A stretch of DNA of 64,000 nt from Propionispora vibrioides (GTDB lineage Bacteria > Bacillota > Negativicutes > Propionisporales > Propionisporaceae): contig NZ_FODY01000001.1 in assembly GCF_900110485.1 (NCBI RefSeq), positions 62,001-126,000 of the forward strand. The letters are read 5' to 3'. Numbering within the stretch: position 1 is the first letter of the stretch; each line of letters begins with the position of its first letter. Below, in pieces: positions 1-64,000 of the stretch. A model generated the notes under the pieces. That model did no database searches, was not told the DNA's origin, and saw only the letters and a list, made by a program, of their open reading frames with translations. Position numbers and translations under genes: made by a program.

Positions 1-1
1 C

Positions 2-28
2 GAAATAGAAGTGATTGCTGCCTACTAA
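2..28 (+). CDS. 3' end of an upstream gene (partial)
   Basis: The first bases read as an open frame ending in EIEVIAAY and a TAA stop. Only nine codons are visible, so the product cannot be identified. In related genomes accC or another acc/spoIIIA gene often precedes the asp23 trio, but nothing here proves it, and the frame could be chance. Confidence 0.25.
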   Translation, partial: EIEVIAAY

Positions 29-345
29 TCGGCAAAACGGAAGCGTATAGCTCGGCTTTTCTAGTGCTCCGCCAAATTTGAAAGTGCAATTACATTTGCG
101 GGGATTTTTCACAAAACAAGGCGGAAGAGACGCGCTTATTTGAGCATAGGTAAGCCGCTGACAACAAAGCCTTACGGAAAAGACCTGTAAAGAACCTGTA
201 GTTTCACAATTGGTGGGGCACTCGTATGTAATTTGTAAAGATGAGGAATATTTGGTATAATTATAAGTATTATATACTGATATCCACCTTAAATTGCAGA
301 TAATATACAGCATTTTCCAATAATCGTAAGATAGGGGGGTTGTGA
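29..345. other. Leader/intergenic region before the asp23 operon
   Basis: No credible gene is seen. The right-hand part carries the promoter at 233-261. The rest is of ordinary composition and shows no clear terminator or riboswitch. Confidence 0.5.
233..261 (+). promoter_or_regulatory. Vegetative (sigma-A type) promoter of the asp23 operon
   Basis: A TTGTAA -35 (233-238) and a perfect TATAAT -10 (256-261) are separated by 17 bp. The -10 is preceded by TGG, giving an extended TGN -10. It lies about 85 bp upstream of the TTG start of the Asp23 gene. Confidence 0.7.
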
Positions 346-747
346 TTGAGTAACCAGAACCATGTCGTAAGAAATGAATCGAGTGATGTGGGGGCTATCC
401 GGATAGCCGATGAAGTGGTAGGAATTATTGCAGGTATGGCCGCAACGGAAATTTCGGGCGTAGCAGGAATGAGCGGAGGCCTCGTAGGCGGCATTGCCGA
501 AATGCTAGGGAAAAAAAACCTGGCTAAAGGGGTCAAAGTGGAAGTCGGAGAAAAAGAAGCGGCCGTAGATTTATATATTATTGTAGAGTATGGGGTACGT
601 ATTCCCGATGTCGCTCTGCAGGTTCAGGAGAATGTGAAACGGGCTATTGAAACGATGACAGGACTGGATGTTGTGGAAATTAATATTCACATTCAAGGGG
701 TTGGATTTGGGCAAGATAATAAAGATGAGGACATTCGTGTACGGTAA
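346..747 (+). CDS. Asp23/Gls24 family envelope stress response protein
   Basis: This 133-residue protein shows the Asp23/Gls24 pattern: an N-terminal IADEVVGIIAGMAATEISGV stretch, then a beta-rich region with VEYGVRIPDVALQVQ and a C-terminal amphipathic part ending in INIHIQGVGF. Family members are cytosolic proteins tethered under the membrane by AmaP and linked to cell-envelope stress. The start is TTG, with a G-rich ribosome site (331-340) just before it. It is followed by amaP and a DUF2273 gene, the usual partners, and is driven by the promoter at 233-261. YqhY of Bacillus, also near nusB, is the likely orthologue. Confidence 0.9.
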   Translation: MSNQNHVVRNESSDVGAIRIADEVVGIIAGMAATEISGVAGMSGGLVGGIAEMLGKKNLAKGVKVEVGEKEAAVDLYIIVEYGVRIPDVALQVQENVKRAIETMTGLDVVEINIHIQGVGFGQDNKDEDIRVR

Positions 748-799
748 TACACTACCTAAAACAGAACATGGAGCTTAGCTGGCTGGGAAAGGAGCCGTT

Positions 800-1345
800 A
801 TGGGAATCATTGATCGTGTCATTCTTTCAATTTATACACTACTATTAGCGTTCTTATCTTTAGGCGTAATCTTAATTTCTTTACGCCTAATTTCTTTAGA
901 ATGGGTGCAGACAAGCATTGCCTATCTGTATGGTCATTGGGAAGCCGGTCTGGTTGCTGCTGTCTTTTTTCTTGTAAGTGTCCGGCTTTTATTAGCAGGG
1001 GTGCGTTCACGGGCCGAACGGTCAAAAAACACCATAGTTCACCATACCGACATGGGGGATGTTAACATATCTTTGGATGCCGTTAGGAATCTGGTGGAAA
1101 AGATATCGAGAAACACACGCGGTGTTCGTGGTGTCAAAGTATTTGTTACGCATGACGAACAAGGCCTTAAAGTAATGCTGCGCGCCGTTATTAGTCCGGA
1201 AAGCAATGTTCCCAGTGTATCTGCCGAAGTGCAAAGACGGGTTCATGAATACATCAAAAATACAGTCGGTGTTGAATTATCCCATATACATATCCTGGTT
1301 GAAAATATTTCTAATGAATTTAAGACCAAACATCGTGTGGAATAA
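800..1345 (+). CDS. amaP: Alkaline shock response membrane anchor protein AmaP
   Basis: The 181-residue protein has two N-terminal membrane helices (roughly residues 5-30 and 48-68) followed by a cytosolic Asp23-like beta domain. AmaP anchors Asp23 at the membrane. Its position between an Asp23 gene and a DUF2273 gene supports the call. The ribosome site AAGGAG lies 7 bp before ATG. It is probably co-transcribed with the genes on both sides: the gap to asp23 is 52 bp and to the next gene 14 bp. Confidence 0.85.
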   Translation: MGIIDRVILSIYTLLLAFLSLGVILISLRLISLEWVQTSIAYLYGHWEAGLVAAVFFLVSVRLLLAGVRSRAERSKNTIVHHTDMGDVNISLDAVRNLVEKISRNTRGVRGVKVFVTHDEQGLKVMLRAVISPESNVPSVSAEVQRRVHEYIKNTVGVELSHIHILVENISNEFKTKHRVE

Positions 1346-1359
1346 GATGAGGTGATACG

Positions 1360-1587
1360 ATGAACTCCAAGCTATTGGCAGAAATATGGCAAAATCATAG
1401 TGGGAAAATTTCGGGAGCTGCGATTGGCTTGCTAATCGGAATTTTTATTATTACCTTCGGCTTTTTCCGCACAATTTTCGTATTATTATGTATGATAGCC
1501 GGTTATGTTATAGGAAAACGTATTGATGAAAAAGAAGATATTATGGATATATTGGAAAAATTGCTGCCGCCCGGATATCATCGCTAG
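1360..1587 (+). CDS. DUF2273 small membrane protein
   Basis: This 75-residue protein has two closely spaced membrane helices (about residues 17-50) containing the GAAIGLLIGI pattern and a charged C-terminal tail. DUF2273 proteins regularly accompany Asp23 and AmaP and are thought to help anchor the complex; their exact role is not known. It starts 14 bp after amaP with a GAGGTGA ribosome site. Confidence 0.85.
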   Translation: MNSKLLAEIWQNHSGKISGAAIGLLIGIFIITFGFFRTIFVLLCMIAGYVIGKRIDEKEDIMDILEKLLPPGYHR

Positions 1588-1714
1588 ACTCTGCGTCACT
1601 TAAACCAGTAGATAGGGAAGCTGGGCGAAAAAGACTGCAAGAGGATCCATGTGTTTAGGTGACAAAGAAGGCTAGTCACTTAGTTGTATTTAACTTTTAG
1701 AAAAGAGGTATTAT
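1588..1714. other. Intergenic spacer with an 11-bp imperfect inverted repeat
   Basis: GTCACTTAAAC (1595-1605) and GTTTAGGTGAC (1653-1663) form inverted arms with one mismatch around a 47-nt centre. No T-run follows, so it is not an obvious terminator. Confidence 0.35.
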
Positions 1715-2122
1715 ATGAGTCGCCGGAAAGCCAGGGAAATGGCATTACAGACTTTATTTCAACTTGATTTTAATTCTGCCGATTATAACGATGCGCTTGG
1801 ATTGGTATTTGACGAAAATCTGCAGGTAAGTGCCAAAGCAAAAGAATATACCGAGCAGCTTGTCCAGGGAACGCAAGCTCATCTGGAGGAAATAGACAAT
1901 ATCATTTCAAAGGTCTCCAACGAATGGAAGCTGGAACGTATGACAGGTGTCGACCGTAATATCGCTCGCATCGCCGTTTATGAAATGACCTATAGCGAGG
2001 AAAAGCTGCCTCCCAATGTGGTAATCAATGAAGCGGTCGAACTGGCCAAAGCATTTGGTACGGAGGACTCCAGTCGTTTTGTGAATGGTATTTTAGGTTC
2101 TCTGGTAAAAAGCCGGCAGTGA
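1715..2122 (+). CDS. nusB: Transcription antitermination factor NusB
   Basis: The 135-residue all-helical protein starts with SRRKAREMALQTLFQLD, the N-terminal NusB signature, and ends in a helix containing VNGILGSLV. NusB binds boxA RNA with NusE (S10) to promote antitermination of rRNA operons. The length matches the family. The neighbourhood (asp23 before, xseA-xseB-ispA after) is the usual one for Firmicutes. Confidence 0.97.
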   Translation: MSRRKAREMALQTLFQLDFNSADYNDALGLVFDENLQVSAKAKEYTEQLVQGTQAHLEEIDNIISKVSNEWKLERMTGVDRNIARIAVYEMTYSEEKLPPNVVINEAVELAKAFGTEDSSRFVNGILGSLVKSRQ

Positions 2123-2132
2123 GGACATTACT

Positions 2133-3074
2133 ATGACTCGCTGCTATCTAGGAATTGATACCAGTTGTTATACAACATCAGTGGCCATTTTCAGCGAGGC
2201 CGGTCATTTAGTCGCTGAAGCCCGAAAATTACTAACCGTTAAAGCTGGTGGCCGTGGCCTGGCGCAATCTGAAATGGTATTTCAACACTCGCGCAATTTG
2301 CCGCCGCTGTTAGAACAGGCGCTGACTTCCATTCAGGATGAACGGGTTCTCGCTGCCATTGGGGTATCTGCCTATCCCCGTCCTTTGCCGGATTCTTATA
2401 TGCCGGCTTTTCTGGTGGGGGAAGGCTATGCCAAGGCGCTGGCCTGTATGCAAAACAGCAGGTTATACCGGATCAGCCATCAGGAAAACCATATCTTAGC
2501 CGGCATTTGGTCAGCAGGCGGACCGGCTGGTAACAATTTTTTAGCTGTCCACGTCTCCGGCGGGACGACAGAAATTGTCCGAGTTAGCAAAACCAGTCCG
2601 ATGAGCTTGGAAAGGCTCGGCGGCAGCTCTGATTTGCATGCCGGTCAATTTATTGATCGTGTAGGTGTCGCGATGAGACTTCCTTTTCCTGCGGGACCTC
2701 ATTTAGAAAAACTAGCAGCTCAAGGTCATGATAATCCTCTTTTGTTGCCTGTTGCAGCCCGGGGATTGCAGATTAGTTTTTCCGGACCTGAGTCTCACGT
2801 AATGCGTCTTTTACCTAAAAATCCTGATTTTGCGGCGCTAGCTGCCGGCGTGGAGATTTGTGTCGCAGAGGCTTTGTATAAAATGATTCGCGAGGCAATA
2901 GGACAGACTGGTCTTGAGGAAGTTCTAATGGTGGGCGGTGTTATGTCCAATTCCTTCATTCGGCAATATGTTTCTAAAAAATTAACCGCCGAACGGGCGA
3001 AACTGTATTTTCCACAAAGAGAATTCAGCAGTGATAATGCCGTTGGTGCGGCATACTTCGCTTCTATACAATAG
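2133..3074 (+). CDS. TsaD/Kae1-like paralogue (O-sialoglycoprotein endopeptidase family)
   Basis: The 313-residue protein belongs to the ASKHA-fold TsaD/Kae1 family. It opens with YLGIDTSCYTTSVAI (phosphate loop), has the metal-binding HQENH (HxxxH) motif around residue 113, the HVSGGTTEIV loop, and SSDNAVGAAY near the end, where the metal-binding Asp sits. TsaD itself makes t6A in tRNA with TsaB and TsaE. This copy is shorter than true TsaD (about 335-340 aa), lies outside any tsaB/tsaE context and sits between nusB and xseA, a position typical of a second, uncharacterised clostridial paralogue. Whether it modifies tRNA is unknown. Confidence 0.75.
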   Translation: MTRCYLGIDTSCYTTSVAIFSEAGHLVAEARKLLTVKAGGRGLAQSEMVFQHSRNLPPLLEQALTSIQDERVLAAIGVSAYPRPLPDSYMPAFLVGEGYAKALACMQNSRLYRISHQENHILAGIWSAGGPAGNNFLAVHVSGGTTEIVRVSKTSPMSLERLGGSSDLHAGQFIDRVGVAMRLPFPAGPHLEKLAAQGHDNPLLLPVAARGLQISFSGPESHVMRLLPKNPDFAALAAGVEICVAEALYKMIREAIGQTGLEEVLMVGGVMSNSFIRQYVSKKLTAERAKLYFPQREFSSDNAVGAAYFASIQ

Positions 3075-3138
3075 CACGCTTACCGGATTCTTCGCATATG
3101 CTACTAATAAGAAGAGCTATGCGGAGGTGCACGGGTAT

Positions 3139-3279
3139 ATGTTGGCATATATTGTCGTAGGCGCAGCCATAGGTACTTTTATCGGACAATTGCTGCCGCC
3201 GGGAGGTTTTATTGGGTTTGTTGTCGGTACGGTTACCGGCTTTTGCGTACAAAAATATATTTCTCACAGAAGTTTTTGA
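3139..3279 (+). CDS. Small membrane protein
   Basis: A 46-residue hydrophobic protein with a glycine-rich double-helix pattern (VVGAAIGTFIGQLLPPGGFIG). The open frame extends back to 3031, but a strong GGAGGTG ribosome site at 3123-3128 precedes the ATG at 3139. The product resembles tiny glycine-zipper membrane proteins; no function can be assigned. Confidence 0.6.
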   Translation: MLAYIVVGAAIGTFIGQLLPPGGFIGFVVGTVTGFCVQKYISHRSF

Positions 3280-3351
3280 TATGACGTTGTCTCATCTGCA
3301 TTTCAGGCTTCTGTCTGTTTTTTTTTGTGCATTATACCAAATGTTAGGATG

Positions 3352-4581
3352 ATGGCTTTGAAAGTATATACGGTCAGTGATATTACAAAATATATTAAAC
3401 AAGCCTTTGTTAGGGACGCCATACTTTCATCCGTCTATATTAAAGGTGAAATTTCAAATTATAAGCAGCATTATTCCGGACATTGCTATTTTACTTTAAA
3501 AGACAGCAATGCGACAATACGGGCCGTTATGTTCAAAAGCCGGGCACAGTTTCTCCGCTTTAGACCGCATGACGGGTTGCAGATTATTGCCGGAGGTCAG
3601 ATTTCCGTTTTTGAACGGGACGGGCAGTACCAATTGTATGTTGAACAATTATTACCCGATGGTGTCGGTGATTTAAGCCTTGCTTTTCAACAATTGAAGG
3701 AAAGACTTTCAGTAGAAGGATTGTTTGATGAAAGCCGGAAACGGCCTTTGCCTATGTTGCCGCAAAGAATCGGCATTGTTACCTCGCCGACGGGGGCTGT
3801 ACTGCGGGATATCGTTACGGTTTCCAAACGAAGACATCCCGGCATTTCTTTAACTTTGTTTCCAGTCAAGGTACAAGGACCGGAGGCGCCAAAAGAAATT
3901 GCCCGCGCCCTTGCCGTGTTAAACCGGCTAAAGCAAGTCGATGTAATCATTGTCGGTAGGGGCGGTGGTTCGATCGAGGAGTTATGGGCATTTAATGAAG
4001 AGGAAGTCGTCCGCAGCATTGCGGCTTCTGAAATACCGATAGTATCGGCAGTAGGTCATGAGACAGATTATACTCTTTCCGATTTTGCGGCAGACAGACG
4101 GGCTGCCACTCCCTCGCAGGCTGCCGAGCTGATTGTCCCCGATGCGGCAGAATTGCGCCGCTATGTACAAGCATTGCGTGACATGCTGATAAAAGATATG
4201 TATCATATAATTGATAGCAACCGGACTTGTGTTCTGAAATATATTGGCAGCCGTTCCTTTACACAGCCTTATGAACTGATTAAAGATAAGCACCAGCTGG
4301 TTGACGAACTTGTGCAACGGCTGGTGCAGGCAACTGGTAAAACCGTCGTTACCAAACAGCATGCATTTAAACTGCTGACGGAAAAATTGTTGGTATTGAA
4401 TCCTTTATCCGTATTGGCACGCGGTTATAGTATTACCCGTACGGCCGAGAAGGAAGTTGTCCGCTCCGTCCGAGATGTCGTTCCCGGTCAAGAACTGGAG
4501 ATTGTTCTGGCACAAGGCAGTCTTACTGCTAAAGTGATTACCGTGAGAGAAGGAGAACCCCGTGAAAAAGAAAACCACTGA
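3352..4581 (+). CDS. xseA: Exodeoxyribonuclease VII large subunit
   Basis: The protein of about 409 residues starts with an OB-fold DNA-binding domain (VYTVSDITKYIKQAF, then VYIKGEISNYKQHYSGHCYFTLKD) followed by the catalytic core with GIVTSPTGAVLRDI, VIIVGRGGGSIEELW and SAVGHETDYTLSDFAADRRA. With XseB it degrades single-stranded DNA from both ends. The open frame reaches back to 3325; the ATG at 3352 (or 3349, or TTG at 3358) fits the family N-terminus better, though the ribosome site (AGGATG) is weak. It overlaps xseB. Confidence 0.96.
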   Translation: MALKVYTVSDITKYIKQAFVRDAILSSVYIKGEISNYKQHYSGHCYFTLKDSNATIRAVMFKSRAQFLRFRPHDGLQIIAGGQISVFERDGQYQLYVEQLLPDGVGDLSLAFQQLKERLSVEGLFDESRKRPLPMLPQRIGIVTSPTGAVLRDIVTVSKRRHPGISLTLFPVKVQGPEAPKEIARALAVLNRLKQVDVIIVGRGGGSIEELWAFNEEEVVRSIAASEIPIVSAVGHETDYTLSDFAADRRAATPSQAAELIVPDAAELRRYVQALRDMLIKDMYHIIDSNRTCVLKYIGSRSFTQPYELIKDKHQLVDELVQRLVQATGKTVVTKQHAFKLLTEKLLVLNPLSVLARGYSITRTAEKEVVRSVRDVVPGQELEIVLAQGSLTAKVITVREGEPREKENH

Positions 4582-4837
4582 GTTAGCTGAAAACCAAACA
4601 ACCGGAAATGAGCTATTGTTTGAAGAGGCATTGCAGAAATTGGAAGATATCGTGAAACAACTGGAAAAAGGCGAACTGTCGCTTGACGAGTCGCTTGCCC
4701 GTTTTTCGGAGGGAGTTCTTTTATCCAAAGCCTGCCTTACCAAGCTAAATAATGCCGAACAACAAATAGATACAATATTGCATGAGGAAGAGGGCATAAT
4801 GGTAGAAAAACCATTGCCTTTGCAGGAGGATATGTAA
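4562..4837 (+). CDS. xseB: Exodeoxyribonuclease VII small subunit
   Basis: The 91-residue helical protein carries the XseB signature FEEALQKLEDIVKQLEKGEL and LDESLARFSEGV. It starts at GTG 4562 behind GAAGGAGAA and overlaps the end of xseA by 20 bp, implying translational coupling. It has longer tails than the usual 75-80 aa. Its stop overlaps the start of ispA by one base. Confidence 0.95.
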   Translation: MKKKTTELAENQTTGNELLFEEALQKLEDIVKQLEKGELSLDESLARFSEGVLLSKACLTKLNNAEQQIDTILHEEEGIMVEKPLPLQEDM

Positions 4838-5715
4838 TGTTACGCAAGTACATTCAGGAAAAAAGCGCACTCATCGACCTGGCTTTAGAAGAATTTATTC
4901 CGGAATATAACGGATATCCGGCAAAAGTCTTTGAAGCCATGCGCTATAGTCTGTTAGCAGGTGGTAAACGCCTGCGTCCCGTCTTATTGATGGCTGCCGC
5001 CGATGCCGTTGGCGGTCAGGGAGCCCGTTACCGGCATGTTGCCTGTGGTTTAGAAATGATTCATACCTATTCCTTAATACATGATGACCTGCCCAGCATG
5101 GACAATGATGACTACCGGCGCGGCAAACTCACCAATCACAAGGTGTTTGGTGAGGCAATTGCCTTGCTGGCAGGAGATGGTCTGCTCACGGCTGCATTTG
5201 AAATCATGCTGGCCCAGCCGGAGGTTGCACCGGCGGTATTGCTCCAGGTTGTGAGGGAAATAGCCTCGTCTGCCGGCGCAACAGGCATGATTGGCGGGCA
5301 GACAGTTGATTTATTGTCGGAAGGAAAAATGATTGATATTGCTACCTTGACGTACATGCATCAGGCCAAAACCGGTGCCTTATTCAAGGCTGCGCTGCGT
5401 GCCGGCGCCATGCTGGCAAATGCACAAACATGGCAGGTAGACGCATTGACTACCTATGCGGAAGAATTTGGCCTGACTTTCCAAATCACTGATGACATTC
5501 TTGATGTAACAGGTGATCAAGCGAAAATCGGCAAGCCGATCGGCAGTGATGAAAAAAATCAAAAGGCTACCTATGTCTCGCTCTATTCACTGGCAGAGGC
5601 CCAGAGTATGGCGGAAGCTGCCGGACAGCGGGCACTTTCTGCTTTGGACAAGTTTGGTCCTGAAGCCGACATATTGCGCTTGATGGTTCGCTATGTTCTA
5701 ACCCGCGAGAATTGA
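4837..5715 (+). CDS. ispA: Polyprenyl (farnesyl/geranylgeranyl) diphosphate synthase
   Basis: The 292-residue protein is a short-chain trans-isoprenyl diphosphate synthase. It has GGKRLRPVL, the first aspartate-rich motif HDDLPSMDNDDYRRG and the second motif QITDDILDVTGD. It condenses isopentenyl diphosphate with allylic diphosphates to make precursors for quinones and undecaprenyl lipids. The start overlaps the xseB stop (TAATG). In many Firmicutes dxs follows; here it does not. Confidence 0.94.
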   Translation: MLRKYIQEKSALIDLALEEFIPEYNGYPAKVFEAMRYSLLAGGKRLRPVLLMAAADAVGGQGARYRHVACGLEMIHTYSLIHDDLPSMDNDDYRRGKLTNHKVFGEAIALLAGDGLLTAAFEIMLAQPEVAPAVLLQVVREIASSAGATGMIGGQTVDLLSEGKMIDIATLTYMHQAKTGALFKAALRAGAMLANAQTWQVDALTTYAEEFGLTFQITDDILDVTGDQAKIGKPIGSDEKNQKATYVSLYSLAEAQSMAEAAGQRALSALDKFGPEADILRLMVRYVLTREN

Positions 5716-5725
5716 GGTGCTTACA

Positions 5726-6181
5726 GTGTCTGAGTTTCTGACTTCCCTGGGACATAACATTATTCTCCTAAGTGCTTTTACAGCCTGGCTAAGCGCCCAA
5801 TTACTAAAAGTACTTACTTCTTTTTTAGAGCACCGCGAGTTTAATGCTGAACGGTTGGTCGGCTCGGGCGGTATGCCAAGTTCTCATACGGCTCTGGTAG
5901 TCAGTTTGGCTTTTGCTACAGGCTTACAGGATGGCTTTGCTTCCTCCACCTTTGCCATTGCTGTCATCTTAGCGTCCATTGTGATGTACGATGCGGCCGG
6001 TGTGAGAAATGCAGCCGGTAAACAGGCTAAAGTCATCAATCGTTTGGTTCATCAGATGCGGGTCGAACATACCCTGCCTGACATAAAACTGAAGGAATTA
6101 CTGGGACATACGCCGTTAGAGGTTTTAGCCGGTGCCGCTCTAGGTATTTTAGTTGCCTATGCGTTTGATATTTTTCGCTGA
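5726..6181 (+). CDS. Divergent PAP2 family membrane protein (YuiD-like, DUF212)
   Basis: The protein of about 151 residues carries the DUF212 pattern GSGGMPSSHTALVVSLAFA and MYDAAGVRNAAGKQAKVIN, with several membrane helices. It is a distant relative of PAP2 lipid phosphatases, and its substrate is unknown. The frame opens at GTG 5717, but TTGAGGTG (5712-5719) is placed correctly for GTG 5726. It directly follows ispA, suggesting a link to isoprenoid lipid phosphates. Confidence 0.88.
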   Translation: MSEFLTSLGHNIILLSAFTAWLSAQLLKVLTSFLEHREFNAERLVGSGGMPSSHTALVVSLAFATGLQDGFASSTFAIAVILASIVMYDAAGVRNAAGKQAKVINRLVHQMRVEHTLPDIKLKELLGHTPLEVLAGAALGILVAYAFDIFR

Positions 6182-6190
6182 ATAAGTTTA

Positions 6191-6362
6191 TCTAGGGAAC
6201 CACTGATTAATTCACACTGCACATCCTGGCGGATCTTTTTCCGTCTGGCTGCGTCAGCAAAACCTTGAAATAGGGACCGCTATTCCTGCGGTTTTACTTC
6301 CTTGCCAGCCGAAAAAATCTCTCGTCAGGCCGGCAGGCTCATTTAATCAGCGGTTCCCTAGA
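6191..6362. repeat. Family A palindromic repeat, copy A1
   Basis: This element of about 172 bp has inverted ends: TCTAGGGAACCACTGATTAA on the left pairs with a matching right end (one mismatch in about 20 bp). Its reverse complement aligns along most of its length with the elements at 43086-43234 and 60578-60747, sharing ends and internal blocks such as a TTCAAGGTTTTG tract and CTGGCAAGGAAG. It fills the gap between yuiD and tlyA and carries no gene. Confidence 0.85.
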
Positions 6363-6377
6363 GACGAAAGGATACAT

Positions 6378-7181
6378 ATGAGTAAAGAGCGTTTGGATAT
6401 TTTATTGACCACCCAGGGCTTGGCTCCCAGCCGCGAACGGGCCAAGGCCTGTATCATGGCCGGACTGGTCTTTGTCAACGGTCAAAAAGTGGACAAGGCC
6501 GGCACTTTGGTGTCCACCACGGCTAACCTCATCGTCCAAGGCGACAGCATTGGCTATGTCAGTCGTGGCGGCTTGAAATTAGCTAAGGCCCTGGCGTATT
6601 TTCAGATTGATATGACCGGAAAAGTCATGGCTGATATTGGTGCATCAACCGGTGGCTTTACTGATTGTGCTTTGCAACATGGCGCCGCTAAGGTTTTTGC
6701 TATTGATGTTGGTTATGGACAACTAGCCTGGTCTTTGCGAACCGATGAGCGTGTCGTTAACATGGAAAGAACGAATATCCGCAATGTGACGGTTGATATG
6801 CTGGGTGTTTACTTGGACTTTGCTACCATTGACGTGGCATTTATATCTTTAACCAAAGTTCTGCCCGTAGTAAAATCGCTACTGGCAGAACACGCTACTG
6901 TTATCGCATTAATCAAACCTCAATTTGAAGCAGGCCGGGAAAAAGTAGGGAAAAAAGGTGTCGTAAGGGATGCCAGTGTTCATATAGAGGTTATTACACA
7001 TATTATAGAGTTTGCCAGGGAGACGGGGTTAGTACCAATGAGCCTGACTTTTTCCCCGGTAAAAGGACCGGAAGGTAATATTGAGTATTTAATTCACTTG
7101 GCTAATTTTCCTACGGAAGATGTACTTACCAGTCAGGTAATCGCCGAAGTGGTTGCCAATGCCCATGGGACTTTATCTTAA
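6378..7181 (+). CDS. tlyA: TlyA family S4-domain rRNA methyltransferase
   Basis: The 267-residue protein has an N-terminal S4 RNA-binding domain (RLDILLTTQGLAPSRERAKA, VNGQKV) and a C-terminal FtsJ/RrmJ-type methyltransferase domain with the SAM loop MADIGASTGGFTDCALQHGA and ALIKPQFEAGREKVGKKGVV. In mycobacteria TlyA 2'-O-methylates 16S and 23S rRNA; in Firmicutes (YqxC) the role is inferred. AAAGGA lies 6 bp before ATG. It lies just after repeat A1. Confidence 0.93.
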   Translation: MSKERLDILLTTQGLAPSRERAKACIMAGLVFVNGQKVDKAGTLVSTTANLIVQGDSIGYVSRGGLKLAKALAYFQIDMTGKVMADIGASTGGFTDCALQHGAAKVFAIDVGYGQLAWSLRTDERVVNMERTNIRNVTVDMLGVYLDFATIDVAFISLTKVLPVVKSLLAEHATVIALIKPQFEAGREKVGKKGVVRDASVHIEVITHIIEFARETGLVPMSLTFSPVKGPEGNIEYLIHLANFPTEDVLTSQVIAEVVANAHGTLS

Positions 7182-7303
7182 TCAGGCAGATTATACAGGT
7201 TTTAGATAAATAGTAATAGTCCGTCATCTAGGAAACATAGCTGATTTTTCATTCAGCTTTTACGTGACGCACGGTACTAGTTGGATATGATGGGGGATGG
7301 ACC

Positions 7304-8161
7304 TTGCTGACTTTTGCTTTATTTCCTAACTTCAAAAAAAAAAATATTGGTAATGTACTATCCTGGGTTATCGAGTATCTGCGTAAAAACCAGGTACGGG
7401 TCCTGTTGCCGGAAGAAATGGCAAAAACAGATACATATCAAAGCCTGACCCATCCTTTTGAACAGGAGCCGAGCCAGGATATTACACTGGCCCTTACCCT
7501 GGGAGGCGACGGCACTTTGCTTAGCACCGCCAGAAAGATTGCACCATACGGAATTCCGCTTTGCGGTATTAATATGGGGCAACTGGGTTTCCTAACGGAA
7601 GTGGAACTGCCGGAGCTAAGTGTAGCTTTAGACAAATTGATTGCCGGAGCGTATACTACGGAAAACCATGTCATGCTGGAGGCAATAGTTTGCCGTGGCA
7701 AGAAGACCATCTATGTTTCCTCCGCCTTAAACGATGTTGTTGTGACCCGCGGCGGTTGTTCCCGTATGATCCGGTTAAATTTGTATATAAACCATGCTTT
7801 AACGGCAAACTACTCGGCTGATGGCTTGATTATTTCCACACCTACCGGTTCCACAGGCTATTCTCTGTCAGCCGGCGGTCCGATCATAAAACCCAGCCTG
7901 AATGTATTATTGATAACTCCCATATGCCCTCATACATTAAATTCACGTTCACTGGTAGTTGCCGACACTGAAGAAATGCTGATCAAACTGCAATCGGTAT
8001 CGGATGATATCGTGTTAACCTTAGACGGTCAAACGATTTACAAGCTATTGACCGGCGACCAGATAACCGTTAGACGTTCCGGATTTTCGGCTCAATTTGT
8101 CAAATTTAATGATCAAAATTACTATGGGAAATTACATAGTAAGCTGCGAAGGGGCAAATGA
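7304..8161 (+). CDS. nadK: NAD kinase
   Basis: The 285-residue protein phosphorylates NAD to NADP. It shows the GGDGTLL phosphate-binding motif, the LNDVVV region and the second signature ADGLIISTPTGSTGYSLSAGGPI. The start is TTG behind GGGGGATGG. A family-typical N-terminus (FALFPNFKKK) follows. The last four bases overlap the start of mnmM, so the two are coupled. Confidence 0.96.
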   Translation: MLTFALFPNFKKKNIGNVLSWVIEYLRKNQVRVLLPEEMAKTDTYQSLTHPFEQEPSQDITLALTLGGDGTLLSTARKIAPYGIPLCGINMGQLGFLTEVELPELSVALDKLIAGAYTTENHVMLEAIVCRGKKTIYVSSALNDVVVTRGGCSRMIRLNLYINHALTANYSADGLIISTPTGSTGYSLSAGGPIIKPSLNVLLITPICPHTLNSRSLVVADTEEMLIKLQSVSDDIVLTLDGQTIYKLLTGDQITVRRSGFSAQFVKFNDQNYYGKLHSKLRRGK

Positions 8162-8766
8162 AAATGCAAACCTTAAACGCCGTTCAAATGGCGCAGCGAC
8201 TATTGTTGTCTAAGGTTCAACAAGCGACCTGCCTAGTCGATGCTACCATGGGAAAAGGTGGCGATACACTGTTTTTAGCCCGTAACTCTTCTCCCGCTGC
8301 CACGATATATTCCTTCGATATTCAAGCTGCAGCGATAAAGCAAACACAGGAACTACTGATTAGGCACGGTCTTGAACAAAAAGTCAAACTGATTTCAGCC
8401 AGCCATGCAACGGTTGGTGAACATGTCGGCTTAGGAACGCTTGAGGTTGCTATGTTTAATCTGGGGTATCTCCCGGGAGGGGATCATCTGCTGATTACCA
8501 GGCCACAGACAACTCTTGCGGCACTACACATCTGTCTGCAGCGGTTGCAGGTAGGTGGTTTGGTTTCTGTTGTCGCTTATCCGGGGCATACGGGGGGAAA
8601 TGAAGAGACACAGGCAGTAGAGGCTTTCCTGGAAAAATTACCGCAAAGCATATTTACCGCCTGCTGCTGGAATGTGATCAATCATACCAAGTATCCACCC
8701 CGGTTATATATAATTGAAAAGACGAGAGGTGAATTTTTTGAAGGGGATACGGCACGCAAAGATTAA
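8158..8766 (+). CDS. mnmM: tRNA 5-(aminomethyl)uridine methyltransferase MnmM (YtqB-like)
   Basis: The 202-residue class I methyltransferase has a SAM loop VDATMGKGGDTLFLAR, a second motif IYSFDIQ and the family region MFNLGYLPGGD. Its Bacillus homologue YtqB (MnmM) methylates nm5U34 to mnm5U34 in tRNA. It overlaps nadK by four bases and argR by about 29, forming a tight nadK-mnmM-argR operon. Confidence 0.87.
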   Translation: MKMQTLNAVQMAQRLLLSKVQQATCLVDATMGKGGDTLFLARNSSPAATIYSFDIQAAAIKQTQELLIRHGLEQKVKLISASHATVGEHVGLGTLEVAMFNLGYLPGGDHLLITRPQTTLAALHICLQRLQVGGLVSVVAYPGHTGGNEETQAVEAFLEKLPQSIFTACCWNVINHTKYPPRLYIIEKTRGEFFEGDTARKD

Positions 8767-9193
8767 GGAAATCATTGAACATAAAGTAATTGAGACACAG
8801 GAAGAATTGGCGGAATCCTTACGCAAAGAAGGTATTGAGATCACCCAGGCCACTGTTTCCAGAGACATTAAAGAATTAATGCTAATTAAGGTTCCTGTTG
8901 GGGACGGACGATACCGGTATGCGTTTCCCTTAGAACAAAACGTGATTTTTTCTCAGGCGAGAATGGCGCGTATGTTCCAAGATTCTGTTCTGCTCCTGGA
9001 CCATAGCCAGAATATGATTGTCTTGAAGACTCTTCCAGGGACGGCACAGGCGGTTGCCTCCACTATTGATTGCGCCAAATGGTCGGAAGTGTTAGGAACC
9101 GTTGCCGGTGATGATACCATTTTTGTTGTAGTAAAACCGCCGGACGCAGTTCCCATGGTGTTAAGCAAATTTCAGAATTTGTTACAACAATAG
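8738..9193 (+). CDS. argR: Arginine repressor
   Basis: The protein of about 151 residues has an N-terminal winged helix (KIKEIIEHKVIETQEELAE, TQATVSRDIKELMLIK) and a C-terminal arginine-binding trimerisation domain with GTVAGDDTIFVV. It represses arginine biosynthesis and activates catabolism when arginine is present. The frame opens at 8714, but GAGAGGTGA fits the TTG at 8738 and gives the family N-terminus. In Firmicutes argR usually precedes recN, as here. Confidence 0.95.
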   Translation: MKGIRHAKIKEIIEHKVIETQEELAESLRKEGIEITQATVSRDIKELMLIKVPVGDGRYRYAFPLEQNVIFSQARMARMFQDSVLLLDHSQNMIVLKTLPGTAQAVASTIDCAKWSEVLGTVAGDDTIFVVVKPPDAVPMVLSKFQNLLQQ

Positions 9194-9242
9194 TTTGCTC
9201 ATGATACGGTTAGACGCTTTAGTTTAGAGGAGATGGATGTGG

Positions 9243-10955
9243 ATGCTAAAATCGCTAACCATTACTAATTTTGCCTTGATTCAGCAAGTATCTGTAGAAT
9301 TTTCAGAGGGACTGAATATTTTAAGCGGCGAAACAGGCGCCGGCAAATCAATCCTTATTGATGCTTTGGGCATTATCCTGGGGGAGCGGGCCTCTGCCGA
9401 CTTTATACGTACCGGAACCGAGTTTCTCCGGGTAGAGGCTGTATTTACCATTGAGCAAATGGCTTCTGTTATGGAATTGTTGGATGAGCAGGGAATCGTC
9501 CCGGAAGAAGGCAACATCATTATAAGCCGCAAAGTGACTCGTAATGGCAAAAATACCATTATACTTAATGGCTGCCACATTACCCTGGCTGTTTTGCGGC
9601 AAATTGGCGAAAAACTGGTGGATATGCACGGCCAGCATGAAAACCAATCTTTGCTGAAACCGGAAATCCATATTCACCTGCTCGACTTGTTTCAGCATGA
9701 CATTCTGCCGGTTTTGCAGAGCTACCAAGAGATATACCGAAACTGGCTAAAGGCGAAGGAAGAGCTGGCCAGGCTTGAAGCCCATTCCCGCGAACGTGAA
9801 CAACGACTGGATATGCTTTCCTGGCAAACAAAGGAAATCTCCGCCGCAGCGCTTCAGGTAAATGAAGACCGTGACCTGGATAATGAAATACGTATATTAG
9901 CCAACGCCGAACGAATTGCCAGGGCTATCAATCACGCCCATCTCTTGCTGGGAGAAGGCCTTGGCGACCAGGGCGGTATCATTGCTCAATTGACGGAAGT
10001 AAAAAAGGAACTGGAGTCCATTGAACGCTTTGATGATGACCTGCACCCGATCATTGCAGCGATTACGGAAGCCTTATATCAATTAGAAGAAAGCACCAGC
10101 GATATAGGCAGCTACCAGGATACCATTGAGTTTAATCCCGAACGTTTGGAAATGTTGCAGCTGCGGGCCGACCTGATTCACAAGCTAAAAAAGAAATACG
10201 GAGCAACGATCGAAGACGTTCTGAGCTATTATGAGCAAGCCGAAAAAGAACTGTATACCATTAATCATTATGACGAACAAATCGAAAAATTGGTTCGCCA
10301 GCGGGACAGTTTATTTGCTGAGCTCCAGGCTGCTGCAGCCAAGCTGGGTACATTGCGAAAGCAGTCGGGGCGAGAGCTGGGTAAGGAAATAACCGAACAC
10401 CTTGCTCATTTGGGGATGCCCAAGGCTAACTTTACTGTTCATATCACGTCTAGTGACCGATTAGGAACGGATGGCGCCAATGACGTGGTGTTTTTATTCT
10501 CGGCCAATCCTGGGGAAGAACTAAAACCCTTGCATAAAATAGTCTCCGGTGGTGAACTATCCCGTATCGCACTAGCTATTAAAGCTGTTTTTTCGCAAAA
10601 GGACGAGATCCCGACCCTGGTCTTCGACGAAGTGGATGCCGGTGTTGGCGGAGAAATGGCCTTTCGCATTGCGGAACGAATTAGTCTGATCAGTGCCAGC
10701 AAACAGGTGCTATGTATCACCCATTTGCCGCAAATTGCCTGTATGGCGGATACACATATTTATATAGAGAAGGTTGTGGAAGAGGAACGGACGACTACTT
10801 CGCTTCGCCTGTTAACGGAAGAACAACGGCTAACCGAATTGGCCCGGATGGTTTCCGGTACAGAGATTACTCCGATTGCCTTGGAAAATGCGCAACAAAT
10901 ACTGGAAACTGCTAAAAATAAAAAAGAAAAATGGAAAAAAACAGAGAAACTTTGA
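9243..10955 (+). CDS. recN: DNA repair protein RecN
   Basis: The protein of about 570 residues is an SMC-like ATPase. It has a Walker A loop (GETGAGKS), a central coiled-coil region (about residues 150-370), the ABC signature SGGELSRIALAIK and Walker B TLVFDEVDAGVGG. It acts early at DNA double-strand breaks. Possible starts are ATG 9237 and ATG 9243; AGGAG at 9228-9232 favours 9243. No LexA-like box is seen upstream, so SOS control is not evident. The last codons are encoded by the left arm of the terminator. Confidence 0.96.
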   Translation: MLKSLTITNFALIQQVSVEFSEGLNILSGETGAGKSILIDALGIILGERASADFIRTGTEFLRVEAVFTIEQMASVMELLDEQGIVPEEGNIIISRKVTRNGKNTIILNGCHITLAVLRQIGEKLVDMHGQHENQSLLKPEIHIHLLDLFQHDILPVLQSYQEIYRNWLKAKEELARLEAHSREREQRLDMLSWQTKEISAAALQVNEDRDLDNEIRILANAERIARAINHAHLLLGEGLGDQGGIIAQLTEVKKELESIERFDDDLHPIIAAITEALYQLEESTSDIGSYQDTIEFNPERLEMLQLRADLIHKLKKKYGATIEDVLSYYEQAEKELYTINHYDEQIEKLVRQRDSLFAELQAAAAKLGTLRKQSGRELGKEITEHLAHLGMPKANFTVHITSSDRLGTDGANDVVFLFSANPGEELKPLHKIVSGGELSRIALAIKAVFSQKDEIPTLVFDEVDAGVGGEMAFRIAERISLISASKQVLCITHLPQIACMADTHIYIEKVVEEERTTTSLRLLTEEQRLTELARMVSGTEITPIALENAQQILETAKNKKEKWKKTEKL

Positions 10956-10973
10956 GGTTTCTCTGTTTTTTTT
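10938..10973 (+). terminator. Intrinsic terminator of recN
   Basis: AAACAGAGAAAC and GTTTCTCTGTTT form a 12-bp stem followed by a run of eight T. The recN stop codon lies inside the loop, so the hairpin's left arm is coding. Confidence 0.92.
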
Positions 10974-11089
10974 AATATAATCGCCTTAAATAAAGATAAA
11001 TGATAAATAATGCTATTAATTCCGGAATAATCCCCTAAAAAAACAGGTAATCTATAAACGAAAATTGCGAAGGGATGTGATGTAAAAAA

Positions 11090-12427
11090 ATGCATAAAAG
11101 CCGTCGGCGGTCTGTTACGGGGATAATGATTGTATTACTCATTCTCAGCTTTTGCTTTTCACCACAATTTCGCAACATCTATAATCTTCCGCCGCACATC
11201 AATATGATTGAAGGGGAAACAACTTTTTTTCCTATTAACTTTCCTTTGACGATTAAAATATATAAAAATACCAGTTATGAAATGAGCTCCCCTGTTTATG
11301 CATTTTCAAAAGAAGTGGCTCTATCATCACAGACTATCGGTAAAACCGTTGTTGAGTTTAAATTGTTGGGAATTTTTCCTTTGCGCAGTATTCAAGTGGA
11401 TGTGATTCCAGCTATTAAATTAATTCCTGGCGGGCATTCGATTGGTGTGATTTTGCACTCGCACGGCGTACTTGTCGTCGGCAATTCGCCAGTGCAAAAT
11501 CAGGAAGGTCAGCTTGTAACACCGGCAAGGGATGCGGGAATTGAGCTCGGTGATACAATTATAAGTATTAACGGAGTGACCGTTAACAGTGACGCTCAGG
11601 TAGCTGATATAATTGACAATAGCGGAAAAAACGGACGACCTTTACAAATGATTATTAAACGAAACACGGAGGAAATGAATGTAACTGTTTCACCGGTATT
11701 ATGTAACGAAACTAGGCGTTACCGGATTGGACTTTTTGTTAGAGATAGTGCGGCCGGAGTTGGTACACTTACTTTTTACGAACCCAAATCGCGGGCCTAT
11801 GCTGCTTTAGGACATGTGATTGCCGACAGTGATACCAACCAGCCTATTGATTGTGATCAAGGTAAAATTGTATTGGCTACCATTTCGGGTATACAGCAGG
11901 GAAAGCGAGGCCAACCGGGAGAAAAAATCGGTGCCTTTGTTGAGGACAATGAAATAGTAGGAGATATTAAGAAAAATACCACCTTCGGCATATATGGCCA
12001 GATGAAAACCAATTTGACCAATGAGCTGTATCCGGAAGCTTTGCCTGTCGCCTCCATGAATCAGGTACAAACAGGGCCTGCCGAAATTTTGACCGTTATT
12101 GATAACCAAAAAATAGAAAAATTCAGTGTAGATATTCAAAAAATCAATCTGCAAGAGGCTCCTAGCAGTAAAGGACTGGTTATTAAGGTTACCGACCCCC
12201 GTTTACTAGAAAAAACCGGCGGAATTATTCAAGGAATGAGTGGTAGCCCTATCATTCAAAATGGAAAACTAATTGGCGCAGTAACTCATGTCTTTGTACA
12301 TGATCCCACCAAAGGCTATGGCTGCTTTATCGACTGGATGCTGATGGAAAGCGGATTAATTCCAAAAACAGAGAAACAAACGGTAGGGAAATTATTCACT
12401 TTTTCCTTACCGTTTGTTTTTATGTAA
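11090..12427 (+). CDS. spoIVB: SpoIVB serine peptidase (stage IV sporulation protein B)
   Basis: The 445-residue protein has an N-terminal membrane anchor (about residues 10-26), a PDZ domain (about 120-200, with [18 protein letters not shown]) and an S55 peptidase domain with [10 protein letters not shown] and catalytic [20 protein letters not shown]. It is made in the forespore and signals across the membrane to activate pro-sigma-K processing. Its place before spo0A is the standard one. The last ~18 codons ([17 protein letters not shown]) are encoded by a terminator hairpin and probably do not matter for activity. Confidence 0.95.
12374..12422 (+). terminator. Intrinsic terminator inside the 3' end of spoIVB
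   Basis: AAACAAACGGTA (12374-12385) pairs with TACCGTTTGTTT (12408-12419), followed by T-rich sequence. The hairpin lies before the TAA stop of spoIVB. Confidence 0.85.
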
Positions 12428-12462
12428 TAACTCTTACATATTGTATTTATTTTCCAAAAGAG

Positions 12463-12491
12463 GAAGGAAATCACGTAGCTTTGTCGAATTG
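12463..12491 (+). promoter_or_regulatory. Sigma-H promoter of spo0A overlapping a 0A box
   Basis: GAAGGAAAT (12463-12471) matches the sigma-H -35 consensus RnAGGAwWW. After 11 bp, GTCGAATTG (12483-12491) matches RnnGAATww except for the last base. A perfect 0A box TTGTCGAA occupies 12481-12488, across the -10. This suggests sigma-H transcription with direct feedback by Spo0A~P, as known for spo0A in Bacillus. The spo0A ATG is 32 bp downstream. Confidence 0.75.
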
Positions 12492-12522
12492 TATTTTCAT
12501 AAAACTACAGGGAGGAAAAGTA

Positions 12523-13296
12523 ATGACAAAAGAAGTAATTAAAGTGGCAATTGCTGATGATAACCGTGAATTTGCTGCAATTATGCAGGAATTTCTTACT
12601 CAGCAGGAAGACATCGAATTGGTAGGGATAGCGTATAATGGAGAGCAGATTCTGACAATCATTCAGGAAGCTAAGCCTGATGTAGTTATCCTGGACATTA
12701 TTATGCCGCATTTGGATGGCATTGGTGTATTAGAACGGGTTAATACTTTCACTGGAAAACGTCCTAAAATCATCATGTTGACTGCTTTTGGACAAGAAAG
12801 CATTACTCAGCGGGTTGTGGAACTGGGTGCGGATTATTACGTGTTAAAGCCATTTAATATGGAAGTCTTAGCTAGCCGAATCAGACAGTTAGCCAGCACG
12901 ATTACTTTGCAGCGACCTGTAGTTGCTCAGGCAATAAAAGCTCGTCCCGTCGATGTAGAGGTTACTAATATTATCCGCGAGATTGGCATTCCGGCTCATA
13001 TTAAGGGTTATCAATATTTACGTGATGCAATCATGATGATTATCGGTGAAATTGAATTGCTTGGGGCGGTCACCAAAGTCCTGTATCCCATGATTGCCCA
13101 AAAATACTCAACGACTCCCAGCCGGGTTGAGCGGGCTATCCGTCATGCGATTGAAGTCGCCTGGAGCCGTGGCAATATGGAAATGATCAACCGGATTTTT
13201 GGTTATACCATTAAACTGGAAAAAGGTAAACCTACCAATTCTGAATTTATGGCGATGATTGCCGACAAGCTCAGAATGGAGATGCGCGGCGCTTAA
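12523..13296 (+). CDS. spo0A: Sporulation master response regulator Spo0A
   Basis: The 257-residue protein has an N-terminal receiver domain (acidic DDN at the start, phospho-acceptor in [13 protein letters not shown], conserved K in YYVLKPFNM) and the C-terminal Spo0A DNA-binding domain with [44 protein letters not shown]. It is the master switch for sporulation and binds 0A boxes such as the one at 12481. The frame opens at 12481, but GGGAGG precedes the ATG at 12523. Confidence 0.98.
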
Positions 13297-13315
13297 TAGC
13301 AGTCAGACAAAAGTT

Positions 13316-13357
13316 AAAGGATATTCGAGGCATTTCTCATGCCCGGATATCCTTTTT
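13316..13357 (+). terminator. Intrinsic terminator of spo0A
   Basis: AAAGGATAT and ATATCCTTT form the outer stem, with an inner GGCAT/ATGCC helix, followed by TTTTT. Confidence 0.88.
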
Positions 13358-13372
13358 GCTATTTTCCCCGAT

Positions 13373-13402
13373 GAATAAAAGGCAATTTGATTGGCAATAA
13401 TC
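13373..13402 (+). promoter_or_regulatory. Sigma-F type promoter of sigG-spoIIR
   Basis: GAATA (13373-13377) resembles the sigma-F -35, and after 15 bp GGCAATAATC (13393-13402) matches the -10 form GGnnAnAnT. In Bacillus spoIIIG (sigG) and spoIIR are both transcribed by sigma-F. The start of sigG is 50 bp further on. Confidence 0.65.
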
Positions 13403-13452
13403 CTCCTATAGGAACGAACAAATACGGTGCAGGGAGATAGGGAGGATTCACA

Positions 13453-14226
13453 GTGATAATTAATAAGGTTGAGATATGTGGTGTTAATACAGCCAAACTC
13501 CCGGTTATTTCCGCCGGCAAAATGCGTGAATTGTTTGAAGTCATGCAGCAGGGAGAAAAGTCTGCACGAGAACAGCTTATTTACGGCAATCTGCGTTTGG
13601 TTCTGAGTGTCATACAACGGTTTAACAACCGCGGCGAATATGTTGATGATTTATTCCAGGTTGGCTGTATCGGTCTGATCAAGGCCATTGATAACTTTGA
13701 TTTATCACAGAATGTCAAGTTTTCCACTTATGCAGTACCCATGATTATCGGTGAAATAAGAAGATATTTACGCGACAACAATCCGATACGGGTAAGCCGT
13801 TCGATGCGGGACATCGCGTATAAAGCATTGCAAGTACGTGATTCCCTGGTAAGCAAATATTCCCGGGAGCCTTCCATCAATGAAATTGCCGATGAATTAA
13901 AGATACAACGGGAAGAAATCATTTTTGCCCTTGACGCCATTCAGGAGCCAATCTCCCTATTTGAGCCCATTTATCATGATGGTGGTGATCCGATCTTTGT
14001 TATGGATCAAATCAGCGATGACAAACACCAGGATTTTAACTGGCTAGAGGGAGTGGCCATTAAGGAAGCACTGCGTAAATTGAGCGAACGGGAAAAGCAT
14101 ATTCTTACATTACGCTTTTTTGAAGGAAAAACACAAATGGAAGTCGCCGATGAAATCGGTATATCGCAAGCTCAAGTTTCACGTTTGGAAAAGGCCGCAT
14201 TAGGTCATATGCGTAAATACATTTAA
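13453..14226 (+). CDS. sigG: Forespore RNA polymerase sigma-G factor
   Basis: The 257-residue sigma-70 family protein begins with NKVEICGVNTAKLP, the hallmark N-terminus of sigma-G, followed by region 2 (NLRLVLSVIQRFNNRGEYVD, DLFQVGCIGLIKAIDNFD), region 3 and region 4 with the helix-turn-helix GKTQMEVADEIGISQAQVSR. It directs late forespore genes. The start is GTG behind GGGAGG. Here it follows spo0A and sits 13 bp before spoIIR, unlike the sigE-sigG arrangement of Bacillus. Confidence 0.97.
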   Translation: MIINKVEICGVNTAKLPVISAGKMRELFEVMQQGEKSAREQLIYGNLRLVLSVIQRFNNRGEYVDDLFQVGCIGLIKAIDNFDLSQNVKFSTYAVPMIIGEIRRYLRDNNPIRVSRSMRDIAYKALQVRDSLVSKYSREPSINEIADELKIQREEIIFALDAIQEPISLFEPIYHDGGDPIFVMDQISDDKHQDFNWLEGVAIKEALRKLSEREKHILTLRFFEGKTQMEVADEIGISQAQVSRLEKAALGHMRKYI

Positions 14227-14239
14227 TTGGGGAGTAACT

Positions 14240-14833
14240 ATGAAGAAAAAAGTGTTGGCAGCTGCCATCGTGCTGTTTATAATTTTGGGCTGGAGCTTCT
14301 TTCTAAAAGAAAATAACAGTCGTTCTACTTTGCTGGAAACCAGTCAGGGACTTATTCGTCTGCATGTACTGGCTAACAGTGATAGTCCGGAAGACCAACA
14401 ACTGAAACTGAAAGTTCGCGATGCCATACTTGCTTATTTGTCACCGCAACTGGAACAGGCAGGCTCTAGTGATTCGGCCAGAAGTATTATTTTAAATAAT
14501 AAAGACAAACTGGTTGAGATTGCCCAACAGGTCATTAAGGAAAACGGCGCTGACTATTCGGCCCAGTTGGAAATGGGGATGTTTGATTTTCCCATAAAAT
14601 CATACGGAGACTTGATATTGCCGGCCGGAAAATACGAAGCAGTACGGATCTTAATTGGGGCTGCCCAAGGAAAGAACTGGTGGTGCGTCTTATTTCCTCC
14701 GTTATGTTTTATTGATATCACCAATGCGGCAGCGGCAACTCCCCAAGCAGGAACTGACACTCAGGAGCAACCGGGCAAAGATCGTATTGAGATCCATTGG
14801 AAGTTGTGGGAAGCCCTCCAGCAAAAATCATAA
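14240..14833 (+). CDS. spoIIR: Stage II sporulation protein R
   Basis: The 197-residue protein has an N-terminal signal/anchor helix (residues 5-22) and the SpoIIR core: LIRLHVLANSDSPEDQQLKL, LPAGKYEAVRILIG and NWWCVLFPPLCFID. SpoIIR is secreted from the forespore and triggers SpoIIGA to process pro-sigma-E in the mother cell. It starts 13 bp after sigG, so it is probably transcribed with sigG from the sigma-F promoter. Confidence 0.95.
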   Translation: MKKKVLAAAIVLFIILGWSFFLKENNSRSTLLETSQGLIRLHVLANSDSPEDQQLKLKVRDAILAYLSPQLEQAGSSDSARSIILNNKDKLVEIAQQVIKENGADYSAQLEMGMFDFPIKSYGDLILPAGKYEAVRILIGAAQGKNWWCVLFPPLCFIDITNAAAATPQAGTDTQEQPGKDRIEIHWKLWEALQQKS

Positions 14834-14933
14834 ATCAGAAAAAATATATGAAAACTCTTCCATTATTAGGCACATTTACAATCAGGTAAACATATAGTGT
14901 ATAGAGCTAGGCAATGGAGGAGTGAGCGGGATT

Positions 14934-15194
14934 ATGGTAAAGACATCGGACTTGAAATTAAAAGAAGTCGTAAATGTAATCGACGGAAAAAGATTAGGGA
15001 CGATAACTGATATTGAGATTGATATAGAAACCGGTAAGCTTACAGCAATTATTGTACCCGGACATGGTAGGTTTTTAGGCTTCTTTGGCCGCAACGACGA
15101 TGTAGTCATTACCTGGGATAAAATAACCAAAATCGGCTTTGATGTGATTTTAGTAGAAGCACCCCATTTTAATGGAACTAAGCAGATTGAATAA
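14934..15194 (+). CDS. PRC-barrel protein, YlmC/YmxH family
   Basis: The 86-residue protein is a single PRC-barrel: MVKTSDLKLKEVVNVIDGKR, LGTITDIEIDIETGKLTAIIV, then FFGRNDDVVITWDKITKIG. YlmC/YmxH proteins are sporulation-associated and of unknown mechanism. GGAGGAG at 14917-14922 fits the ATG at 14934 better than the earlier GTG. A CATATAGT at 14891 with CACATTT about 14 bp upstream resembles a sigma-E promoter, only weakly. A strong terminator follows. Confidence 0.9.
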   Translation: MVKTSDLKLKEVVNVIDGKRLGTITDIEIDIETGKLTAIIVPGHGRFLGFFGRNDDVVITWDKITKIGFDVILVEAPHFNGTKQIE

Positions 15195-15220
15195 ACCTGT
15201 AGCAGCCAGTATACCGACAA

Positions 15221-15263
15221 AAATAAACCTCCTGCAGAAAAAAGCGCAGGAGGTTTATTTTTT
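15221..15263 (+). terminator. Intrinsic terminator after the ylmC-like gene
   Basis: AAATAAACCTCCTGC (15221-15235) and GCAGGAGGTTTATTT (15246-15260) form a perfect 15-bp stem followed by T residues. Confidence 0.93.
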
Positions 15264-15301
15264 GCCTAAGCAATAAAAAAGTTCAATTTAAAGCAGGAAT
15301 A

Positions 15302-15349
15302 ATACAATATATGGAGTAATTTAATATATAAGAACACAACATGTAGTGT
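15302..15349 (+). promoter_or_regulatory. Tandem NrdR boxes before nrdR-nrdD-nrdG
   Basis: ACACAACATGTAGTGT at 15334-15349 fits the NrdR box pattern ACACwATATyTwGTGT closely. A second, weaker box (12 of 16 matching) lies at 15302-15317, exactly 32 bp upstream. NrdR boxes usually come in pairs about three helix turns apart. This implies autoregulation of the nrdRDG operon by nucleotide-bound NrdR. Confidence 0.82.
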
Positions 15350-15427
15350 GCCATAGGTAAACCTTTTATATTATACCAATATTTTGTTTCTTATGCAAAT
15401 AAAATAACAAGGGGGGAGAACTTTGTT

Positions 15428-15898
15428 ATGCGTTGTCCATTTTGTGGCTTTGCCGAAAGCAAAGTAATTGATTCACGCGCAGCGGAAGAAGGAAATTCCA
15501 TACGCCGTCGTCGTGAATGTTTGTCATGTGTAAAACGATTCACTACTTATGAAGTAGTGGAGGAATTGCCTTTGATGGTGATAAAAAAAGACGGACGTCG
15601 CGCTATTTTTGACCGTGGGAAATTATTGAATGGGCTATTGCGGGCTTGTGAAAAACGCCCGATTCCTTTGGCTGTTATTGAGAAAATTGCGGAACAGGTT
15701 GAAAAAGAAAGCAGAAACAATATGGAGCGGGAAATAACGACCAGGCAAATTGGCGAAATGGTTATGGAGCAGCTAAAAGAGATTGATCAGGTAGCCTATG
15801 TACGTTTTGCATCGGTGTACCGGCAATTTGCGGATATTAACAATTTTATGTCCGAACTGGAATTGCTAATGAAACAAGGATCTAAAGAAAAGCTATAA
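15428..15898 (+). CDS. nrdR: Transcriptional repressor NrdR
   Basis: The 156-residue protein has an N-terminal zinc ribbon (CPFC at residues 3-6, CLSC near residue 32, with the basic RRRREC stretch) and an ATP-cone domain ([20 protein letters not shown]). NrdR binds ATP/dATP and represses ribonucleotide reductase genes. Its boxes lie directly upstream and nrdD directly downstream (15 bp), a consistent regulatory unit. Confidence 0.97.
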
Positions 15899-15913
15899 AG
15901 TGAGGAATCGAAC

Positions 15914-17926
15914 GTGTTTACAAAGATAAAAAAACGGGATGGCCGCGAAGTTAATTTTGATGAAGCAAAAATAACAGAGGCAATTTTCAAGGCTGCCAAG
16001 GCGGTTGGCGGAGCGGACAAGCAGCTGGCGATTGAATTAACCTTGGATGTCTTAAAGTATCTTAAGCGGGAATACACTGGGCGCACTTTTACGGTTGAAG
16101 ATGTGCAGGATGCGGTTGAAAAAATTCTGATTGAGAAGGGTCATGCCAAGACAGCAAAGGCTTATATCATATATAGAAATAAACGGACAAGCATACGGGA
16201 AGCGCAGTCTTATCTGATGGATGCCGTGGCGGAAATACTAGTGGAAACCAGCCGGGAAAATGCCAATGTATCCAATTCTCCTTCGGCTAAGATGCTGCAA
16301 ATTGCCAGCGCTGCCAGCAAAGCCTATTATCTTAATCGATTGATTCCGGAAAATATAGCGCAGGCCCACACACGGGGAGACATCCATATCCACGATCTTG
16401 ATTTTTACGGCAAAACGCTGACTTGCGTACAAATTCCACTAGGCAGATTATTAACCAATGGCTTTAATAATGGTCACGGCTATATACGTCCGCCTAAACG
16501 TCCTTCTTCTGCAACCGCTTTGGCAGCCATTGTTTTGCAAAGCTCGCAAAATGACATGCACGGCGGACAATCTTTTGCGTTTTTTGACCGCGATATGGCT
16601 CCCTTTATGGAAAACGCGACGGAAGAGGAAGTATACCAGGCAATGGAGGCATTAATCTATAACCTCAATTCCATGCACAGCCGGGCCGGTGCTCAGGTGC
16701 CGTTTTCCAGTTTAAATGTAGGCACCGATACTTCACCGGCCGGACGCAGAGTAACCAAAAACCTTCTGCTGGCCTACGAGAAAGGACTTGGCCATGGCGA
16801 AAACCCGATATTCCCTAACATCATCTTCCGGGTAAAAGAAGGGATTAGTCTTAATCCCGGTGATCCCAACTATGATCTGTTCAAACTGGCAATCCGGGTA
16901 GCCGCCCAACGGTTAAACCCGACTTTCAGTTTTATGGACTCATCCTTTAACAAAGAGTATAATGATCAAGTAGGTTATATGGGATGCCGCACCCGGGTCA
17001 TGTCCAACATCTGCGGGCCGGAAGTGACTGATGGGCGGGGTAATTTAAGCTTTACTACCATCAATTTGCCGCGATTGGCAATCAAAGCGGAACGGGATTT
17101 GGTTAAATTTTATCAAAGCCTGTCCGATCTGATTAATCTAACCTGTGAGCAGCTCTTCCATCGTTACCAGGTGCAGGCGGCCTTAAAAGTAAAGGATATG
17201 CCCTTTTTGATGGGACAGGGGCTCTATTTGGATTCCGACAAGCTATTGCCCAATGATACCATCGAAGATGTGATCAAACACGGCTCCCTGTCGGTCGGCT
17301 TTATTGGTCTGGCGGAAACGCTGATCGCCTTAACCGGTAGTCATCATGGCGAAAGTACGGATTCCCAGGTTCTAGGTGAGGAAATTGTTGCCTTTATGCG
17401 CAACAAAGTAGATAAAGCGGCCGAAAAGTACAATTTGAATTACTCGCTCCTGGCGACGCCGGCTGAAGGCCTGTCGGGAAGATTTATCAAAATGGATCGC
17501 CGGGAATACGGACTCATCCCCGGTGTTACTGATAAAGAATACTACACTAATTCTTTTCATGTTCCCGTCTCATACTCTATTAGCGTATTTGAGAAAATGA
17601 AAATTGAAGGCACTTACCATAAATATACGAATGCCGGCCATATCAGCTATGTGGAATTTACTTCGCCTCCCGTCAATAATCTTAATGCAGTAGAAGACAT
17701 TATCCGCTATATGAAAGAGTGCGATATCGGATATGCAGGAATTAATTTCCCCATAGATTTTTGTGAAAGCTGCGGGCAGCTTGGCGTCATTGATGACGAA
17801 TGCTGCCCTGCCTGCGGTTCCGTCAAAGTGCGGCGTGTACGCCGGATCACCGGATATTTAAGTACAGTCGAAAGATTTAATGACGCTAAATCCCGTGAGT
17901 TGAATGACCGGATTGCTCATGTGTAA
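15914..17926 (+). CDS. nrdD: Anaerobic (class III) ribonucleoside-triphosphate reductase
   Basis: The 670-residue enzyme reduces ribonucleotides under anaerobic conditions with a glycyl radical. An ATP-cone (about residues 3-95) is followed by the catalytic barrel (HIHDLDFYG, SFAFFDRDMAPF) and a C-terminal zinc site (CESCGQ and CPACGS). The glycyl radical loop RRITGYLSTVERFND lies close to the end. The start is GTG behind GTGAGGAA. The activating enzyme gene nrdG follows. Confidence 0.97.
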   Translation: MFTKIKKRDGREVNFDEAKITEAIFKAAKAVGGADKQLAIELTLDVLKYLKREYTGRTFTVEDVQDAVEKILIEKGHAKTAKAYIIYRNKRTSIREAQSYLMDAVAEILVETSRENANVSNSPSAKMLQIASAASKAYYLNRLIPENIAQAHTRGDIHIHDLDFYGKTLTCVQIPLGRLLTNGFNNGHGYIRPPKRPSSATALAAIVLQSSQNDMHGGQSFAFFDRDMAPFMENATEEEVYQAMEALIYNLNSMHSRAGAQVPFSSLNVGTDTSPAGRRVTKNLLLAYEKGLGHGENPIFPNIIFRVKEGISLNPGDPNYDLFKLAIRVAAQRLNPTFSFMDSSFNKEYNDQVGYMGCRTRVMSNICGPEVTDGRGNLSFTTINLPRLAIKAERDLVKFYQSLSDLINLTCEQLFHRYQVQAALKVKDMPFLMGQGLYLDSDKLLPNDTIEDVIKHGSLSVGFIGLAETLIALTGSHHGESTDSQVLGEEIVAFMRNKVDKAAEKYNLNYSLLATPAEGLSGRFIKMDRREYGLIPGVTDKEYYTNSFHVPVSYSISVFEKMKIEGTYHKYTNAGHISYVEFTSPPVNNLNAVEDIIRYMKECDIGYAGINFPIDFCESCGQLGVIDDECCPACGSVKVRRVRRITGYLSTVERFNDAKSRELNDRIAHV

Positions 17927-17950
17927 GCTACAAACAGGGAGATGGATACA

Positions 17951-18448
17951 TTGATTCGTTACGCAGATATAGTTGGTGAATCCATCGTAGATGGTGTCGG
18001 CATTCGGGTGTCTGCTTTTTTACAAGGCTGTCCCCGTTATTGCCCAGGCTGTCATAATCCGAAGCTGCTGGCTGCCGAGGGAGGAACTTTAGTGACAGAG
18101 GAGGCTTTTGCCGGCTTATTGCTAAAGAAGATAACGCCGTTGCATCAGGGTATCACCTTTACTGGTGGTGACCCGCTACTGCAGCCCGAGGCTGTCCTGA
18201 AAGTCATCCTGTTATTGCGAAAAAGCGCTCCCCGGTTAAATATTTGGCTGTATACGGGGTATACTTTTGATGAGGTATGTCACTGGGAGATTATGCAGTA
18301 TATTGATGTTTTAGTTGACGGACCGTTTATCCTGGAAAAGCGGGATATTAGTCTTCCCTGGCGTGGATCCAGCAATCAACGAGTTATTAACGTGCCGGAC
18401 TCACTGCGGAGCGGCAAAGTCGTGGAAATGCTGTTTGAAAGTCATTGA
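17951..18448 (+). CDS. nrdG: Anaerobic ribonucleotide reductase activating protein
   Basis: The radical SAM enzyme of about 165 residues carries CPRYCPGC (CX3CX2C) for the [4Fe-4S] cluster and FTGGDPLLQPEA. It installs the glycyl radical in NrdD. An ATG at 17942 abuts the AGGGAG ribosome site with no spacing, so the TTG at 17951 (9 bp away, giving IRYADIVGES) is more likely. Confidence 0.95.
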   Translation: MIRYADIVGESIVDGVGIRVSAFLQGCPRYCPGCHNPKLLAAEGGTLVTEEAFAGLLLKKITPLHQGITFTGGDPLLQPEAVLKVILLLRKSAPRLNIWLYTGYTFDEVCHWEIMQYIDVLVDGPFILEKRDISLPWRGSSNQRVINVPDSLRSGKVVEMLFESH

Positions 18449-18550
18449 TTGATTTTAATCCATAGTTTCAACAAAACAGTGGTTCTCTAACTTGACAGCT
18501 ACCGGCTAAAAGAATAGGCTTACAACAGATCATATAAGGCTTGTTCTTTT

Positions 18551-20341
18551 ATGGGTTGTAGGTCTATTCCGCTTTTATCGGTCCGGTTAGAAGATATATG
18601 TATTGGGGTTGATCGGTTGTCCTGGCTTCTAAAAGAAAAATTAAAAAATCAATTAACCACGGAAAAGGGAGCAAAAATATTCGCTCCAGGTTCCCGGAAC
18701 GGCTTTGCTTTGGTGTATCCCAACACCTATTACGTGGGAATGTCTAACCTAGGCATGCATATTATTTATAAATGCATTAATGACAGGAAGGATACTGCCT
18801 GTGAGCGTGTTTTTCTGCCTGATAAAAAAACCGAACAGGAGTATCTGCGCACCAACACGCCGTTGATGACATTAGAAACGCAGCGTCCGTTGTATGAGTT
18901 CCCTTTGATTGGTTTTTCAGTTACCTTTGAAATGGATTACTTCAACCTTATCAAGGTACTGGACATGGGCAAAGTTCCTGTTTTGGCCGCCGAAAGGACG
19001 GAGACCGATCCATTGGTTATCATTGGCGGCCCTTGTGCTACCTTCAATCCGGAACCGTTAGCCGATTTTGTGGATATATGTATTATCGGTGAAGGTGAGG
19101 AAGTCATCCAGGATCTGCTGGATACCTATTATGCCGAGCGTCATAAACCGCGTAAGGAGCTTTTAGCAGCATTAGCGCAAATTGAAGGTATCTACGTTCC
19201 CGGATTTTCGACTTTTCACTATGACTCAAACGGCAAAATCACTGCCCGGGAAACGACACCAGGAATTCCGCCTATTACCAGACGGCGCTGGATTAAGAAT
19301 TTAGAGCAGTTTGAAGCACAAACGGTTATTGTCACAGCAGACACTGAATTTGGCTCTATGTTTCTGATTGAGGTTGCCAGAGGCTGTGGACGTCATTGCC
19401 GGTTTTGCATGGCTGGGTATTGTTTCCGCAATCCACGGATTCGTTCACTGGCAAGAATAAAACAAGCTATTGGGCAGGCTAAACAGTTAAATCTGAAAGT
19501 CGGCCTGATGGGGGCCGCCATATCGGATCATCCGAATATCGATGATATTTGCGAAGAAATCGTGCAGCAAGACTTGAATATGTCGGTAGCCTCCCTGCGG
19601 GCTGATTCACTGACCCCACGCTTGGTCAAAGCCCTGGCGGTCAGCAATCACAAAACGGTAACCTTAGCCCCCGAAGCGGCCAGCATCAGAATGAGGGATG
19701 TAATTAACAAGGGCATCACTGATGAGCACATGTACCAGGCAATCCACCTGGCCATCGCTGCCGGAATCCATAATATACGGCTCTATATTATGATCGACCT
19801 GCCTTTTGAGCGGGATGAGGATATTGAGGAAATTATCCTGATGGCCCGAAAGTTTAAGGAGTATATGAAAAAATTAGGCAGCGCCGGTAAATTGACACTA
19901 AGCATCAATCCCTTTATTCCTAAACCGTTCACTCCGTTTCAATGGCTTGCGGTTTCTCCCGTTGCCACAATTGAAGCTAAATTAAAACACATTCAGACCT
20001 CACTAAAAAAAGATAAAAATATCGAAGTATTGGCGGAAACCCCCAAGGAATCCAACATTCAAGGCATCCTGGCGCGGGGCGACCGCCGTCTGGGTTCAGC
20101 TTTACTAACCGCATACCGGTTAGGCGGTTATAAGCACTTTAAGCGGGCAATGCGGGAATATAACCTGCAGGAAGAGTTCTATCTCTATCGCACCAGGGAT
20201 GAGGCGGAAATATTTCCCTGGAGTCACCTGAATATGGGCTTTCATGCCGAATATCTCTGGCAGGAACTGCAGCGGGCCGATAGCGGGCAAACGACTCCGC
20301 CCTGCACCAACCATTGTACACGTTGTGGAGTTTGTAATTGA
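18551..20341 (+). CDS. B12-binding-like radical SAM protein (TIGR03960-like)
   Basis: The protein of up to 596 residues has an N-terminal B12-binding-like region (LVYPNTYYVGMSNLGMHIIY, VIIGGPCATFNPEPLADF), then a radical SAM core with EVARGCGRHCRFCMAGY (CX3CX2C) and NPFIPKPFTPFQW. The C-terminus ends with a cysteine cluster (CTNHCTRCGVC) that may bind a further iron-sulfur centre. TIGR03960 proteins often come with a TIGR03936 partner before the rne/rng genes, which is absent here. The start is uncertain: no good ribosome site precedes the ATG at 18551, and the family's PARY-GGE N-terminus is missing. The reaction is unknown. Confidence 0.8.
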   Translation: MGCRSIPLLSVRLEDICIGVDRLSWLLKEKLKNQLTTEKGAKIFAPGSRNGFALVYPNTYYVGMSNLGMHIIYKCINDRKDTACERVFLPDKKTEQEYLRTNTPLMTLETQRPLYEFPLIGFSVTFEMDYFNLIKVLDMGKVPVLAAERTETDPLVIIGGPCATFNPEPLADFVDICIIGEGEEVIQDLLDTYYAERHKPRKELLAALAQIEGIYVPGFSTFHYDSNGKITARETTPGIPPITRRRWIKNLEQFEAQTVIVTADTEFGSMFLIEVARGCGRHCRFCMAGYCFRNPRIRSLARIKQAIGQAKQLNLKVGLMGAAISDHPNIDDICEEIVQQDLNMSVASLRADSLTPRLVKALAVSNHKTVTLAPEAASIRMRDVINKGITDEHMYQAIHLAIAAGIHNIRLYIMIDLPFERDEDIEEIILMARKFKEYMKKLGSAGKLTLSINPFIPKPFTPFQWLAVSPVATIEAKLKHIQTSLKKDKNIEVLAETPKESNIQGILARGDRRLGSALLTAYRLGGYKHFKRAMREYNLQEEFYLYRTRDEAEIFPWSHLNMGFHAEYLWQELQRADSGQTTPPCTNHCTRCGVCN

Positions 20342-20355
20342 AGGGAGGAGCTACT

Positions 20356-21165
20356 TTGGGAACGTTCTCAATCCAGCATAGGGAGGGTATCTGGAATGGT
20401 ACCTTTAGTCACTTTAGCGCTTTTGGTCTGAAACATGGCGTTTCTGCCAGGCTGGGAGGAGCCAGCAACGAGCCGTTTACTTCTTTAAATTTGGCTCTTC
20501 ACGTAGGGGATGACCCGGATACCGTCCGGATAAACAGGCAGTTATACTGCCGGACGCTGGATATTCCTGCTGCAGCCCTGGTGACAGCCGAGCAAATACA
20601 CAGTGACTCGATTCATCTGGTTACCGCACAGGATTATGGCCGGGGAGCCATCAATTACCAGGAAGCCTTCCCGGAAACCGACGCATTGATTACTCAGGTT
20701 CCGGGGATTCCCTTGATGTTGTTTTTTGCTGATTGCGTACCGGTGCTTATTTTTGATCCGGTACAGCGGGTTATTGCCGTAGTACACGCCGGCTGGAAAG
20801 GCACGGTGGCCCTATTGGCCCGTAAAACAGTTCTAGCGATGCAGAGCTATTGCCAAACACAGCCCGAAGACTGTCTAGTGGGCATAGCTCCTTCGATTGG
20901 TCCTTGTTGTTACAAGGTAGATACGCCGGTCATCGAACGGTTAAAAGCAAGCTTCGTTCATTGGGAGTCGCTGCTAAAAAAGGAAGAAACTCATTGGAAA
21001 CTGAATTTATGGGAAGCCAACCGCCAGCAATTACGGGAAATAGGTGTAAAGGACGAAAATATTATCAATAGTCAGGTCTGCACTGCCTGCAATTCCAGTC
21101 TGTTCTTTTCTTATCGTAAAGAGCAGGGAAAAACAGGACGTTTAGCAGCATTTATCATGTTGTAA
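20356..21165 (+). CDS. pgeF: Purine nucleoside phosphorylase/multicopper-like PgeF (YlmD/YfiH)
   Basis: The protein of about 269 residues has the family marks FADCVPVLIFDP, VVHAGWKGTV and APSIGPCCYKV, with the zinc-binding Cys/His residues these contain. Homologues (YfiH, LACC1) act on purine nucleosides and have been linked to peptidoglycan fidelity. GGGAGGAG at 20343-20350 supports the TTG at 20356 rather than the earlier TTG at 20338. It opens the division cluster as ylmD does in Bacillus. Confidence 0.92.
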   Translation: MGTFSIQHREGIWNGTFSHFSAFGLKHGVSARLGGASNEPFTSLNLALHVGDDPDTVRINRQLYCRTLDIPAAALVTAEQIHSDSIHLVTAQDYGRGAINYQEAFPETDALITQVPGIPLMLFFADCVPVLIFDPVQRVIAVVHAGWKGTVALLARKTVLAMQSYCQTQPEDCLVGIAPSIGPCCYKVDTPVIERLKASFVHWESLLKKEETHWKLNLWEANRQQLREIGVKDENIINSQVCTACNSSLFFSYRKEQGKTGRLAAFIML

Positions 21166-21180
21166 CCGATTAATAATTAG

Positions 21181-21228
21181 ACCTTGCCTGCAATGATTAG
21201 TTATTGTTGAAGGTAAGGTTTATTCTAT
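21181..21228 (+). terminator. Probable terminator after pgeF
   Basis: ACCTTGCCTGCAA and TTGAAGGTAAGGT form an imperfect stem followed by a T-rich stretch. Confidence 0.6.
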
Positions 21229-21345
21229 TTACCATAACCGGATTTATTTTTTCAATTTATAAAATAATTTATGGAATATAAGAGGTAACTAGAGGAAAAT
21301 TATGTTTATTCGAGAATAATATATATATCCGGCAGGAGGATTATT

Positions 21346-22044
21346 ATGTCTATACGGAATTGTCTAAATCAAATACAGGAAAATATTGAAAAGACCTTAC
21401 AGACAAGAACGGTCCCGCCGTTATGTCCGGATAGTGGTGTAAAGTTACTGGCCATTACCAAGAATCAGGGCGTGCCAGTTATCGAAGAAGCCATTCGTAA
21501 CGGAATTACAGCCATTGGTGAAAATCGGGTGCAGGAAGCGCTGCAAAAGCACGCGGCGTTACCTGAAGTGGAGCTTCATCTCGTAGGTCATCTGCAAACA
21601 AATAAAGTAAAGCAGGCTGTGCGCCTGTTCCACCTGATTCACTCCATTGACAGTGAAAAATTAGTCATTGAAGTTGACAAAGCTGCCGGCAGTTTTAATA
21701 CGTGTCAGGATATACTGCTGCAGGTTAATGTCGCCGGAGAGGAAACCAAGTATGGTGTAACGCCGCAGGAGGTTATTTCGCTAGGACGCCGCATCAGTGA
21801 TTTGGAACATGTGCGCCTCTGCGGACTGATGACGATTGCTCCCTACTATGAAACTCCGGAAGAAGCGCGTCCTATTTTTAGTGAAATGTATCAATTGTTC
21901 AAAGAACTGGAATCCTGTCAGTTTCCCGGCCATCATCTGAAATGGCTGTCGATGGGGATGACGAACGACTACATAGTTGCAGTGGAAGAAGGCGCCAATA
22001 TCGTGCGTATTGGTACCGGTATTTTCGGGCAAAGACAATATTAA
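21346..22044 (+). CDS. YggS family pyridoxal phosphate homeostasis protein
   Basis: The 232-residue alanine-racemase-like TIM-barrel protein shows the PLP lysine in LLAITKNQG, IGENRVQEALQK, HLVGHLQTNKVK and LSMGMTNDY near the end. YggS/YlmE proteins bind PLP without a known catalytic role and balance B6 and amino acid pools. GCAGGAGGA precedes ATG. It is the ylmE position of the conserved division cluster. Confidence 0.94.
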   Translation: MSIRNCLNQIQENIEKTLQTRTVPPLCPDSGVKLLAITKNQGVPVIEEAIRNGITAIGENRVQEALQKHAALPEVELHLVGHLQTNKVKQAVRLFHLIHSIDSEKLVIEVDKAAGSFNTCQDILLQVNVAGEETKYGVTPQEVISLGRRISDLEHVRLCGLMTIAPYYETPEEARPIFSEMYQLFKELESCQFPGHHLKWLSMGMTNDYIVAVEEGANIVRIGTGIFGQRQY

Positions 22045-22070
22045 AGGTCAGAAAGAGGAGGCATACGTAT

Positions 22071-22505
22071 ATGAAGTTTATGGAAAAGGTATGGGGCAGC
22101 TTAGGTTTATTTGAGCCACTGGAGCCCGAAGAAGAACGTGCAACAAAGGTGGAAGAACCTGAATACAAACAGAAAAAACTCGGCAGTAATAATATAGTAA
22201 ACTTACCTACTGCGCAGAAACAAATGAAAGTAATGGTTGTCGAGCCATTTTCTTTTGATGACGCGCAAACGGTAGCTGATTATCTAAAAAACAGAAAACC
22301 GGTGGTTGTAAATTTTGAAAGCAGTGAAAAAGAAGTAGCTAAACGCATGATTGATTTCATCAGCGGGACTACGTATGCCTTGGGGGGAACAATACAGAAA
22401 ATCGGCAACGACATTTTCCTATGTGCCCCGACCAATGTTGATGTCTCATATAGCTCGCATGAGGATAGCGGTGACAAAGTTATCCTGCCTTGGGCCAATA
22501 AGTGA
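22071..22505 (+). CDS. sepF: Cell division protein SepF
   Basis: The 144-residue protein has an N-terminal membrane-binding amphipathic helix (MKFMEKVWGSLGLF), an acidic linker and the SepF/DUF552 domain (VMVVEPFSFDDAQTVADYL, RMIDFISGTTYALGG). SepF tethers FtsZ to the membrane. AGAGGAGG precedes the ATG at 22071; the frame extends further upstream in the shadow of yggS. Confidence 0.95.
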   Translation: MKFMEKVWGSLGLFEPLEPEEERATKVEEPEYKQKKLGSNNIVNLPTAQKQMKVMVVEPFSFDDAQTVADYLKNRKPVVVNFESSEKEVAKRMIDFISGTTYALGGTIQKIGNDIFLCAPTNVDVSYSSHEDSGDKVILPWANK

Positions 22506-22525
22506 ATTTTCTCTAGGGGGATACT

Positions 22526-23341
22526 ATGTTGCTACAAAATAAGAAGATTAGCTTTCTGGGCGGGGGGGCCATGGCGGAAGCCCTGATCCGGGGAATCTTA
22601 AAAGCGGGCTTGGTCAAACCGGAGCAGATCACTGCCAATGATATCTCGCAAGAACGGTTGCATTACCTGGCAGACCGGTATCAAATCCAGATTTCCCTGG
22701 AGGGGACAGCGGTGGCGGCTGAAGCCGATATATTATTTTTGACCGTCAAACCGCAAGTTATTAACCAGGTTTTAGAGCATGTCGCTTCCACGGTCAGAAA
22801 AGAAACCACCGTTATTTCTATTGTTGCCGGCTTTACGATTGCTGCACTGGAACAGGCATTGCCCCAGGTTCCGGTAGTGAGAGTAATGCCCAATACTCCG
22901 GTAGCTGTAGGGGAGGGAATGTCGGCCATTGCGCTGGGAACCTTTGCCGATGCGGGTATTGGTGAAATAGCTTCTGCTATTTTCTCTTCCGTTGGACAAG
23001 TTGTGAATTTACCGGAAAGCTTGCTGGATGCTGTGACCGGATTATCCGGCAGTGGACCGGGTTATGCTTTCGTTATTATTGATGCGCTAGCCGATGCCGG
23101 CGTACGGGCTGGTTTGCCCCGTGCCCAGGCACTGCTTTTATCGGCGCAAACCTTGTTAGGTGCCGCCAAGATGGTTATTGAAACCGGCGAGCATCCTGCC
23201 AAGCTCCGGGATATGGTCACATCGCCGGGAGGAACAACCATTGCCGGAATTCATGTACTGGAACAACAGGGCGTGCGGGCTGCTTTAAGTGATGCCGTTA
23301 TAGCTGCTGCTAATCGCTCACGCGAATTGGGGAAAAAGTAA
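22526..23341 (+). CDS. proC: Pyrroline-5-carboxylate reductase
   Basis: The 271-residue enzyme reduces pyrroline-5-carboxylate to proline. It has the N-terminal dinucleotide fold SFLGGGAMAEALIRGI, RVMPNTPVAVGEGM, and the signature TGLSGSGPGYAFVIIDALADAG. Its place between sepF and ylmH is where ylmG (yggT) usually lies. Its stop overlaps the ATG of the next gene by one base. Confidence 0.96.
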   Translation: MLLQNKKISFLGGGAMAEALIRGILKAGLVKPEQITANDISQERLHYLADRYQIQISLEGTAVAAEADILFLTVKPQVINQVLEHVASTVRKETTVISIVAGFTIAALEQALPQVPVVRVMPNTPVAVGEGMSAIALGTFADAGIGEIASAIFSSVGQVVNLPESLLDAVTGLSGSGPGYAFVIIDALADAGVRAGLPRAQALLLSAQTLLGAAKMVIETGEHPAKLRDMVTSPGGTTIAGIHVLEQQGVRAALSDAVIAAANRSRELGKK

Positions 23342-24129
23342 TGGCTGAGAGGGAAAAAATCTTACGATATTATCGTGCCAGCGGTGACGAAGCTGTAGCT
23401 GCCCAGTTGTTGGATTTAGCTGAAACTACTCTCCGGAGCCGCAAATATAAAATCAGCGATTTTCTTGATCCCTATGGGTTTACCATTGCCGAGACAATCA
23501 TTGCTCATTATGATGGCCGTCTAGTGCTGCAAGCGCTGGGCGGTTATGAAGATGCCGAACGCAATAAAGCTGTTTTTATAAGTAACGATTATTTAGGGAA
23601 AGTGGATTCGCCGCTAGCGGCCCTGCAAATAAGCTGGGATGGCCGCTATGATCATTTATCCCACCGGGATGTTCTCGGCGCCTTGATCGGCTTGGGTATT
23701 AAGCGAGAAGTTTTCGGTGATATCCTAATGCAGGGCGAACAATGTCAAATTATTGTTGACCGGACATTGGCCGCATTTATCTTGGAAAACCTTACTGATG
23801 TCGGTTCAGCCAGAGTAAGTGTGGCTGAAATTGCGCTTACCGACATTGTGGCACCGGAAAAAAAGGTCAAGGAAATCAAGACGACTGTTGCGTCCCTGCG
23901 ATTGGATGTGATTGCCGCCGCCGGCTTTGGTGTCTCCCGCAGCCGGATGGCCGATGAAATTGCGGCAGATAAAGTGAAGGTTAATTGGCAGAGTGCCAAA
24001 AACAGTGCTCAGACCGTGAAACAGGGTGATGTCCTTTCTATGCGTGGTCGTGGACGGGTAGAGGTATGTGAAATCATCGGACAAACGAAAAAAGGACGGA
24101 CCAGTATATTTTTAAAACGGTTTATATAG
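23341..24129 (+). CDS. S4-domain RNA-binding protein YlmH
   Basis: The 262-residue protein has an N-terminal YlmH domain ([34 protein letters not shown]) and a C-terminal S4 domain ([33 protein letters not shown]). YlmH binds the ribosome/50S peptidyl-tRNA complexes in quality control in Bacillus and sits beside divIVA, as here. Translation is coupled to proC (TAATG overlap). Confidence 0.92.
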
Positions 24130-24142
24130 TGGAGGTGGAAGA

Positions 24143-24595
24143 ATGCTAACACCATTAGATATTCATAATCAGGAATTCAAACGCAGCTTCCGTGGCTATA
24201 ACGAAGAAGAAGTGGATGAGTTTTTGGACCGGGTCATTAAAGATTATGAACAGCTATACCGGGAAAATATCGAAATTAAGGAATCTTTAGATCGTCTAAA
24301 TAGTAAGCTGGAACATTTTCAAAATATGGAAAACACTTTGCATAATACACTGGTGATTGCTCAAGAAACTGCAGAAGAAGTAAAGTTAAATGCTAAAAAA
24401 GAAACAGAACTATTAATTAAGGAAACGGAAATCAAAGCGCAAAAAATGATTGAAGAAGCCATGGGTAAGGTACGGAAAATGAATGGTGAGTATGAAGAAC
24501 TTCAAAAACAGGCACAGATTTTTCGCACCCGTATCAGAACACTGCTGCAAGCTCAACTGGAAATGGTAAAAAATGCAGAAGAAGACGATGTCTGA
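24143..24595 (+). CDS. divIVA: DivIVA domain cell division protein
   Basis: The 150-residue protein has the DivIVA N-terminus [20 protein letters not shown] and [17 protein letters not shown], followed by a long coiled coil to about residue 145. DivIVA recognises curved membrane at poles and septa and recruits division and sporulation proteins. GGAGGTGG precedes ATG. A terminator follows. Confidence 0.95.
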
Positions 24596-24620
24596 TAAAT
24601 TGACATAGTAAAGTGATTTT

Positions 24621-24648
24621 AAAACCGGAAATTACCGGTTTTTTTTTT
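24621..24648 (+). terminator. Intrinsic terminator after divIVA
   Basis: AAAACCGG and CCGGTTTT form an 8-bp stem with a 6-nt loop and a following run of T. Confidence 0.9.
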
Positions 24649-24683
24649 ATTGATATGGGAACTATAAGCGGGGAGGATTCAGT

Positions 24684-24983
24684 ATGGCTAAGGAAAAGAA
24701 TGAATCGGAATTGCTTGCTCTCCAAATGGAAAAATTAGTACGGCATTTTGAGGCCCTGCGTATCGCCGACTATATGGAATTGCTGGAAAGACCGTTTCGA
24801 TTAATAGCCATAAATTTTGTGGCCGGCTTGTCCAGGGGGTTTGGCATAGCCATAGGAGCAACCTTGATTTTTGCTTTAATGCTGGAATTCTTGCGGCGCC
24901 TGATTATGTTGAATATTCCTGGAATTGGCGGCTTTATTGCCGAACTGATTCGTATTGTGGAAATGAAAAACGGTCAAATCTAA
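24684..24983 (+). CDS. DUF5665 membrane protein
   Basis: The 99-residue protein has a charged N-terminal part with YMELLERPFRLIAINFVAGLS and one or two membrane helices (about residues 45-75). It matches the DUF5665 pattern, a family of unknown function. GGGGAGGA precedes ATG. Confidence 0.75.
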   Translation: MAKEKNESELLALQMEKLVRHFEALRIADYMELLERPFRLIAINFVAGLSRGFGIAIGATLIFALMLEFLRRLIMLNIPGIGGFIAELIRIVEMKNGQI

Positions 24984-25011
24984 ACTGGTAAAATGTCCGG
25001 GGGGAATAGAA

Positions 25012-25539
25012 ATGACGGAAGAAATTTTCGAATGCATGAGGGAATCAAAAACAGTACGAAATTTTAGGCAGGACCCCATTACAGATGAAAGTCTTGCCAA
25101 GCTTATCGAAGCCGCCTGCTGGGCCCCCAGTGCCGGTAACCTACAGCCATGGTTTTTCTATGTAGTAAAAAACGAAAAGGTAAAGCAAAGGCTGGCCGCA
25201 GTCTGTACGGATCAGCCACAAGTTGCCGAAGCTCCTGTGGCCATCGTCGTTATGGCTGACCCGGCAAAATCAAATGAAAAATACGGAGAAAGAGGCGCCC
25301 AGCTCTATTGCCTTCAGGATACGGCTGCCGCTGCAGAAAATCTGTTATTGGCCGCCGAAAGCATGGGCCTGGCAACTTGCTGGGTCGGTAGCTTCGATGA
25401 GCCGCAGGTACAAAAATTGGTGGAAGCACCGCCGCGGTTGCGGGCTGTCGCCATTATCTGTGTAGGCTACAGTGATCAACAGATAAGCTCACCTAAAGAG
25501 CGATTGCGGGTGGCCGAGGTAACCAAAATAATTCATTAA
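25012..25539 (+). CDS. Nitroreductase family protein
   Basis: The 175-residue FMN-dependent oxidoreductase-like protein has RESKTVRNFRQDPITDESL, AACWAPSAGNLQPWFF, and GLATCWVGSF with the C-terminal region. The substrate is unknown; such enzymes reduce nitro compounds, quinones or flavins with NAD(P)H. GGGGGGAA precedes ATG. Confidence 0.9.
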   Translation: MTEEIFECMRESKTVRNFRQDPITDESLAKLIEAACWAPSAGNLQPWFFYVVKNEKVKQRLAAVCTDQPQVAEAPVAIVVMADPAKSNEKYGERGAQLYCLQDTAAAAENLLLAAESMGLATCWVGSFDEPQVQKLVEAPPRLRAVAIICVGYSDQQISSPKERLRVAEVTKIIH

Positions 25540-25558
25540 CAGTTACGGAGTGTATGAA

Positions 25559-26185
25559 ATGAATGAAAGTGAGCGCCAAAAATATAAGACTCGTTTATTG
25601 CAAGAAAAAGAACGGCTTGGTTCCCAGATTTCCCGCTTAGCTGAGGCGGAAACCTCAAAAGCTATGTCTGATTCTATCGGAGAATTATCCATGTATGACA
25701 ATCATCCTGCCGATATTGGCGATGAATTATTTGAACGTAGTAAGGATATGGCTCTGCGTGAAAATGAAGAGCTGCTATTGGCAGAGGTGGAAACTGCCCT
25801 GAAAAAACTGGCTGTCGGCAACTATGGTATTTGCGACGCTTGTGGCCAAGAAATCACCAGGGAACGCCTGAATGCCATTCCTTGGGCTTCAAAATGTCTC
25901 CTGTGTCAGCAAGAGGCCGATCATCCCGATTCTACCCCCAGGCCGCTCGAAGAAGAAGTTTTGGAACCTCCTTTTCAGCGTACTTTTTTAGACCAGACAG
26001 AATTTAACGGCTTTGACGGCGAAGACGCATTACAGGCGGTTATGAAATTTGGCAGTTCCGACACTCCCCAGGATATTCCCGGCACAGATGATTACCAGGC
26101 TTTGTTTCCCAATAGCAACGAACATCAGGGACTTGTGGAAAAAACCGATGCCATTCCCAACCAAACGACCGGAAAAAGAAAATAA
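25559..26185 (+). CDS. YteA family TraR/DksA zinc-finger protein
   Basis: The protein of about 208 residues has an N-terminal coiled coil (SERQKYKTRLLQEKERLGSQ), DNHPADIGDELFERSKDMAL, and the TraR/DksA zinc finger CDACGQ...CLLCQQ. The C-terminal third is acidic and weakly conserved. YteA-type proteins are annotated as sporulation-related with no fixed role. CGGAG fits the ATG at 25559 rather than the GTG at 25550. Confidence 0.88.
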   Translation: MNESERQKYKTRLLQEKERLGSQISRLAEAETSKAMSDSIGELSMYDNHPADIGDELFERSKDMALRENEELLLAEVETALKKLAVGNYGICDACGQEITRERLNAIPWASKCLLCQQEADHPDSTPRPLEEEVLEPPFQRTFLDQTEFNGFDGEDALQAVMKFGSSDTPQDIPGTDDYQALFPNSNEHQGLVEKTDAIPNQTTGKRK

Positions 26186-26202
26186 TATAAAAATTATATA
26201 GC

Positions 26203-26277
26203 AGGAGCTGTCTTGCATTAAGATCTCATGAGATATGGCTGGTACTCACAGATTACTTAATAACCAAGACAGCTTCT
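26203..26277 (+). other. Long stem-loop with an inner 12-bp palindrome
   Basis: AGGAGCTGTCTTG (26203-26215) pairs with CAAGACAGCTTCT (26265-26277) over 13 bp with one G-U pair. The 49-nt loop contains the perfect palindrome ATCTCATGAGAT (26223-26234). Only a weak T-rich tail follows. It could be an unusual terminator for the YteA-type gene, a leader element for the next gene or a small RNA. Confidence 0.5.
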
Positions 26278-26327
26278 TTCTATAGATAAACAAATAAATG
26301 AATTAAAAGCGAGGAGGAAATCTTTAT

Positions 26328-26633
26328 ATGCAAATTTCGCGACGAGAACGTAAAAAACAGCTGCAAGCCCTTATCCGTAAACGGATAACTGCCGGATTTG
26401 GTTTATTTATCACCTGTTTTTTGCTGGCCATCCCATTATATTTCAATCAGCTATTTATCTTTGCCATAGAAACAGTTATTATATTATACGGGCTATTTAT
26501 TATAAATCCTTATCACATCAGAAATTTTATTCCCGGATTAAATTGCTCGCACCGCAGTACCCGTTGTATAGTAATAGTAATCTATATATTACTCTCGATG
26601 GTTTCACTCAGTGAATTTTTAGGCAACCGCTGA
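26328..26633 (+). CDS. Small two- or three-helix membrane protein
   Basis: The 101-residue protein has a basic N-terminus (RRERKKQLQALIRKR), hydrophobic helices at about 22-38, 43-62 and 78-95, and a short polar tail. No family is recognised. GCGAGGAGG precedes ATG at good spacing. The last codons and the TGA stop fall inside a remnant of repeat family A (26618-26671), so the original C-terminus may have been longer. Confidence 0.65.
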   Translation: MQISRRERKKQLQALIRKRITAGFGLFITCFLLAIPLYFNQLFIFAIETVIILYGLFIINPYHIRNFIPGLNCSHRSTRCIVIVIYILLSMVSLSEFLGNR

Positions 26634-26671
26634 TTTAAGCCTGTTGGCATGGCGGAAGATTCTTCCCTAGA
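26618..26671. repeat. Family A palindromic repeat, short remnant A4
   Basis: TTAGGCAACCGCTGATTTAA and the following GCCTGTTGGCATGGCGGAAG align with the left part of copy A2; the end CTTCCCTAGA resembles the opposite terminus. The middle of the element is missing (about 54 bp left). Confidence 0.6.
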
Positions 26672-26715
26672 ATAAATACTGCTAATTTATTTATTGTTAT
26701 AGAGGAGAGATTGGA

Positions 26716-28518
26716 TTGAATAAAATCCAGGGAAACATTAATGGAATTCGCAAAAGTATTCTATCCCGTCTGGACGCGCTTTATGAATATACAATTCCGC
26801 CTGATCAGCCGGCCACGATAGAATTAATCAATTTGTTGGCGGCATTTACTTCGGAAATAAACCGGGAAGTTATGGTTTACATAAATAGAAAAGGACAGAT
26901 TATTCAAATTGCCGTTGGTGATGCTGTCACTGTCTCGTTGCCTGTACTACCGGGAAAACGCTCATTAAACAGATTAAGCGGCATTCGCTGCCTGCATACT
27001 CATCCCGATGGCAATAGCGAATTAAGTGCCGTTGATATTAGCGCATTACAAGAAATGCGTTTTGATCTTATGGCTGCCATCGGCGCGGGGGAAACACCTG
27101 ATGATACCAAGATTACCTTAGGCGTGATTGCCGGCATTTCCGATGAAGATACTTATCGTTTTGAAATGGCCGGACCATTTCAGGTGGAAAATTTCGTACA
27201 ACTGAATTTTCCGGCTTTAATCAGACAAATAGAAGAGACGTTACTGCGCCAAACGACATTCAGCAATCTGGAAAAACCGGAACGGGCCCTGCTTGTTGGT
27301 TTGGAAAGGTCTCAGGCCTGGAATATACGGGATTCTCTACAGGAATTGGAACAACTTGCCGAAACGGCAGGTGCCAGTGTTGTAGGGAAAACCTGGCAGA
27401 AGCGTGAGCGACCGGACACCACTTTTTTTGTTGGCCGTGGGAAAATACAAGAGCTTAGTCTTTTGCGTCAACAACAAAATGCCAACATGATTATTTTTGA
27501 CGATGAACTCATTCCTTCTCAGCAACGAAACATCGAGCAGGCTCTGGGCGTCAAAATTATCGATCGTACAGCGCTTATTTTAGATATCTTTGCGCAGCGG
27601 GCCCGTTCGCATGAAGGTAAGTTACAAGTGGAATTAGCACAATTAAAATACAGCCTCCCCCGCTTAAGCGGACAGGGCCTGGTTCTTTCCAGATTAGGAG
27701 GCGGGATTGGGACACGCGGCCCCGGTGAAACCAAGCTAGAGGTAGACCGCCGCCGGATTCGTTCCAGAATCAGCTTTCTTGAAGGAGAGATTAATAGCAT
27801 TCGTGCCAAACGCAATTTACATCGCGCCAAAAGGCAGGAAGCCCGCGTACCGACCATGGCCTTAGTTGGTTATACCAATGCAGGTAAATCCACTTTGCTC
27901 AACAAACTGACTCAATCAGAGGTATTGGCGGAAGATAAGCTTTTTGCTACCTTAGATCCCACCACCAGAAAATTTACACTAAACAATGGAAAGGAAGCCC
28001 TGTTAACGGACACCGTTGGTTTTATTCAAAAGCTGCCACACCAACTGGTAGCTGCTTTCCGGGCTACTTTAGAGGAGATTTCCTATGCGGATATTCTGCT
28101 GCATGTAGTGGATGCCAGCAGTCCGCTTCTACAAGAACAAAGTGATGCTGTGCTGCAGGTTATTGCGGAATTGGAGCTAAGCAATAAACCTTTGATTACA
28201 GTATTTAATAAAATTGATCAAATTGACGATCCAGAGCAGATAAACGATTTGCTGCTTCAAAAAGACAGTGTCGCCATTTCAGCGAAAGAAAATACCGGTC
28301 TTGACCAGCTGTTACAGGAAATAGAGAAACTTTTGGACAGTCAAACAGTTGACACTGAATTACTTATACCATATAATGACACCGGCATTATTTCACAATT
28401 ATATGACTGCGCCGTTGTTCATAACGTTGATTATCAAGCAGAGGCGATTCACGTAAAAGTTTCCCTAACACCTGAATTAGTCAAACGTTATAGTATATAC
28501 ATAACAGGAGAGAAGTAG
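26716..28518 (+). CDS. hflX: HflX GTPase with an N-terminal JAMM-like domain
   Basis: The 600-residue protein contains a complete HflX from about residue 188: ERALLVGLE, the [14 protein letters not shown] region, [20 protein letters not shown], and the GTPase motifs GYTNAGKS (385-392), DTVG (432-435) and NKID. HflX splits and rescues stalled 70S ribosomes. Ordinary HflX is about 420 aa. The extra 187 N-terminal residues carry E51, H94, H96, S104 and D107 in the arrangement E...HxHx7SxxD, the zinc motif of JAMM/MPN metallopeptidases. The start is TTG behind AGAGGAGAG. Confidence 0.93.
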
Positions 28519-28521
28519 ACA

Positions 28522-29766
28522 ATGTGTTTTTCCGAATCTTTATTGGCTTTACGCCGCAAAGCATTAGAAGAAGTGATACCCTATTATTCAGCCATCGATG
28601 ATATTGCCGAAAAAAATACGGCCCGTATATTAGAAATCTTTCGCAAGCACCAGATTGCAAGCTACCATTTCAGCGCCACCACTGGCTACGGTTACAATGA
28701 CGCCGGCCGCGATAAACTGGAAGAGGTGTGGGCTGATGTCTGCGGTACGGAAAAAGCCTTGGTTAGAACTCAGTTTGTATCGGGCACGCACGCACTGGCT
28801 ACCGTATTATTCGGTATATTGCGCCCCGGCGATGAACTGCTTGCCGTTACCGGTGCACCTTATGATACCATGCAATCGGTCATTGGCTATGCCCAAGATA
28901 GTCCCGGCTCTCTAAAGGATTTCGGAGTTGCCTATCGGGAAATCGCCATGACCGCTAATGGGGAGGTGGACTTTGCCGCCCTAAAGAACGCTATTCACGC
29001 CAAAACTAAAGTAGCTCTCATCCAGCGGTCCCGTGGCTACAGTCTTAGAAATCCCTTACAGATCAGCCAAATTGCCGCTATCTCTGAATATATAAAGATG
29101 ATCAAACCGGATTGTATCTGTTTTGTCGACAACTGCTATGGCGAATTTGTGGACAGCCTTGAACCGACAGCAGCCGGAGCGGATATCATGGCCGGTTCGT
29201 TAATCAAGAATCCCGGTGGTGGTTTGGCAGCTACCGGCGGTTACATTGCTGGCCGTTCGGATTTGGTTGAAATGGCCGCTTACCGTCTTACCGCCCCCGG
29301 CATAGGCAGTGAGGTGGGATCTTCTATTGGTGGCAACCGCTTGCTCTATCAGGGCTTGTTTATGGCTCCCCACACCACGGCGCAAGCCGTGAAAGGCGCC
29401 ATGTTTGCTGCTGCCTTTTTCTCTCTGTTGGGTTATACCACCTTTCCCGGACTAAATGAACGGCGCAGTGATATTATCCAGGCTATCCAGCTAGATTCGC
29501 CGGAAAAAATGGTTGCCTTTTGCCGGGGACTGCAAAAGTACTCCCCGGTCGATTCCCATGTGAAACCGGAGCCGAGCGGTATGCCTGGCTATAGCGACGC
29601 CGTTATTATGGCCGGCGGTACTTTTGTCCAAGGTTCTTCCATTGAACTTAGTGCGGATGGCCCGCTCCGTCCGCCTTATGCCGTCTATTTGCAAGGCGGC
29701 TTAACCTTGGAGCATGTCATATTAGGTGTAATGGGAGCGGCAACAGAAATGGCGAGTCTCGTATAA
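28522..29766 (+). CDS. YnbB-type PLP-dependent enzyme (methionine gamma-lyase family)
   Basis: The 414-residue fold-type I PLP enzyme has YHFSATTGYGYNDAGRDKLE, FVDNCYGEF and the PLP-lysine region GSLIKNPGGGLAATGGYIAG. This family was once labelled aluminium resistance protein and is close to cystathionine/methionine lyases; the true reaction is unknown. It starts 3 bp after hflX, the same pairing as hflX-ynbB in Bacillus. Confidence 0.88.
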   Translation: MCFSESLLALRRKALEEVIPYYSAIDDIAEKNTARILEIFRKHQIASYHFSATTGYGYNDAGRDKLEEVWADVCGTEKALVRTQFVSGTHALATVLFGILRPGDELLAVTGAPYDTMQSVIGYAQDSPGSLKDFGVAYREIAMTANGEVDFAALKNAIHAKTKVALIQRSRGYSLRNPLQISQIAAISEYIKMIKPDCICFVDNCYGEFVDSLEPTAAGADIMAGSLIKNPGGGLAATGGYIAGRSDLVEMAAYRLTAPGIGSEVGSSIGGNRLLYQGLFMAPHTTAQAVKGAMFAAAFFSLLGYTTFPGLNERRSDIIQAIQLDSPEKMVAFCRGLQKYSPVDSHVKPEPSGMPGYSDAVIMAGGTFVQGSSIELSADGPLRPPYAVYLQGGLTLEHVILGVMGAATEMASLV

Positions 29767-29881
29767 TTCGAATAATTAACATATTTCTATCATCTTATAT
29801 AAAAACAGACAGGAATATTCTATAACATGTCGAAAGTAAATATAGATAATTTTAGAAAATAAACATTTTATGGTGGTAGTT

Positions 29882-31018
29882 TTGGAGTATATTATTGTTA
29901 CCTTAACGGCAGTGACAGCAACTACACTGATCGTTTATAAGCTGGGAAACAGATTAACCGGCGTGACTTTGCATATAAAGTCCTTGATTTTATGTGCCAT
30001 ATGCGCTTTATTCATTAGTCTGATTTTGCCGCGAATTGTAGTAGATTTTGCCGGTTTGTCCGGCAGTGTTATTTTTTTGTTATTTTTTGCTATCATTTTT
30101 GCCTACTTTGTTGCTCAATATGATGCTTCTTGTAAACCTACCCAGTCAACTGATCAGGTAATAGACTCCGAGGCTTTTTCCGAAGTCTATATAGCGGTAA
30201 AAATTCCTTTCGACGACAGTATTGCCGACCATACACTGACTCCGGAAAGGGTAAAAGTAGTAACAGAAGAAGAAGTAATCGCAAAAACTCAGCCGGAATT
30301 TGCTGTGGCTGCAGCTTCTGTTGCAGTACCGGAAACAGAGTGTACATCTAATAACAATCTTCAGGAAAAACCGGAGCCGGTGGCGCCTATTATACTTCAA
30401 CAGGTAAATGATGACGAGGAACGTCATATAGAGGAAGTGGCTGAAGAAGTGAAAAAAATAGATAACCCTAATCTGATTGATTGTATTATCGATCCGGCGA
30501 TAACCGCCGAACCAGTTGAATTCGAAACGGCAGCTACCGTTTCGATAGCTGCCGACCAGGATATTGTTTCCTCAACATTTGCAGAGGAACTGCCTCAAGC
30601 TGATTCTTCCACCATTTTAGCTGCACCGGCTGTTTCGCTGGAAGAATTAATGGAAAAAGCTTATCTGGAAAAAGAGCAAAAAAACTTTAATCAAGCGCTC
30701 ATTATTTTCCGGCAGGCATTGTCGCAATATCCGGAAGATGATACTGCTCCATTTTTAACTGTCGAAATAGGCAATATCCTAAAAAACAAAGGACTCTACG
30801 ACGAGGCAATACAAGTGTTTTCCGATGGACGCAATTTATCAGGTCTGCACAACGACCCATTGTTAGAGCAAGAATTTATCTCGACAGTGGCTTATTTACG
30901 AATTATCAAAAACACCCTGCTTCAGCACCGTTTGGGATTTGTCCCTTTTAACAGCATCCCGGAAGCGATTGTGGAAGAAATTAATACTGAGTTTCGCGAA
31001 TGGCGCAACCTAAGTTAA
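29882..31018 (+). CDS. TPR-containing membrane protein with an acidic linker
   Basis: The protein of about 378 residues has three N-terminal membrane helices (to about residue 80), a long acidic low-complexity linker (about 90-250, rich in E, V, P and A) and a C-terminal TPR region (LMEKAYLEKEQKNFNQALII, LKNKGLYDEAIQVFSDGRNL). GGTGG before the TTG at 29882 favours it over the ATG at 29870, which has no ribosome site. Function unknown; TPR repeats suggest a protein-binding role. Confidence 0.65.
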   Translation: MEYIIVTLTAVTATTLIVYKLGNRLTGVTLHIKSLILCAICALFISLILPRIVVDFAGLSGSVIFLLFFAIIFAYFVAQYDASCKPTQSTDQVIDSEAFSEVYIAVKIPFDDSIADHTLTPERVKVVTEEEVIAKTQPEFAVAAASVAVPETECTSNNNLQEKPEPVAPIILQQVNDDEERHIEEVAEEVKKIDNPNLIDCIIDPAITAEPVEFETAATVSIAADQDIVSSTFAEELPQADSSTILAAPAVSLEELMEKAYLEKEQKNFNQALIIFRQALSQYPEDDTAPFLTVEIGNILKNKGLYDEAIQVFSDGRNLSGLHNDPLLEQEFISTVAYLRIIKNTLLQHRLGFVPFNSIPEAIVEEINTEFREWRNLS

Positions 31019-31047
31019 TATTTTAAATTCTAGGAGGAGTACTGTAA

Positions 31048-31821
31048 ATGAAAAAGAGTGTAGACATTTTAGGGTTACAAGTGATTAGTATTAGCGAAGG
31101 TAAAGAGTTGGGCAGCGTTAAGGGATTAGTGATTAATTCCAGTGAGGGAAGCGTAGCCGCACTAATTATTGACGATGGTAAATGGTATTTAGGTGCAAAA
31201 CTATTGCCTTTTTCCGCTATTGCCGGCATTGGTGAATATGCTGTCACGGTGGAAGGCAGCGATGAAGTATTATCGGTTTCCACGGCACCTGATTATGAAA
31301 AGTTGTTAGCTGCCGACATTAGAATTATAGACACCAAAATCGTGACCAAAACAGGCCGGATATTGGGTAAGGTAGTCGAGTTTAATATTGACGAAAACGG
31401 AAAAATTGTTGCTTGTGATATTGAGGATGTAAAAGGTGAAGCACTGACCTTAGCAGCGCAACGAGTTATTACATTTGGTAAGCAAGTTACCGTTATCGCC
31501 GAAGAGGATGCTTTTATTACTGAAACAGCTGCTCCGGTAACCAAGGAAATCCCTGTCCAGCCTAAAGAAGAAGTCGCGCCGGCACCGGTGATAAAAACTG
31601 CACCTCCGGTCGAAACGCCGGAAAAGCAGCAACAAGAAGAACCGGAAAAAAAGGTGGACGACAAACACCGTAAATTCTTGCTAGGGAAAAAAGCCAGCCG
31701 TCGTATTGAAACGGATAATGGCGTAATTATTGTGGATCAGGGTGGAGAAATTACAGAAGAAGTACTGCAAAAAGCAAAACTTGCTGGGAAATTTGTTGAA
31801 CTCTCAATGAATATTCAATAA
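31048..31821 (+). CDS. PRC-barrel domain protein
   Basis: The 257-residue protein has two PRC-barrel domains (about 5-75 and 85-150), with LGSVKGLVINSSEGSVAALI and ILGKVVEFNIDENGKIVACD, a proline/glutamate-rich linker (about 155-205) and a short C-terminal segment. PRC-barrels bind proteins or RNA; the role here is unknown. It follows the TPR gene by 29 bp with a strong AGGAGGAG site. A terminator follows. Confidence 0.82.
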   Translation: MKKSVDILGLQVISISEGKELGSVKGLVINSSEGSVAALIIDDGKWYLGAKLLPFSAIAGIGEYAVTVEGSDEVLSVSTAPDYEKLLAADIRIIDTKIVTKTGRILGKVVEFNIDENGKIVACDIEDVKGEALTLAAQRVITFGKQVTVIAEEDAFITETAAPVTKEIPVQPKEEVAPAPVIKTAPPVETPEKQQQEEPEKKVDDKHRKFLLGKKASRRIETDNGVIIVDQGGEITEEVLQKAKLAGKFVELSMNIQ

Positions 31822-31828
31822 ACCGAGT

Positions 31829-31854
31829 AAAATCCCCGCTATTGCGGGGATTTT
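31829..31854 (+). terminator. Intrinsic terminator after the PRC-barrel gene
   Basis: AAAATCCCCGC, a TATT loop and GCGGGGATTTT form a perfect 11-bp stem. Confidence 0.92.
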
Positions 31855-31906
31855 CTCACTTCCCAGTTTTCGCTCATTCAAGCTAAACATGAAAGGGTGC
31901 TAGACT

Positions 31907-33277
31907 GTGCAAATTGCATCAGGAAAACGTACCACCAATATTATTCTTTTTTTAGCTATCATTGTTTTATTTAGTTCGGTTAGTTTATTTGCTGCTAATG
32001 CCGCGTTTGCCGTTAGAGATGAAATTTATACCGGCGTCAAAATTGGTAATATTCCTGTCGGTGGCCTCTCCGAAGCAGAGGCCAGGACCAAGGTGACTAC
32101 ACTGATGAACGACCGTCTCGCCAAGAATCCTCTAATACTGATCTATAAAGACCGTGAGTGGACAATCCAGCCTACAGAAATTAAATTGTCAGTAGATATT
32201 GATTCACTAATTAAACAGGCTTACCAAGTCGGCCGAAGCGGCAATATTATTCAGCGTCTGCAAGAACGGTATATCACTATTAATAAAGGCTATCAGTTGC
32301 CTATTAACTTTGCTTATGACAAGGAAAAACTCAGTGAAATACTAACCTCTATTGCGACTACTCTAAATCAAGAACCGCAAAGCGCCAAAGTAGTGTTAAA
32401 TGGGGTAAAAATTGTGTCTATCCCTGATACTGAGGGACTAAAGGTAGATGTGGAAGCTACTACCAAGGCAATTAATGACAAGATCAATACCGATAGTTTG
32501 CCTTATAAAGTTTCTCTGGTTGTGAATGTTACCAAGCCTAACATTGTCTTGGAAGATTTGAAGAGTATTGATGATCTCATTGCAAGCTACACTACACAAT
32601 TCAATTCGCAAAATGAAAATCGTGTACAAAATATCCGTTTGGCTGCTACAAGCGTAAATAATATCCTATTGCGTCCAGGCGAAACATTTTCCTTCAATCA
32701 AACTGTTGGCTTACGTCTGGCGGAATACGGTTATAAAGAAGCGCCTGTTTTTATTAACGGCAAGTTGGTTCCCGACTGGGGCGGCGGCGTCTGTCAGGTT
32801 AGCAGCACTCTGTATAACGCAGTCTTGCTGGCCGATATGAATATTTTGGAAAGAACTTCTCATTATCGTCCACCTGGATATGTACCACTGGGACAGGACG
32901 CAACGGTCGCCGATAATTTGCTTGATTTTAAATTTAGTAATTCATCGGAACATAATATTTTCATTGGCAGTGAATTGACCGATACCCATCTGACTATTTA
33001 CGTATTCGGCAAGAGCGAAAAGCGTCCGGAAATTACAGTGGCTGCTACAGACAAAAAGGTGATAGAGCCGAACACGATTGTAAAACAGGACCCGGATCTG
33101 GAATTGGGGAAAGAAGTGGTAGAATCGGAAGGGGAAAAAGGCTTCCAGGTGACAACCTACCGGATTAAGCAATTGAATGGAAAGGAAATCAGTCGGGAAC
33201 TGCTGGCTAAAGATGAATTTCCTCCGGATGACCGGATTGTGCGGGTAGGCACCAAAAATTTGCATGATCAAAAATAA
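31907..33277 (+). CDS. VanW family exported protein
   Basis: The 456-residue protein has an N-terminal signal/anchor (about residues 10-35), a peptidoglycan-binding-like region (about 45-230, GVKIGNIPVGGLSEAEARTK) and a VanW domain (about 235-380) with NILLRPGETFSFNQTVG, GGGVCQVSSTLYNAVLLA and RTSHYRPPGYVPLG. A G5-like beta tail follows. VanW proteins occur with cell-wall and vancomycin-resistance genes, but the activity is not known. The start is GTG behind AAAGGGTG. Confidence 0.9.
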   Translation: MQIASGKRTTNIILFLAIIVLFSSVSLFAANAAFAVRDEIYTGVKIGNIPVGGLSEAEARTKVTTLMNDRLAKNPLILIYKDREWTIQPTEIKLSVDIDSLIKQAYQVGRSGNIIQRLQERYITINKGYQLPINFAYDKEKLSEILTSIATTLNQEPQSAKVVLNGVKIVSIPDTEGLKVDVEATTKAINDKINTDSLPYKVSLVVNVTKPNIVLEDLKSIDDLIASYTTQFNSQNENRVQNIRLAATSVNNILLRPGETFSFNQTVGLRLAEYGYKEAPVFINGKLVPDWGGGVCQVSSTLYNAVLLADMNILERTSHYRPPGYVPLGQDATVADNLLDFKFSNSSEHNIFIGSELTDTHLTIYVFGKSEKRPEITVAATDKKVIEPNTIVKQDPDLELGKEVVESEGEKGFQVTTYRIKQLNGKEISRELLAKDEFPPDDRIVRVGTKNLHDQK

Positions 33278-33283
33278 TATAAT

Positions 33284-33339
33284 AAATAAAACAAAAAAGA
33301 CAAGGGGTAAGGTTACCCTTTGTCTTTTTTGTTTTATTT
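33284..33339. terminator. Bidirectional terminator between the vanW-type gene and lexA
   Basis: Two 27-bp arms (33284-33310 and 33313-33339) are inverted copies with a single G-U type mismatch and a 2-nt gap. A-rich left and T-rich right flanks make it work on both strands. The lexA stop codon starts inside the right arm. Confidence 0.9.
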
Positions 33340-33955
33340 ACAATAATCGCAATACGCCAATAACCTTACCAACAATGGCTACATCCTTTACATAAATAGG
33401 AGCCATTTCATCATTTTCCGGCTGTAAGCGGACGACATTCTTCTCTTTGTAGAATCGCTTCACCGTAGTTTCTTCATTATCAATAAGTACTACAACAATA
33501 TCGCCGTTATTTGCATCTTTTTGTTCCCTAACCAAAATATAGTCACCGTCAAGAATCCCGGCATTGATCATACTGGTTCCTTTTACAGTCAGCATAAAAA
33601 CATTGTCGTCCCGGACCAGTTCTGTCGGCAGGGGGTAGGTCTCTTCAATATTTTCTATAGCTAAGATAGGCTGTCCCGCTGTGACACAACCAACCAAAGG
33701 GACAGGAGTCAAATGTTTTTGGCGCCAGGGAGCTTCATCCAGCACATCAATGGCACGGGGTTTGGTTGGGTCGCGTTTGATCAGTCCTAACTGTTCTAAT
33801 TTGGAAAGATGACTATGGACGGTAGAACTGGAACTCAATCCCACGGCTTCACCGATTTCACGCACTGATGGCGGATAGCCTTTAGCCCGCAATGTACTCT
33901 TTATATAGTCCAATATTTGCTGCTGTCGCGAATTTAGATAAGCGTCATTGTTCAT
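33338..33955 (-). CDS. lexA: SOS repressor LexA
   Basis: The protein of about 205 residues has an N-terminal winged helix ([37 protein letters not shown]) and a C-terminal S24 peptidase domain. The Ala-Gly cleavage site is in [11 protein letters not shown], the catalytic Ser in [11 protein letters not shown] and the Lys in [11 protein letters not shown]. It represses DNA-damage genes and is cleaved with RecA. In-frame ATGs lie at 33967, 33961 and 33955; the last has the best spacing from GAGG. It diverges from the LysM gene across three LexA boxes. Confidence 0.97.
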
Positions 33956-33985
33956 GTTCATCCTCATTTCCTAATACTCAACCTA

Positions 33986-34014
33986 ATTATAGCAATAGTT
34001 AACAAAAAATGCAA
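33986..34014 (-). promoter_or_regulatory. Promoter of lexA
   Basis: On the - strand TATAAT (33986-33991) is preceded, after 17 bp, by TTGCAT (34009-34014). The -35 overlaps the first LexA box. Confidence 0.6.
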
Positions 34015-34025
34015 ACATTCGTTCG
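34012..34025. promoter_or_regulatory. LexA box 1
   Basis: CAAACATTCGTTCG differs from the Firmicute consensus CGAACnnnnGTTCG at one position. It overlaps the lexA -35, consistent with autorepression. Confidence 0.75.
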
Positions 34026-34033
34026 AAAGCATA

Positions 34034-34062
34034 TTGACCAGAACATACGTACGTGTTAAAAT
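34034..34062 (+). promoter_or_regulatory. Promoter of the LysM gene
   Basis: TTGACC (34034-34039) and TAAAAT (34057-34062) are separated by exactly 17 bp. LexA box 2 fills most of the spacer. Confidence 0.75.
34040..34053. promoter_or_regulatory. LexA box 2 (weaker)
   Basis: AGAACATACGTACG keeps the GAAC half and most of the GTTCG half (12 of 14 informative or free positions). It lies between -35 and -10 of the LysM promoter, exactly 28 bp from boxes 1 and 3. Confidence 0.55.
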
Positions 34063-34067
34063 AATAC

Positions 34068-34081
34068 CAAACAGATGTTCG
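34068..34081. promoter_or_regulatory. LexA box 3
   Basis: CAAACAGATGTTCG differs from CGAACnnnnGTTCG at one fixed position. It ends at the ribosome site (GAGGTGAT) of the LysM gene, so a bound repressor would block early elongation. Confidence 0.72.
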
Positions 34082-34091
34082 AGGTGATGAT

Positions 34092-34385
34092 ATGTTTAAT
34101 AAGCCGAATCTATTTTTCATTTTGGGAATCATCTTAGGATTTTTATTTTTTGTTACTTATCAAAATGTCTATGCCCAGTCCAATATGTTTTTAGACTCTA
34201 AAACCTATGTCGTTGTCCAGGTAGAGAAAAATGACACCTTATGGAGCATCGCTGAAAAACACATTACCAACCAGAATGATATTCGTGATTTGATCCGTGC
34301 TATCAAATATATAAATCATATTGACGAAAGCGTTAGCATCTATCCGGGGCAAGAGTTAAAAGTTCCACTCATAACATCGACTTAA
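34092..34385 (+). CDS. LysM-domain membrane protein, YneA-like SOS cell-division inhibitor
   Basis: The 97-residue protein has an N-terminal membrane helix (about residues 7-27) and one LysM domain (VVQVEKNDTLWSIAEKHI to YPGQELKVPL). This architecture and its position divergent from lexA match YneA, the SOS-induced inhibitor of septation in Bacillus. Sequence similarity outside the layout is modest, so the function is inferred. Three LexA boxes lie in its promoter region. Confidence 0.82.
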   Translation: MFNKPNLFFILGIILGFLFFVTYQNVYAQSNMFLDSKTYVVVQVEKNDTLWSIAEKHITNQNDIRDLIRAIKYINHIDESVSIYPGQELKVPLITST

Positions 34386-34451
34386 AGGTTATAATATATT
34401 TCATTTATTTAAAATTCATGAGGAATTTTCTATTATCTGATATCTGAATTC

Positions 34452-34474
34452 GGGGCTGCCATAGCCTCTTTTTC
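34452..34474 (+). terminator. Probable terminator of the LysM gene
   Basis: GGGGCT and AGCCTC pair (one G-U) around a 5-nt loop, followed by TTTTT, about 70 bp after the stop codon. Confidence 0.65.
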
Positions 34475-34943
34475 TTAAGTATTTTACGTCCGATAATATC
34501 TATTATGTTAAGTAAACGATTGAAAGGGGTCAAACTTGACTCAAGGTATCATGGTAACCGTTTTTCCGAATATGCTTTATCAATATATTTGTTGTGTTCT
34601 ATTAATGTTCGTCCGGCGCTTTTAAAGTTTTAGTTTTATTTATATTTAAATGAGCTACTTTTTACAGTCTAATACCGTCAATTATTTTCTATAACTATAT
34701 TTTCTATTAATTATATAAATATATAAAAAATCTAATTATCACTACCGGAAATCATCGTCACAAATTGAAAATACGCCCTGTATTTCAGTTTGTCCGATAG
34801 TAAGCCTTAGCGGCACATAAAAGCTCATTAGCCGCTTTGTATGGCCTTATAAACAGCTATAATCTGAATTAACGATGCTCATCGGTTCCTGTTTGTAATC
34901 GCCCTTTACAAAATCCCAGTTTCATCCTATTTTCTTGCCAAAA

Positions 34944-34975
34944 GATATCCTTATAAGTATAATTATAAGGATATC
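34944..34975. repeat. Perfect 13-bp inverted repeat before the recombinase
   Basis: GATATCCTTATAA (34944-34956) and TTATAAGGATATC (34963-34975) are exact inverted copies with a 6-nt spacer. The layout is like a dimeric operator or a recombinase core/arm site. Confidence 0.7.
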
Positions 34976-35009
34976 TAAGATAAACCAATGGGATAAGGCA
35001 GGGATAATT

Positions 35010-35966
35010 TTGAAAATGTCCGGCGCAGCAATTGACGCAACTAATTTTATAGAAAATATAAAAGAGTATATTAAAAGAGATTCGGCTCATGGCCGCCCTT
35101 CGCAAGACACGCTAAATACCTATATGTCAAATATCAATCAATTTCTTCAGTGGTGCAACCTGGAAGCCCGTATCCATCCTTTAGCGGCTGTCCAGGATGA
35201 TATTAAAGAATACAGAAACTATCTGTGGGAAAATAGACAATTACGAGTATCCACGGTGTCACTCAAATTAACGGCTATCCGGCGTTTCTACGATTCAGCA
35301 CGACTTAGACAGTTGGTGGAACTAAACCCTTGTGACGGTATTTTTGCCGGCGAAGATCCCTTGTTGCGGGCTACAGGCATCAAATACCTTAATGAAACTC
35401 AATTGCAGAACCTGATCAGTCTAATACCCGCTACCGGGGTGAATAACCTACGGGCCCGTTTAATCATTGCCTTTATGGCTTTACAGGGATTACGTACGGT
35501 AGAAATCCATCGCGCCAGTGTGGAAGATATTGATTTAGACCACGGTATTATGATTGTCCGCGGCAAAAAGCGCGACGGACGGATTTATCTGCGGGCAGAC
35601 ACACTGGCTTTGTTGTTGAAATATCTGAAGATCCGTGGCTTTGCCGAGAAGGATGAACGGGGGACTCCTCTCTTCCTCTCCACCGCTTATCATAATAAGT
35701 TTGGCAGGTTATCCCGCTGCGGCATACGGGATATCGTGGATTTTTGGTTTAAACAAGCCGGTATTAAGCAGGAAAATAGCAAAATGCTCAGTTGTCATTT
35801 ACTTCGGCACTCTTGCGGGACCAACTTATATTTGCGTACCAAAGATTTAAGAATTGTGCAAGAAGTGCTGCGGCACAAAAAAATTGATACTACCACCAAA
35901 TATTCGCACATTGAGGATCAATTGAATAAACGCTACACAGAATTAATCCCGCTGGAGATACTGTAG
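35010..35966 (+). CDS. Solitary tyrosine recombinase/integrase (XerC/D-like)
   Basis: The protein of about 318 residues has an N-terminal SAM-like core-binding domain (about 10-100: RPSQDTLNTYMSNINQFLQW) and a C-terminal catalytic domain. All catalytic residues are present: Arg in QGLRTVEI, Lys in VRGKKRDG, HLLRH, His in EVLRHKK and Tyr in TTKYSHI. The frame opens at 34935, but AGGCAGGGA points to TTG 35010 or ATG 35016; the earlier part encodes the inverted repeat. No other mobile genes flank it. It may be a domesticated recombinase or the last gene of a decayed element. Confidence 0.87.
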   Translation: MKMSGAAIDATNFIENIKEYIKRDSAHGRPSQDTLNTYMSNINQFLQWCNLEARIHPLAAVQDDIKEYRNYLWENRQLRVSTVSLKLTAIRRFYDSARLRQLVELNPCDGIFAGEDPLLRATGIKYLNETQLQNLISLIPATGVNNLRARLIIAFMALQGLRTVEIHRASVEDIDLDHGIMIVRGKKRDGRIYLRADTLALLLKYLKIRGFAEKDERGTPLFLSTAYHNKFGRLSRCGIRDIVDFWFKQAGIKQENSKMLSCHLLRHSCGTNLYLRTKDLRIVQEVLRHKKIDTTTKYSHIEDQLNKRYTELIPLEIL

Positions 35967-35998
35967 TTCCGATATATATGCTCTACATACTTATAAAA

Positions 35999-37012
35999 TT
36001 ATAAAAGTAAAGTAACATCCAGCAGTTGCAGAACATGTTCTATTTTATTGAATAAAGTGGCTTGATCAGAGCCGGCAAATAAAAGTCCTATCGCATAATT
36101 GTCCAGCGTTAAAATTAAGGACCCGCTATCACCAGGCTTACTCATCGGCCCGGCCAGAATCTGTTCACTGAATACGGCATATTCATTGGAATTAATGCTT
36201 ATTTTAAGCGTCACATCAGTGGCTAATACAGTACTTTGGGTCACGCCGGTAGTTCGCCCGCTTTTTTTTATCTCCAGCCCTGCCATAGCTTCCTTTATTC
36301 CCTGAACCGGGCCGATTTCCATAATGTCAGGATTTATGCTGCTTTTATCAATGGGCTTGGCCACCGCACAATCTGCAAGGTTTTCTTTGCCGCTTTGCCG
36401 CCATACCTGAACTTTATATTGGGGACGAAAGGCTTTAATAATTTTATTAATCGCTGTTTCAAAAAACTGTGCAATAGGACATTGCGGGGTAATTAATTCC
36501 ATGGACAAGGGAATGAACCTTTCTAAATGTCCTATGGCGATCTTGTCCAAACTCAAACTGGCGCCATCATATATTCCCGGTTGAGTAATTAGATCCCCCT
36601 TTTTCGAGCGGCCATCCGATCCGTTTGTCAAATTTGCCAGGACATGATTATTGGATAAAATAAATGGTTCCTGAGTCTTTCTATCATATACAACAGCACC
36701 AAAGGTTCCGGCCGAAACCTGATAATGTCCTAGACTAATACCCGGCTGCGCCGGTCTTATCATATCCGTACGGCTGGCTTGCAATAAACGGATATTGCCG
36801 ACTTCAATAACATCGGTAGGTAGCCCGGCTAACGCGGAGGGGATTCGCTCATTGCGCAGGAGATCGTTTTTTTTAAGTTTTTTTTGTACCAGTACAACAA
36901 CAGCTTCACGTCCCGTATTCTGCCCACGGATTAATTTATGGCCATGTCCTATACCAACCACTTGATCCAGAGTTGCCATTTGGCGAAATAGTTCCGAGAA
37001 TTTTGCACTCAT
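35999..37012 (-). CDS. Trypsin-fold serine protease-like protein (NAL1-like)
   Basis: The 337-residue protein has the pattern of bacterial relatives of plant NAL1. It contains GVVGIG-like VVGIGHGHK at the N-terminus, FILSNNHVLANL (His), LADCAVAKP (Asp), GRTTGVTQSTVLATDV and KPGDSGSLIL (Ser), so a complete His-Asp-Ser triad can be proposed. No signal peptide is seen, suggesting a cytosolic place. GAGGAGGAA precedes ATG. It converges on the recombinase and is followed upstream by a patatin gene. Substrate unknown. Confidence 0.75.
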   Translation of the reverse strand: MSAKFSELFRQMATLDQVVGIGHGHKLIRGQNTGREAVVVLVQKKLKKNDLLRNERIPSALAGLPTDVIEVGNIRLLQASRTDMIRPAQPGISLGHYQVSAGTFGAVVYDRKTQEPFILSNNHVLANLTNGSDGRSKKGDLITQPGIYDGASLSLDKIAIGHLERFIPLSMELITPQCPIAQFFETAINKIIKAFRPQYKVQVWRQSGKENLADCAVAKPIDKSSINPDIMEIGPVQGIKEAMAGLEIKKSGRTTGVTQSTVLATDVTLKISINSNEYAVFSEQILAGPMSKPGDSGSLILTLDNYAIGLLFAGSDQATLFNKIEHVLQLLDVTLLL

Positions 37013-37085
37013 ACAAATTCCTCCTCAACTTGACCAGTTTTCTTGGTCATTAATGTATGATATGCATCCTCAACTTGCAACGCAA

Positions 37086-38006
37086 TTAATCGCTAAGCAA
37101 TTTTTTTATTTCAGCAATCTGGGTTTGGGCAGCCTCTTCTCCACGCTTGATGCCAAGCAAGGCCTGTTTAGTGCTTTTAAAGCTTATACCCTGCATATCC
37201 GGCCGGATAATTACATCGGCATATTGCTCTCCTTTTAATAAAGTAACTTCCCGTCCCATAATATCAATACATTGCAGCAAGATTTCGCCAACCGATTTAA
37301 GATCATAATTGGCCTGACCGGCATAGCCTAAATCTACGGCTATAATGAAATCAGCCCCCATATGGTGTAATATGTCGGTGGGTAGATTATTCTTCACGGC
37401 ACCATCTACCAGTGTCATGCCACGGAATTTCTTCGGCAGGAAAATACCCGGTATGGATATACTGCTGCGCACCGCATCGGTAAGTAACACATTATGATAA
37501 TATCTGGCGTTTAAGATGGTGCGATGTCCCGGAATCGGTGTCGTAAAAAAAACGGTACTTGCTGAATTAATATCTACAGCCGTCACCGCCAGGGGAATTT
37601 TGGTATCATGTACGGTACGATCCTGCCAGAGTCCGGAAAAAAAACGTTCTAACTTATCTCCCTGAATCAAGCCTGTAGGCAGTACCGACCAAAACCGGAA
37701 TTTACCGCTAAAAAACCACTTCATACTATGCTTGATAAGATCTGTGACCGTAACATTTAAATCAATCAAATTGGATAGATCAAGCTTTTCAGCAAGATTT
37801 ACCATTTGTCTGGGAGTATAACCACAGGCATAGAGAGAGGCAACAATCGAGCCGGCGCTAGTACCTGCGATCATATCAATGGGAATGTTATGATCAAGCA
37901 AGGCCTTTAGTACGCCAATATGTGCCAGCCCCCGTACTCCACCGCCACTGAGCGCGACACCGACAACTTTAGTTTTTGTTTTTGGGCGGCCAATACGAAT
38001 AAGCAT
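37086..38006 (-). CDS. Patatin-like phospholipase (RssA/YlbK type)
   Basis: The protein of about 306 residues has the patatin motifs: oxyanion loop SGGGVRGLAHIGVLK, nucleophile elbow AGTSAGS and the catalytic Asp in LVDGAVKNNLP. Such enzymes are lipid acyl hydrolases; the substrate is unknown. The frame opens at GTG 38021, but GGGGGGA directly before ATG 38006 favours that start. A weakly hydrophobic middle region may touch the membrane. Confidence 0.9.
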   Translation of the reverse strand: MLIRIGRPKTKTKVVGVALSGGGVRGLAHIGVLKALLDHNIPIDMIAGTSAGSIVASLYACGYTPRQMVNLAEKLDLSNLIDLNVTVTDLIKHSMKWFFSGKFRFWSVLPTGLIQGDKLERFFSGLWQDRTVHDTKIPLAVTAVDINSASTVFFTTPIPGHRTILNARYYHNVLLTDAVRSSISIPGIFLPKKFRGMTLVDGAVKNNLPTDILHHMGADFIIAVDLGYAGQANYDLKSVGEILLQCIDIMGREVTLLKGEQYADVIIRPDMQGISFKSTKQALLGIKRGEEAAQTQIAEIKKLLSD

Positions 38007-38065
38007 AACATCCCCCCACACTCTTCTGTAACATACTATGAGTTCATTACGGGAGATGGTGTATA

Positions 38066-38102
38066 AAAAAACACCTGTTGAAATATGTTTTCAACAGGTG
38101 TT
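38066..38102 (-). terminator. Intrinsic terminator of the methyltransferase gene
   Basis: AACACCTGTTGAAA and TTTTCAACAGGTGTT form a stem of 14 bp with a 4-5 nt loop; on the - strand a run of T follows. The stop codon of the methyltransferase gene touches the arm. Confidence 0.9.
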
Positions 38103-38814
38103 ACATTTTCTGCGCTAAAATAATCATCCGTGGTGTTTCCGGCCCATATGGCCGGCCATCAAAATCTCCATAGGTGGATTTGATGACGAAACCACTTTGT
38201 TCCAAGATGGTAATCATCTCCGAGAGCGAATAAGAACGCAAGGCAAATTCATACTGCGTCTTAACTCCCGTTACCTGGTTAATCAGCTGCCGTTTCATCG
38301 TTGCAATACCGTTTTGCAATTCCACCTTGTAAGATAACACATACTCTCCACTAGGATGACGCCAATAGCGATTTAAACTATTACGAATCATCCATTCCTT
38401 ATTCAGTAAATCAATTAAAAACAAACCACCTGAATAAAGGGAATGATTGATCAAATGCAAGACATGCGCATTTTCGCTGTCCGAAAAATAACCAAAAGCA
38501 GCAAACATGTTAATTACGGCATGGAAGCTTTGATTGTAAGAAAGCTTACGCATATCGCATTGGGAAAAAGTTATTGATACGTTTTCCTCCTGTGCCTTTT
38601 GTGTGGCTATTTCTAAAAACTCAGCCGTGGCATCCACGCCTGTCATATTAAAGCCCATTTTGGCAAGTTCAATCGTATGCCGGCCATATCCGCAATATAA
38701 ATCTAAAATACAGGAATGCATAGGTAAATGTAGTACATTTGTTATAAAGTTTACTTCTTGGGCAGTTCCCGCTAAGGAATATTCTTTAAAGTCACCCAGT
38801 ATATTTTGCGTCAT
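38101..38814 (-). CDS. Class I SAM-dependent methyltransferase
   Basis: The protein of about 237 residues has the SAM-binding motif ILDLYCGYGRHTIELAKMGF, motif II VTGVDATAEFLEIA and AVINMFAAFGYFSD. The substrate is unknown; it resembles the UbiE/Tam-type small-molecule methyltransferases. In-frame starts exist at 38841 and 38814; GGTAGGTG gives better spacing for the latter. Confidence 0.85.
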   Translation of the reverse strand: MTQNILGDFKEYSLAGTAQEVNFITNVLHLPMHSCILDLYCGYGRHTIELAKMGFNMTGVDATAEFLEIATQKAQEENVSITFSQCDMRKLSYNQSFHAVINMFAAFGYFSDSENAHVLHLINHSLYSGGLFLIDLLNKEWMIRNSLNRYWRHPSGEYVLSYKVELQNGIATMKRQLINQVTGVKTQYEFALRSYSLSEMITILEQSGFVIKSTYGDFDGRPYGPETPRMIILAQKM

Positions 38815-38853
38815 CATGACACCTACCATTACCCGATTCATACATAAGCCTGA

Positions 38854-40338
38854 TTATGTCGAATCAGTTTTGTCAGATTTTTCTCCAAATAATTTAACAC
38901 AGTTTCTACCGGCATGCTTTGCTGTATATAAAGCAATATCCGCACATTCGATCAATTCAATATCAAAATAGGCATCCTCCGGATAGCTGGCGATTCCTAC
39001 GCTTACCGACACCTGCCCGTTTGGTTGAGCCATCCCGTTAGGGAATGAATATTCGGCAATCTCCCTGCGGATTCTCTCCGCCAGCAAATAGGCTTCCGCC
39101 TCGCTGGTTTCCGGCAGTAGTATGGCAAACTCCTCACCGCCATATCTTACAACAATGTCCACATCCCGGCAGGACTGTTTGATCAAGCCTGCTACCGTGC
39201 TTAACACAGCATCACCGGCCAAATGACCGTTTGTATCATTATAGTGTTTAAAATAATCAATATCAATCATAATCAAGGATAATGAACGTCTATAGCGCAT
39301 CGCCCGCTTCAGTTCTTGCGTCAAAATGGTCCTGAAATAGCGGTAATTATACAGCCCGGTTAACCCATCGGTAATCGCCTGAATTTCCACTTTTGAGACA
39401 TGACTGGCATGAGCTATTGTCATGGCAATTTGACTTGCCAGTGAGCGCAGCAAATCCAAATCGTAGGACTGAAGAATCCGTCCGTCGGTTGTTTCCACAT
39501 TTAACACCCCGAACAGCCGGTCATCAACGACTAAAGGAATCGCCACTTCACTGATACAATCACTGCTTCCGGTAATATAACGTGAATCCTTGGATACGTC
39601 TTCCACATAGACTAATTCCCGGTGCAATGCAGCATAGCCGGTTATGCCTCTCCCCAAAGGAATACGCCGCGAAGCATCAGCAAGACCCCGCTGCGCCGTC
39701 ACTTTAAGCTCCTTGCGCTTTTCATCAAATAACATAATTGACACATGGGTAAAACCCAATTCACGGGTAATGCCGTCTAAAATTTCATTTAATACTTCCT
39801 GTTCGTTGACTGTTTTTTGCACAATGGAAGTAATTCGATACAAGGCGGCAATTTTCTTATGAGCCTGCTCGATGTCCATCATATGAAATTCCAAGTTGGA
39901 CATGGCAATACACAATTCACGATTGAGTGATTCATACTGTTCAGACATACAGGTAAACTCTTCTTCGATCAGCAATGATTCAGTAATATTTTTCATAAAA
40001 ACAATGACTGTGCTATATTGAGGCAAGAAAGAAAAAGAACAGGAGTAATATTCCGTTAGGCCACGAATATCAATATGGCATAACTTAGAAATATATACCG
40101 GCTGCTGTGAAGTAACACACTCATAATACGCATCATACAGAGCCGTATAATTCTCCGGAGTGATAACTCTTTTCAATAAATCAAACCAATTTCTTCCGAC
40201 CAGATACTGGAGATTGCGGGCATTATGTTTATGAACATATAAATGGGTTATTCTTTCCGATGAATTCACCGCGATCAAAGAAGAAGAAATGTGATTGACT
40301 ACTGTCTCAAGCATTGCAATATTGATTTGATCCATCAC
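38854..40338 (-). CDS. PAS-like/GAF/GGDEF diguanylate cyclase
   Basis: The 494-residue cytosolic protein has an N-terminal PAS-like domain (about 5-125), a coiled coil (about 130-165), a GAF domain (about 175-320) and a GGDEF domain (about 330-485). The active site is GGEEF, and an inhibitory site RDVD sits five residues before it, so it should make c-di-GMP with product inhibition. NGHLAGDAVL and the metal-binding IDIDYFKHYND are intact. It is encoded upstream of the methyltransferase on the same strand with about 40 bp between. Confidence 0.94.
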   Translation of the reverse strand: MMDQINIAMLETVVNHISSSLIAVNSSERITHLYVHKHNARNLQYLVGRNWFDLLKRVITPENYTALYDAYYECVTSQQPVYISKLCHIDIRGLTEYYSCSFSFLPQYSTVIVFMKNITESLLIEEEFTCMSEQYESLNRELCIAMSNLEFHMMDIEQAHKKIAALYRITSIVQKTVNEQEVLNEILDGITRELGFTHVSIMLFDEKRKELKVTAQRGLADASRRIPLGRGITGYAALHRELVYVEDVSKDSRYITGSSDCISEVAIPLVVDDRLFGVLNVETTDGRILQSYDLDLLRSLASQIAMTIAHASHVSKVEIQAITDGLTGLYNYRYFRTILTQELKRAMRYRRSLSLIMIDIDYFKHYNDTNGHLAGDAVLSTVAGLIKQSCRDVDIVVRYGGEEFAILLPETSEAEAYLLAERIRREIAEYSFPNGMAQPNGQVSVSVGIASYPEDAYFDIELIECADIALYTAKHAGRNCVKLFGEKSDKTDST

Positions 40339-40528
40339 GTTTAATCAATCCACCTCAAAAATACAGTACCTTATACTATTCGCTAAAATAGCCATAACTC
40401 CTGCTATCAAGTAAAATATGTGAAATAATCCGAAAATATCCATACAATTTGTTCTACACATCAACTAATCATTTAAATACAGTCTATATGTAGTGTATAT
40501 ATTGTATTGAAATGATTTTATGACATTT
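40339..40528. other. Intergenic region between the aminotransferase and GGDEF genes
   Basis: AT-rich spacer. No c-di-GMP riboswitch or clear terminator was seen. It should hold the promoter of the GGDEF gene. Confidence 0.4.
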
Positions 40529-41704
40529 TTATAATTTTTCCAGCCAGTTTGCCACCCTGTTTACACCTTCGGCCAGCCTGTCTTCCGGCTGCACCAGCGC
40601 GATGCGGACAAACCCCTCGCCACAAGCCCCAAAAGCAATACCGGGAATCACAGCAATCCCTGTATTTTGTAAAAGATCCACTGTAAAAGCTAAAGAAGTC
40701 TGCCTGGTGGGCACCGGCGCCCAAAGGAACATCGAAGCCTTAGGCTTCGGTATATTCCAACCGGTCCGCTCTAGACCGTCAACAAGAACATCACGCCGGC
40801 GCTGATACATCGCCGCCAAATCTTTCACACATTGTTGTGAGCCGCTAAGAGCTGCTATGGCAGCCTGCTGCACCGGATAGAACACACCATAATCTATATT
40901 GGATTTTAAACGGCCCAGCAATTCAATTACTCTGGCATTTCCCACAGCAAATCCAATGCGGCAGCCTGCCATATTGTATGTTTTGGACAGTGAGTGGAGC
41001 TCTATACCGATCTCTTTAGCGCCAGGGACAGATAAAAAACTATCCGGGCGATATCCGTCAAAGACCAGTTCACTATAGGCAAAATCGTGACAAACAACAA
41101 AGGAATATCGCTGCGCCAGATCAACTACTTGGGTAAAAAACTCTTTGGGTGCTATAGCAGCCAGCGGGTTATTCGGATAGTTGAGAATCATGAGCTTGGT
41201 TCGCCGCAATACATCCTCGCTAATAGCGCCTAAATCGGGAAGATAATGGTTCCCGGGTCTAAGCGGCATATAATGAATTTCAGCTCCCGCGATGAGAGGT
41301 CCCGCCGTATAGATCGGATAACCCGGATCAGGAACTAACACCACATCGCCAGGGTTAACCAGGCATAACGACAGATGAGCTAAACCATCCTGCGATCCCA
41401 TCAGGGAATGGATTTCGTTCCGGGCATCTAAACAAACATTAAACTTGTGCCGGTACCAGGAGGCAATCACATCCAACAGGTCAGCATTGCCTTTCGACAG
41501 GGTATAACCGTAGCGCTCCGCGTCATTTACCGCCTCGGTTAAGGCACGCATAATGTGCTTGGCCGGCGGCATATCGGGACTGCCAATACTTAGAGTAATC
41601 ACATCTTTGCCTTCACTGACTCTCGCTTGCCGCAGGTCATCCATTTGGGTAAAGATGGCCGACATCAAACCGTTCATTCGTGCAGCTTGTCCAACTATTT
41701 CCAA
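40529..41704 (-). CDS. Class I/II aminotransferase (DapL-like)
   Basis: The 391-residue PLP enzyme shows LSIGSPDMPPAKHIM, LNYPNNPLAAIAP, HDFAYSEL and the PLP lysine in HSLSKTYNMAGCRIGFAVGN. The sequence resembles LL-diaminopimelate and related alpha-class aminotransferases, but the exact amino acid cannot be fixed. It starts at TTG behind GGAAGTGATC. It follows mtaD in the recycling cluster, so a role in methionine-related transamination is possible but not shown. Confidence 0.85.
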   Translation of the reverse strand: MEIVGQAARMNGLMSAIFTQMDDLRQARVSEGKDVITLSIGSPDMPPAKHIMRALTEAVNDAERYGYTLSKGNADLLDVIASWYRHKFNVCLDARNEIHSLMGSQDGLAHLSLCLVNPGDVVLVPDPGYPIYTAGPLIAGAEIHYMPLRPGNHYLPDLGAISEDVLRRTKLMILNYPNNPLAAIAPKEFFTQVVDLAQRYSFVVCHDFAYSELVFDGYRPDSFLSVPGAKEIGIELHSLSKTYNMAGCRIGFAVGNARVIELLGRLKSNIDYGVFYPVQQAAIAALSGSQQCVKDLAAMYQRRRDVLVDGLERTGWNIPKPKASMFLWAPVPTRQTSLAFTVDLLQNTGIAVIPGIAFGACGEGFVRIALVQPEDRLAEGVNRVANWLEKL

Positions 41705-41761
41705 ACCAGATCACTTCCTTTGCAGGTACGTATAAGCATGGCCATGACAAACAGCGCAAGC

Positions 41762-43048
41762 TTATTTTCCTGTCAATCTCATGCTGCGTTTATGCGCCTC
41801 ATAAAGCAGCTTTTCTTCATCTATTGTTATTAATCGGCGATTTTCAACCACAATTTTGCCATTGGCAATAACGGTATGAACATCGCCGGCTGAGGCTGAG
41901 TAAGCCAGCAATGATAAACGATTGTGTCTGGGGCACCAGTGAGGAGAATTCATATCGAGAAGCACAATATCTGCCTTAAGCCCCGGAGCTAAGCGTCCAA
42001 CCTTATCAGACAAGCCCAAAGCTTGCGCCCCAAAAGCAGTTGCCATTTTAACAGCAGTTTGAGCTGGTATAACCAAAGGATCGCGAGTGCTAACTTTATG
42101 CAGCAACGCTGTTAACCGGATTTCCTCCAGCATGTCCAAATTGTTATTGCTGGCAGCCCCATCGGTTCCCAGGCCAACACAAAGGCCGGCAGCTAACATC
42201 TGCGGTACAGGTGCAATACCACTGGCTAATTTCATATTGCTTCCCGGATTATGCGCCACGCGAACCTGCTTTTGCCGCATGATCTGGATATCCTCAGTCG
42301 AAACATGTACACAGTGAGCTGCCAATACACCGCAGTCCAGCACGCCTAATTCGGACATCAATTCAATCGGCGACTTTCCATATTGCTTAAAACAATTTTC
42401 CACTTCACCGGCTGTTTCCGATAAATGGATATGAATCTCAGCACCCAGCTTCTGGGCCAAAGCCACGACTTTTTTTAAATAATCCGGTGGGCAGGTATAA
42501 GGCGCATGGGGTCCTAACATAACCGTAATGCGTTCATCTGCCGTATGATGATAGTCGCGGTAAAAGGCCTCACTTTCCGCCAGTGACTGCAGTGCATTGG
42601 CACCCAAGCCGGTCATGCCTCTGGCCAGCACTGCCCGTATTCCACTCTCGGCAACCGCCTCGGCAACCTGAGGCATATAAAAATACATATCGGCAAAGGT
42701 GGTCGTACCTGTTTTCAGCATTTCGGCAATTGCTAATAATGTTCCGTAATATACATCCTCTGCCGTTAAATTAGCCTCTGCCGGCCAGATTTTATTCTCC
42801 AGCCAATCCATCAGCAGCATATCATCAGCATAGCTTCTGAACAGCGACATGGCAGCATGGGTGTGTGTATTAATCAGTCCCGGTATAGCCAGTTTGTCTA
42901 TGCAGTCAATAACTCTTGCCTTATCGCCTGTTTCCATAGCGGTGCCGATACTTGTTATGCAGTCGTCACTGATCGTAATATCTGTTTGAATTAGTTCATC
43001 ACAGTCAGATAAAAGTTCAACATTTTTTAAAATAATTGTCTGAGGCAT
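41762..43048 (-). CDS. mtaD: 5-methylthioadenosine/S-adenosylhomocysteine deaminase
   Basis: The 428-residue amidohydrolase has the metal site HTHAAMSLFRSYADD, the HIHLSET motif, VAHNPGSNMKLASGIAPV and LGTDGAASNNNLDM. It deaminates methylthioadenosine and S-adenosylhomocysteine to the inosyl forms. ATG is preceded by GAAAGGACGG. Upstream, repeat copy A2 separates it from ahcY. Having both deaminase and hydrolase gives two routes for S-adenosylhomocysteine. Confidence 0.93.
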   Translation of the reverse strand: MPQTIILKNVELLSDCDELIQTDITISDDCITSIGTAMETGDKARVIDCIDKLAIPGLINTHTHAAMSLFRSYADDMLLMDWLENKIWPAEANLTAEDVYYGTLLAIAEMLKTGTTTFADMYFYMPQVAEAVAESGIRAVLARGMTGLGANALQSLAESEAFYRDYHHTADERITVMLGPHAPYTCPPDYLKKVVALAQKLGAEIHIHLSETAGEVENCFKQYGKSPIELMSELGVLDCGVLAAHCVHVSTEDIQIMRQKQVRVAHNPGSNMKLASGIAPVPQMLAAGLCVGLGTDGAASNNNLDMLEEIRLTALLHKVSTRDPLVIPAQTAVKMATAFGAQALGLSDKVGRLAPGLKADIVLLDMNSPHWCPRHNRLSLLAYSASAGDVHTVIANGKIVVENRRLITIDEEKLLYEAHKRSMRLTGK

Positions 43049-43085
43049 TTTACACCGTCCTTTCTCTCCTACATTCCGGCAGGAG

Positions 43086-43234
43086 TTAGGAAAACCACTG
43101 ATTTAATGAGCCTGTCGACCTGGCAAGGAAGTACACCCTAGGAAGGATCAGCTATTTCAAGGTTTTGTTGACACAGCCAGCACGGAAAAGTATCGGCCAG
43201 GACGCGCAATGCAAATGAATCAGTGGTTCCTTAG
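43086..43234. repeat. Family A palindromic repeat, copy A2
   Basis: The 149-bp element has ends TTAGGAAAACCACTGATT and AATCAGTGGTTCCTTAG in inverted order. It aligns with the reverse complement of A1, including shared inner blocks CCTGGCAAGGAAG and ATTTCAAGGTTTTG, with a short internal deletion. It lies between ahcY and mtaD. Confidence 0.85.
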
Positions 43235-43264
43235 ATTGTCTAAATCGTCAGTATGGTTTTGTTC

Positions 43265-44506
43265 TTAAGCCTGCTTCAGATATTGTTCCTGTTCTTTAGT
43301 CAAATGATCAATCGTTATGTTCATTGCCTGTAATTTTAAAAGCGCTACCCGTGAATTCAGTTGATCGGAGGCTATATATACTTTATTGCTCATTTCACTG
43401 TGATGCTCCGCAATATGCATAACGGCCAGAGCCTGCATAGCAAACGATAAATCCATGATTTCCGTCGGATGACCGTCACCGGCAGCCAAATTGACCAATC
43501 TTCCCTCGGCCAGCAAGTAGACTTTTTTGCCATCGGGAAAAGTAAATTCTTCTATATTTTTGCGTACCACCCGCTGCGAGACCGAATCAGCCGCCAAATG
43601 CTCACGATTTATCTCCACATCGAAGTGACCTGCATTGGCCAAAATAGCGCCATTTTTCATTACAGCAAAATGCTCACGCTGAATGACATGCTTGCAGCCA
43701 GTCAGTGTCACAAAGAAATCTCCCTGTTTTGCGGCTTCTTGCATAGGCATAACTCTAAAACCGTCAAATACGGCTTCAATAGCTTTGATAGGATTCACTT
43801 CGGTAACAATGACATTGGCGCCAAGCCCCTTGGCCCGCATGGCAACCCCCTTGCCGCACCAGCCGTAACCGGCCACTACAACAGTTTTCCCGGCAACAGT
43901 AAGATTGGTTGTCCGCATAATTCCATCCCAGGTAGACTGTCCGGTTCCATAACGATTATCAAACAGATATTTACAATAGGCATCGTTTACTGCCATCATT
44001 GGAAATTTCAGGCGTTTTTCCGCTTCCAGTGCCCGCAGGCGGATAACACCTGTAGTGGTTTCCTCGGAACCGCCAAGAATATGAGGCGCCAATTCGCTGC
44101 GCGTCGAATGAAGCAAGGATACCAGATCACCGCCGTCATCCACAATAATTTGCGGCTTGGTATCCAGTGCCTTATGTAAGAATTGCTCATATTCTTCAGC
44201 CGTACAATTATACCAGGCATATACGGTCACGCCTTGTTCTGCGAGAGCTGCCGCTACATCATCCTGTGTGGATAACGGATTGCTGCCGGTAATCGCGACA
44301 TTCGCCCCGGCATTTTTCAAAACCAGCGCCAAATAGGCGGTTTTGGCCTCCAAATGCATGGTAATAACTATATTCTTTCCAGCCAAAGGTTTTGTAGCCG
44401 AAAGTTCTTCATTTAACACGTTAAGCACAGGCATAAAGCCCTTGACCCAATTTATTTTATCGGCACCCTGCGCGGCAAGGCTCTTATCTCTAATGATCGA
44501 TTCCAT
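43265..44506 (-). CDS. ahcY: S-adenosylhomocysteine hydrolase
   Basis: The 413-residue enzyme splits S-adenosylhomocysteine to homocysteine and adenosine. It has NIVITMHLEAKTAYLALVL, a NAD fold VVVAGYGWCGKGVAMRAKGLGA, AVNDAYCKYLFDNRYGTGQS, and ends with DQLNSRVALLKLQAMNI...EEQYLKQA. The KYRY C-terminus of eukaryotic and many bacterial forms is absent, as in archaeal and Thermotoga-type enzymes. ATG directly follows the mtnA stop. Confidence 0.96.
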   Translation of the reverse strand: MESIIRDKSLAAQGADKINWVKGFMPVLNVLNEELSATKPLAGKNIVITMHLEAKTAYLALVLKNAGANVAITGSNPLSTQDDVAAALAEQGVTVYAWYNCTAEEYEQFLHKALDTKPQIIVDDGGDLVSLLHSTRSELAPHILGGSEETTTGVIRLRALEAEKRLKFPMMAVNDAYCKYLFDNRYGTGQSTWDGIMRTTNLTVAGKTVVVAGYGWCGKGVAMRAKGLGANVIVTEVNPIKAIEAVFDGFRVMPMQEAAKQGDFFVTLTGCKHVIQREHFAVMKNGAILANAGHFDVEINREHLAADSVSQRVVRKNIEEFTFPDGKKVYLLAEGRLVNLAAGDGHPTEIMDLSFAMQALAVMHIAEHHSEMSNKVYIASDQLNSRVALLKLQAMNITIDHLTKEQEQYLKQA

Positions 44507-45547
44507 TTACACAACATCACCTTTCTTAGCTTTTAGTTTTTCAATTGATCCTTCATACGGCGCCCGTAATACGCCGTATTCTGTGATAATACCCGTTATC
44601 AACGAATTAGGTGTGACATCAAAGGCCGGATTGAATACCGGAACTCCGTCAGGAGCCACGCATACACCGTTCAGACAGGTAACTTCCTCAGGCTTGCGTT
44701 CCTCAATAGGAATTTCATCGCCGGACTGCATGGAAAAGTCAAACGTCGAAAGCGGTGCAGCCACATAAAACGGAATGTTATGTTCTTTCGCCAGAACGGC
44801 CACACTATACGTTCCGATTTTATTCGCCACATCACCGTTGCAGGTTATCCTGTCTGCCCCCACTATCACAGCCTGAACCATCCCTTGTCTCATAACCCAG
44901 CCGGCCATGCTGTCGGTAATCAGCGTAACCGGAATATGGTCTTGCATCAGTTCCCAGGCGGTTAACCGTGAACCTTGCAGCAAGGGTCTGGTTTCATCGG
45001 CAAAAACACGGGATACATTTCCTTCGGACCAAGTCTTGCGAATGACGCCTAAAGCCGTGCCATAGTCAACAGTCGCCAAGGTACCCGAGTTGCAGTGAGT
45101 TAATATGGCAGTCGGTTGGGTAAACAATTGTGCGCCATACTGGGCAAGACGGTAATTAACTTGTTTATCTTCTTCGGCAATGAGCAGGGCTTCCTGCTCC
45201 AGCTTATCAAGCAGGTCACTGTCCTGCTTATAGCGCTGCACTACCCCCAGCATGCGGTCGACAGCCCAGGCCAGATTGATCGCGGTCGGTCTTGTCTCCT
45301 TTAATTCTTCCGCCAGTGCGGTAATTTTCTCATCAGTAGTCTCTAGCCGTACAACTAATTCCCGGATGCCTAACACCATTGCAAAGGCGGCAGCAGCCCC
45401 TATCGCAGGAGCACCGCGTACCTCAAGATTTTTAATTGCCCTGGCTACAGTACGATAATCCTGGCACTGTATATATTCTACCTTGTTGGGTAGTAAGGTT
45501 TGGTTTAATAAGGATAAATAGCTACCTTTCCAAGAAATTGCTTGCAT
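44507..45547 (-). CDS. mtnA: Methylthioribose-1-phosphate isomerase
   Basis: The 346-residue protein of the eIF2B-like family has the MtnA marks VRGAPAIGAAAAFAM, ILTHCNSGTLATVDYGTALG and VGADRITCNGDVANKIGTYS, with catalytic Cys and Asp. It isomerises methylthioribose-1-phosphate made by MtnP. It sits 9 bp after mtnP and abuts ahcY. Later methionine-salvage genes (mtnB, C, D, K) are not in the window, so an alternative shunt may be used. Confidence 0.95.
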   Translation of the reverse strand: MQAISWKGSYLSLLNQTLLPNKVEYIQCQDYRTVARAIKNLEVRGAPAIGAAAAFAMVLGIRELVVRLETTDEKITALAEELKETRPTAINLAWAVDRMLGVVQRYKQDSDLLDKLEQEALLIAEEDKQVNYRLAQYGAQLFTQPTAILTHCNSGTLATVDYGTALGVIRKTWSEGNVSRVFADETRPLLQGSRLTAWELMQDHIPVTLITDSMAGWVMRQGMVQAVIVGADRITCNGDVANKIGTYSVAVLAKEHNIPFYVAAPLSTFDFSMQSGDEIPIEERKPEEVTCLNGVCVAPDGVPVFNPAFDVTPNSLITGIITEYGVLRAPYEGSIEKLKAKKGDVV

Positions 45548-45556
45548 ATGAACCTC

Positions 45557-46351
45557 CTATAATTTAAATCCGCCATACTCGGCTAACGCATGCCGGCAAC
45601 CACAATCCTTTTCCGTATCAAGCAGTTGAATGGCCGTCATAACCAATTGTTTGATATGCTGCGTATTCTTCCGCATAGCCTCAACGACTTCCGCATGCGT
45701 CAAAGGTGTTTGAGAAATTCCCGCAGCAAAGTTCGTTACCATCGAAATGGTCGAATAGCAAATCTCAGCCTCCCGCGCCAGCACCACCTCCGGAACATTG
45801 GTCATACCGACAAGATCACCACCCATTTGTTTAAACATGGAAATTTCCGCCGGTGTTTCAAATCTTGGACCTTCCGCGCACACGTAAACTCCCTTATTAT
45901 GTACTGCAAAGCCCAGTGACTTGCCTGCCTCGACCAGTTTTTTTCTGAGTGACGGGCAATAGGGCTCGGTAACGTCAACATGGACAACGCCTCTTTCGCC
46001 GCCTTCATAAAAAGTATTGATCCGGCTTTTGGTAAAGTCCAGAAATTGATCGACTAATACAAAATCACCTGGTTTCATCGCCACATTTAACGAACCTACG
46101 GCAGTTGTAGCCAGGATACTCTCTACACCGATTTTTTTTAAAGCCCAAATGTTGGCCCGGTAATTAATTAAATGCGGGGCAATGGAATGCTGACTGCCAT
46201 GCCTAGGGATAAAAGCAATCTTTTTATTTTCAAATTCGCCGACCTGGCAGCTTACCTCACCGTAGGGAGTAGTGATATCCACTGTATGTACATTATGTAA
46301 TATGGAAGGATCGTAAACGCCGGTTCCTCCGATAATTGCGATTTTCACCAT
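45557..46351 (-). CDS. mtnP: S-methyl-5'-thioadenosine phosphorylase
   Basis: The protein of about 264 residues is a purine nucleoside phosphorylase: VKIAIIGGTGVYDP, IPRHGSQHSIAPHLINYRAN, GSLNVAMKPGDFVLVDQFLD and EGPRFETPAEISMFKQMGGD, followed by GMTNVPEVVLAREAEICY. It splits methylthioadenosine into adenine and methylthioribose-1-phosphate. The start at 46351 has AAAGGAGTGAG; the open frame reaches to 46381. Confidence 0.95.
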   Translation of the reverse strand: MVKIAIIGGTGVYDPSILHNVHTVDITTPYGEVSCQVGEFENKKIAFIPRHGSQHSIAPHLINYRANIWALKKIGVESILATTAVGSLNVAMKPGDFVLVDQFLDFTKSRINTFYEGGERGVVHVDVTEPYCPSLRKKLVEAGKSLGFAVHNKGVYVCAEGPRFETPAEISMFKQMGGDLVGMTNVPEVVLAREAEICYSTISMVTNFAAGISQTPLTHAEVVEAMRKNTQHIKQLVMTAIQLLDTEKDCGCRHALAEYGGFKL

Positions 46352-46410
46352 ATTTCTCACTCCTTTATTAGATTGCTGCATTATCTTATATTGTACTATA
46401 TTCTGTAAAG

Positions 46411-46446
46411 AAAAACAGCAAAGCTTATCACATAAGCTTTGCTGCA
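46411..46446 (-). terminator. Intrinsic terminator of iorB
   Basis: CAGCAAAGCTTAT and ATAAGCTTTGCTG form a perfect 13-bp stem around 3 nt; TTTTT follows on the - strand. Confidence 0.92.
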
Positions 46447-46520
46447 GGGCAAAGCAAAATTACCAGGGCAACTAATCATAGAATGCCCTTGTTACTCTCA
46501 CATCATTTATCCGGCATACA

Positions 46521-47096
46521 TCAAACAGACAAATGCGTATCCCAGCCGGCCAGGAAAGCTTGTCGATTGATGGTAAGTGCTTTTTCAGGCACAGCTTGTT
46601 CAACGGCCTGTAAGCAGAGGTTTTGCTCAAACTCCAGAATACGGGCTGCTACACCTAGCAATATGGTATTCACTGTCCGTGGCTCGCCCAACTCTCCGGC
46701 TATTTCTCGGGCCTGTACAGGTATCGTTTTATAACGCCGGGAGAGCGTCTCAACAATATTCTCAGGATAGGTAGCTGCGCCTAATATAACAGGCATCGGT
46801 GCTATTTCCTGGGTATTAACGATCATGGTCCCTTCGGGCTTCAGATAGACCGACCAGCGTAATGCCTCCAGCTTCTCAAAAGCCAATATCATATCAGCTT
46901 GTCCCCTCTCGATTAAAGGAGAGAATACTTTGTCGGCAAAACGGACATATGTAACCACGCTGCCGCCGCGTTGTGCCATACCATGAACCTCTGATTGTTT
47001 TACATCATAGCCGCTTAGCCTGGCCACGCCGCTGATTATTTTACTGGCCAGTAAAGTACCCTGCCCACCTACACCGACAATAAGGATATTACCCAT
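46521..47096 (-). CDS. iorB: Indolepyruvate:ferredoxin oxidoreductase beta subunit
   Basis: The protein of about 191 residues is the pyruvate:ferredoxin oxidoreductase gamma-type subunit: NILIVGVGGQGTLLASKIIS, SEVHGMAQRGGSVVTYVRF and NTILLGVAARILE. With IorA it oxidises aryl pyruvates to the acyl-CoA, reducing ferredoxin. Its start overlaps the end of iorA, with AGGTG before ATG 47096 (GTG at 47105 is also possible). Confidence 0.94.
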   Translation of the reverse strand: MGNILIVGVGGQGTLLASKIISGVARLSGYDVKQSEVHGMAQRGGSVVTYVRFADKVFSPLIERGQADMILAFEKLEALRWSVYLKPEGTMIVNTQEIAPMPVILGAATYPENIVETLSRRYKTIPVQAREIAGELGEPRTVNTILLGVAARILEFEQNLCLQAVEQAVPEKALTINRQAFLAGWDTHLSV

Positions 47097-48832
47097 GGTT
47101 GGCACCTGCCTTTATAGCTGTAAAGCGGCAAATTTGACTGCAAACGGTACAGCCATTACATAACGCCTGATCAATAGTTATTTCACCTGCCCGGTCAGAA
47201 ATCGCCGGACAGCCGATTTTAAGACACATTTTACAGTATTTACAGGATTTTTTATCAATCTGCAACGGGCGGCGCCTGATTTTTTTCTCAATAAGCAGAC
47301 AAGGTTGGCGAACAATAACCACAGCAGGCCCATTGTGATCCACTGCCGCGCGCAGTGCTGTTTCCACCGCTGCCAGATTGTAGGCGTTCACCACAAAAAC
47401 CTGCTCTACCCCGCAGGCACGGACCATAGTTTCCAAATCAATCTTCTGCGTCGGCTCGTTTTTTATCGTAAAGCCGGTGGAAGGGTTGTGCTGATGGCCG
47501 GTCATACCAGTAATGGAGTTATCCAAGATAACCAGTGTTATATTGCCTTTATTGTACACGACATCCATCAGACCGGTAACCCCGGAATGAAGAAAGGTGG
47601 AGTCACCAATCGTAGCGACAATCTTTTTCGCCGGTAATACCTTAGACATTCCCAGCGCATTACCGATACTGGCTCCCATGCAAAGCCCCACTTCACCGGC
47701 CTGCAATGGCGGCAGTACCCCCAAGGTATAACAGCCTATGTCGGTAGTGATAATATCGGCAAATTTCTTTATTGCATGGTATACGCCACGATGCGGACAG
47801 CCAGGGCAAAGAACCGGCGGCCGCAAAGGCAGTTCCTGACTGGCAGTTTCCGGACGGTGTGTTTCCAAAAGAAGCCTTTCCCGTATAAGGGAAGGGCTCA
47901 TTTCCCCAATGGCCGGAAAAATCTCTTTACCTACTACGGAAAGGCCCAACGCCTTGATTTGCTCTTCAAGAAAAGGTTCACCTTCCTCGATAACATATAC
48001 CGTTTGATGGTCCCGGACAAACTGGCGGACTAATTGTTCCGGTAAGGGATAAGTAAAACCAAGCTTTAAATAGGTAGCCCGGTCCCCTAAGGCCTCACGG
48101 GCATATTGGTAAGTGATGCCGCTGGTAATGACGGCAAAGTCTTTGCCGTCTCCTTCTATATAGTTTCCGGAAAAGGTTTCCGCAAACACCCGGAGCCTTG
48201 CTAACCGTTCTTCCAGACGAACACGCAGTTTCCTGGCGTGCGCCGGCATTAAAACATATTTTTCAGGATTTTTTTGATAGCCCCGCAAAGTATGTTCCTG
48301 CGGTTCCATTAAAGAAACTAAGCTTTTGGAATGAGAAATCCTGGTAGTTAACCGTAATAAGACCGGTATATCAAAAGTTTCACTAATTTCCAGACCGGCA
48401 TGCACAAAATCCTTGGCCTCTTGACTGTCCGACGGTTCCAATAAAGGTATTTTCATAAACTTGGCATAGTATCTGTTATCTTGCTCATTCTGCGAACTAT
48501 GCATGCCTGGATCGTCGGCCGAAATTAATAAAAAGCCGGCATTAATACCTGTATAGGCAAGCGAAAATAGCGGGTCTGCCGCCACATTTACGCCTACATG
48601 CTTCATCGCGACCAAAGCACGGCCGCCGGCCAAACAAGCACCCTGCGCCACTTCAACAGCCACTTTTTCATTGGGCGACCATTCACTATATATAGTGTCA
48701 TACTTGGCAATATTCTCAAGGATTTCAGTACTCGGTGTTCCCGGATAAGCGGAGGCGACCTTTACCCCGGCTTCATAAGCGCCACGCGCAACTGCTTCGT
48801 TGCCTGATAATAATATGCTGATGGGGGCTCAT
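47089..48832 (-). CDS. iorA: Indolepyruvate:ferredoxin oxidoreductase alpha subunit (start frame-shifted)
   Basis: The C-terminal 524 residues from GTG 48663 read as IorA: PCPGCPHRGVYH-like LCPGCPHRGVYHA, GDSTFLHSGVTGL, TPP-binding ITLVILDNSITGMTG and two 4Fe-4S motifs at the end (CKYCKMCLKIGCP, CNGCTVCSQICR). The same frame continues upstream to 48822 through SGNEAVARGAYEAG and SAYPGTPSTEI, the standard IorA N-terminus, but no ATG, GTG or TTG starts it. An ATG at 48830-48832 after AAGGAAAGG is one base out of frame across a CCCCC tract. A one-base indel or an ATC/ATA start is needed. Confidence 0.88.
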
Positions 48833-48893
48833 CCTTTCCTTGTTTCATCACATGCTATTACCTTCGCCAAAATATAGTAAAATCCTTGCGATT

Positions 48894-49310
48894 TTATAAA
48901 TTTACCCCGACTAAACCACCAAGTGCTCCTGCGGCAACACCTGCCAATAATTTATTGAGCAGAACCAAAGTCGTGGCTGCATCATTATTCAGTTCCATAC
49001 CAATCAGGACAGAGATACCTACATATAAAATTCCGACAGACATACCAATGAGCAAGCCCTTGGCCTCTGCTTTCTGTGTGGCCAGGACACTTCCCAAAAA
49101 GATACTGCCTATACTGATTGCTACCATAATGTACTCTAAATAAGCCTCAAGATATTCAGAATCAGAAACAAGCGTAAAAATTGCTAACAAGAGCACGGAA
49201 AGCAACGAAAAAATAAAACTAATGCAAGTTCCTCGAATAATCAGCGAAAGCGGATTTGTCATTTTTTTATTATCCGCAGTGTTCCAACGGGAACGGTTAT
49301 GTACCGCCAC
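48894..49310 (-). CDS. TIGR04086 family membrane protein
   Basis: The protein of about 138 residues has four membrane helices (from about residue 25 to the end), with GSIFLGSVLATQKAEAKGLL and AGVAAGALGGLVGVNL. This matches TIGR04086, widespread in clostridial-type Firmicutes with unknown function. The frame opens at 49343, but GGGGGG fits a GTG at 49310. Confidence 0.78.
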   Translation of the reverse strand: MAVHNRSRWNTADNKKMTNPLSLIIRGTCISFIFSLLSVLLLAIFTLVSDSEYLEAYLEYIMVAISIGSIFLGSVLATQKAEAKGLLIGMSVGILYVGISVLIGMELNNDAATTLVLLNKLLAGVAAGALGGLVGVNL

Positions 49311-49387
49311 AGCATTCCCCCCTTTATAAAGCACTATTTTCATAGTTACTTTATTCAGGCTTTGGCAAAATATGACTGATGCGGGAC

Positions 49388-49423
49388 AAAAAATATCGAC
49401 AACCTGGCAAGCAAGTTGTCGAT
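49388..49423 (-). terminator. Terminator after surE
   Basis: ATCGACAAC (49395-49403) and GTTGTCGAT (49415-49423) form a 9-bp stem; on the - strand a run of T follows. Confidence 0.85.
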
Positions 49424-49431
49424 TAGTTTTT

Positions 49432-50187
49432 TTATAACTTCCAGGAAGTCAATGCATCCATCAGGTTATACTTGGTCAAATCAAAATGAATGGGAGTAAC
49501 TGAGATTCGCCCGGCTTTGACAGCCGCTACATCAGTATCCGGCTCATTGTCGCAGTCGACAATTTCGCCGCTCATCCAATAATATATTCTCCCTCTGGGA
49601 TCTTGGTGGGGATGAAAGGCATTACGGTATTCCCGGCGACCCAGCTTGGTGATCGAAACACCGGCGATCTGATCGGGCGGCAGCGCCGGGACATTTACAT
49701 TCAGCAAGGTTCGCGGCGGTAATGGGTTTTGAATAAATTGTCTAGCTAACGTTACGGCAAATTGAGCGGCGGCAGTAAAATCGAAGTTTTCCCTGGCATC
49801 AAGCGAAACGGCTATGGCCGGGATTCCATGCAACGCTCCCTCTATAGCGGCACTGACCGTACCGGAATAAAGTACATCCGTACCAATATTCGGTCCATGA
49901 TTAATGCCGGAAACGATCAAATCCGGCGGTTCCATGATATTGGTTTCCAAAGCAATTTTAACACAATCGGTAGGAGTCCCCACAACCCGCCAGCCGCGGA
50001 CACCAGCCTGTTCGATTACTTGTTCGTCAACATAAATTGGCTGATGAACGGTAATCGCCTGGCTGGTTGCACTTTTTTCGCTGTCGGGGGCGACAACGGT
50101 AACTTCGGCAACAGAAGAAAACTGTTGCCATAAAGCCTGTATTCCTGCCGAATGAATGCCATCGTCATTCGTTAATAACACGCGCAA
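49432..50187 (-). CDS. surE: 5'/3'-nucleotidase SurE
   Basis: The 251-residue metal-dependent phosphatase starts RVLLTNDDGIHSAG (metal-binding Asp pair) and has VAPDSEKSATSQAIT and SGINHGPNIGTDVLYSGTV. It removes phosphate from nucleoside monophosphates and possibly polyphosphate. The start is TTG with GGAGGG 8 bp upstream. Confidence 0.95.
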   Translation of the reverse strand: MRVLLTNDDGIHSAGIQALWQQFSSVAEVTVVAPDSEKSATSQAITVHQPIYVDEQVIEQAGVRGWRVVGTPTDCVKIALETNIMEPPDLIVSGINHGPNIGTDVLYSGTVSAAIEGALHGIPAIAVSLDARENFDFTAAAQFAVTLARQFIQNPLPPRTLLNVNVPALPPDQIAGVSITKLGRREYRNAFHPHQDPRGRIYYWMSGEIVDCDNEPDTDVAAVKAGRISVTPIHFDLTKYNLMDALTSWKL

Positions 50188-50220
50188 AATGTAATCCCTC
50201 CATTCATCGTCTTTTTATTT

Positions 50221-50946
50221 TTACAAGACTCCCAGATATTTATGAGTCTGCGGTATGACCCGCACATTGGGTAAATAGTCAAGCGCCCGCTCCTGCCATT
50301 TTACAATTCGCTCTGTTTCAATAGCCAGTGCGGCATGAGTAACGGGTTGCAAAATCAACGGAAGCATTACATCTACTGAGCTGATCAGGTGAATCGCCTC
50401 AAGAAATTCCCCTTCTCCGGTCAACGAACTTACCACAATTTTTACGAATACTTCCTTTTGACTGGCTAAGGTCAAGAAACGGTGGTGCTCCTGCCAATAC
50501 TCCCGACCGGAGGTACTGGGTAGTTTAATATCCATGCTGACAATGTCAATATAAGGCAGTACTTTGGCCAATTCTTCCGGCAGAGTGCCGTTCGTCTCCA
50601 GATAAATGCGACCTTGCAGCAAGGGTAGCAGTTGCAATAGCGCCTCACTTTGGCAGAGCGGCTCGCCACCGGTTATACTCACCGAATGATGCCCTGCCTT
50701 GGACAGATGGTTCACCCGATGCGCCAGTGCATCAACCGGTACAGGATTGGGCAGAACGGTAAAATCCCGCTGTCCCGGCGTTTGTTCCAACATGCAGGTT
50801 GCCGGAATACCGCGGGATTCTGAAGTATCGCAAAAAATACAGGCCGCGTTGCAACCGGCTAAGCGCAAGAACAATTGTCGATAACCAATATACGGTCCTT
50901 CTCCTTGGATAGAAGAAAATGATTCGATCAACTGCAGGGTATTCAT
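50221..50946 (-). CDS. queE: 7-carboxy-7-deazaguanine synthase
   Basis: The 241-residue radical SAM enzyme has FSSIQGEGPYIGYRQLFLRL, the cluster motif CNAACIFCD (CX3CX2C) and SITGGEPLCQSE. It converts carboxytetrahydropterin (from QueD) to CDG in the queuosine pathway. It overlaps queD by four bases. No queC or queF is in the window. Confidence 0.94.
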   Translation of the reverse strand: MNTLQLIESFSSIQGEGPYIGYRQLFLRLAGCNAACIFCDTSESRGIPATCMLEQTPGQRDFTVLPNPVPVDALAHRVNHLSKAGHHSVSITGGEPLCQSEALLQLLPLLQGRIYLETNGTLPEELAKVLPYIDIVSMDIKLPSTSGREYWQEHHRFLTLASQKEVFVKIVVSSLTGEGEFLEAIHLISSVDVMLPLILQPVTHAALAIETERIVKWQERALDYLPNVRVIPQTHKYLGVL

Positions 50947-51326
50947 TGTTGTTCCTCACCGGAATAACTCACAGCCGAGTGTGCCGACTCCCATACTTTA
51001 ACCGAAGCAACCGTTACTGTTTCGGCAAGCCCGGCGTGATTGGCAAGCTCGTCATAAATGTATTTGGCTATATTCTCCGCCGTAGGGCTAATCCGGCAAA
51101 AGGGTTCAATTTCGTTCAAATAAAAATGGTCCAATTTGCCAATAATGGCCTGAACCTCGGCTTTTAATTCTTTAAAATCAATAAGCATCCCTAAGGTATT
51201 TAATTGATTTCCTTTGACAGACACTTCCACCTTCCAGTTATGACCGTGTAGCCGGCAGCATTTTCCGGGATAATCCGGAATGTGATGAGCAGCCTCAAAA
51301 TCAACAATGATCGTCAGTTCAAACAT
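50943..51326 (-). CDS. queD: 6-carboxytetrahydropterin synthase
   Basis: The protein of about 127 residues belongs to the PTPS fold: DFEAAHHIPDYPGKCCRLHGHNWKVEV holds the zinc His residues and the catalytic Cys. GKLDHFYLNEI and SPTAENIAKYIYDEL follow. It makes the pterin for QueE. AAAGAAAGGAAG precedes ATG at 51326; no preQ1 riboswitch was found upstream. Confidence 0.94.
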   Translation of the reverse strand: MFELTIIVDFEAAHHIPDYPGKCCRLHGHNWKVEVSVKGNQLNTLGMLIDFKELKAEVQAIIGKLDHFYLNEIEPFCRISPTAENIAKYIYDELANHAGLAETVTVASVKVWESAHSAVSYSGEEQQ

Positions 51327-51390
51327 GGGCGACTTCCTTTCTTTAAACAAAAATATTATTTACAGAATCAAACTATACCGAAAACGATTG

Positions 51391-51420
51391 AAAAAAGATG
51401 AGTTAGAAAACTCACCTTTT
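51391..51420 (-). terminator. Intrinsic terminator after the GT2 glycosyltransferase
   Basis: GGTGAGTT and AACTCATC (with one G-U pair) flank a 4-nt loop; TTTTTT follows on the - strand. Confidence 0.85.
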
Positions 51421-51439
51421 GCCATACTTCCTATTCGCT

Positions 51440-52726
51440 TTATTTAACCGCCTGTTTTCCCAGCAGTTCTTCCTTGGCAAACTCTTCCCGCGTGTCCGGC
51501 AGCAGCATGTCCTTGTAACTCATGCTCCGTGTATGCTGAGTATGACTCCAGACACGCTCATTGCGATGAATAAAACCAAGAAATGTAATCGGAATCCAAC
51601 TGTAAATAAATATAGGATACATAATCAGATAAAGCCAGCACTTCCAACTGGCCCGTATTTTAGCCAAGACAATAACCGGGAAGATATATTGTCCGATAGC
51701 AATTGCCGTCCAAACCTCGATTGGTAATATCATATACAAAATGTTCGTATAAAAAGGAACATAATGATAAACATAGTTCGATAAAATAAACAAAGTGGAG
51801 AGTATCAAAAAATACGGTTGTATCAAATGAATAATTCCGTCCAGTAACCGGACATTTTGCTGTTTTATCCCCTCAACCAATAATTGGGGAATATAACGGC
51901 CGGCTACGTCAAAATGCCCCTGTGCCCACCGCTTACGTTGATTCCATGCTTGTTTAAAGGTCAGTGGTTTTTCGTCATAGACAATGGCGTCATGAGCCCA
52001 CGTGGTAGGAATTCCCTTCAGCAACGCTTTCATGGTAAACTCCATGTCCTCCGTCAGACAAGTAGCTCCCCAGCCGTGCTCTTCCAGCACTTCTGACGCA
52101 ATACACATTCCGGTCCCGCCTAAAACACTGGACAAGCCGATATTATACTTAGCTAGATGCCAGATATGGTTGACCACCCAGAATGAAATGGCAAAAGTCC
52201 CGGCAATCCAGGTATCATTAGGATTCTTCGCATCCAAATAACCCTGAATGACCCGCTCGCCTTTACACAAGCGATTATTCATTTCCAATAAAAACTCGGG
52301 ATGAACCAGATTATCGGCATCGAAGATGACAACACCATCATATTTTCGCTCAAGTCGGAACAGCTTGGCAAACATCCATTCCATGGCAAAACCCTTGCCA
52401 CGCTCCTCCAAATTAAACCGTTCATGAACATTGGCACCTGCATTACGGGCAATTTGAGCTGTTTTATCATTACAGTTATCGGCAACTACGAAGATATCAT
52501 ATAGTTCGTTAGGATAGTTAAGCACATGCAAATTCTCAACCAGTTGTCCAATAACCTGCTCCTCATTATGTGCAGCAACTACGACAGCAAATGTTTTTTG
52601 GGGAATAAGAATCTTTTCTTCCTTCCTTTTCCACATACCAAAAAACGCAATCACAAAATAGTATACCGTGAAAAAGACGATAATAAGTTGTATGGGAACC
52701 ATTATGTAATCCAAAATATAGTTCAT
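51440..52726 (-). CDS. Family 2 glycosyltransferase (membrane)
   Basis: The protein of about 428 residues has an N-terminal helix, a GT2 domain with VVAAHNEEQVIGQLVENL, VVADNCNDKTA, VIFDADN, LTEDMEFT and QRKRWAQGHF (QxxRW), then three to four C-terminal membrane helices. It resembles processive N-acetylglucosaminyl or glucosyl transferases; the product is unknown. AGAAGGAGTAA fits the ATG at 52726 rather than the earlier start at 52780. Confidence 0.9.
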   Translation of the reverse strand: MNYILDYIMVPIQLIIVFFTVYYFVIAFFGMWKRKEEKILIPQKTFAVVVAAHNEEQVIGQLVENLHVLNYPNELYDIFVVADNCNDKTAQIARNAGANVHERFNLEERGKGFAMEWMFAKLFRLERKYDGVVIFDADNLVHPEFLLEMNNRLCKGERVIQGYLDAKNPNDTWIAGTFAISFWVVNHIWHLAKYNIGLSSVLGGTGMCIASEVLEEHGWGATCLTEDMEFTMKALLKGIPTTWAHDAIVYDEKPLTFKQAWNQRKRWAQGHFDVAGRYIPQLLVEGIKQQNVRLLDGIIHLIQPYFLILSTLFILSNYVYHYVPFYTNILYMILPIEVWTAIAIGQYIFPVIVLAKIRASWKCWLYLIMYPIFIYSWIPITFLGFIHRNERVWSHTQHTRSMSYKDMLLPDTREEFAKEELLGKQAVK

Positions 52727-52917
52727 TCTAACGTTACTCCTTCTAAAAAACCTGTTTTTAAAAGGATTCCAGGAAAACATACAAAATGCTAATTATCAGA
52801 TGACCGATAATTAGTGGCACAATAGCTTCCCCAGTCCCCTATTGTTAGACACTTTATTTACAAATAATATACCCCAATCCAAAAACAAGTATCCGATTAT
52901 ACTGTGCACGAGGTATA

Positions 52918-53598
52918 TTATGCCGTACAAGTATCAAACAAACTAAAAAGAGTATTGAGTATACCCAGTAAAACATAAGCAATAAAAGGAATGAAAATCC
53001 ATGCCGTTGCGTCTTTAATTATAAACAACAGGAAGGCGGCAAAAACTGCCGTACAGATAGCCGGAATGGCACGTATTTTTTCTCCCTTTCCCTTGAAATC
53101 AGGATAACGAATCGTACTGACCATAAGATAGCCGACAATGGCAACCAAAGCGGCAAACAGCCAGGCTTCCGGTTTATACCCTACCAGTATAAAGGTTGCT
53201 ACGACACAACCGCCAGCCGGTATGGGAAGTCCCATAAAATAGCCTTTTACAATACCCGTATTTACATTAAACCGTGCCAAACGAAGCGCGCCACAGGTCG
53301 CAAAAAGAGCAGCAACACCATAGCCGGCATAGCCCAGCTCATGCAGCAAAAAAACATAGGCCAAAATTGCCGGTGCCACCCCAAAGGACACAAGATCACA
53401 CAACGAGTCCAGTTCTTTGCCAAACTCACTGCTGACTTTAAAAAACCGAGCCGCCCGGCCGTCGAAACCGTCAGCAATCATGGCGAAAACAATGAAGAAA
53501 GCGGCATACACAAATTGTTGTTGTAAAGTGGATATAATTGCAAAAACACCCAATACCAAATTAAGCGCTGTTAACGCATTGGGGATTATGCTTTTCAT
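52918..53598 (-). CDS. pssA: CDP-diacylglycerol--serine O-phosphatidyltransferase
   Basis: The 226-residue membrane protein has the CDP-alcohol phosphotransferase motif DGRAARFFK...GKELDSLCD, with several membrane helices. It makes phosphatidylserine, which Psd then decarboxylates. It overlaps psd by four bases. Confidence 0.94.
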   Translation of the reverse strand: MKSIIPNALTALNLVLGVFAIISTLQQQFVYAAFFIVFAMIADGFDGRAARFFKVSSEFGKELDSLCDLVSFGVAPAILAYVFLLHELGYAGYGVAALFATCGALRLARFNVNTGIVKGYFMGLPIPAGGCVVATFILVGYKPEAWLFAALVAIVGYLMVSTIRYPDFKGKGEKIRAIPAICTAVFAAFLLFIIKDATAWIFIPFIAYVLLGILNTLFSLFDTCTA

Positions 53599-54233
53599 TG
53601 CATTAACCTCCCGATAATGGTTTCCCCGCCTTTTACCCGGTCCCCTTTTTTCACAAGAACCTCTACGGTTTTAGGCATAATAACTTCTGTACAGGACCCG
53701 AACTTGATCATCCCATAGCGTTCTCCCTTTTCAAGCATGCTTCCCAAGGTGACCCAGGATACGATCCGGCGTGCTAAAAGTCCGGCAATCTGAGTAACCA
53801 GAACGCGCATATTTTCACTCTCCAGACCGATGGCATGCCGTTCATTTTCACAGCCGGCCGACTCTTTATAGGCAGGACGGAAACGTCCGCAAGTATATTG
53901 CTGGAAAGTAATCTCGCCAGCAATAGGACTGCGGTTCACATGCACATCAAAGACAGACAGGAAAATAGTTACCTTATTGCCTACTTCATTTAAAAACTGA
54001 TCATCATATACTTCGCAAACACTCATCACCTTACCGTCGGCAGGTGACAAAACGAGCACGCTATCTTCGGGAACGGAGCGATTAGGATTCCTAAAGAAAA
54101 ATGTAACAAAAACCAATAATGTCCCAGGGACAACACTCCAATAAGGGCCAGCGGCCAAAGCGACTATGGCGGTGAGCAGTGCAAGAAAAGCGATGTATAT
54201 GTAACCTTCTTTGACTATAGGCGTTTTAACCAT
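53595..54233 (-). CDS. psd: Phosphatidylserine decarboxylase proenzyme
   Basis: The 212-residue short (archaeal-type) form has two N-terminal membrane helices, LSPADGKVMSV, FLSVFDVHVNRSPIAG and the self-cleavage site FGS in GMIKFGSCTEV, where Ser becomes the pyruvoyl group. It makes phosphatidylethanolamine. psd-pssA order and overlap indicate one operon. Confidence 0.94.
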   Translation of the reverse strand: MVKTPIVKEGYIYIAFLALLTAIVALAAGPYWSVVPGTLLVFVTFFFRNPNRSVPEDSVLVLSPADGKVMSVCEVYDDQFLNEVGNKVTIFLSVFDVHVNRSPIAGEITFQQYTCGRFRPAYKESAGCENERHAIGLESENMRVLVTQIAGLLARRIVSWVTLGSMLEKGERYGMIKFGSCTEVIMPKTVEVLVKKGDRVKGGETIIGRLMQ

Positions 54234-54337
54234 CTATACACCCCCTTCGTCCCTCTATAGCATTATAAAAATAAAAAGCAAGGAACTCTTATCTTCCTGC
54301 ATTCTCAAATTATTATAATATAATAGAAGTACTTTGT

Positions 54338-55066
54338 CTAATGTTTTTTATGGCCCATAACCTTGAGAACAAAGCGTGGCAATGCCAGCATGCGAATAGC
54401 CCGGGACGGCTGATTAAGCAAACGGAACAGCCATTCCAGATTGGCACGCTGCATCCAAACAGGAGCACGGCGGACATTCCCGGCCATAACATCAAAAGTT
54501 CCTCCCACCCCCATACATATGGGAACGTTAAGGGCAGTCAAATTGGCCTGCAGCCACTTTTCCTGCTTGGGCACACCCAAAGCAGCCAATAATATGGCAG
54601 GTTCGGCCCCCCTAATTTCATTAATAATAGCTGCCTCATCTTCTGATGAGAAAAAACCGCTTCGCGTACCTGCGATTTGTAAGCCGGGATAATTTCTTTC
54701 TGCTGCCGATTTTGCCTCTTCCGCCACACCTGGAGCACCGCCAAACATAAAAACCCGGTAACCCCTTTGGGCGGAAAGTGCCAATAACCGTTGAGCCAAA
54801 TCATAGCCGGCAACCCGTTCCGGCATAGGGGCTCCCTGATACCGTGCCGCCCACACAACACCGGCTCCGTCAGGAACCACCAGATCAGCATGGTTCAAAA
54901 TATCGGCTAACTCCCTATCCTGTTGGGAAAACATAACCATTTCGGCATTTGCGGTGGCAATCAAATGAGGTTTACCCGAATCAATAAATCTCTGTATCGT
55001 ATCGACAGCTTCCTGCATGGTAACACAATCAATCATTATATCCAATACCGATATCTTCATATGCAC
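54338..55066 (-). CDS. WecG/TagA/CpsF family glycosyltransferase
   Basis: The 242-residue GT26 enzyme has LDIMIDCVTMQEAVDTIQRF, HADLVVPDGAGVVWAARYQG and YRVFMFGGAPGVAEEA, and ends with LGVPKQEKW...GVGGTFDVMAGNVRRAPVW. Family members add ManNAc or related sugars to lipid-linked GlcNAc in wall polymer synthesis. GTG 55066 and ATG 55060 are both possible starts; the ribosome site GGAG lies unusually far upstream. Confidence 0.92.
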   Translation of the reverse strand: MHMKISVLDIMIDCVTMQEAVDTIQRFIDSGKPHLIATANAEMVMFSQQDRELADILNHADLVVPDGAGVVWAARYQGAPMPERVAGYDLAQRLLALSAQRGYRVFMFGGAPGVAEEAKSAAERNYPGLQIAGTRSGFFSSEDEAAIINEIRGAEPAILLAALGVPKQEKWLQANLTALNVPICMGVGGTFDVMAGNVRRAPVWMQRANLEWLFRLLNQPSRAIRMLALPRFVLKVMGHKKH

Positions 55067-55091
55067 TGCAGACTACAATCTCCTTTTCCCT

Positions 55092-55177
55092 TAGGGCGTG
55101 TTTTCAAACTAACGGAATGGTCCATAGAACAAAAGCGCCGTCAGGGAACATTTCAGATAGTTTGAAAACACGCCCTA
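55092..55177. repeat. Family B palindromic repeat, short copy B2
   Basis: TAGGGCGTGTTTTCAAACTA and its exact reverse complement form the two ends of an 86-bp element. The inner part includes AACGGAATGGTC and GCGCCGTCAGGGAACAT, both shared with B1 (57277-57438). The middle of B1 is missing. Confidence 0.85.
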
Positions 55178-55220
55178 GTATAAATAACCTACCTAGGCCA
55201 AAGAATATTTTACCATATTA

Positions 55221-57224
55221 TTAAAACTTGGGCAATTGAAACGGGAAGTTCCACTTCAATTTATCATTACGCTTTTTTCTGTTTCCTTCCTGTTGATCGC
55301 TTCCCGGTACATCGGCTTGCTTTTGTCTGGAATTTTCCAGTTTCGCCCGGGAATCGACTTCACTAGGTTCACTTCCTTTAATAAAGGCATCATACTCTAC
55401 TTCCGGACAGGCCGGCGTCGCCAATTTTCCCGAATCGGTACAAATAGGAATGCCTGTCACCACGTTAGCCGGAACGGCAAAGGAAGCTCCCTTGCTAAAC
55501 GGCAGTTGTGATACCATATTACCCCATAATTGCGCCACCTGCGTTCCCGAAATCCCCACAGGTGTACGATCATCATTCCCTACAAAAATTCCCACCAGAA
55601 GTTCCGGCGTGAAACCAACAAACCAGGCCGTTTCATAATTATCGGTCGTTCCCGTCTTACCGGCTGCATCCCTGCCAAGCTGGGCCGGCGTACCAGTCCC
55701 ACTGTCGATGACCGCTTTCATCATATTGGTTGTTAGGTAAGCAATTTCCGGACGCAAAACCGCCTGTTGAAGCGAATGATTTTCTTCCAATACCTGATTA
55801 TTTTCATCCAAAACTTTTATGATACTGACAGGTCGGGAAACTATTCCGTTATTCGCAAAAGCCGTATACGCCGTACTTAATTCCAGCAGATTCACCCCGC
55901 GGGTCAATCCACCAAGCGCTGCCGCCAAATTGTTATCTTCCGGTACCAGCGTCGTGATACCCAGGCTTTTAGCCAAATTTAACACTTGTTCGATCCCAAC
56001 CTGCCGCCCTAATTTTACCGCAGCTACATTGACAGATAATCGCAAAGCTTTTTTAAATGTAATGGGACCAAGATATTTCTTATCATAATTCTGTGGACTG
56101 TAACCATTAATATTGATAGCCTCATCCAGAATAATGGAATTCATCGGCATTCCCTGATCAAGGGCCGTAGCATATACAAATGGTTTAAACGCTGAACCTG
56201 GTTGACGTACCTCTGTAACAACCCGGTTTATCTGACTTTCCTCATAATTTCTGCCACCAACCATGGCGCGGATATATCCATTCCGGGGATCTAGCGCTAA
56301 AATGCCGCCCTGTTGATTTCCCAAAATGGTTTCTGCAGCCTGCTGCGTTCTAATATCAAGGGTGGTATAAACCTTGAGTCCGCCTTTATAAACCCGGTTG
56401 GCTCCATACTTTTCCACTAATTGATTAGCGATATAATCAAGAAAATAGGAGGCTTGCACCGAACGTTTCTTCTTGCCCGAAACAACCAGTTGTTCTTTTT
56501 TGGCTTTCTCCGCCTCTGCCTCTGTAATATACCCCGCTTTGGCCATGCCGGAAATAACCGTATTACGCCGTTCCAGTGCCGCCCCGCTGTCGATATAGGG
56601 AGAATAAATATTGGGCCCCCGGGGCAGACCGGCCAGCAAAGCGCTCTCGGCCAATGTCAAGTCTTTGGCTGATTTACCAAAATAGACCTGCGCTGCAGCT
56701 TCCACACCATAGGCTCCCTCGCCAAAATACACCTGATTTAAGTAGGCCTGCAGGATTTCCTGTTTGGTAAATTTCCTTTCAATAATTACCGCCAACAGCA
56801 ATTCATTGACTTTTCGGGAAAAGGTTCTTTCCTGGGTAAGAAACATATTCTTGGCTAACTGTTGAGTAATCGTGCTGCCGCCTTCCACAAGTCCACCGGT
56901 TCGAATATTTACCCAGAGAGCACGCAAAATCCCAATCGGATCAACACCTATATGACTATAAAATCGTACATCTTCATTGGCAATGACCGCCTGCTGAATA
57001 TAGGGAGAAATATTACTAAGAGTAACCACCACCCGATTTTCCTCAAATAACTTAGAAATAAGCTGCCCCTGACTGTCATAAACCTGCGTAGCTTCGATAA
57101 GCTGCAGATTCTCCAGATTGTCGGTACGCGGCAGATTAATGCCGGCGCAACCGCCAAGTAAACTGCTTGTCAAAAATAAAACCAGTAAAAAAGCTGTGCA
57201 TGAAAAAAAGCGAAATCTATACAC
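55221..57224 (-). CDS. Class A penicillin-binding protein (PBP1A type) with a lipobox
   Basis: The 667-residue enzyme polymerises and cross-links peptidoglycan. The GT51 domain has ANEDVRFYSHIG (catalytic E84) and EGGSTITQQLAKN; the transpeptidase has GSAFK (S344-K347), SVN (397-399) and KTG (523-525). The C-terminus is a charged tail. Residues 10-26 form a signal peptide ending LLGGC, a lipobox with Cys26, in place of the usual membrane anchor. The flanks carry repeat copies B1 and B2. Confidence 0.94.
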   Translation of the reverse strand: MYRFRFFSCTAFLLVLFLTSSLLGGCAGINLPRTDNLENLQLIEATQVYDSQGQLISKLFEENRVVVTLSNISPYIQQAVIANEDVRFYSHIGVDPIGILRALWVNIRTGGLVEGGSTITQQLAKNMFLTQERTFSRKVNELLLAVIIERKFTKQEILQAYLNQVYFGEGAYGVEAAAQVYFGKSAKDLTLAESALLAGLPRGPNIYSPYIDSGAALERRNTVISGMAKAGYITEAEAEKAKKEQLVVSGKKKRSVQASYFLDYIANQLVEKYGANRVYKGGLKVYTTLDIRTQQAAETILGNQQGGILALDPRNGYIRAMVGGRNYEESQINRVVTEVRQPGSAFKPFVYATALDQGMPMNSIILDEAININGYSPQNYDKKYLGPITFKKALRLSVNVAAVKLGRQVGIEQVLNLAKSLGITTLVPEDNNLAAALGGLTRGVNLLELSTAYTAFANNGIVSRPVSIIKVLDENNQVLEENHSLQQAVLRPEIAYLTTNMMKAVIDSGTGTPAQLGRDAAGKTGTTDNYETAWFVGFTPELLVGIFVGNDDRTPVGISGTQVAQLWGNMVSQLPFSKGASFAVPANVVTGIPICTDSGKLATPACPEVEYDAFIKGSEPSEVDSRAKLENSRQKQADVPGSDQQEGNRKKRNDKLKWNFPFQLPKF

Positions 57225-57276
57225 CGGTGCACCTCCCTTTCTACTAGTATTTCAAAAAATATAGGCTTTACGCACT

Positions 57277-57438
57277 TAGGTGTGTTTTCAGACTAACGGA
57301 ATAATCTATGGCCAGTGATTTTTGCGCTAGACAAGGCAAATTTCTGCAGGAACAATAGACGTTACTTCAATTCTACCGGAGCATGGCACAAAAAACACCG
57401 TCAGAGAATGTCTTGGATAGTTTGAGAACACACCCTAA
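57277..57438. repeat. Family B palindromic repeat, long copy B1
   Basis: The 162-bp element starts TTAGGTGTGTTTTCAGACTA and ends with the matching inverted sequence AGTTTGAGAACACACCCTAA, with a few mismatches. The outer parts align with B2; the centre (a TCTACCGGAGCATGG region) is unique to it here. Confidence 0.82.
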
Positions 57439-57459
57439 CGTGATGTTCAGTTATATAAG

Positions 57460-57500
57460 ACAAACACCGCCAACAAGAATTGTGGACGGTGTTTTTGTTT
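57460..57500 (-). terminator. Terminator after guaB
   Basis: AAACACCG and CGGTGTTT form an 8-bp stem with a 17-nt loop. The T-run is stronger on the + side (TTTTTG) than on the - side, so it may act in both directions. Confidence 0.6.
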
Positions 57501-57527
57501 TATCGTACTGATAGATCAATTGCAGTT

Positions 57528-59063
<1,536 letters not shown>

Positions 59064-59099
59064 TTATGTAGGAGTTAAAAATTTTTACCTATTTTCGAC

Positions 59100-59141
59100 A
59101 AAAAAATCATGGATTGAAAGACAAACCCTCCAATCCATGAT
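59100..59141 (-). terminator. Intrinsic terminator of the 3D-domain gene
   Basis: TCATGGATTG (59107-59116) and CAATCCATGA (59131-59140) form a 10-bp stem; a run of T follows on the - strand. Confidence 0.92.
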
Positions 59142-59150
59142 ATCTAGTCA

Positions 59151-59564
59151 TTATTTTTCTAATACATATACTTTAACGTGTTGGATACCGAAATCATAGG
59201 CCTTTGCCACCGACTCAACAGCAATATCCACCCGGTTTCCCTTAATAGCGCCGCCGGTGTCTTCCGCCACCGCATACTTTCCCTGTCCGTCAGGGAACTC
59301 AATATACACTTTAGAACCAAGCGGAATAACCGAAGGGTCTACAGCAATAACACCCGGACGAATCTGAGTGCCTAAATGAGTCAAATTACCCCATTTGCCA
59401 TTATCATGTGGTCCTGGTGCATACGCGGTTGCCTTAATATCCAGTTTCTTAGTATAAGAATCCGGCTTGGCTGCCGCCTTGGCAAAAGTAACAGGTGCAA
59501 CAAAAGTCATCTGCAAAACAGTTAGTATGGTACCCCATAAAAGTATTTTTTTAAAATTCAACAT
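59151..59564 (-). CDS. 3D-domain cell-wall protein
   Basis: The 137-residue secreted protein has a signal peptide (about residues 1-28, ending TFA) and a 3D domain with the three conserved Asp: VDPSVIPLGSKVYIEF, AEDTGGAIKGNRVDI and the preceding YAPGPHDNG. The fold is a double-psi barrel like lytic transglycosylase MltA, so a muralytic role is likely. A c-di-AMP riboswitch precedes it, which links expression to osmotic or wall signals. Confidence 0.92.
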   Translation of the reverse strand: MLNFKKILLWGTILTVLQMTFVAPVTFAKAAAKPDSYTKKLDIKATAYAPGPHDNGKWGNLTHLGTQIRPGVIAVDPSVIPLGSKVYIEFPDGQGKYAVAEDTGGAIKGNRVDIAVESVAKAYDFGIQHVKVYVLEK

Positions 59565-59583
59565 GGCGGTACACTCCTTTCTA

Positions 59584-59696
59584 TATGCCTGCGAGGTTAG
59601 CTGTCGGGTTCGGACAAAGGATAATCCCTACCGCCTTTGGCGGATTCACCCCAAAAATGGTTCCCCCGTTTTCTTTAAGAGAAATTCGGCATGCAC
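59584..59696 (-). promoter_or_regulatory. ydaO/yuaA-type c-di-AMP riboswitch
   Basis: On the - strand the leader reads GCCGAATT...ACGGGGGAACCA...GGGGTGAATCC...TAGGG...CCGAACCCGACAGC followed by TAACCTCGCAGGC. These blocks in this order are the conserved core of the ydaO/yuaA riboswitch, which binds c-di-AMP and usually turns off cell-wall and ion-transport genes. ATGCC/GGCAT closes the outer stem. It sits about 20 bp upstream of the start of the 3D gene. Confidence 0.93.
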
Positions 59697-59820
59697 ATAT
59701 AATACCGTAACTGCTTAACAAAGGCAACCTGCTTTCAATATGGTATACTATATTTACGCAAAATTACTATTAGTATACTCCGTTATAACATCATATACTC
59801 CTATTTGCTCACAAAGTTGC

Positions 59821-59843
59821 TAGGACGTGTCTTCAAACACTAC
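59821..59843. repeat. Remnant end of repeat family B (B3)
   Basis: TAGGACGTGTCTTCAAAC followed by ACTA matches one end of B2 with two mismatches. The other end is not found. The stop codon of the neighbouring - strand gene lies in its last bases. Confidence 0.55.
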
Positions 59844-60307
59844 TCCTTGCCAATCATGAATGGGGCAAAACCAAGCTGGCCCCAAAGATGATTATGTACG
59901 GTCCGTACAGCGCCCCCCACTTTTCGCTTTTCCATTAGTTTTATTTGCTCCAAGGAAAGATACCACGCTTTTTCTTTCGGATAGGCGCTATTGACACCTG
60001 CCTGGTGATAATATTGAGCCGCCCGCTCCAATAAGGAATAGATTGTCCATAAAGGAATGGCTCGCTGCAAAACGGCCCCTTCCATTCCTGCAATATAGGC
60101 ATGGACTTGTTTCCAATCCTCATCTGAACCAGTCAGCCGCCCTATTTCCAGGCTGGCTGGCTCATCACTTTGCAGCACTTGTATAAACTCTTCCTGCAAT
60201 ACAAGCAGCAGGTCCCACAGACAGGTTAATTCCGGTGTGCGCTTTTTCAGTTGTTCCAATTCTTCGATTATCGCTCGCTCTAAATCCTTGGCAAAGGTCT
60301 TTTTCAT
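59840..60307 (-). CDS. Helical protein of unknown function
   Basis: The protein of about 155 residues is predicted mainly helical: TFAKDLERAIIEELEQLKKR, a middle SLLERAAQYYHQAG and a tryptophan/histidine-rich end RTVHNHLWGQLGFAPFM. It has no signal peptide and no family is recognised. AAGGAGG precedes the ATG at 60307; the frame extends to 60337 only through a terminator hairpin. The stop codon is provided by repeat remnant B3, so the C-terminus may be altered. Confidence 0.7.
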   Translation of the reverse strand: MKKTFAKDLERAIIEELEQLKKRTPELTCLWDLLLVLQEEFIQVLQSDEPASLEIGRLTGSDEDWKQVHAYIAGMEGAVLQRAIPLWTIYSLLERAAQYYHQAGVNSAYPKEKAWYLSLEQIKLMEKRKVGGAVRTVHNHLWGQLGFAPFMIGKE

Positions 60308-60325
60308 AGGGTGTGCCTCCTTGCT

Positions 60326-60361
60326 AAAACAGCCCATTCGCGCTAAGCGATGGGCTGTTTT
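60326..60361 (-). terminator. Terminator after the tautomerase gene
   Basis: AAACAGCCCAT and ATGGGCTGTTT form an 11-bp stem with a further TCGC/GCGA pairing in the loop. T-runs lie on both sides, so it can work on either strand. Confidence 0.85.
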
Positions 60362-60372
60362 TTTACTTATTA

Positions 60373-60558
60373 CTACTTATCCAGCATGAGTACGCCGGCT
60401 TTGCTGATATGTTGCTTAGCAGCCTCCCGGATTACGATGGTCACTGCGTCGGGCTGGCATTTGGCAGTTTCAACAATTACCTCCGTAATTTTTTTAGCAA
60501 GTTCTCTTTTCTGTTCGGTAGAACGGCCTTCCAACATATCAATTTGAACAATCGGCAT
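60373..60558 (-). CDS. 4-oxalocrotonate tautomerase family protein
   Basis: This 61-residue protein begins with the catalytic Pro1 after Met removal (PIVQIDMLEGRSTEQKRELA) and ends IREAAKQHISKAGVLMLDK. The family makes small homohexameric tautomerases; the native substrate is unknown. GGAGGAGAG precedes ATG at 60558; the longer frame to 60759 crosses repeat A3 and is not translated. Confidence 0.92.
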   Translation of the reverse strand: MPIVQIDMLEGRSTEQKRELAKKITEVIVETAKCQPDAVTIVIREAAKQHISKAGVLMLDK

Positions 60559-60892
60559 AATAGCTCTCCTCCTTATCTTTGGGAGTCGCTGATTCAATAA
60601 TCCTGTCGGGCTGGCTAAAGATTTTTCCGTCTGGCAAGGAAGCAAATCCTTATGAATAGCAGTGCTCTCGCGAGGCTTTGCTGACGACGCCAGGCGGAAA
60701 AAGACCTGATAGAACGAACAGTACGAATAAATCAGTGACTCCCTAAATATATTCGTCATTCACCCTAACAACCCTGCCGGTTAGGTTATGCTTTAACCAG
60801 GGAAATATGCCAAAAAAGGAACACTATCCTTCCATTTTTCATAAAGTATAGTAAGTCAGTTTATAATTTTTAACACAGGGAGGAAAACGTTT
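60559..60892. other. Intergenic region with repeat A3
   Basis: The left half is repeat copy A3. The right part holds a small hairpin (CCTAAC/GGTTAGG near 60765) and a TATAAT-like element before the ribosome site of the next gene. No gene is seen. Confidence 0.5.
60578..60747. repeat. Family A palindromic repeat, copy A3
   Basis: The 170-bp element has inverted ends TTTGGGAGTCGCTGATTCA and AATCAGTGACTCCCTAAA. The interior matches A1 and A2 in order (CTGGCAAGGAAG, AGGCTTTGCTGACG, CCAGGCGGAAAAAGA). Confidence 0.83.
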
Positions 60893-61495
60893 ATGGGATT
60901 TTTACATGAAATCCGTAATCTAGAGTTCATTAAAGATCTGGAGCGTGAAATCAATACAGATGTATTGCTATTTGGAATTGATGGGTTTACCTATTATGGA
61001 AATTTGCAGGCAATTGAGGATTGCCGGATAGCTTTTCTAACCCCTGCAATAACGGCAGAATCCAATGAAGTTGAAATTCTTACGCCGGGGGGCGAAATCA
61101 GAGAAGTGACCTTCTTGCGAGTTGACCTGTGGTCAATTATCGCCAAAGGCTCCGGCATTGTAAACGATCCCTTTAATAACACCGGTTCCGGAAATGCCTT
61201 GAACGTTAACGGCGTAATCGGCTTAGGGCAGCGTGATGGAGAAGAGCAACGCCAGGACGGACATGATCTGGTATGTCAGTTAAGGCGCATGGTCGGCGAT
61301 ACAGTAGTGCTTACAACTTTGGGCGGTTTCTTATTTGAAGGAACGCTCGGCGCGGTAGACAATTGTCTGGCACTCTTAACAGTCAACAGTATTTTTGTTC
61401 CTGGTACTGATCAATGCATCAGCAACAGGGACGTAAGATCTGTCCTAGTAAATCTTGAATCGCTGACATCTATATCAACCGTTTGCTGTTGCTAA
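60893..61495 (+). CDS. Internally duplicated beta-rich protein of unknown function
   Basis: The 200-residue protein contains two similar halves. Residues about 22-80 include DVLLFGIDGFTYYGNLQAIE and DCRIAFLTP; residues about 133-193 include DTVVLTTLGGFLFEGTLGAV and DNCLALLTV. A polar linker joins them and the protein ends in CCC. The repeat has a small-barrel (Sm- or LSm-like) feel, but no family is recognised. GGGAGGAAAA precedes ATG. Confidence 0.75.
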   Translation: MGFLHEIRNLEFIKDLEREINTDVLLFGIDGFTYYGNLQAIEDCRIAFLTPAITAESNEVEILTPGGEIREVTFLRVDLWSIIAKGSGIVNDPFNNTGSGNALNVNGVIGLGQRDGEEQRQDGHDLVCQLRRMVGDTVVLTTLGGFLFEGTLGAVDNCLALLTVNSIFVPGTDQCISNRDVRSVLVNLESLTSISTVCCC

Positions 61496-61519
61496 CAAAG
61501 TTAAAAGTCCGTACTCCAG

Positions 61520-61554
61520 CGACTCGGTTAATCATATAGCCGGGTCGTTTTTAT
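61520..61554 (+). terminator. Intrinsic terminator after the duplicated-domain gene
   Basis: CGACTCGG (61520-61527) and CCGGGTCG (61540-61547) pair, followed by TTTTTATTT. Confidence 0.88.
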
Positions 61555-61582
61555 TTCCCTATTCTTCCCAGGAGGTTAACGT

Positions 61583-62368
61583 ATGTTGTTTGCCAAGGAA
61601 TATCTGGGACGCGTTGGTGTCGGAGCGACATCCCCCCATTTTTTTTGTGCCAACGACCGCAATATATATATTGTCAAGCTCCAAAACAACCGTTATGGAA
61701 CAAAAGTATTAATCAGTGAACTACTGGCAAGTCAGTTAGGTAATTTACTCAATCTCTGTTTTCCCGCCAGCCAGTGTTTTACCATTGATGAGTCTTTCCT
61801 GGAATCCTATCCGCAGCTCCGAGCTGAAGGTGTTACTGCAGGCATCCATTTTGCCTCACAATATATATCCCATGCGACCTATATTGATAAATATACCTTT
61901 TCACAGATTACCAATCTTCATGAATTGGCAGGAGTGATATTTTTTGATCATCTCTTTCACAACGCTGACCGTACTAATAACAGAAAAAATTTACTGGTTG
62001 TTTCACAAGCTGCTAACTGTAAAGCCTATGCTATCGATAATTCCCATTTATTCCGCTCAGGAAAATGGACGAATGAATCGGTAACCTTTTTAGCAAATAA
62101 AATTTATATTTATTACCGTCGCGCTTTCCGGGTATTATTGAAAAACTATCTTATGCCGCAGGATTTTAAACCTTATGTGGAGGCCTTTAAAAAAATCAGC
62201 AAGCCCCAGATCAGAAAGGTTATCCAAAAAATCCCCGCTGAATGGTGGACTAATCCAGAAGAAGCGCAGACACTGGAAACCTTCATCGAAGAGCGCCAAA
62301 AAATAGCCGATAGATTATATTATGCTCTTAGCAGGTACACTGCAGCGGCGCCACATAGAATCACCTAA
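61583..62368 (+). CDS. HipA-like kinase-fold protein
   Basis: The 261-residue protein matches the HipA-like kinase domain found without HipB in Firmicutes. It contains IYIVKLQNNRYGTKVLISEL (ATP/Lys region), FFDHLFHNADRTNNRKNLLV (catalytic Asp-Asn loop) and AIDNSHLF (metal-binding Asp). No antitoxin gene adjoins it. Whether it phosphorylates a protein is unknown. CAGGAGG precedes ATG. Confidence 0.8.
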   Translation: MLFAKEYLGRVGVGATSPHFFCANDRNIYIVKLQNNRYGTKVLISELLASQLGNLLNLCFPASQCFTIDESFLESYPQLRAEGVTAGIHFASQYISHATYIDKYTFSQITNLHELAGVIFFDHLFHNADRTNNRKNLLVVSQAANCKAYAIDNSHLFRSGKWTNESVTFLANKIYIYYRRAFRVLLKNYLMPQDFKPYVEAFKKISKPQIRKVIQKIPAEWWTNPEEAQTLETFIEERQKIADRLYYALSRYTAAAPHRIT

Positions 62369-62475
62369 ATAACCGCTGCTAAAAGGCAGCAGACATATTA
62401 TTTATGCTAAGGGACTGCATATATTTTCTATGGCCGGCAATAATAGTAATGTAAATTTTCTCCTCTCCCATAATC

Positions 62476-62498
62476 GGCGGCGCAAGCCGCCCTTTTTT
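62476..62498 (+). terminator. Intrinsic terminator after the HipA-like gene
   Basis: GGCGGC, a GCAA tetraloop and GCCGCC are followed by TTTTTTT. Confidence 0.9.
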
Positions 62499-62534
62499 TG
62501 CCCTGATTACAGACCGGTAGCCGGTCATAAATTC

Positions 62535-64000
62535 TTAACATTGAAAAATCTGATCAAAGTGATGGTAAAAACGTTCTGCTATATAAGGACGCACCTTTTC
62601 AAATTCGTCGGTTTGCATAACCGTTTCATAGGCGGCCCTCCTGGCCTTCAGCAACAAGTCAAGATCATTGACGATATCTGCTATTTTTAGATCCGGCAAT
62701 CCATGCTGCTGCTCGCCAAAAAAGTGACCGGGACCGCGCAGCAGAAGATCCTGCTCCGCCAAAGCAAATCCATCACTGGTATTTGTCATAACCTGCAGCC
62801 GCTCCTGTGATTCTGGATTGGGGTTATCTGACAATAAAATGCAATAGGACTGATGTTCGCCCCGGCCAATCCGCCCCCGCAGTTGGTGCAGTTGCGCCAG
62901 ACCGAACCGCTCCGCCCCTTCAATGACCATAATAGTAGCATTAGGAACATTGACACCGACTTCAATGACCGTTGTGGCAATAAGCACCTTGATGCTACCC
63001 TCATAAAACCGGCGCATCATCTCATCCTTTTCCAGGTTCTTCATTTTGCCATGAACTAAGCCGCAGGTTATATGCCGAAAATAGGTTTCTTGCAGTTCTG
63101 CATAAAGCTGTGTCGCCGATTGAGCCTGGATTTTTTCCGATTCATCTACTAAGGGGCACACAATATAGGCTTGACGCCCTTTAGCTATTTCATCCGCTAT
63201 AAATTTATAAACTAGCTGCCTGCGGTCCGAACCGCGGACAAAGGTTTTTATTGGTTTTCGCCCGGGCGGCAGCTGCCGTATGGAGGAAACATCCAAATCA
63301 CCGTACACCGTTAAAGCCATGGTACGCGGAATCGGTGTTGCCGTCATAACCAGCACATCAGGCATCATGCCTTTAGCCTGCAGTTTGGCTCGCTGACGGA
63401 CTCCGAAACGATGCTGTTCATCAGTGATTACCAACCCCAGCTTATGAAAACAAACATCTTCTTGAATCAATGCATGAGTGCCAAGGACGATATCAACGCA
63501 GCCGGTCTGAAGCGCTTGGAGCAATTCTTTTCGCTTCCCTTTCGCAAGACTTCCCGTTAAAAGCGCCACTTTAATTCCCAGATCTTCAAGCTGGGCAGCC
63601 AGAGTCTGATAATGCTGTTCCGCCAATATCTCGGTGGGCACCATCATAGCTCCCTGATAGCCATTTTCTACTGTCTTGACTAACGCGATAGCGGCCACAA
63701 CCGTTTTACCGGAACCGACATCCCCTTGCACCATCCGCTGCATAGGCAACGGCTCCTCCATATCCGCTTTGATTTCCAGCAAGGCCTGTCGCTGTCCCTG
63801 TGTAAGCTGGAAAGGAAGCCGTTGTTCAAATTGAGCCACCAAGCTGCCGTCAGAAGCATGCTTGATTCCCAGCACGTCTTTTTTCACGGCATTCTTAGCA
63901 TACAACAAACCGCACTGCAATAGATACAGTTCTTCAAAAGCCAGTCTTTCCCTCGCCTTTTTCAATACCTCCCAATTGTCGGGAAAATGAACCTGCAACA
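62535..64000 (-). CDS. recG: ATP-dependent DNA helicase RecG (5' end outside window)
   Basis: The visible 488 residues form the C-terminal two thirds of RecG (about 680 aa in full). Helicase motifs are intact: QGDVGSGKTVVAAIAL (Walker A), ITDEQHRFGVRQR (DEQH box), TATPIPRTMALTVYGDLD, VIEVGVNVPNATIMVIEGAERFG and LHQLRGRIGRGEHQSYC. RecG remodels stalled forks and Holliday junctions. The N-terminal wedge domain and start lie beyond position 64000. Confidence 0.97.
   Translation of the reverse strand, partial: LQVHFPDNWEVLKKARERLAFEELYLLQCGLLYAKNAVKKDVLGIKHASDGSLVAQFEQRLPFQLTQGQRQALLEIKADMEEPLPMQRMVQGDVGSGKTVVAAIALVKTVENGYQGAMMVPTEILAEQHYQTLAAQLEDLGIKVALLTGSLAKGKRKELLQALQTGCVDIVLGTHALIQEDVCFHKLGLVITDEQHRFGVRQRAKLQAKGMMPDVLVMTATPIPRTMALTVYGDLDVSSIRQLPPGRKPIKTFVRGSDRRQLVYKFIADEIAKGRQAYIVCPLVDESEKIQAQSATQLYAELQETYFRHITCGLVHGKMKNLEKDEMMRRFYEGSIKVLIATTVIEVGVNVPNATIMVIEGAERFGLAQLHQLRGRIGRGEHQSYCILLSDNPNPESQERLQVMTNTSDGFALAEQDLLLRGPGHFFGEQQHGLPDLKIADIVNDLDLLLKARRAAYETVMQTDEFEKVRPYIAERFYHHFDQIFQC

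Follow-up and report, generated by a model that had tools for sequence, protein, structure and literature searches.

Work on HflX as a factor in ribosome splitting and antibiotic resistance has dealt with species in which it has no JAMM domain, and the HflX proteins with solved structures lack a 187-residue folded extension. Mycobacterial HflX touches uL16 and helix 38 through its N-terminal extension, which reaches into H69-71 and has a purely structural role (PMC12493154), and a 2025 review mentions extensions on some Clostridium and Paenibacillus HflX proteins without naming a domain (PMC12493154). The JAMM motif and the roles of its residues were described for AfJAMM (E22, H67, H69, S77, and D80) in a 2003 paper in which the biochemical function of RadC was left unassigned (PMC300881), so that kinship with RadC is by itself no proof of peptidase activity; gene clusters of prokaryotic JAMM enzymes are discussed elsewhere (PMC1779556).

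The window analyzed here, a stretch of 64,000 nucleotides from Propionispora vibrioides, contains an hflX gene (26716..28518, forward strand) with a TTG start and, ahead of it, a likely ribosome-binding site read from the sequence (GAGGAGAG, 26702..26709, forward strand). According to its translation, its Pfam and NCBIfam matches, and structure alignment, the 600-amino-acid (aa) product consists of an N-terminal JAMM domain followed by a complete HflX. The canonical core (residues 187 to 600; 27274..28515, forward strand) contains the GTP-bdg_N, GTP-bdg_M, G, and C-terminal domains; PF13167, PF16360, PF01926, and PF19275 each scored above their own Pfam cut-offs, and the NCBIfam model TIGR03156 (GTP_HflX) matched from residue 190 with 486 bits against a cut-off of 217. 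The full-length AlphaFold2 model (pLDDT 88, pTM 0.73) was covered from about residue 187 to its end by ribosome-bound HflX chains from Listeria (HflXr, 8a57, Z 39.2), mycobacteria (8vk0, Z 36.7), and Escherichia coli (5ady, Z 36.4). The whole core is thus the same as in known HflX proteins (8a57, 5ady, and 8vki), with the aligned chains starting at residues 179 to 189 of the P. vibrioides protein. As these chains align only from about residue 187 onward, residues 1 to 186 are an addition, in agreement with the earlier note, which had placed residues 1 to 187 ahead of a complete HflX. Given its homology to known HflX and the similarity of its fold to 8a57 (Z 39), we infer that the 600-aa protein splits 70S ribosomes. 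No second HflX match above the family cut-off was found in the P. vibrioides genome, and on balance we regard the product as the ordinary HflX of the cell with an old RadC-related JAMM domain in front of it.

In the AlphaFold2 model and the fold searches, this extension (residues 1 to 186; 26716..27273, forward strand) comprises a JAMM/MPN fold, matched over residues 30 to 164, and a C-terminal linker helix (residues 165 to 186). The translation holds E51 and H94-T95-H96-x7-S104-xx-D107 within residues 1 to 187, with exactly the spacing that had been read as a JAMM/MPN signature from the DNA alone, and it matches the JAMM/MPN+ motif E-xn-H(S/T)H-x7-S-xx-D. T95 fits the S/T position of the AfJAMM motif, and E51 lies 43 residues from H94, compared to 45 between E22 and H67 in AfJAMM (PMC300881). 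Based on conservation and on analogy with AfJAMM, E51 (codon 26866..26868) is the predicted general acid-base, as E22 is there (PMC300881); H94 and H96 (codons of H94-T95-H96, 26995..27003) are predicted zinc ligands corresponding to H67 and H69; and S104 and D107 (codons of S104-x-x-D107, 27025..27036) are the predicted transition-state stabilizer and third zinc ligand, corresponding to S77 and D80, with all codons on the forward strand.

A motif arising by chance within an unrelated extension could in principle account for this spacing, and the lone sequence reached the Pfam RadC and Prok-JAB models at E values of merely 0.12 and 0.13, respectively (12.8 bits for RadC, below its cut-off of 22.1 bits). 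However, when these 187 residues were shuffled, H-x-H-x7-S-xx-D turned up at a frequency of just 2e-5, and a chance origin is further contradicted by the fold matches, the profile match to RadC, and the conservation in 138 of 146 extensions, all described below; we consider it exceedingly improbable. The model of the extension (pLDDT 93.2, pTM 0.88) has the MPN/JAB fold, with a helix, two strands, the HxH strand, a helix, and three strands in that order, so that the structure prediction that had been proposed as a check yielded an MPN fold. Every one of the 50 matches listed by VIA-align is an MPN/JAMM structure (Z 5.6 to 7.5, model residues 28 to 170), the best being PfJAMM1 (Z 7.5, rmsd 3.6 Å over 111 residues), with Rpn11 at Z 6.9 and RadC (2qlc) at Z 6.7. 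As a Z of 7.5 alone is middling, the weight rests on the unanimity of the matches listed. Foldseek ranked CSN5 from plants and humans at the top (E 2.6e-3), interspersed with some unrelated entries.

Profiles of relatives carried the comparison further than the lone sequence did. Among 58 diverse relatives, 44 matched Prok-JAB and 29 matched RadC at Pfam E values up to 1 (best, 8e-4 and 2e-4, respectively), and a profile built from these 58, searched against all PDB sequences, gave 12 matches, each weak (E 0.08 to 0.5) and all to AMSH-type JAMM proteases aligned on HTHP...S..D; the profile was required for these matches, the single sequence retrieving only noise from the PDB sequences. An hhalign comparison of the extension profile with aligned RadC proteins of the same class and phylum gave a probability of 91 (E 1.1e-6, 69 columns), with E51, H94, H96, S104, and D107 all in register, and the extension profile also retrieved RadC from whole genomes (E 2e-4 and 8e-4). 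Prok-JAB, considered as the nearest family, was rejected, as its proteins gave an hhalign probability of just 2; RadC is therefore preferred. The RadC JAMM domain (PF04002) shares the E...HxHP-x6-S-xx-D layout with the extension, but identity is low, and RadC stands alone as a protein of about 230 aa and has an N-terminal region of its own, whereas the domain studied here is part of a 600-aa HflX. A RadC open reading frame (ORF) of 256 aa is present separately in the same genome as hflX. That the extension has a JAMM fold and is homologous to JAMM domains is, in our judgment, nearly certain.

The earlier note had called the extension deubiquitinase-like or RadC-like, and the hhalign result favors the latter term. 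The extension has the fold and the five-residue active site in common with the JAMM/MPN+ isopeptidases AMSH, Rpn11, CSN5, and PfJAMM1, but the loop that matches their ubiquitin-binding insert in order is short and basic, and no gene for an E1 or a ubiquitin-like partner stood out among the immediate hflX neighbors. "Deubiquitinase-like" applies to the fold alone and should not be used to name the HflX extension.

Conservation of the active site was high. In a full-length similarity search that made no use of the motif, all five residues were invariant in 24 of 24 Negativicutes extensions, which is the retention in close homologues that the earlier note had proposed to look for. The complete set of E, H, H, S, and D was found in 138 of the 146 distinct extensions from all sources, and the other 8 lack both zinc-binding histidines; part of the 138 were retrieved with search patterns that contained HTH or the residues following E51 but neither S104 nor D107, so that those extensions are no independent evidence for the residues used. 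Fourteen columns are invariant among the 58 diverse sequences and include E51, R58, G60, G68, H94, T95, H96, S104, D107, and D117; R91 and C92 are likewise conserved in the extensions. Compared with the nearest genome, both parts of the protein are under purifying selection (dN/dS 0.13 for the extension and 0.08 for the core). A basic loop (residues 82 to 89, alignment consensus RRSxxRLSG; 26959..26982, forward strand) follows the first strands and precedes the HxH strand in chain order, and R82, R86, L87, S88, and G89 are retained in most extensions despite the low model confidence nearby, which is lowest at residues 71 to 88.

The architecture is not peculiar to P. vibrioides. An HflX of about 600 residues with the extension is the rule in Negativicutes, and the few HflX proteins without it (loci L052, L053, L054, and L055) appear to be recent losses or paralogues. 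Among 398 sampled Bacillota genomes, HflX was found in 305 and the extension profile matched in 75, including two RadC proteins, which leaves about 73 extensions, or approximately a quarter of the HflX-bearing genomes; apart from RadC, the matches were always located in an HflX-length ORF or in an ORF broken at a contig end. Extension-bearing relatives include Pelosinus, Sporomusa, Selenomonas, Phascolarctobacterium, Caloramator, and Acetivibrio, and, outside Bacillota, the extension occurs on HflX of Fusobacterium animalis and Fusobacterium vincentii at 35 to 36% identity, with the motif HTHPGGNPHLSSVD in F. animalis. A related extension that lacks HTH probably also occurs on cyanobacterial HflX. 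We found no description of a JAMM domain on HflX in the open-access literature, although an earlier mention elsewhere is possible. The earlier note's proposal is supported as regards a JAMM domain with an intact residue set on a complete HflX, but not as a feature of this genome alone; what is new is not one odd gene but a domain architecture that is widespread and undescribed.

A quick HflX-core tree required about 8 changes for presence of the intact domain and 2 for its decay, and the distances between extensions correlated with those between cores (r = 0.47 for all and r = 0.63 for intact extensions; none of 1,000 permutations reached 0.47). We read these patterns as those of an old fusion, passed on mainly with the core, with several losses and at least one or two cases of decay; some regain of the domain may also be compatible with the weak HflX-core tree. 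A mobile or phage origin was considered and rejected, given that no relatives of the extension were found in phages or viral contigs and that the gene lies within a conserved hflX neighborhood. The gene 3' of hflX is the same in 47 of 79 relative loci; in the window (28522..29766, forward strand; ORF list and locus comparison) we take it to encode a methionine gamma-lyase-like protein of the YnbB type, a gene that presumably also stands beside ordinary Bacillus hflX.

Two distant lineages, one comprising family f117 and the other families f73 and f125, keep the domain on HflX without the zinc histidines. As eight extensions persist in this form, catalysis is not the sole possible role of the domain, and since f73 and f125 still contain RRSxKRLSGLR after the loss of HTH, the basic loop probably has a job of its own, such as docking. 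We suggest that this conserved loop (residues 82 to 89) probably docks the JAMM domain on RNA or protein and that the domain probably also has a noncatalytic role of this kind. The same observations, together with the purely structural role of the mycobacterial extension (PMC12493154), could be taken to mean that the JAMM fold is nothing but a binding module that helps HflX to grip the large subunit or to rearrange rRNA, with catalysis at most a relic. Yet the 138 other distinct extensions keep all five residues together, the pattern that selection for a functional site should leave, and the domains without zinc ligands have diverged much further (E 1e-12 to 1e-21, versus 1e-30 to 1e-60 for most), so we regard docking as the only role as unlikely. 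The decayed extensions (loci L171 to L175, L181, L184, and L185), of which L174, L181, L184, and L185 keep the basic loop, are predicted to be natural, catalytically dead versions.

Some prokaryotic JAMM enzymes act on sulfur-carrier conjugates, and the zinc ligands of the extension are strictly retained, which would also suit a zinc-binding regulatory domain that has no protein substrate and tunes HflX through the occupancy of its metal site or through a small-molecule amide substrate. However, E51 and S104, whose AfJAMM counterparts do not bind zinc, are as conserved as the ligands, and the hflX neighbors are not metal or sulfur-carrier genes. We consider this explanation quite improbable; if it were true, ribosome splitting would be linked to zinc or metabolite status.

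Beyond the fusion, fold, conserved active-site set, wide spread, and repeated loss documented here, we hypothesize that the extension is most likely a RadC-related zinc hydrolase brought to the ribosome by HflX (probability of roughly 0.6). Like known HflX, the protein would bind the large subunit and split stalled 70S ribosomes, and the JAMM domain, hanging off the start of the first HflX domain, would face the intersubunit side. It is attached at the same place as the mycobacterial extension, ahead of the first HflX domain, and should hence sit near uL16 and 23S helix 38, although the mycobacterial extension has only 39 to 58 residues and no JAMM motif is described for it (PMC12493154). By analogy with AfJAMM, a zinc ion would be held by H94, H96, and D107, with E51 serving as acid-base and S104 stabilizing the intermediate, and a peptide or isopeptide bond would be hydrolyzed in some component accessible on the stalled subunit or on one just released by splitting. 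We consider an active zinc hydrolase in most members quite likely, and the chances that the domain acts on a ribosome-bound target appear about even. A more tentative suggestion, which we hold to be possible but not probable, is that the HflX of these Bacillota and Fusobacterium species is a two-step rescue enzyme that splits the stalled ribosome and cuts a peptide or isopeptide bond there; a ribosomal protein, the nascent chain, or a conjugated modifier would be equally tentative candidate targets. The trimming of a tag during splitting, which the earlier note had given as an example, would likewise be a tentative reading.

The JAMM-HflX architecture raises the possibility that, in some bacteria, ribosome splitting is accompanied by a cleavage step. 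If approximately a quarter of the Bacillota with HflX have a functional JAMM hydrolase on it, ribosome rescue there has an unexplored chemical step, and the two-step scheme, if true, would make the splitting factor double as a bacterial protease for ribosome quality control. JAMM-HflX further offers a direct experimental handle on the role of RadC-type JAMM domains, open since 2003 (PMC300881), and the lineages without the zinc site or without the whole domain provide natural mutants for comparison.

Several individual loci showed further variation. One genome (G005) encodes two HflX copies (L005 and L051), both with an intact JAMM extension, and in another (G121, locus L048) a frame break separates the extension from the HflX core, which may be a sign of decay or an artifact of sequencing. 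ORFs of 740 to 830 aa (L255, L259, L261, and L264) from one other Bacillota family carry a C-terminal fusion on HflX that reads, by its sequence, as a putative tRNA-dihydrouridine synthase.
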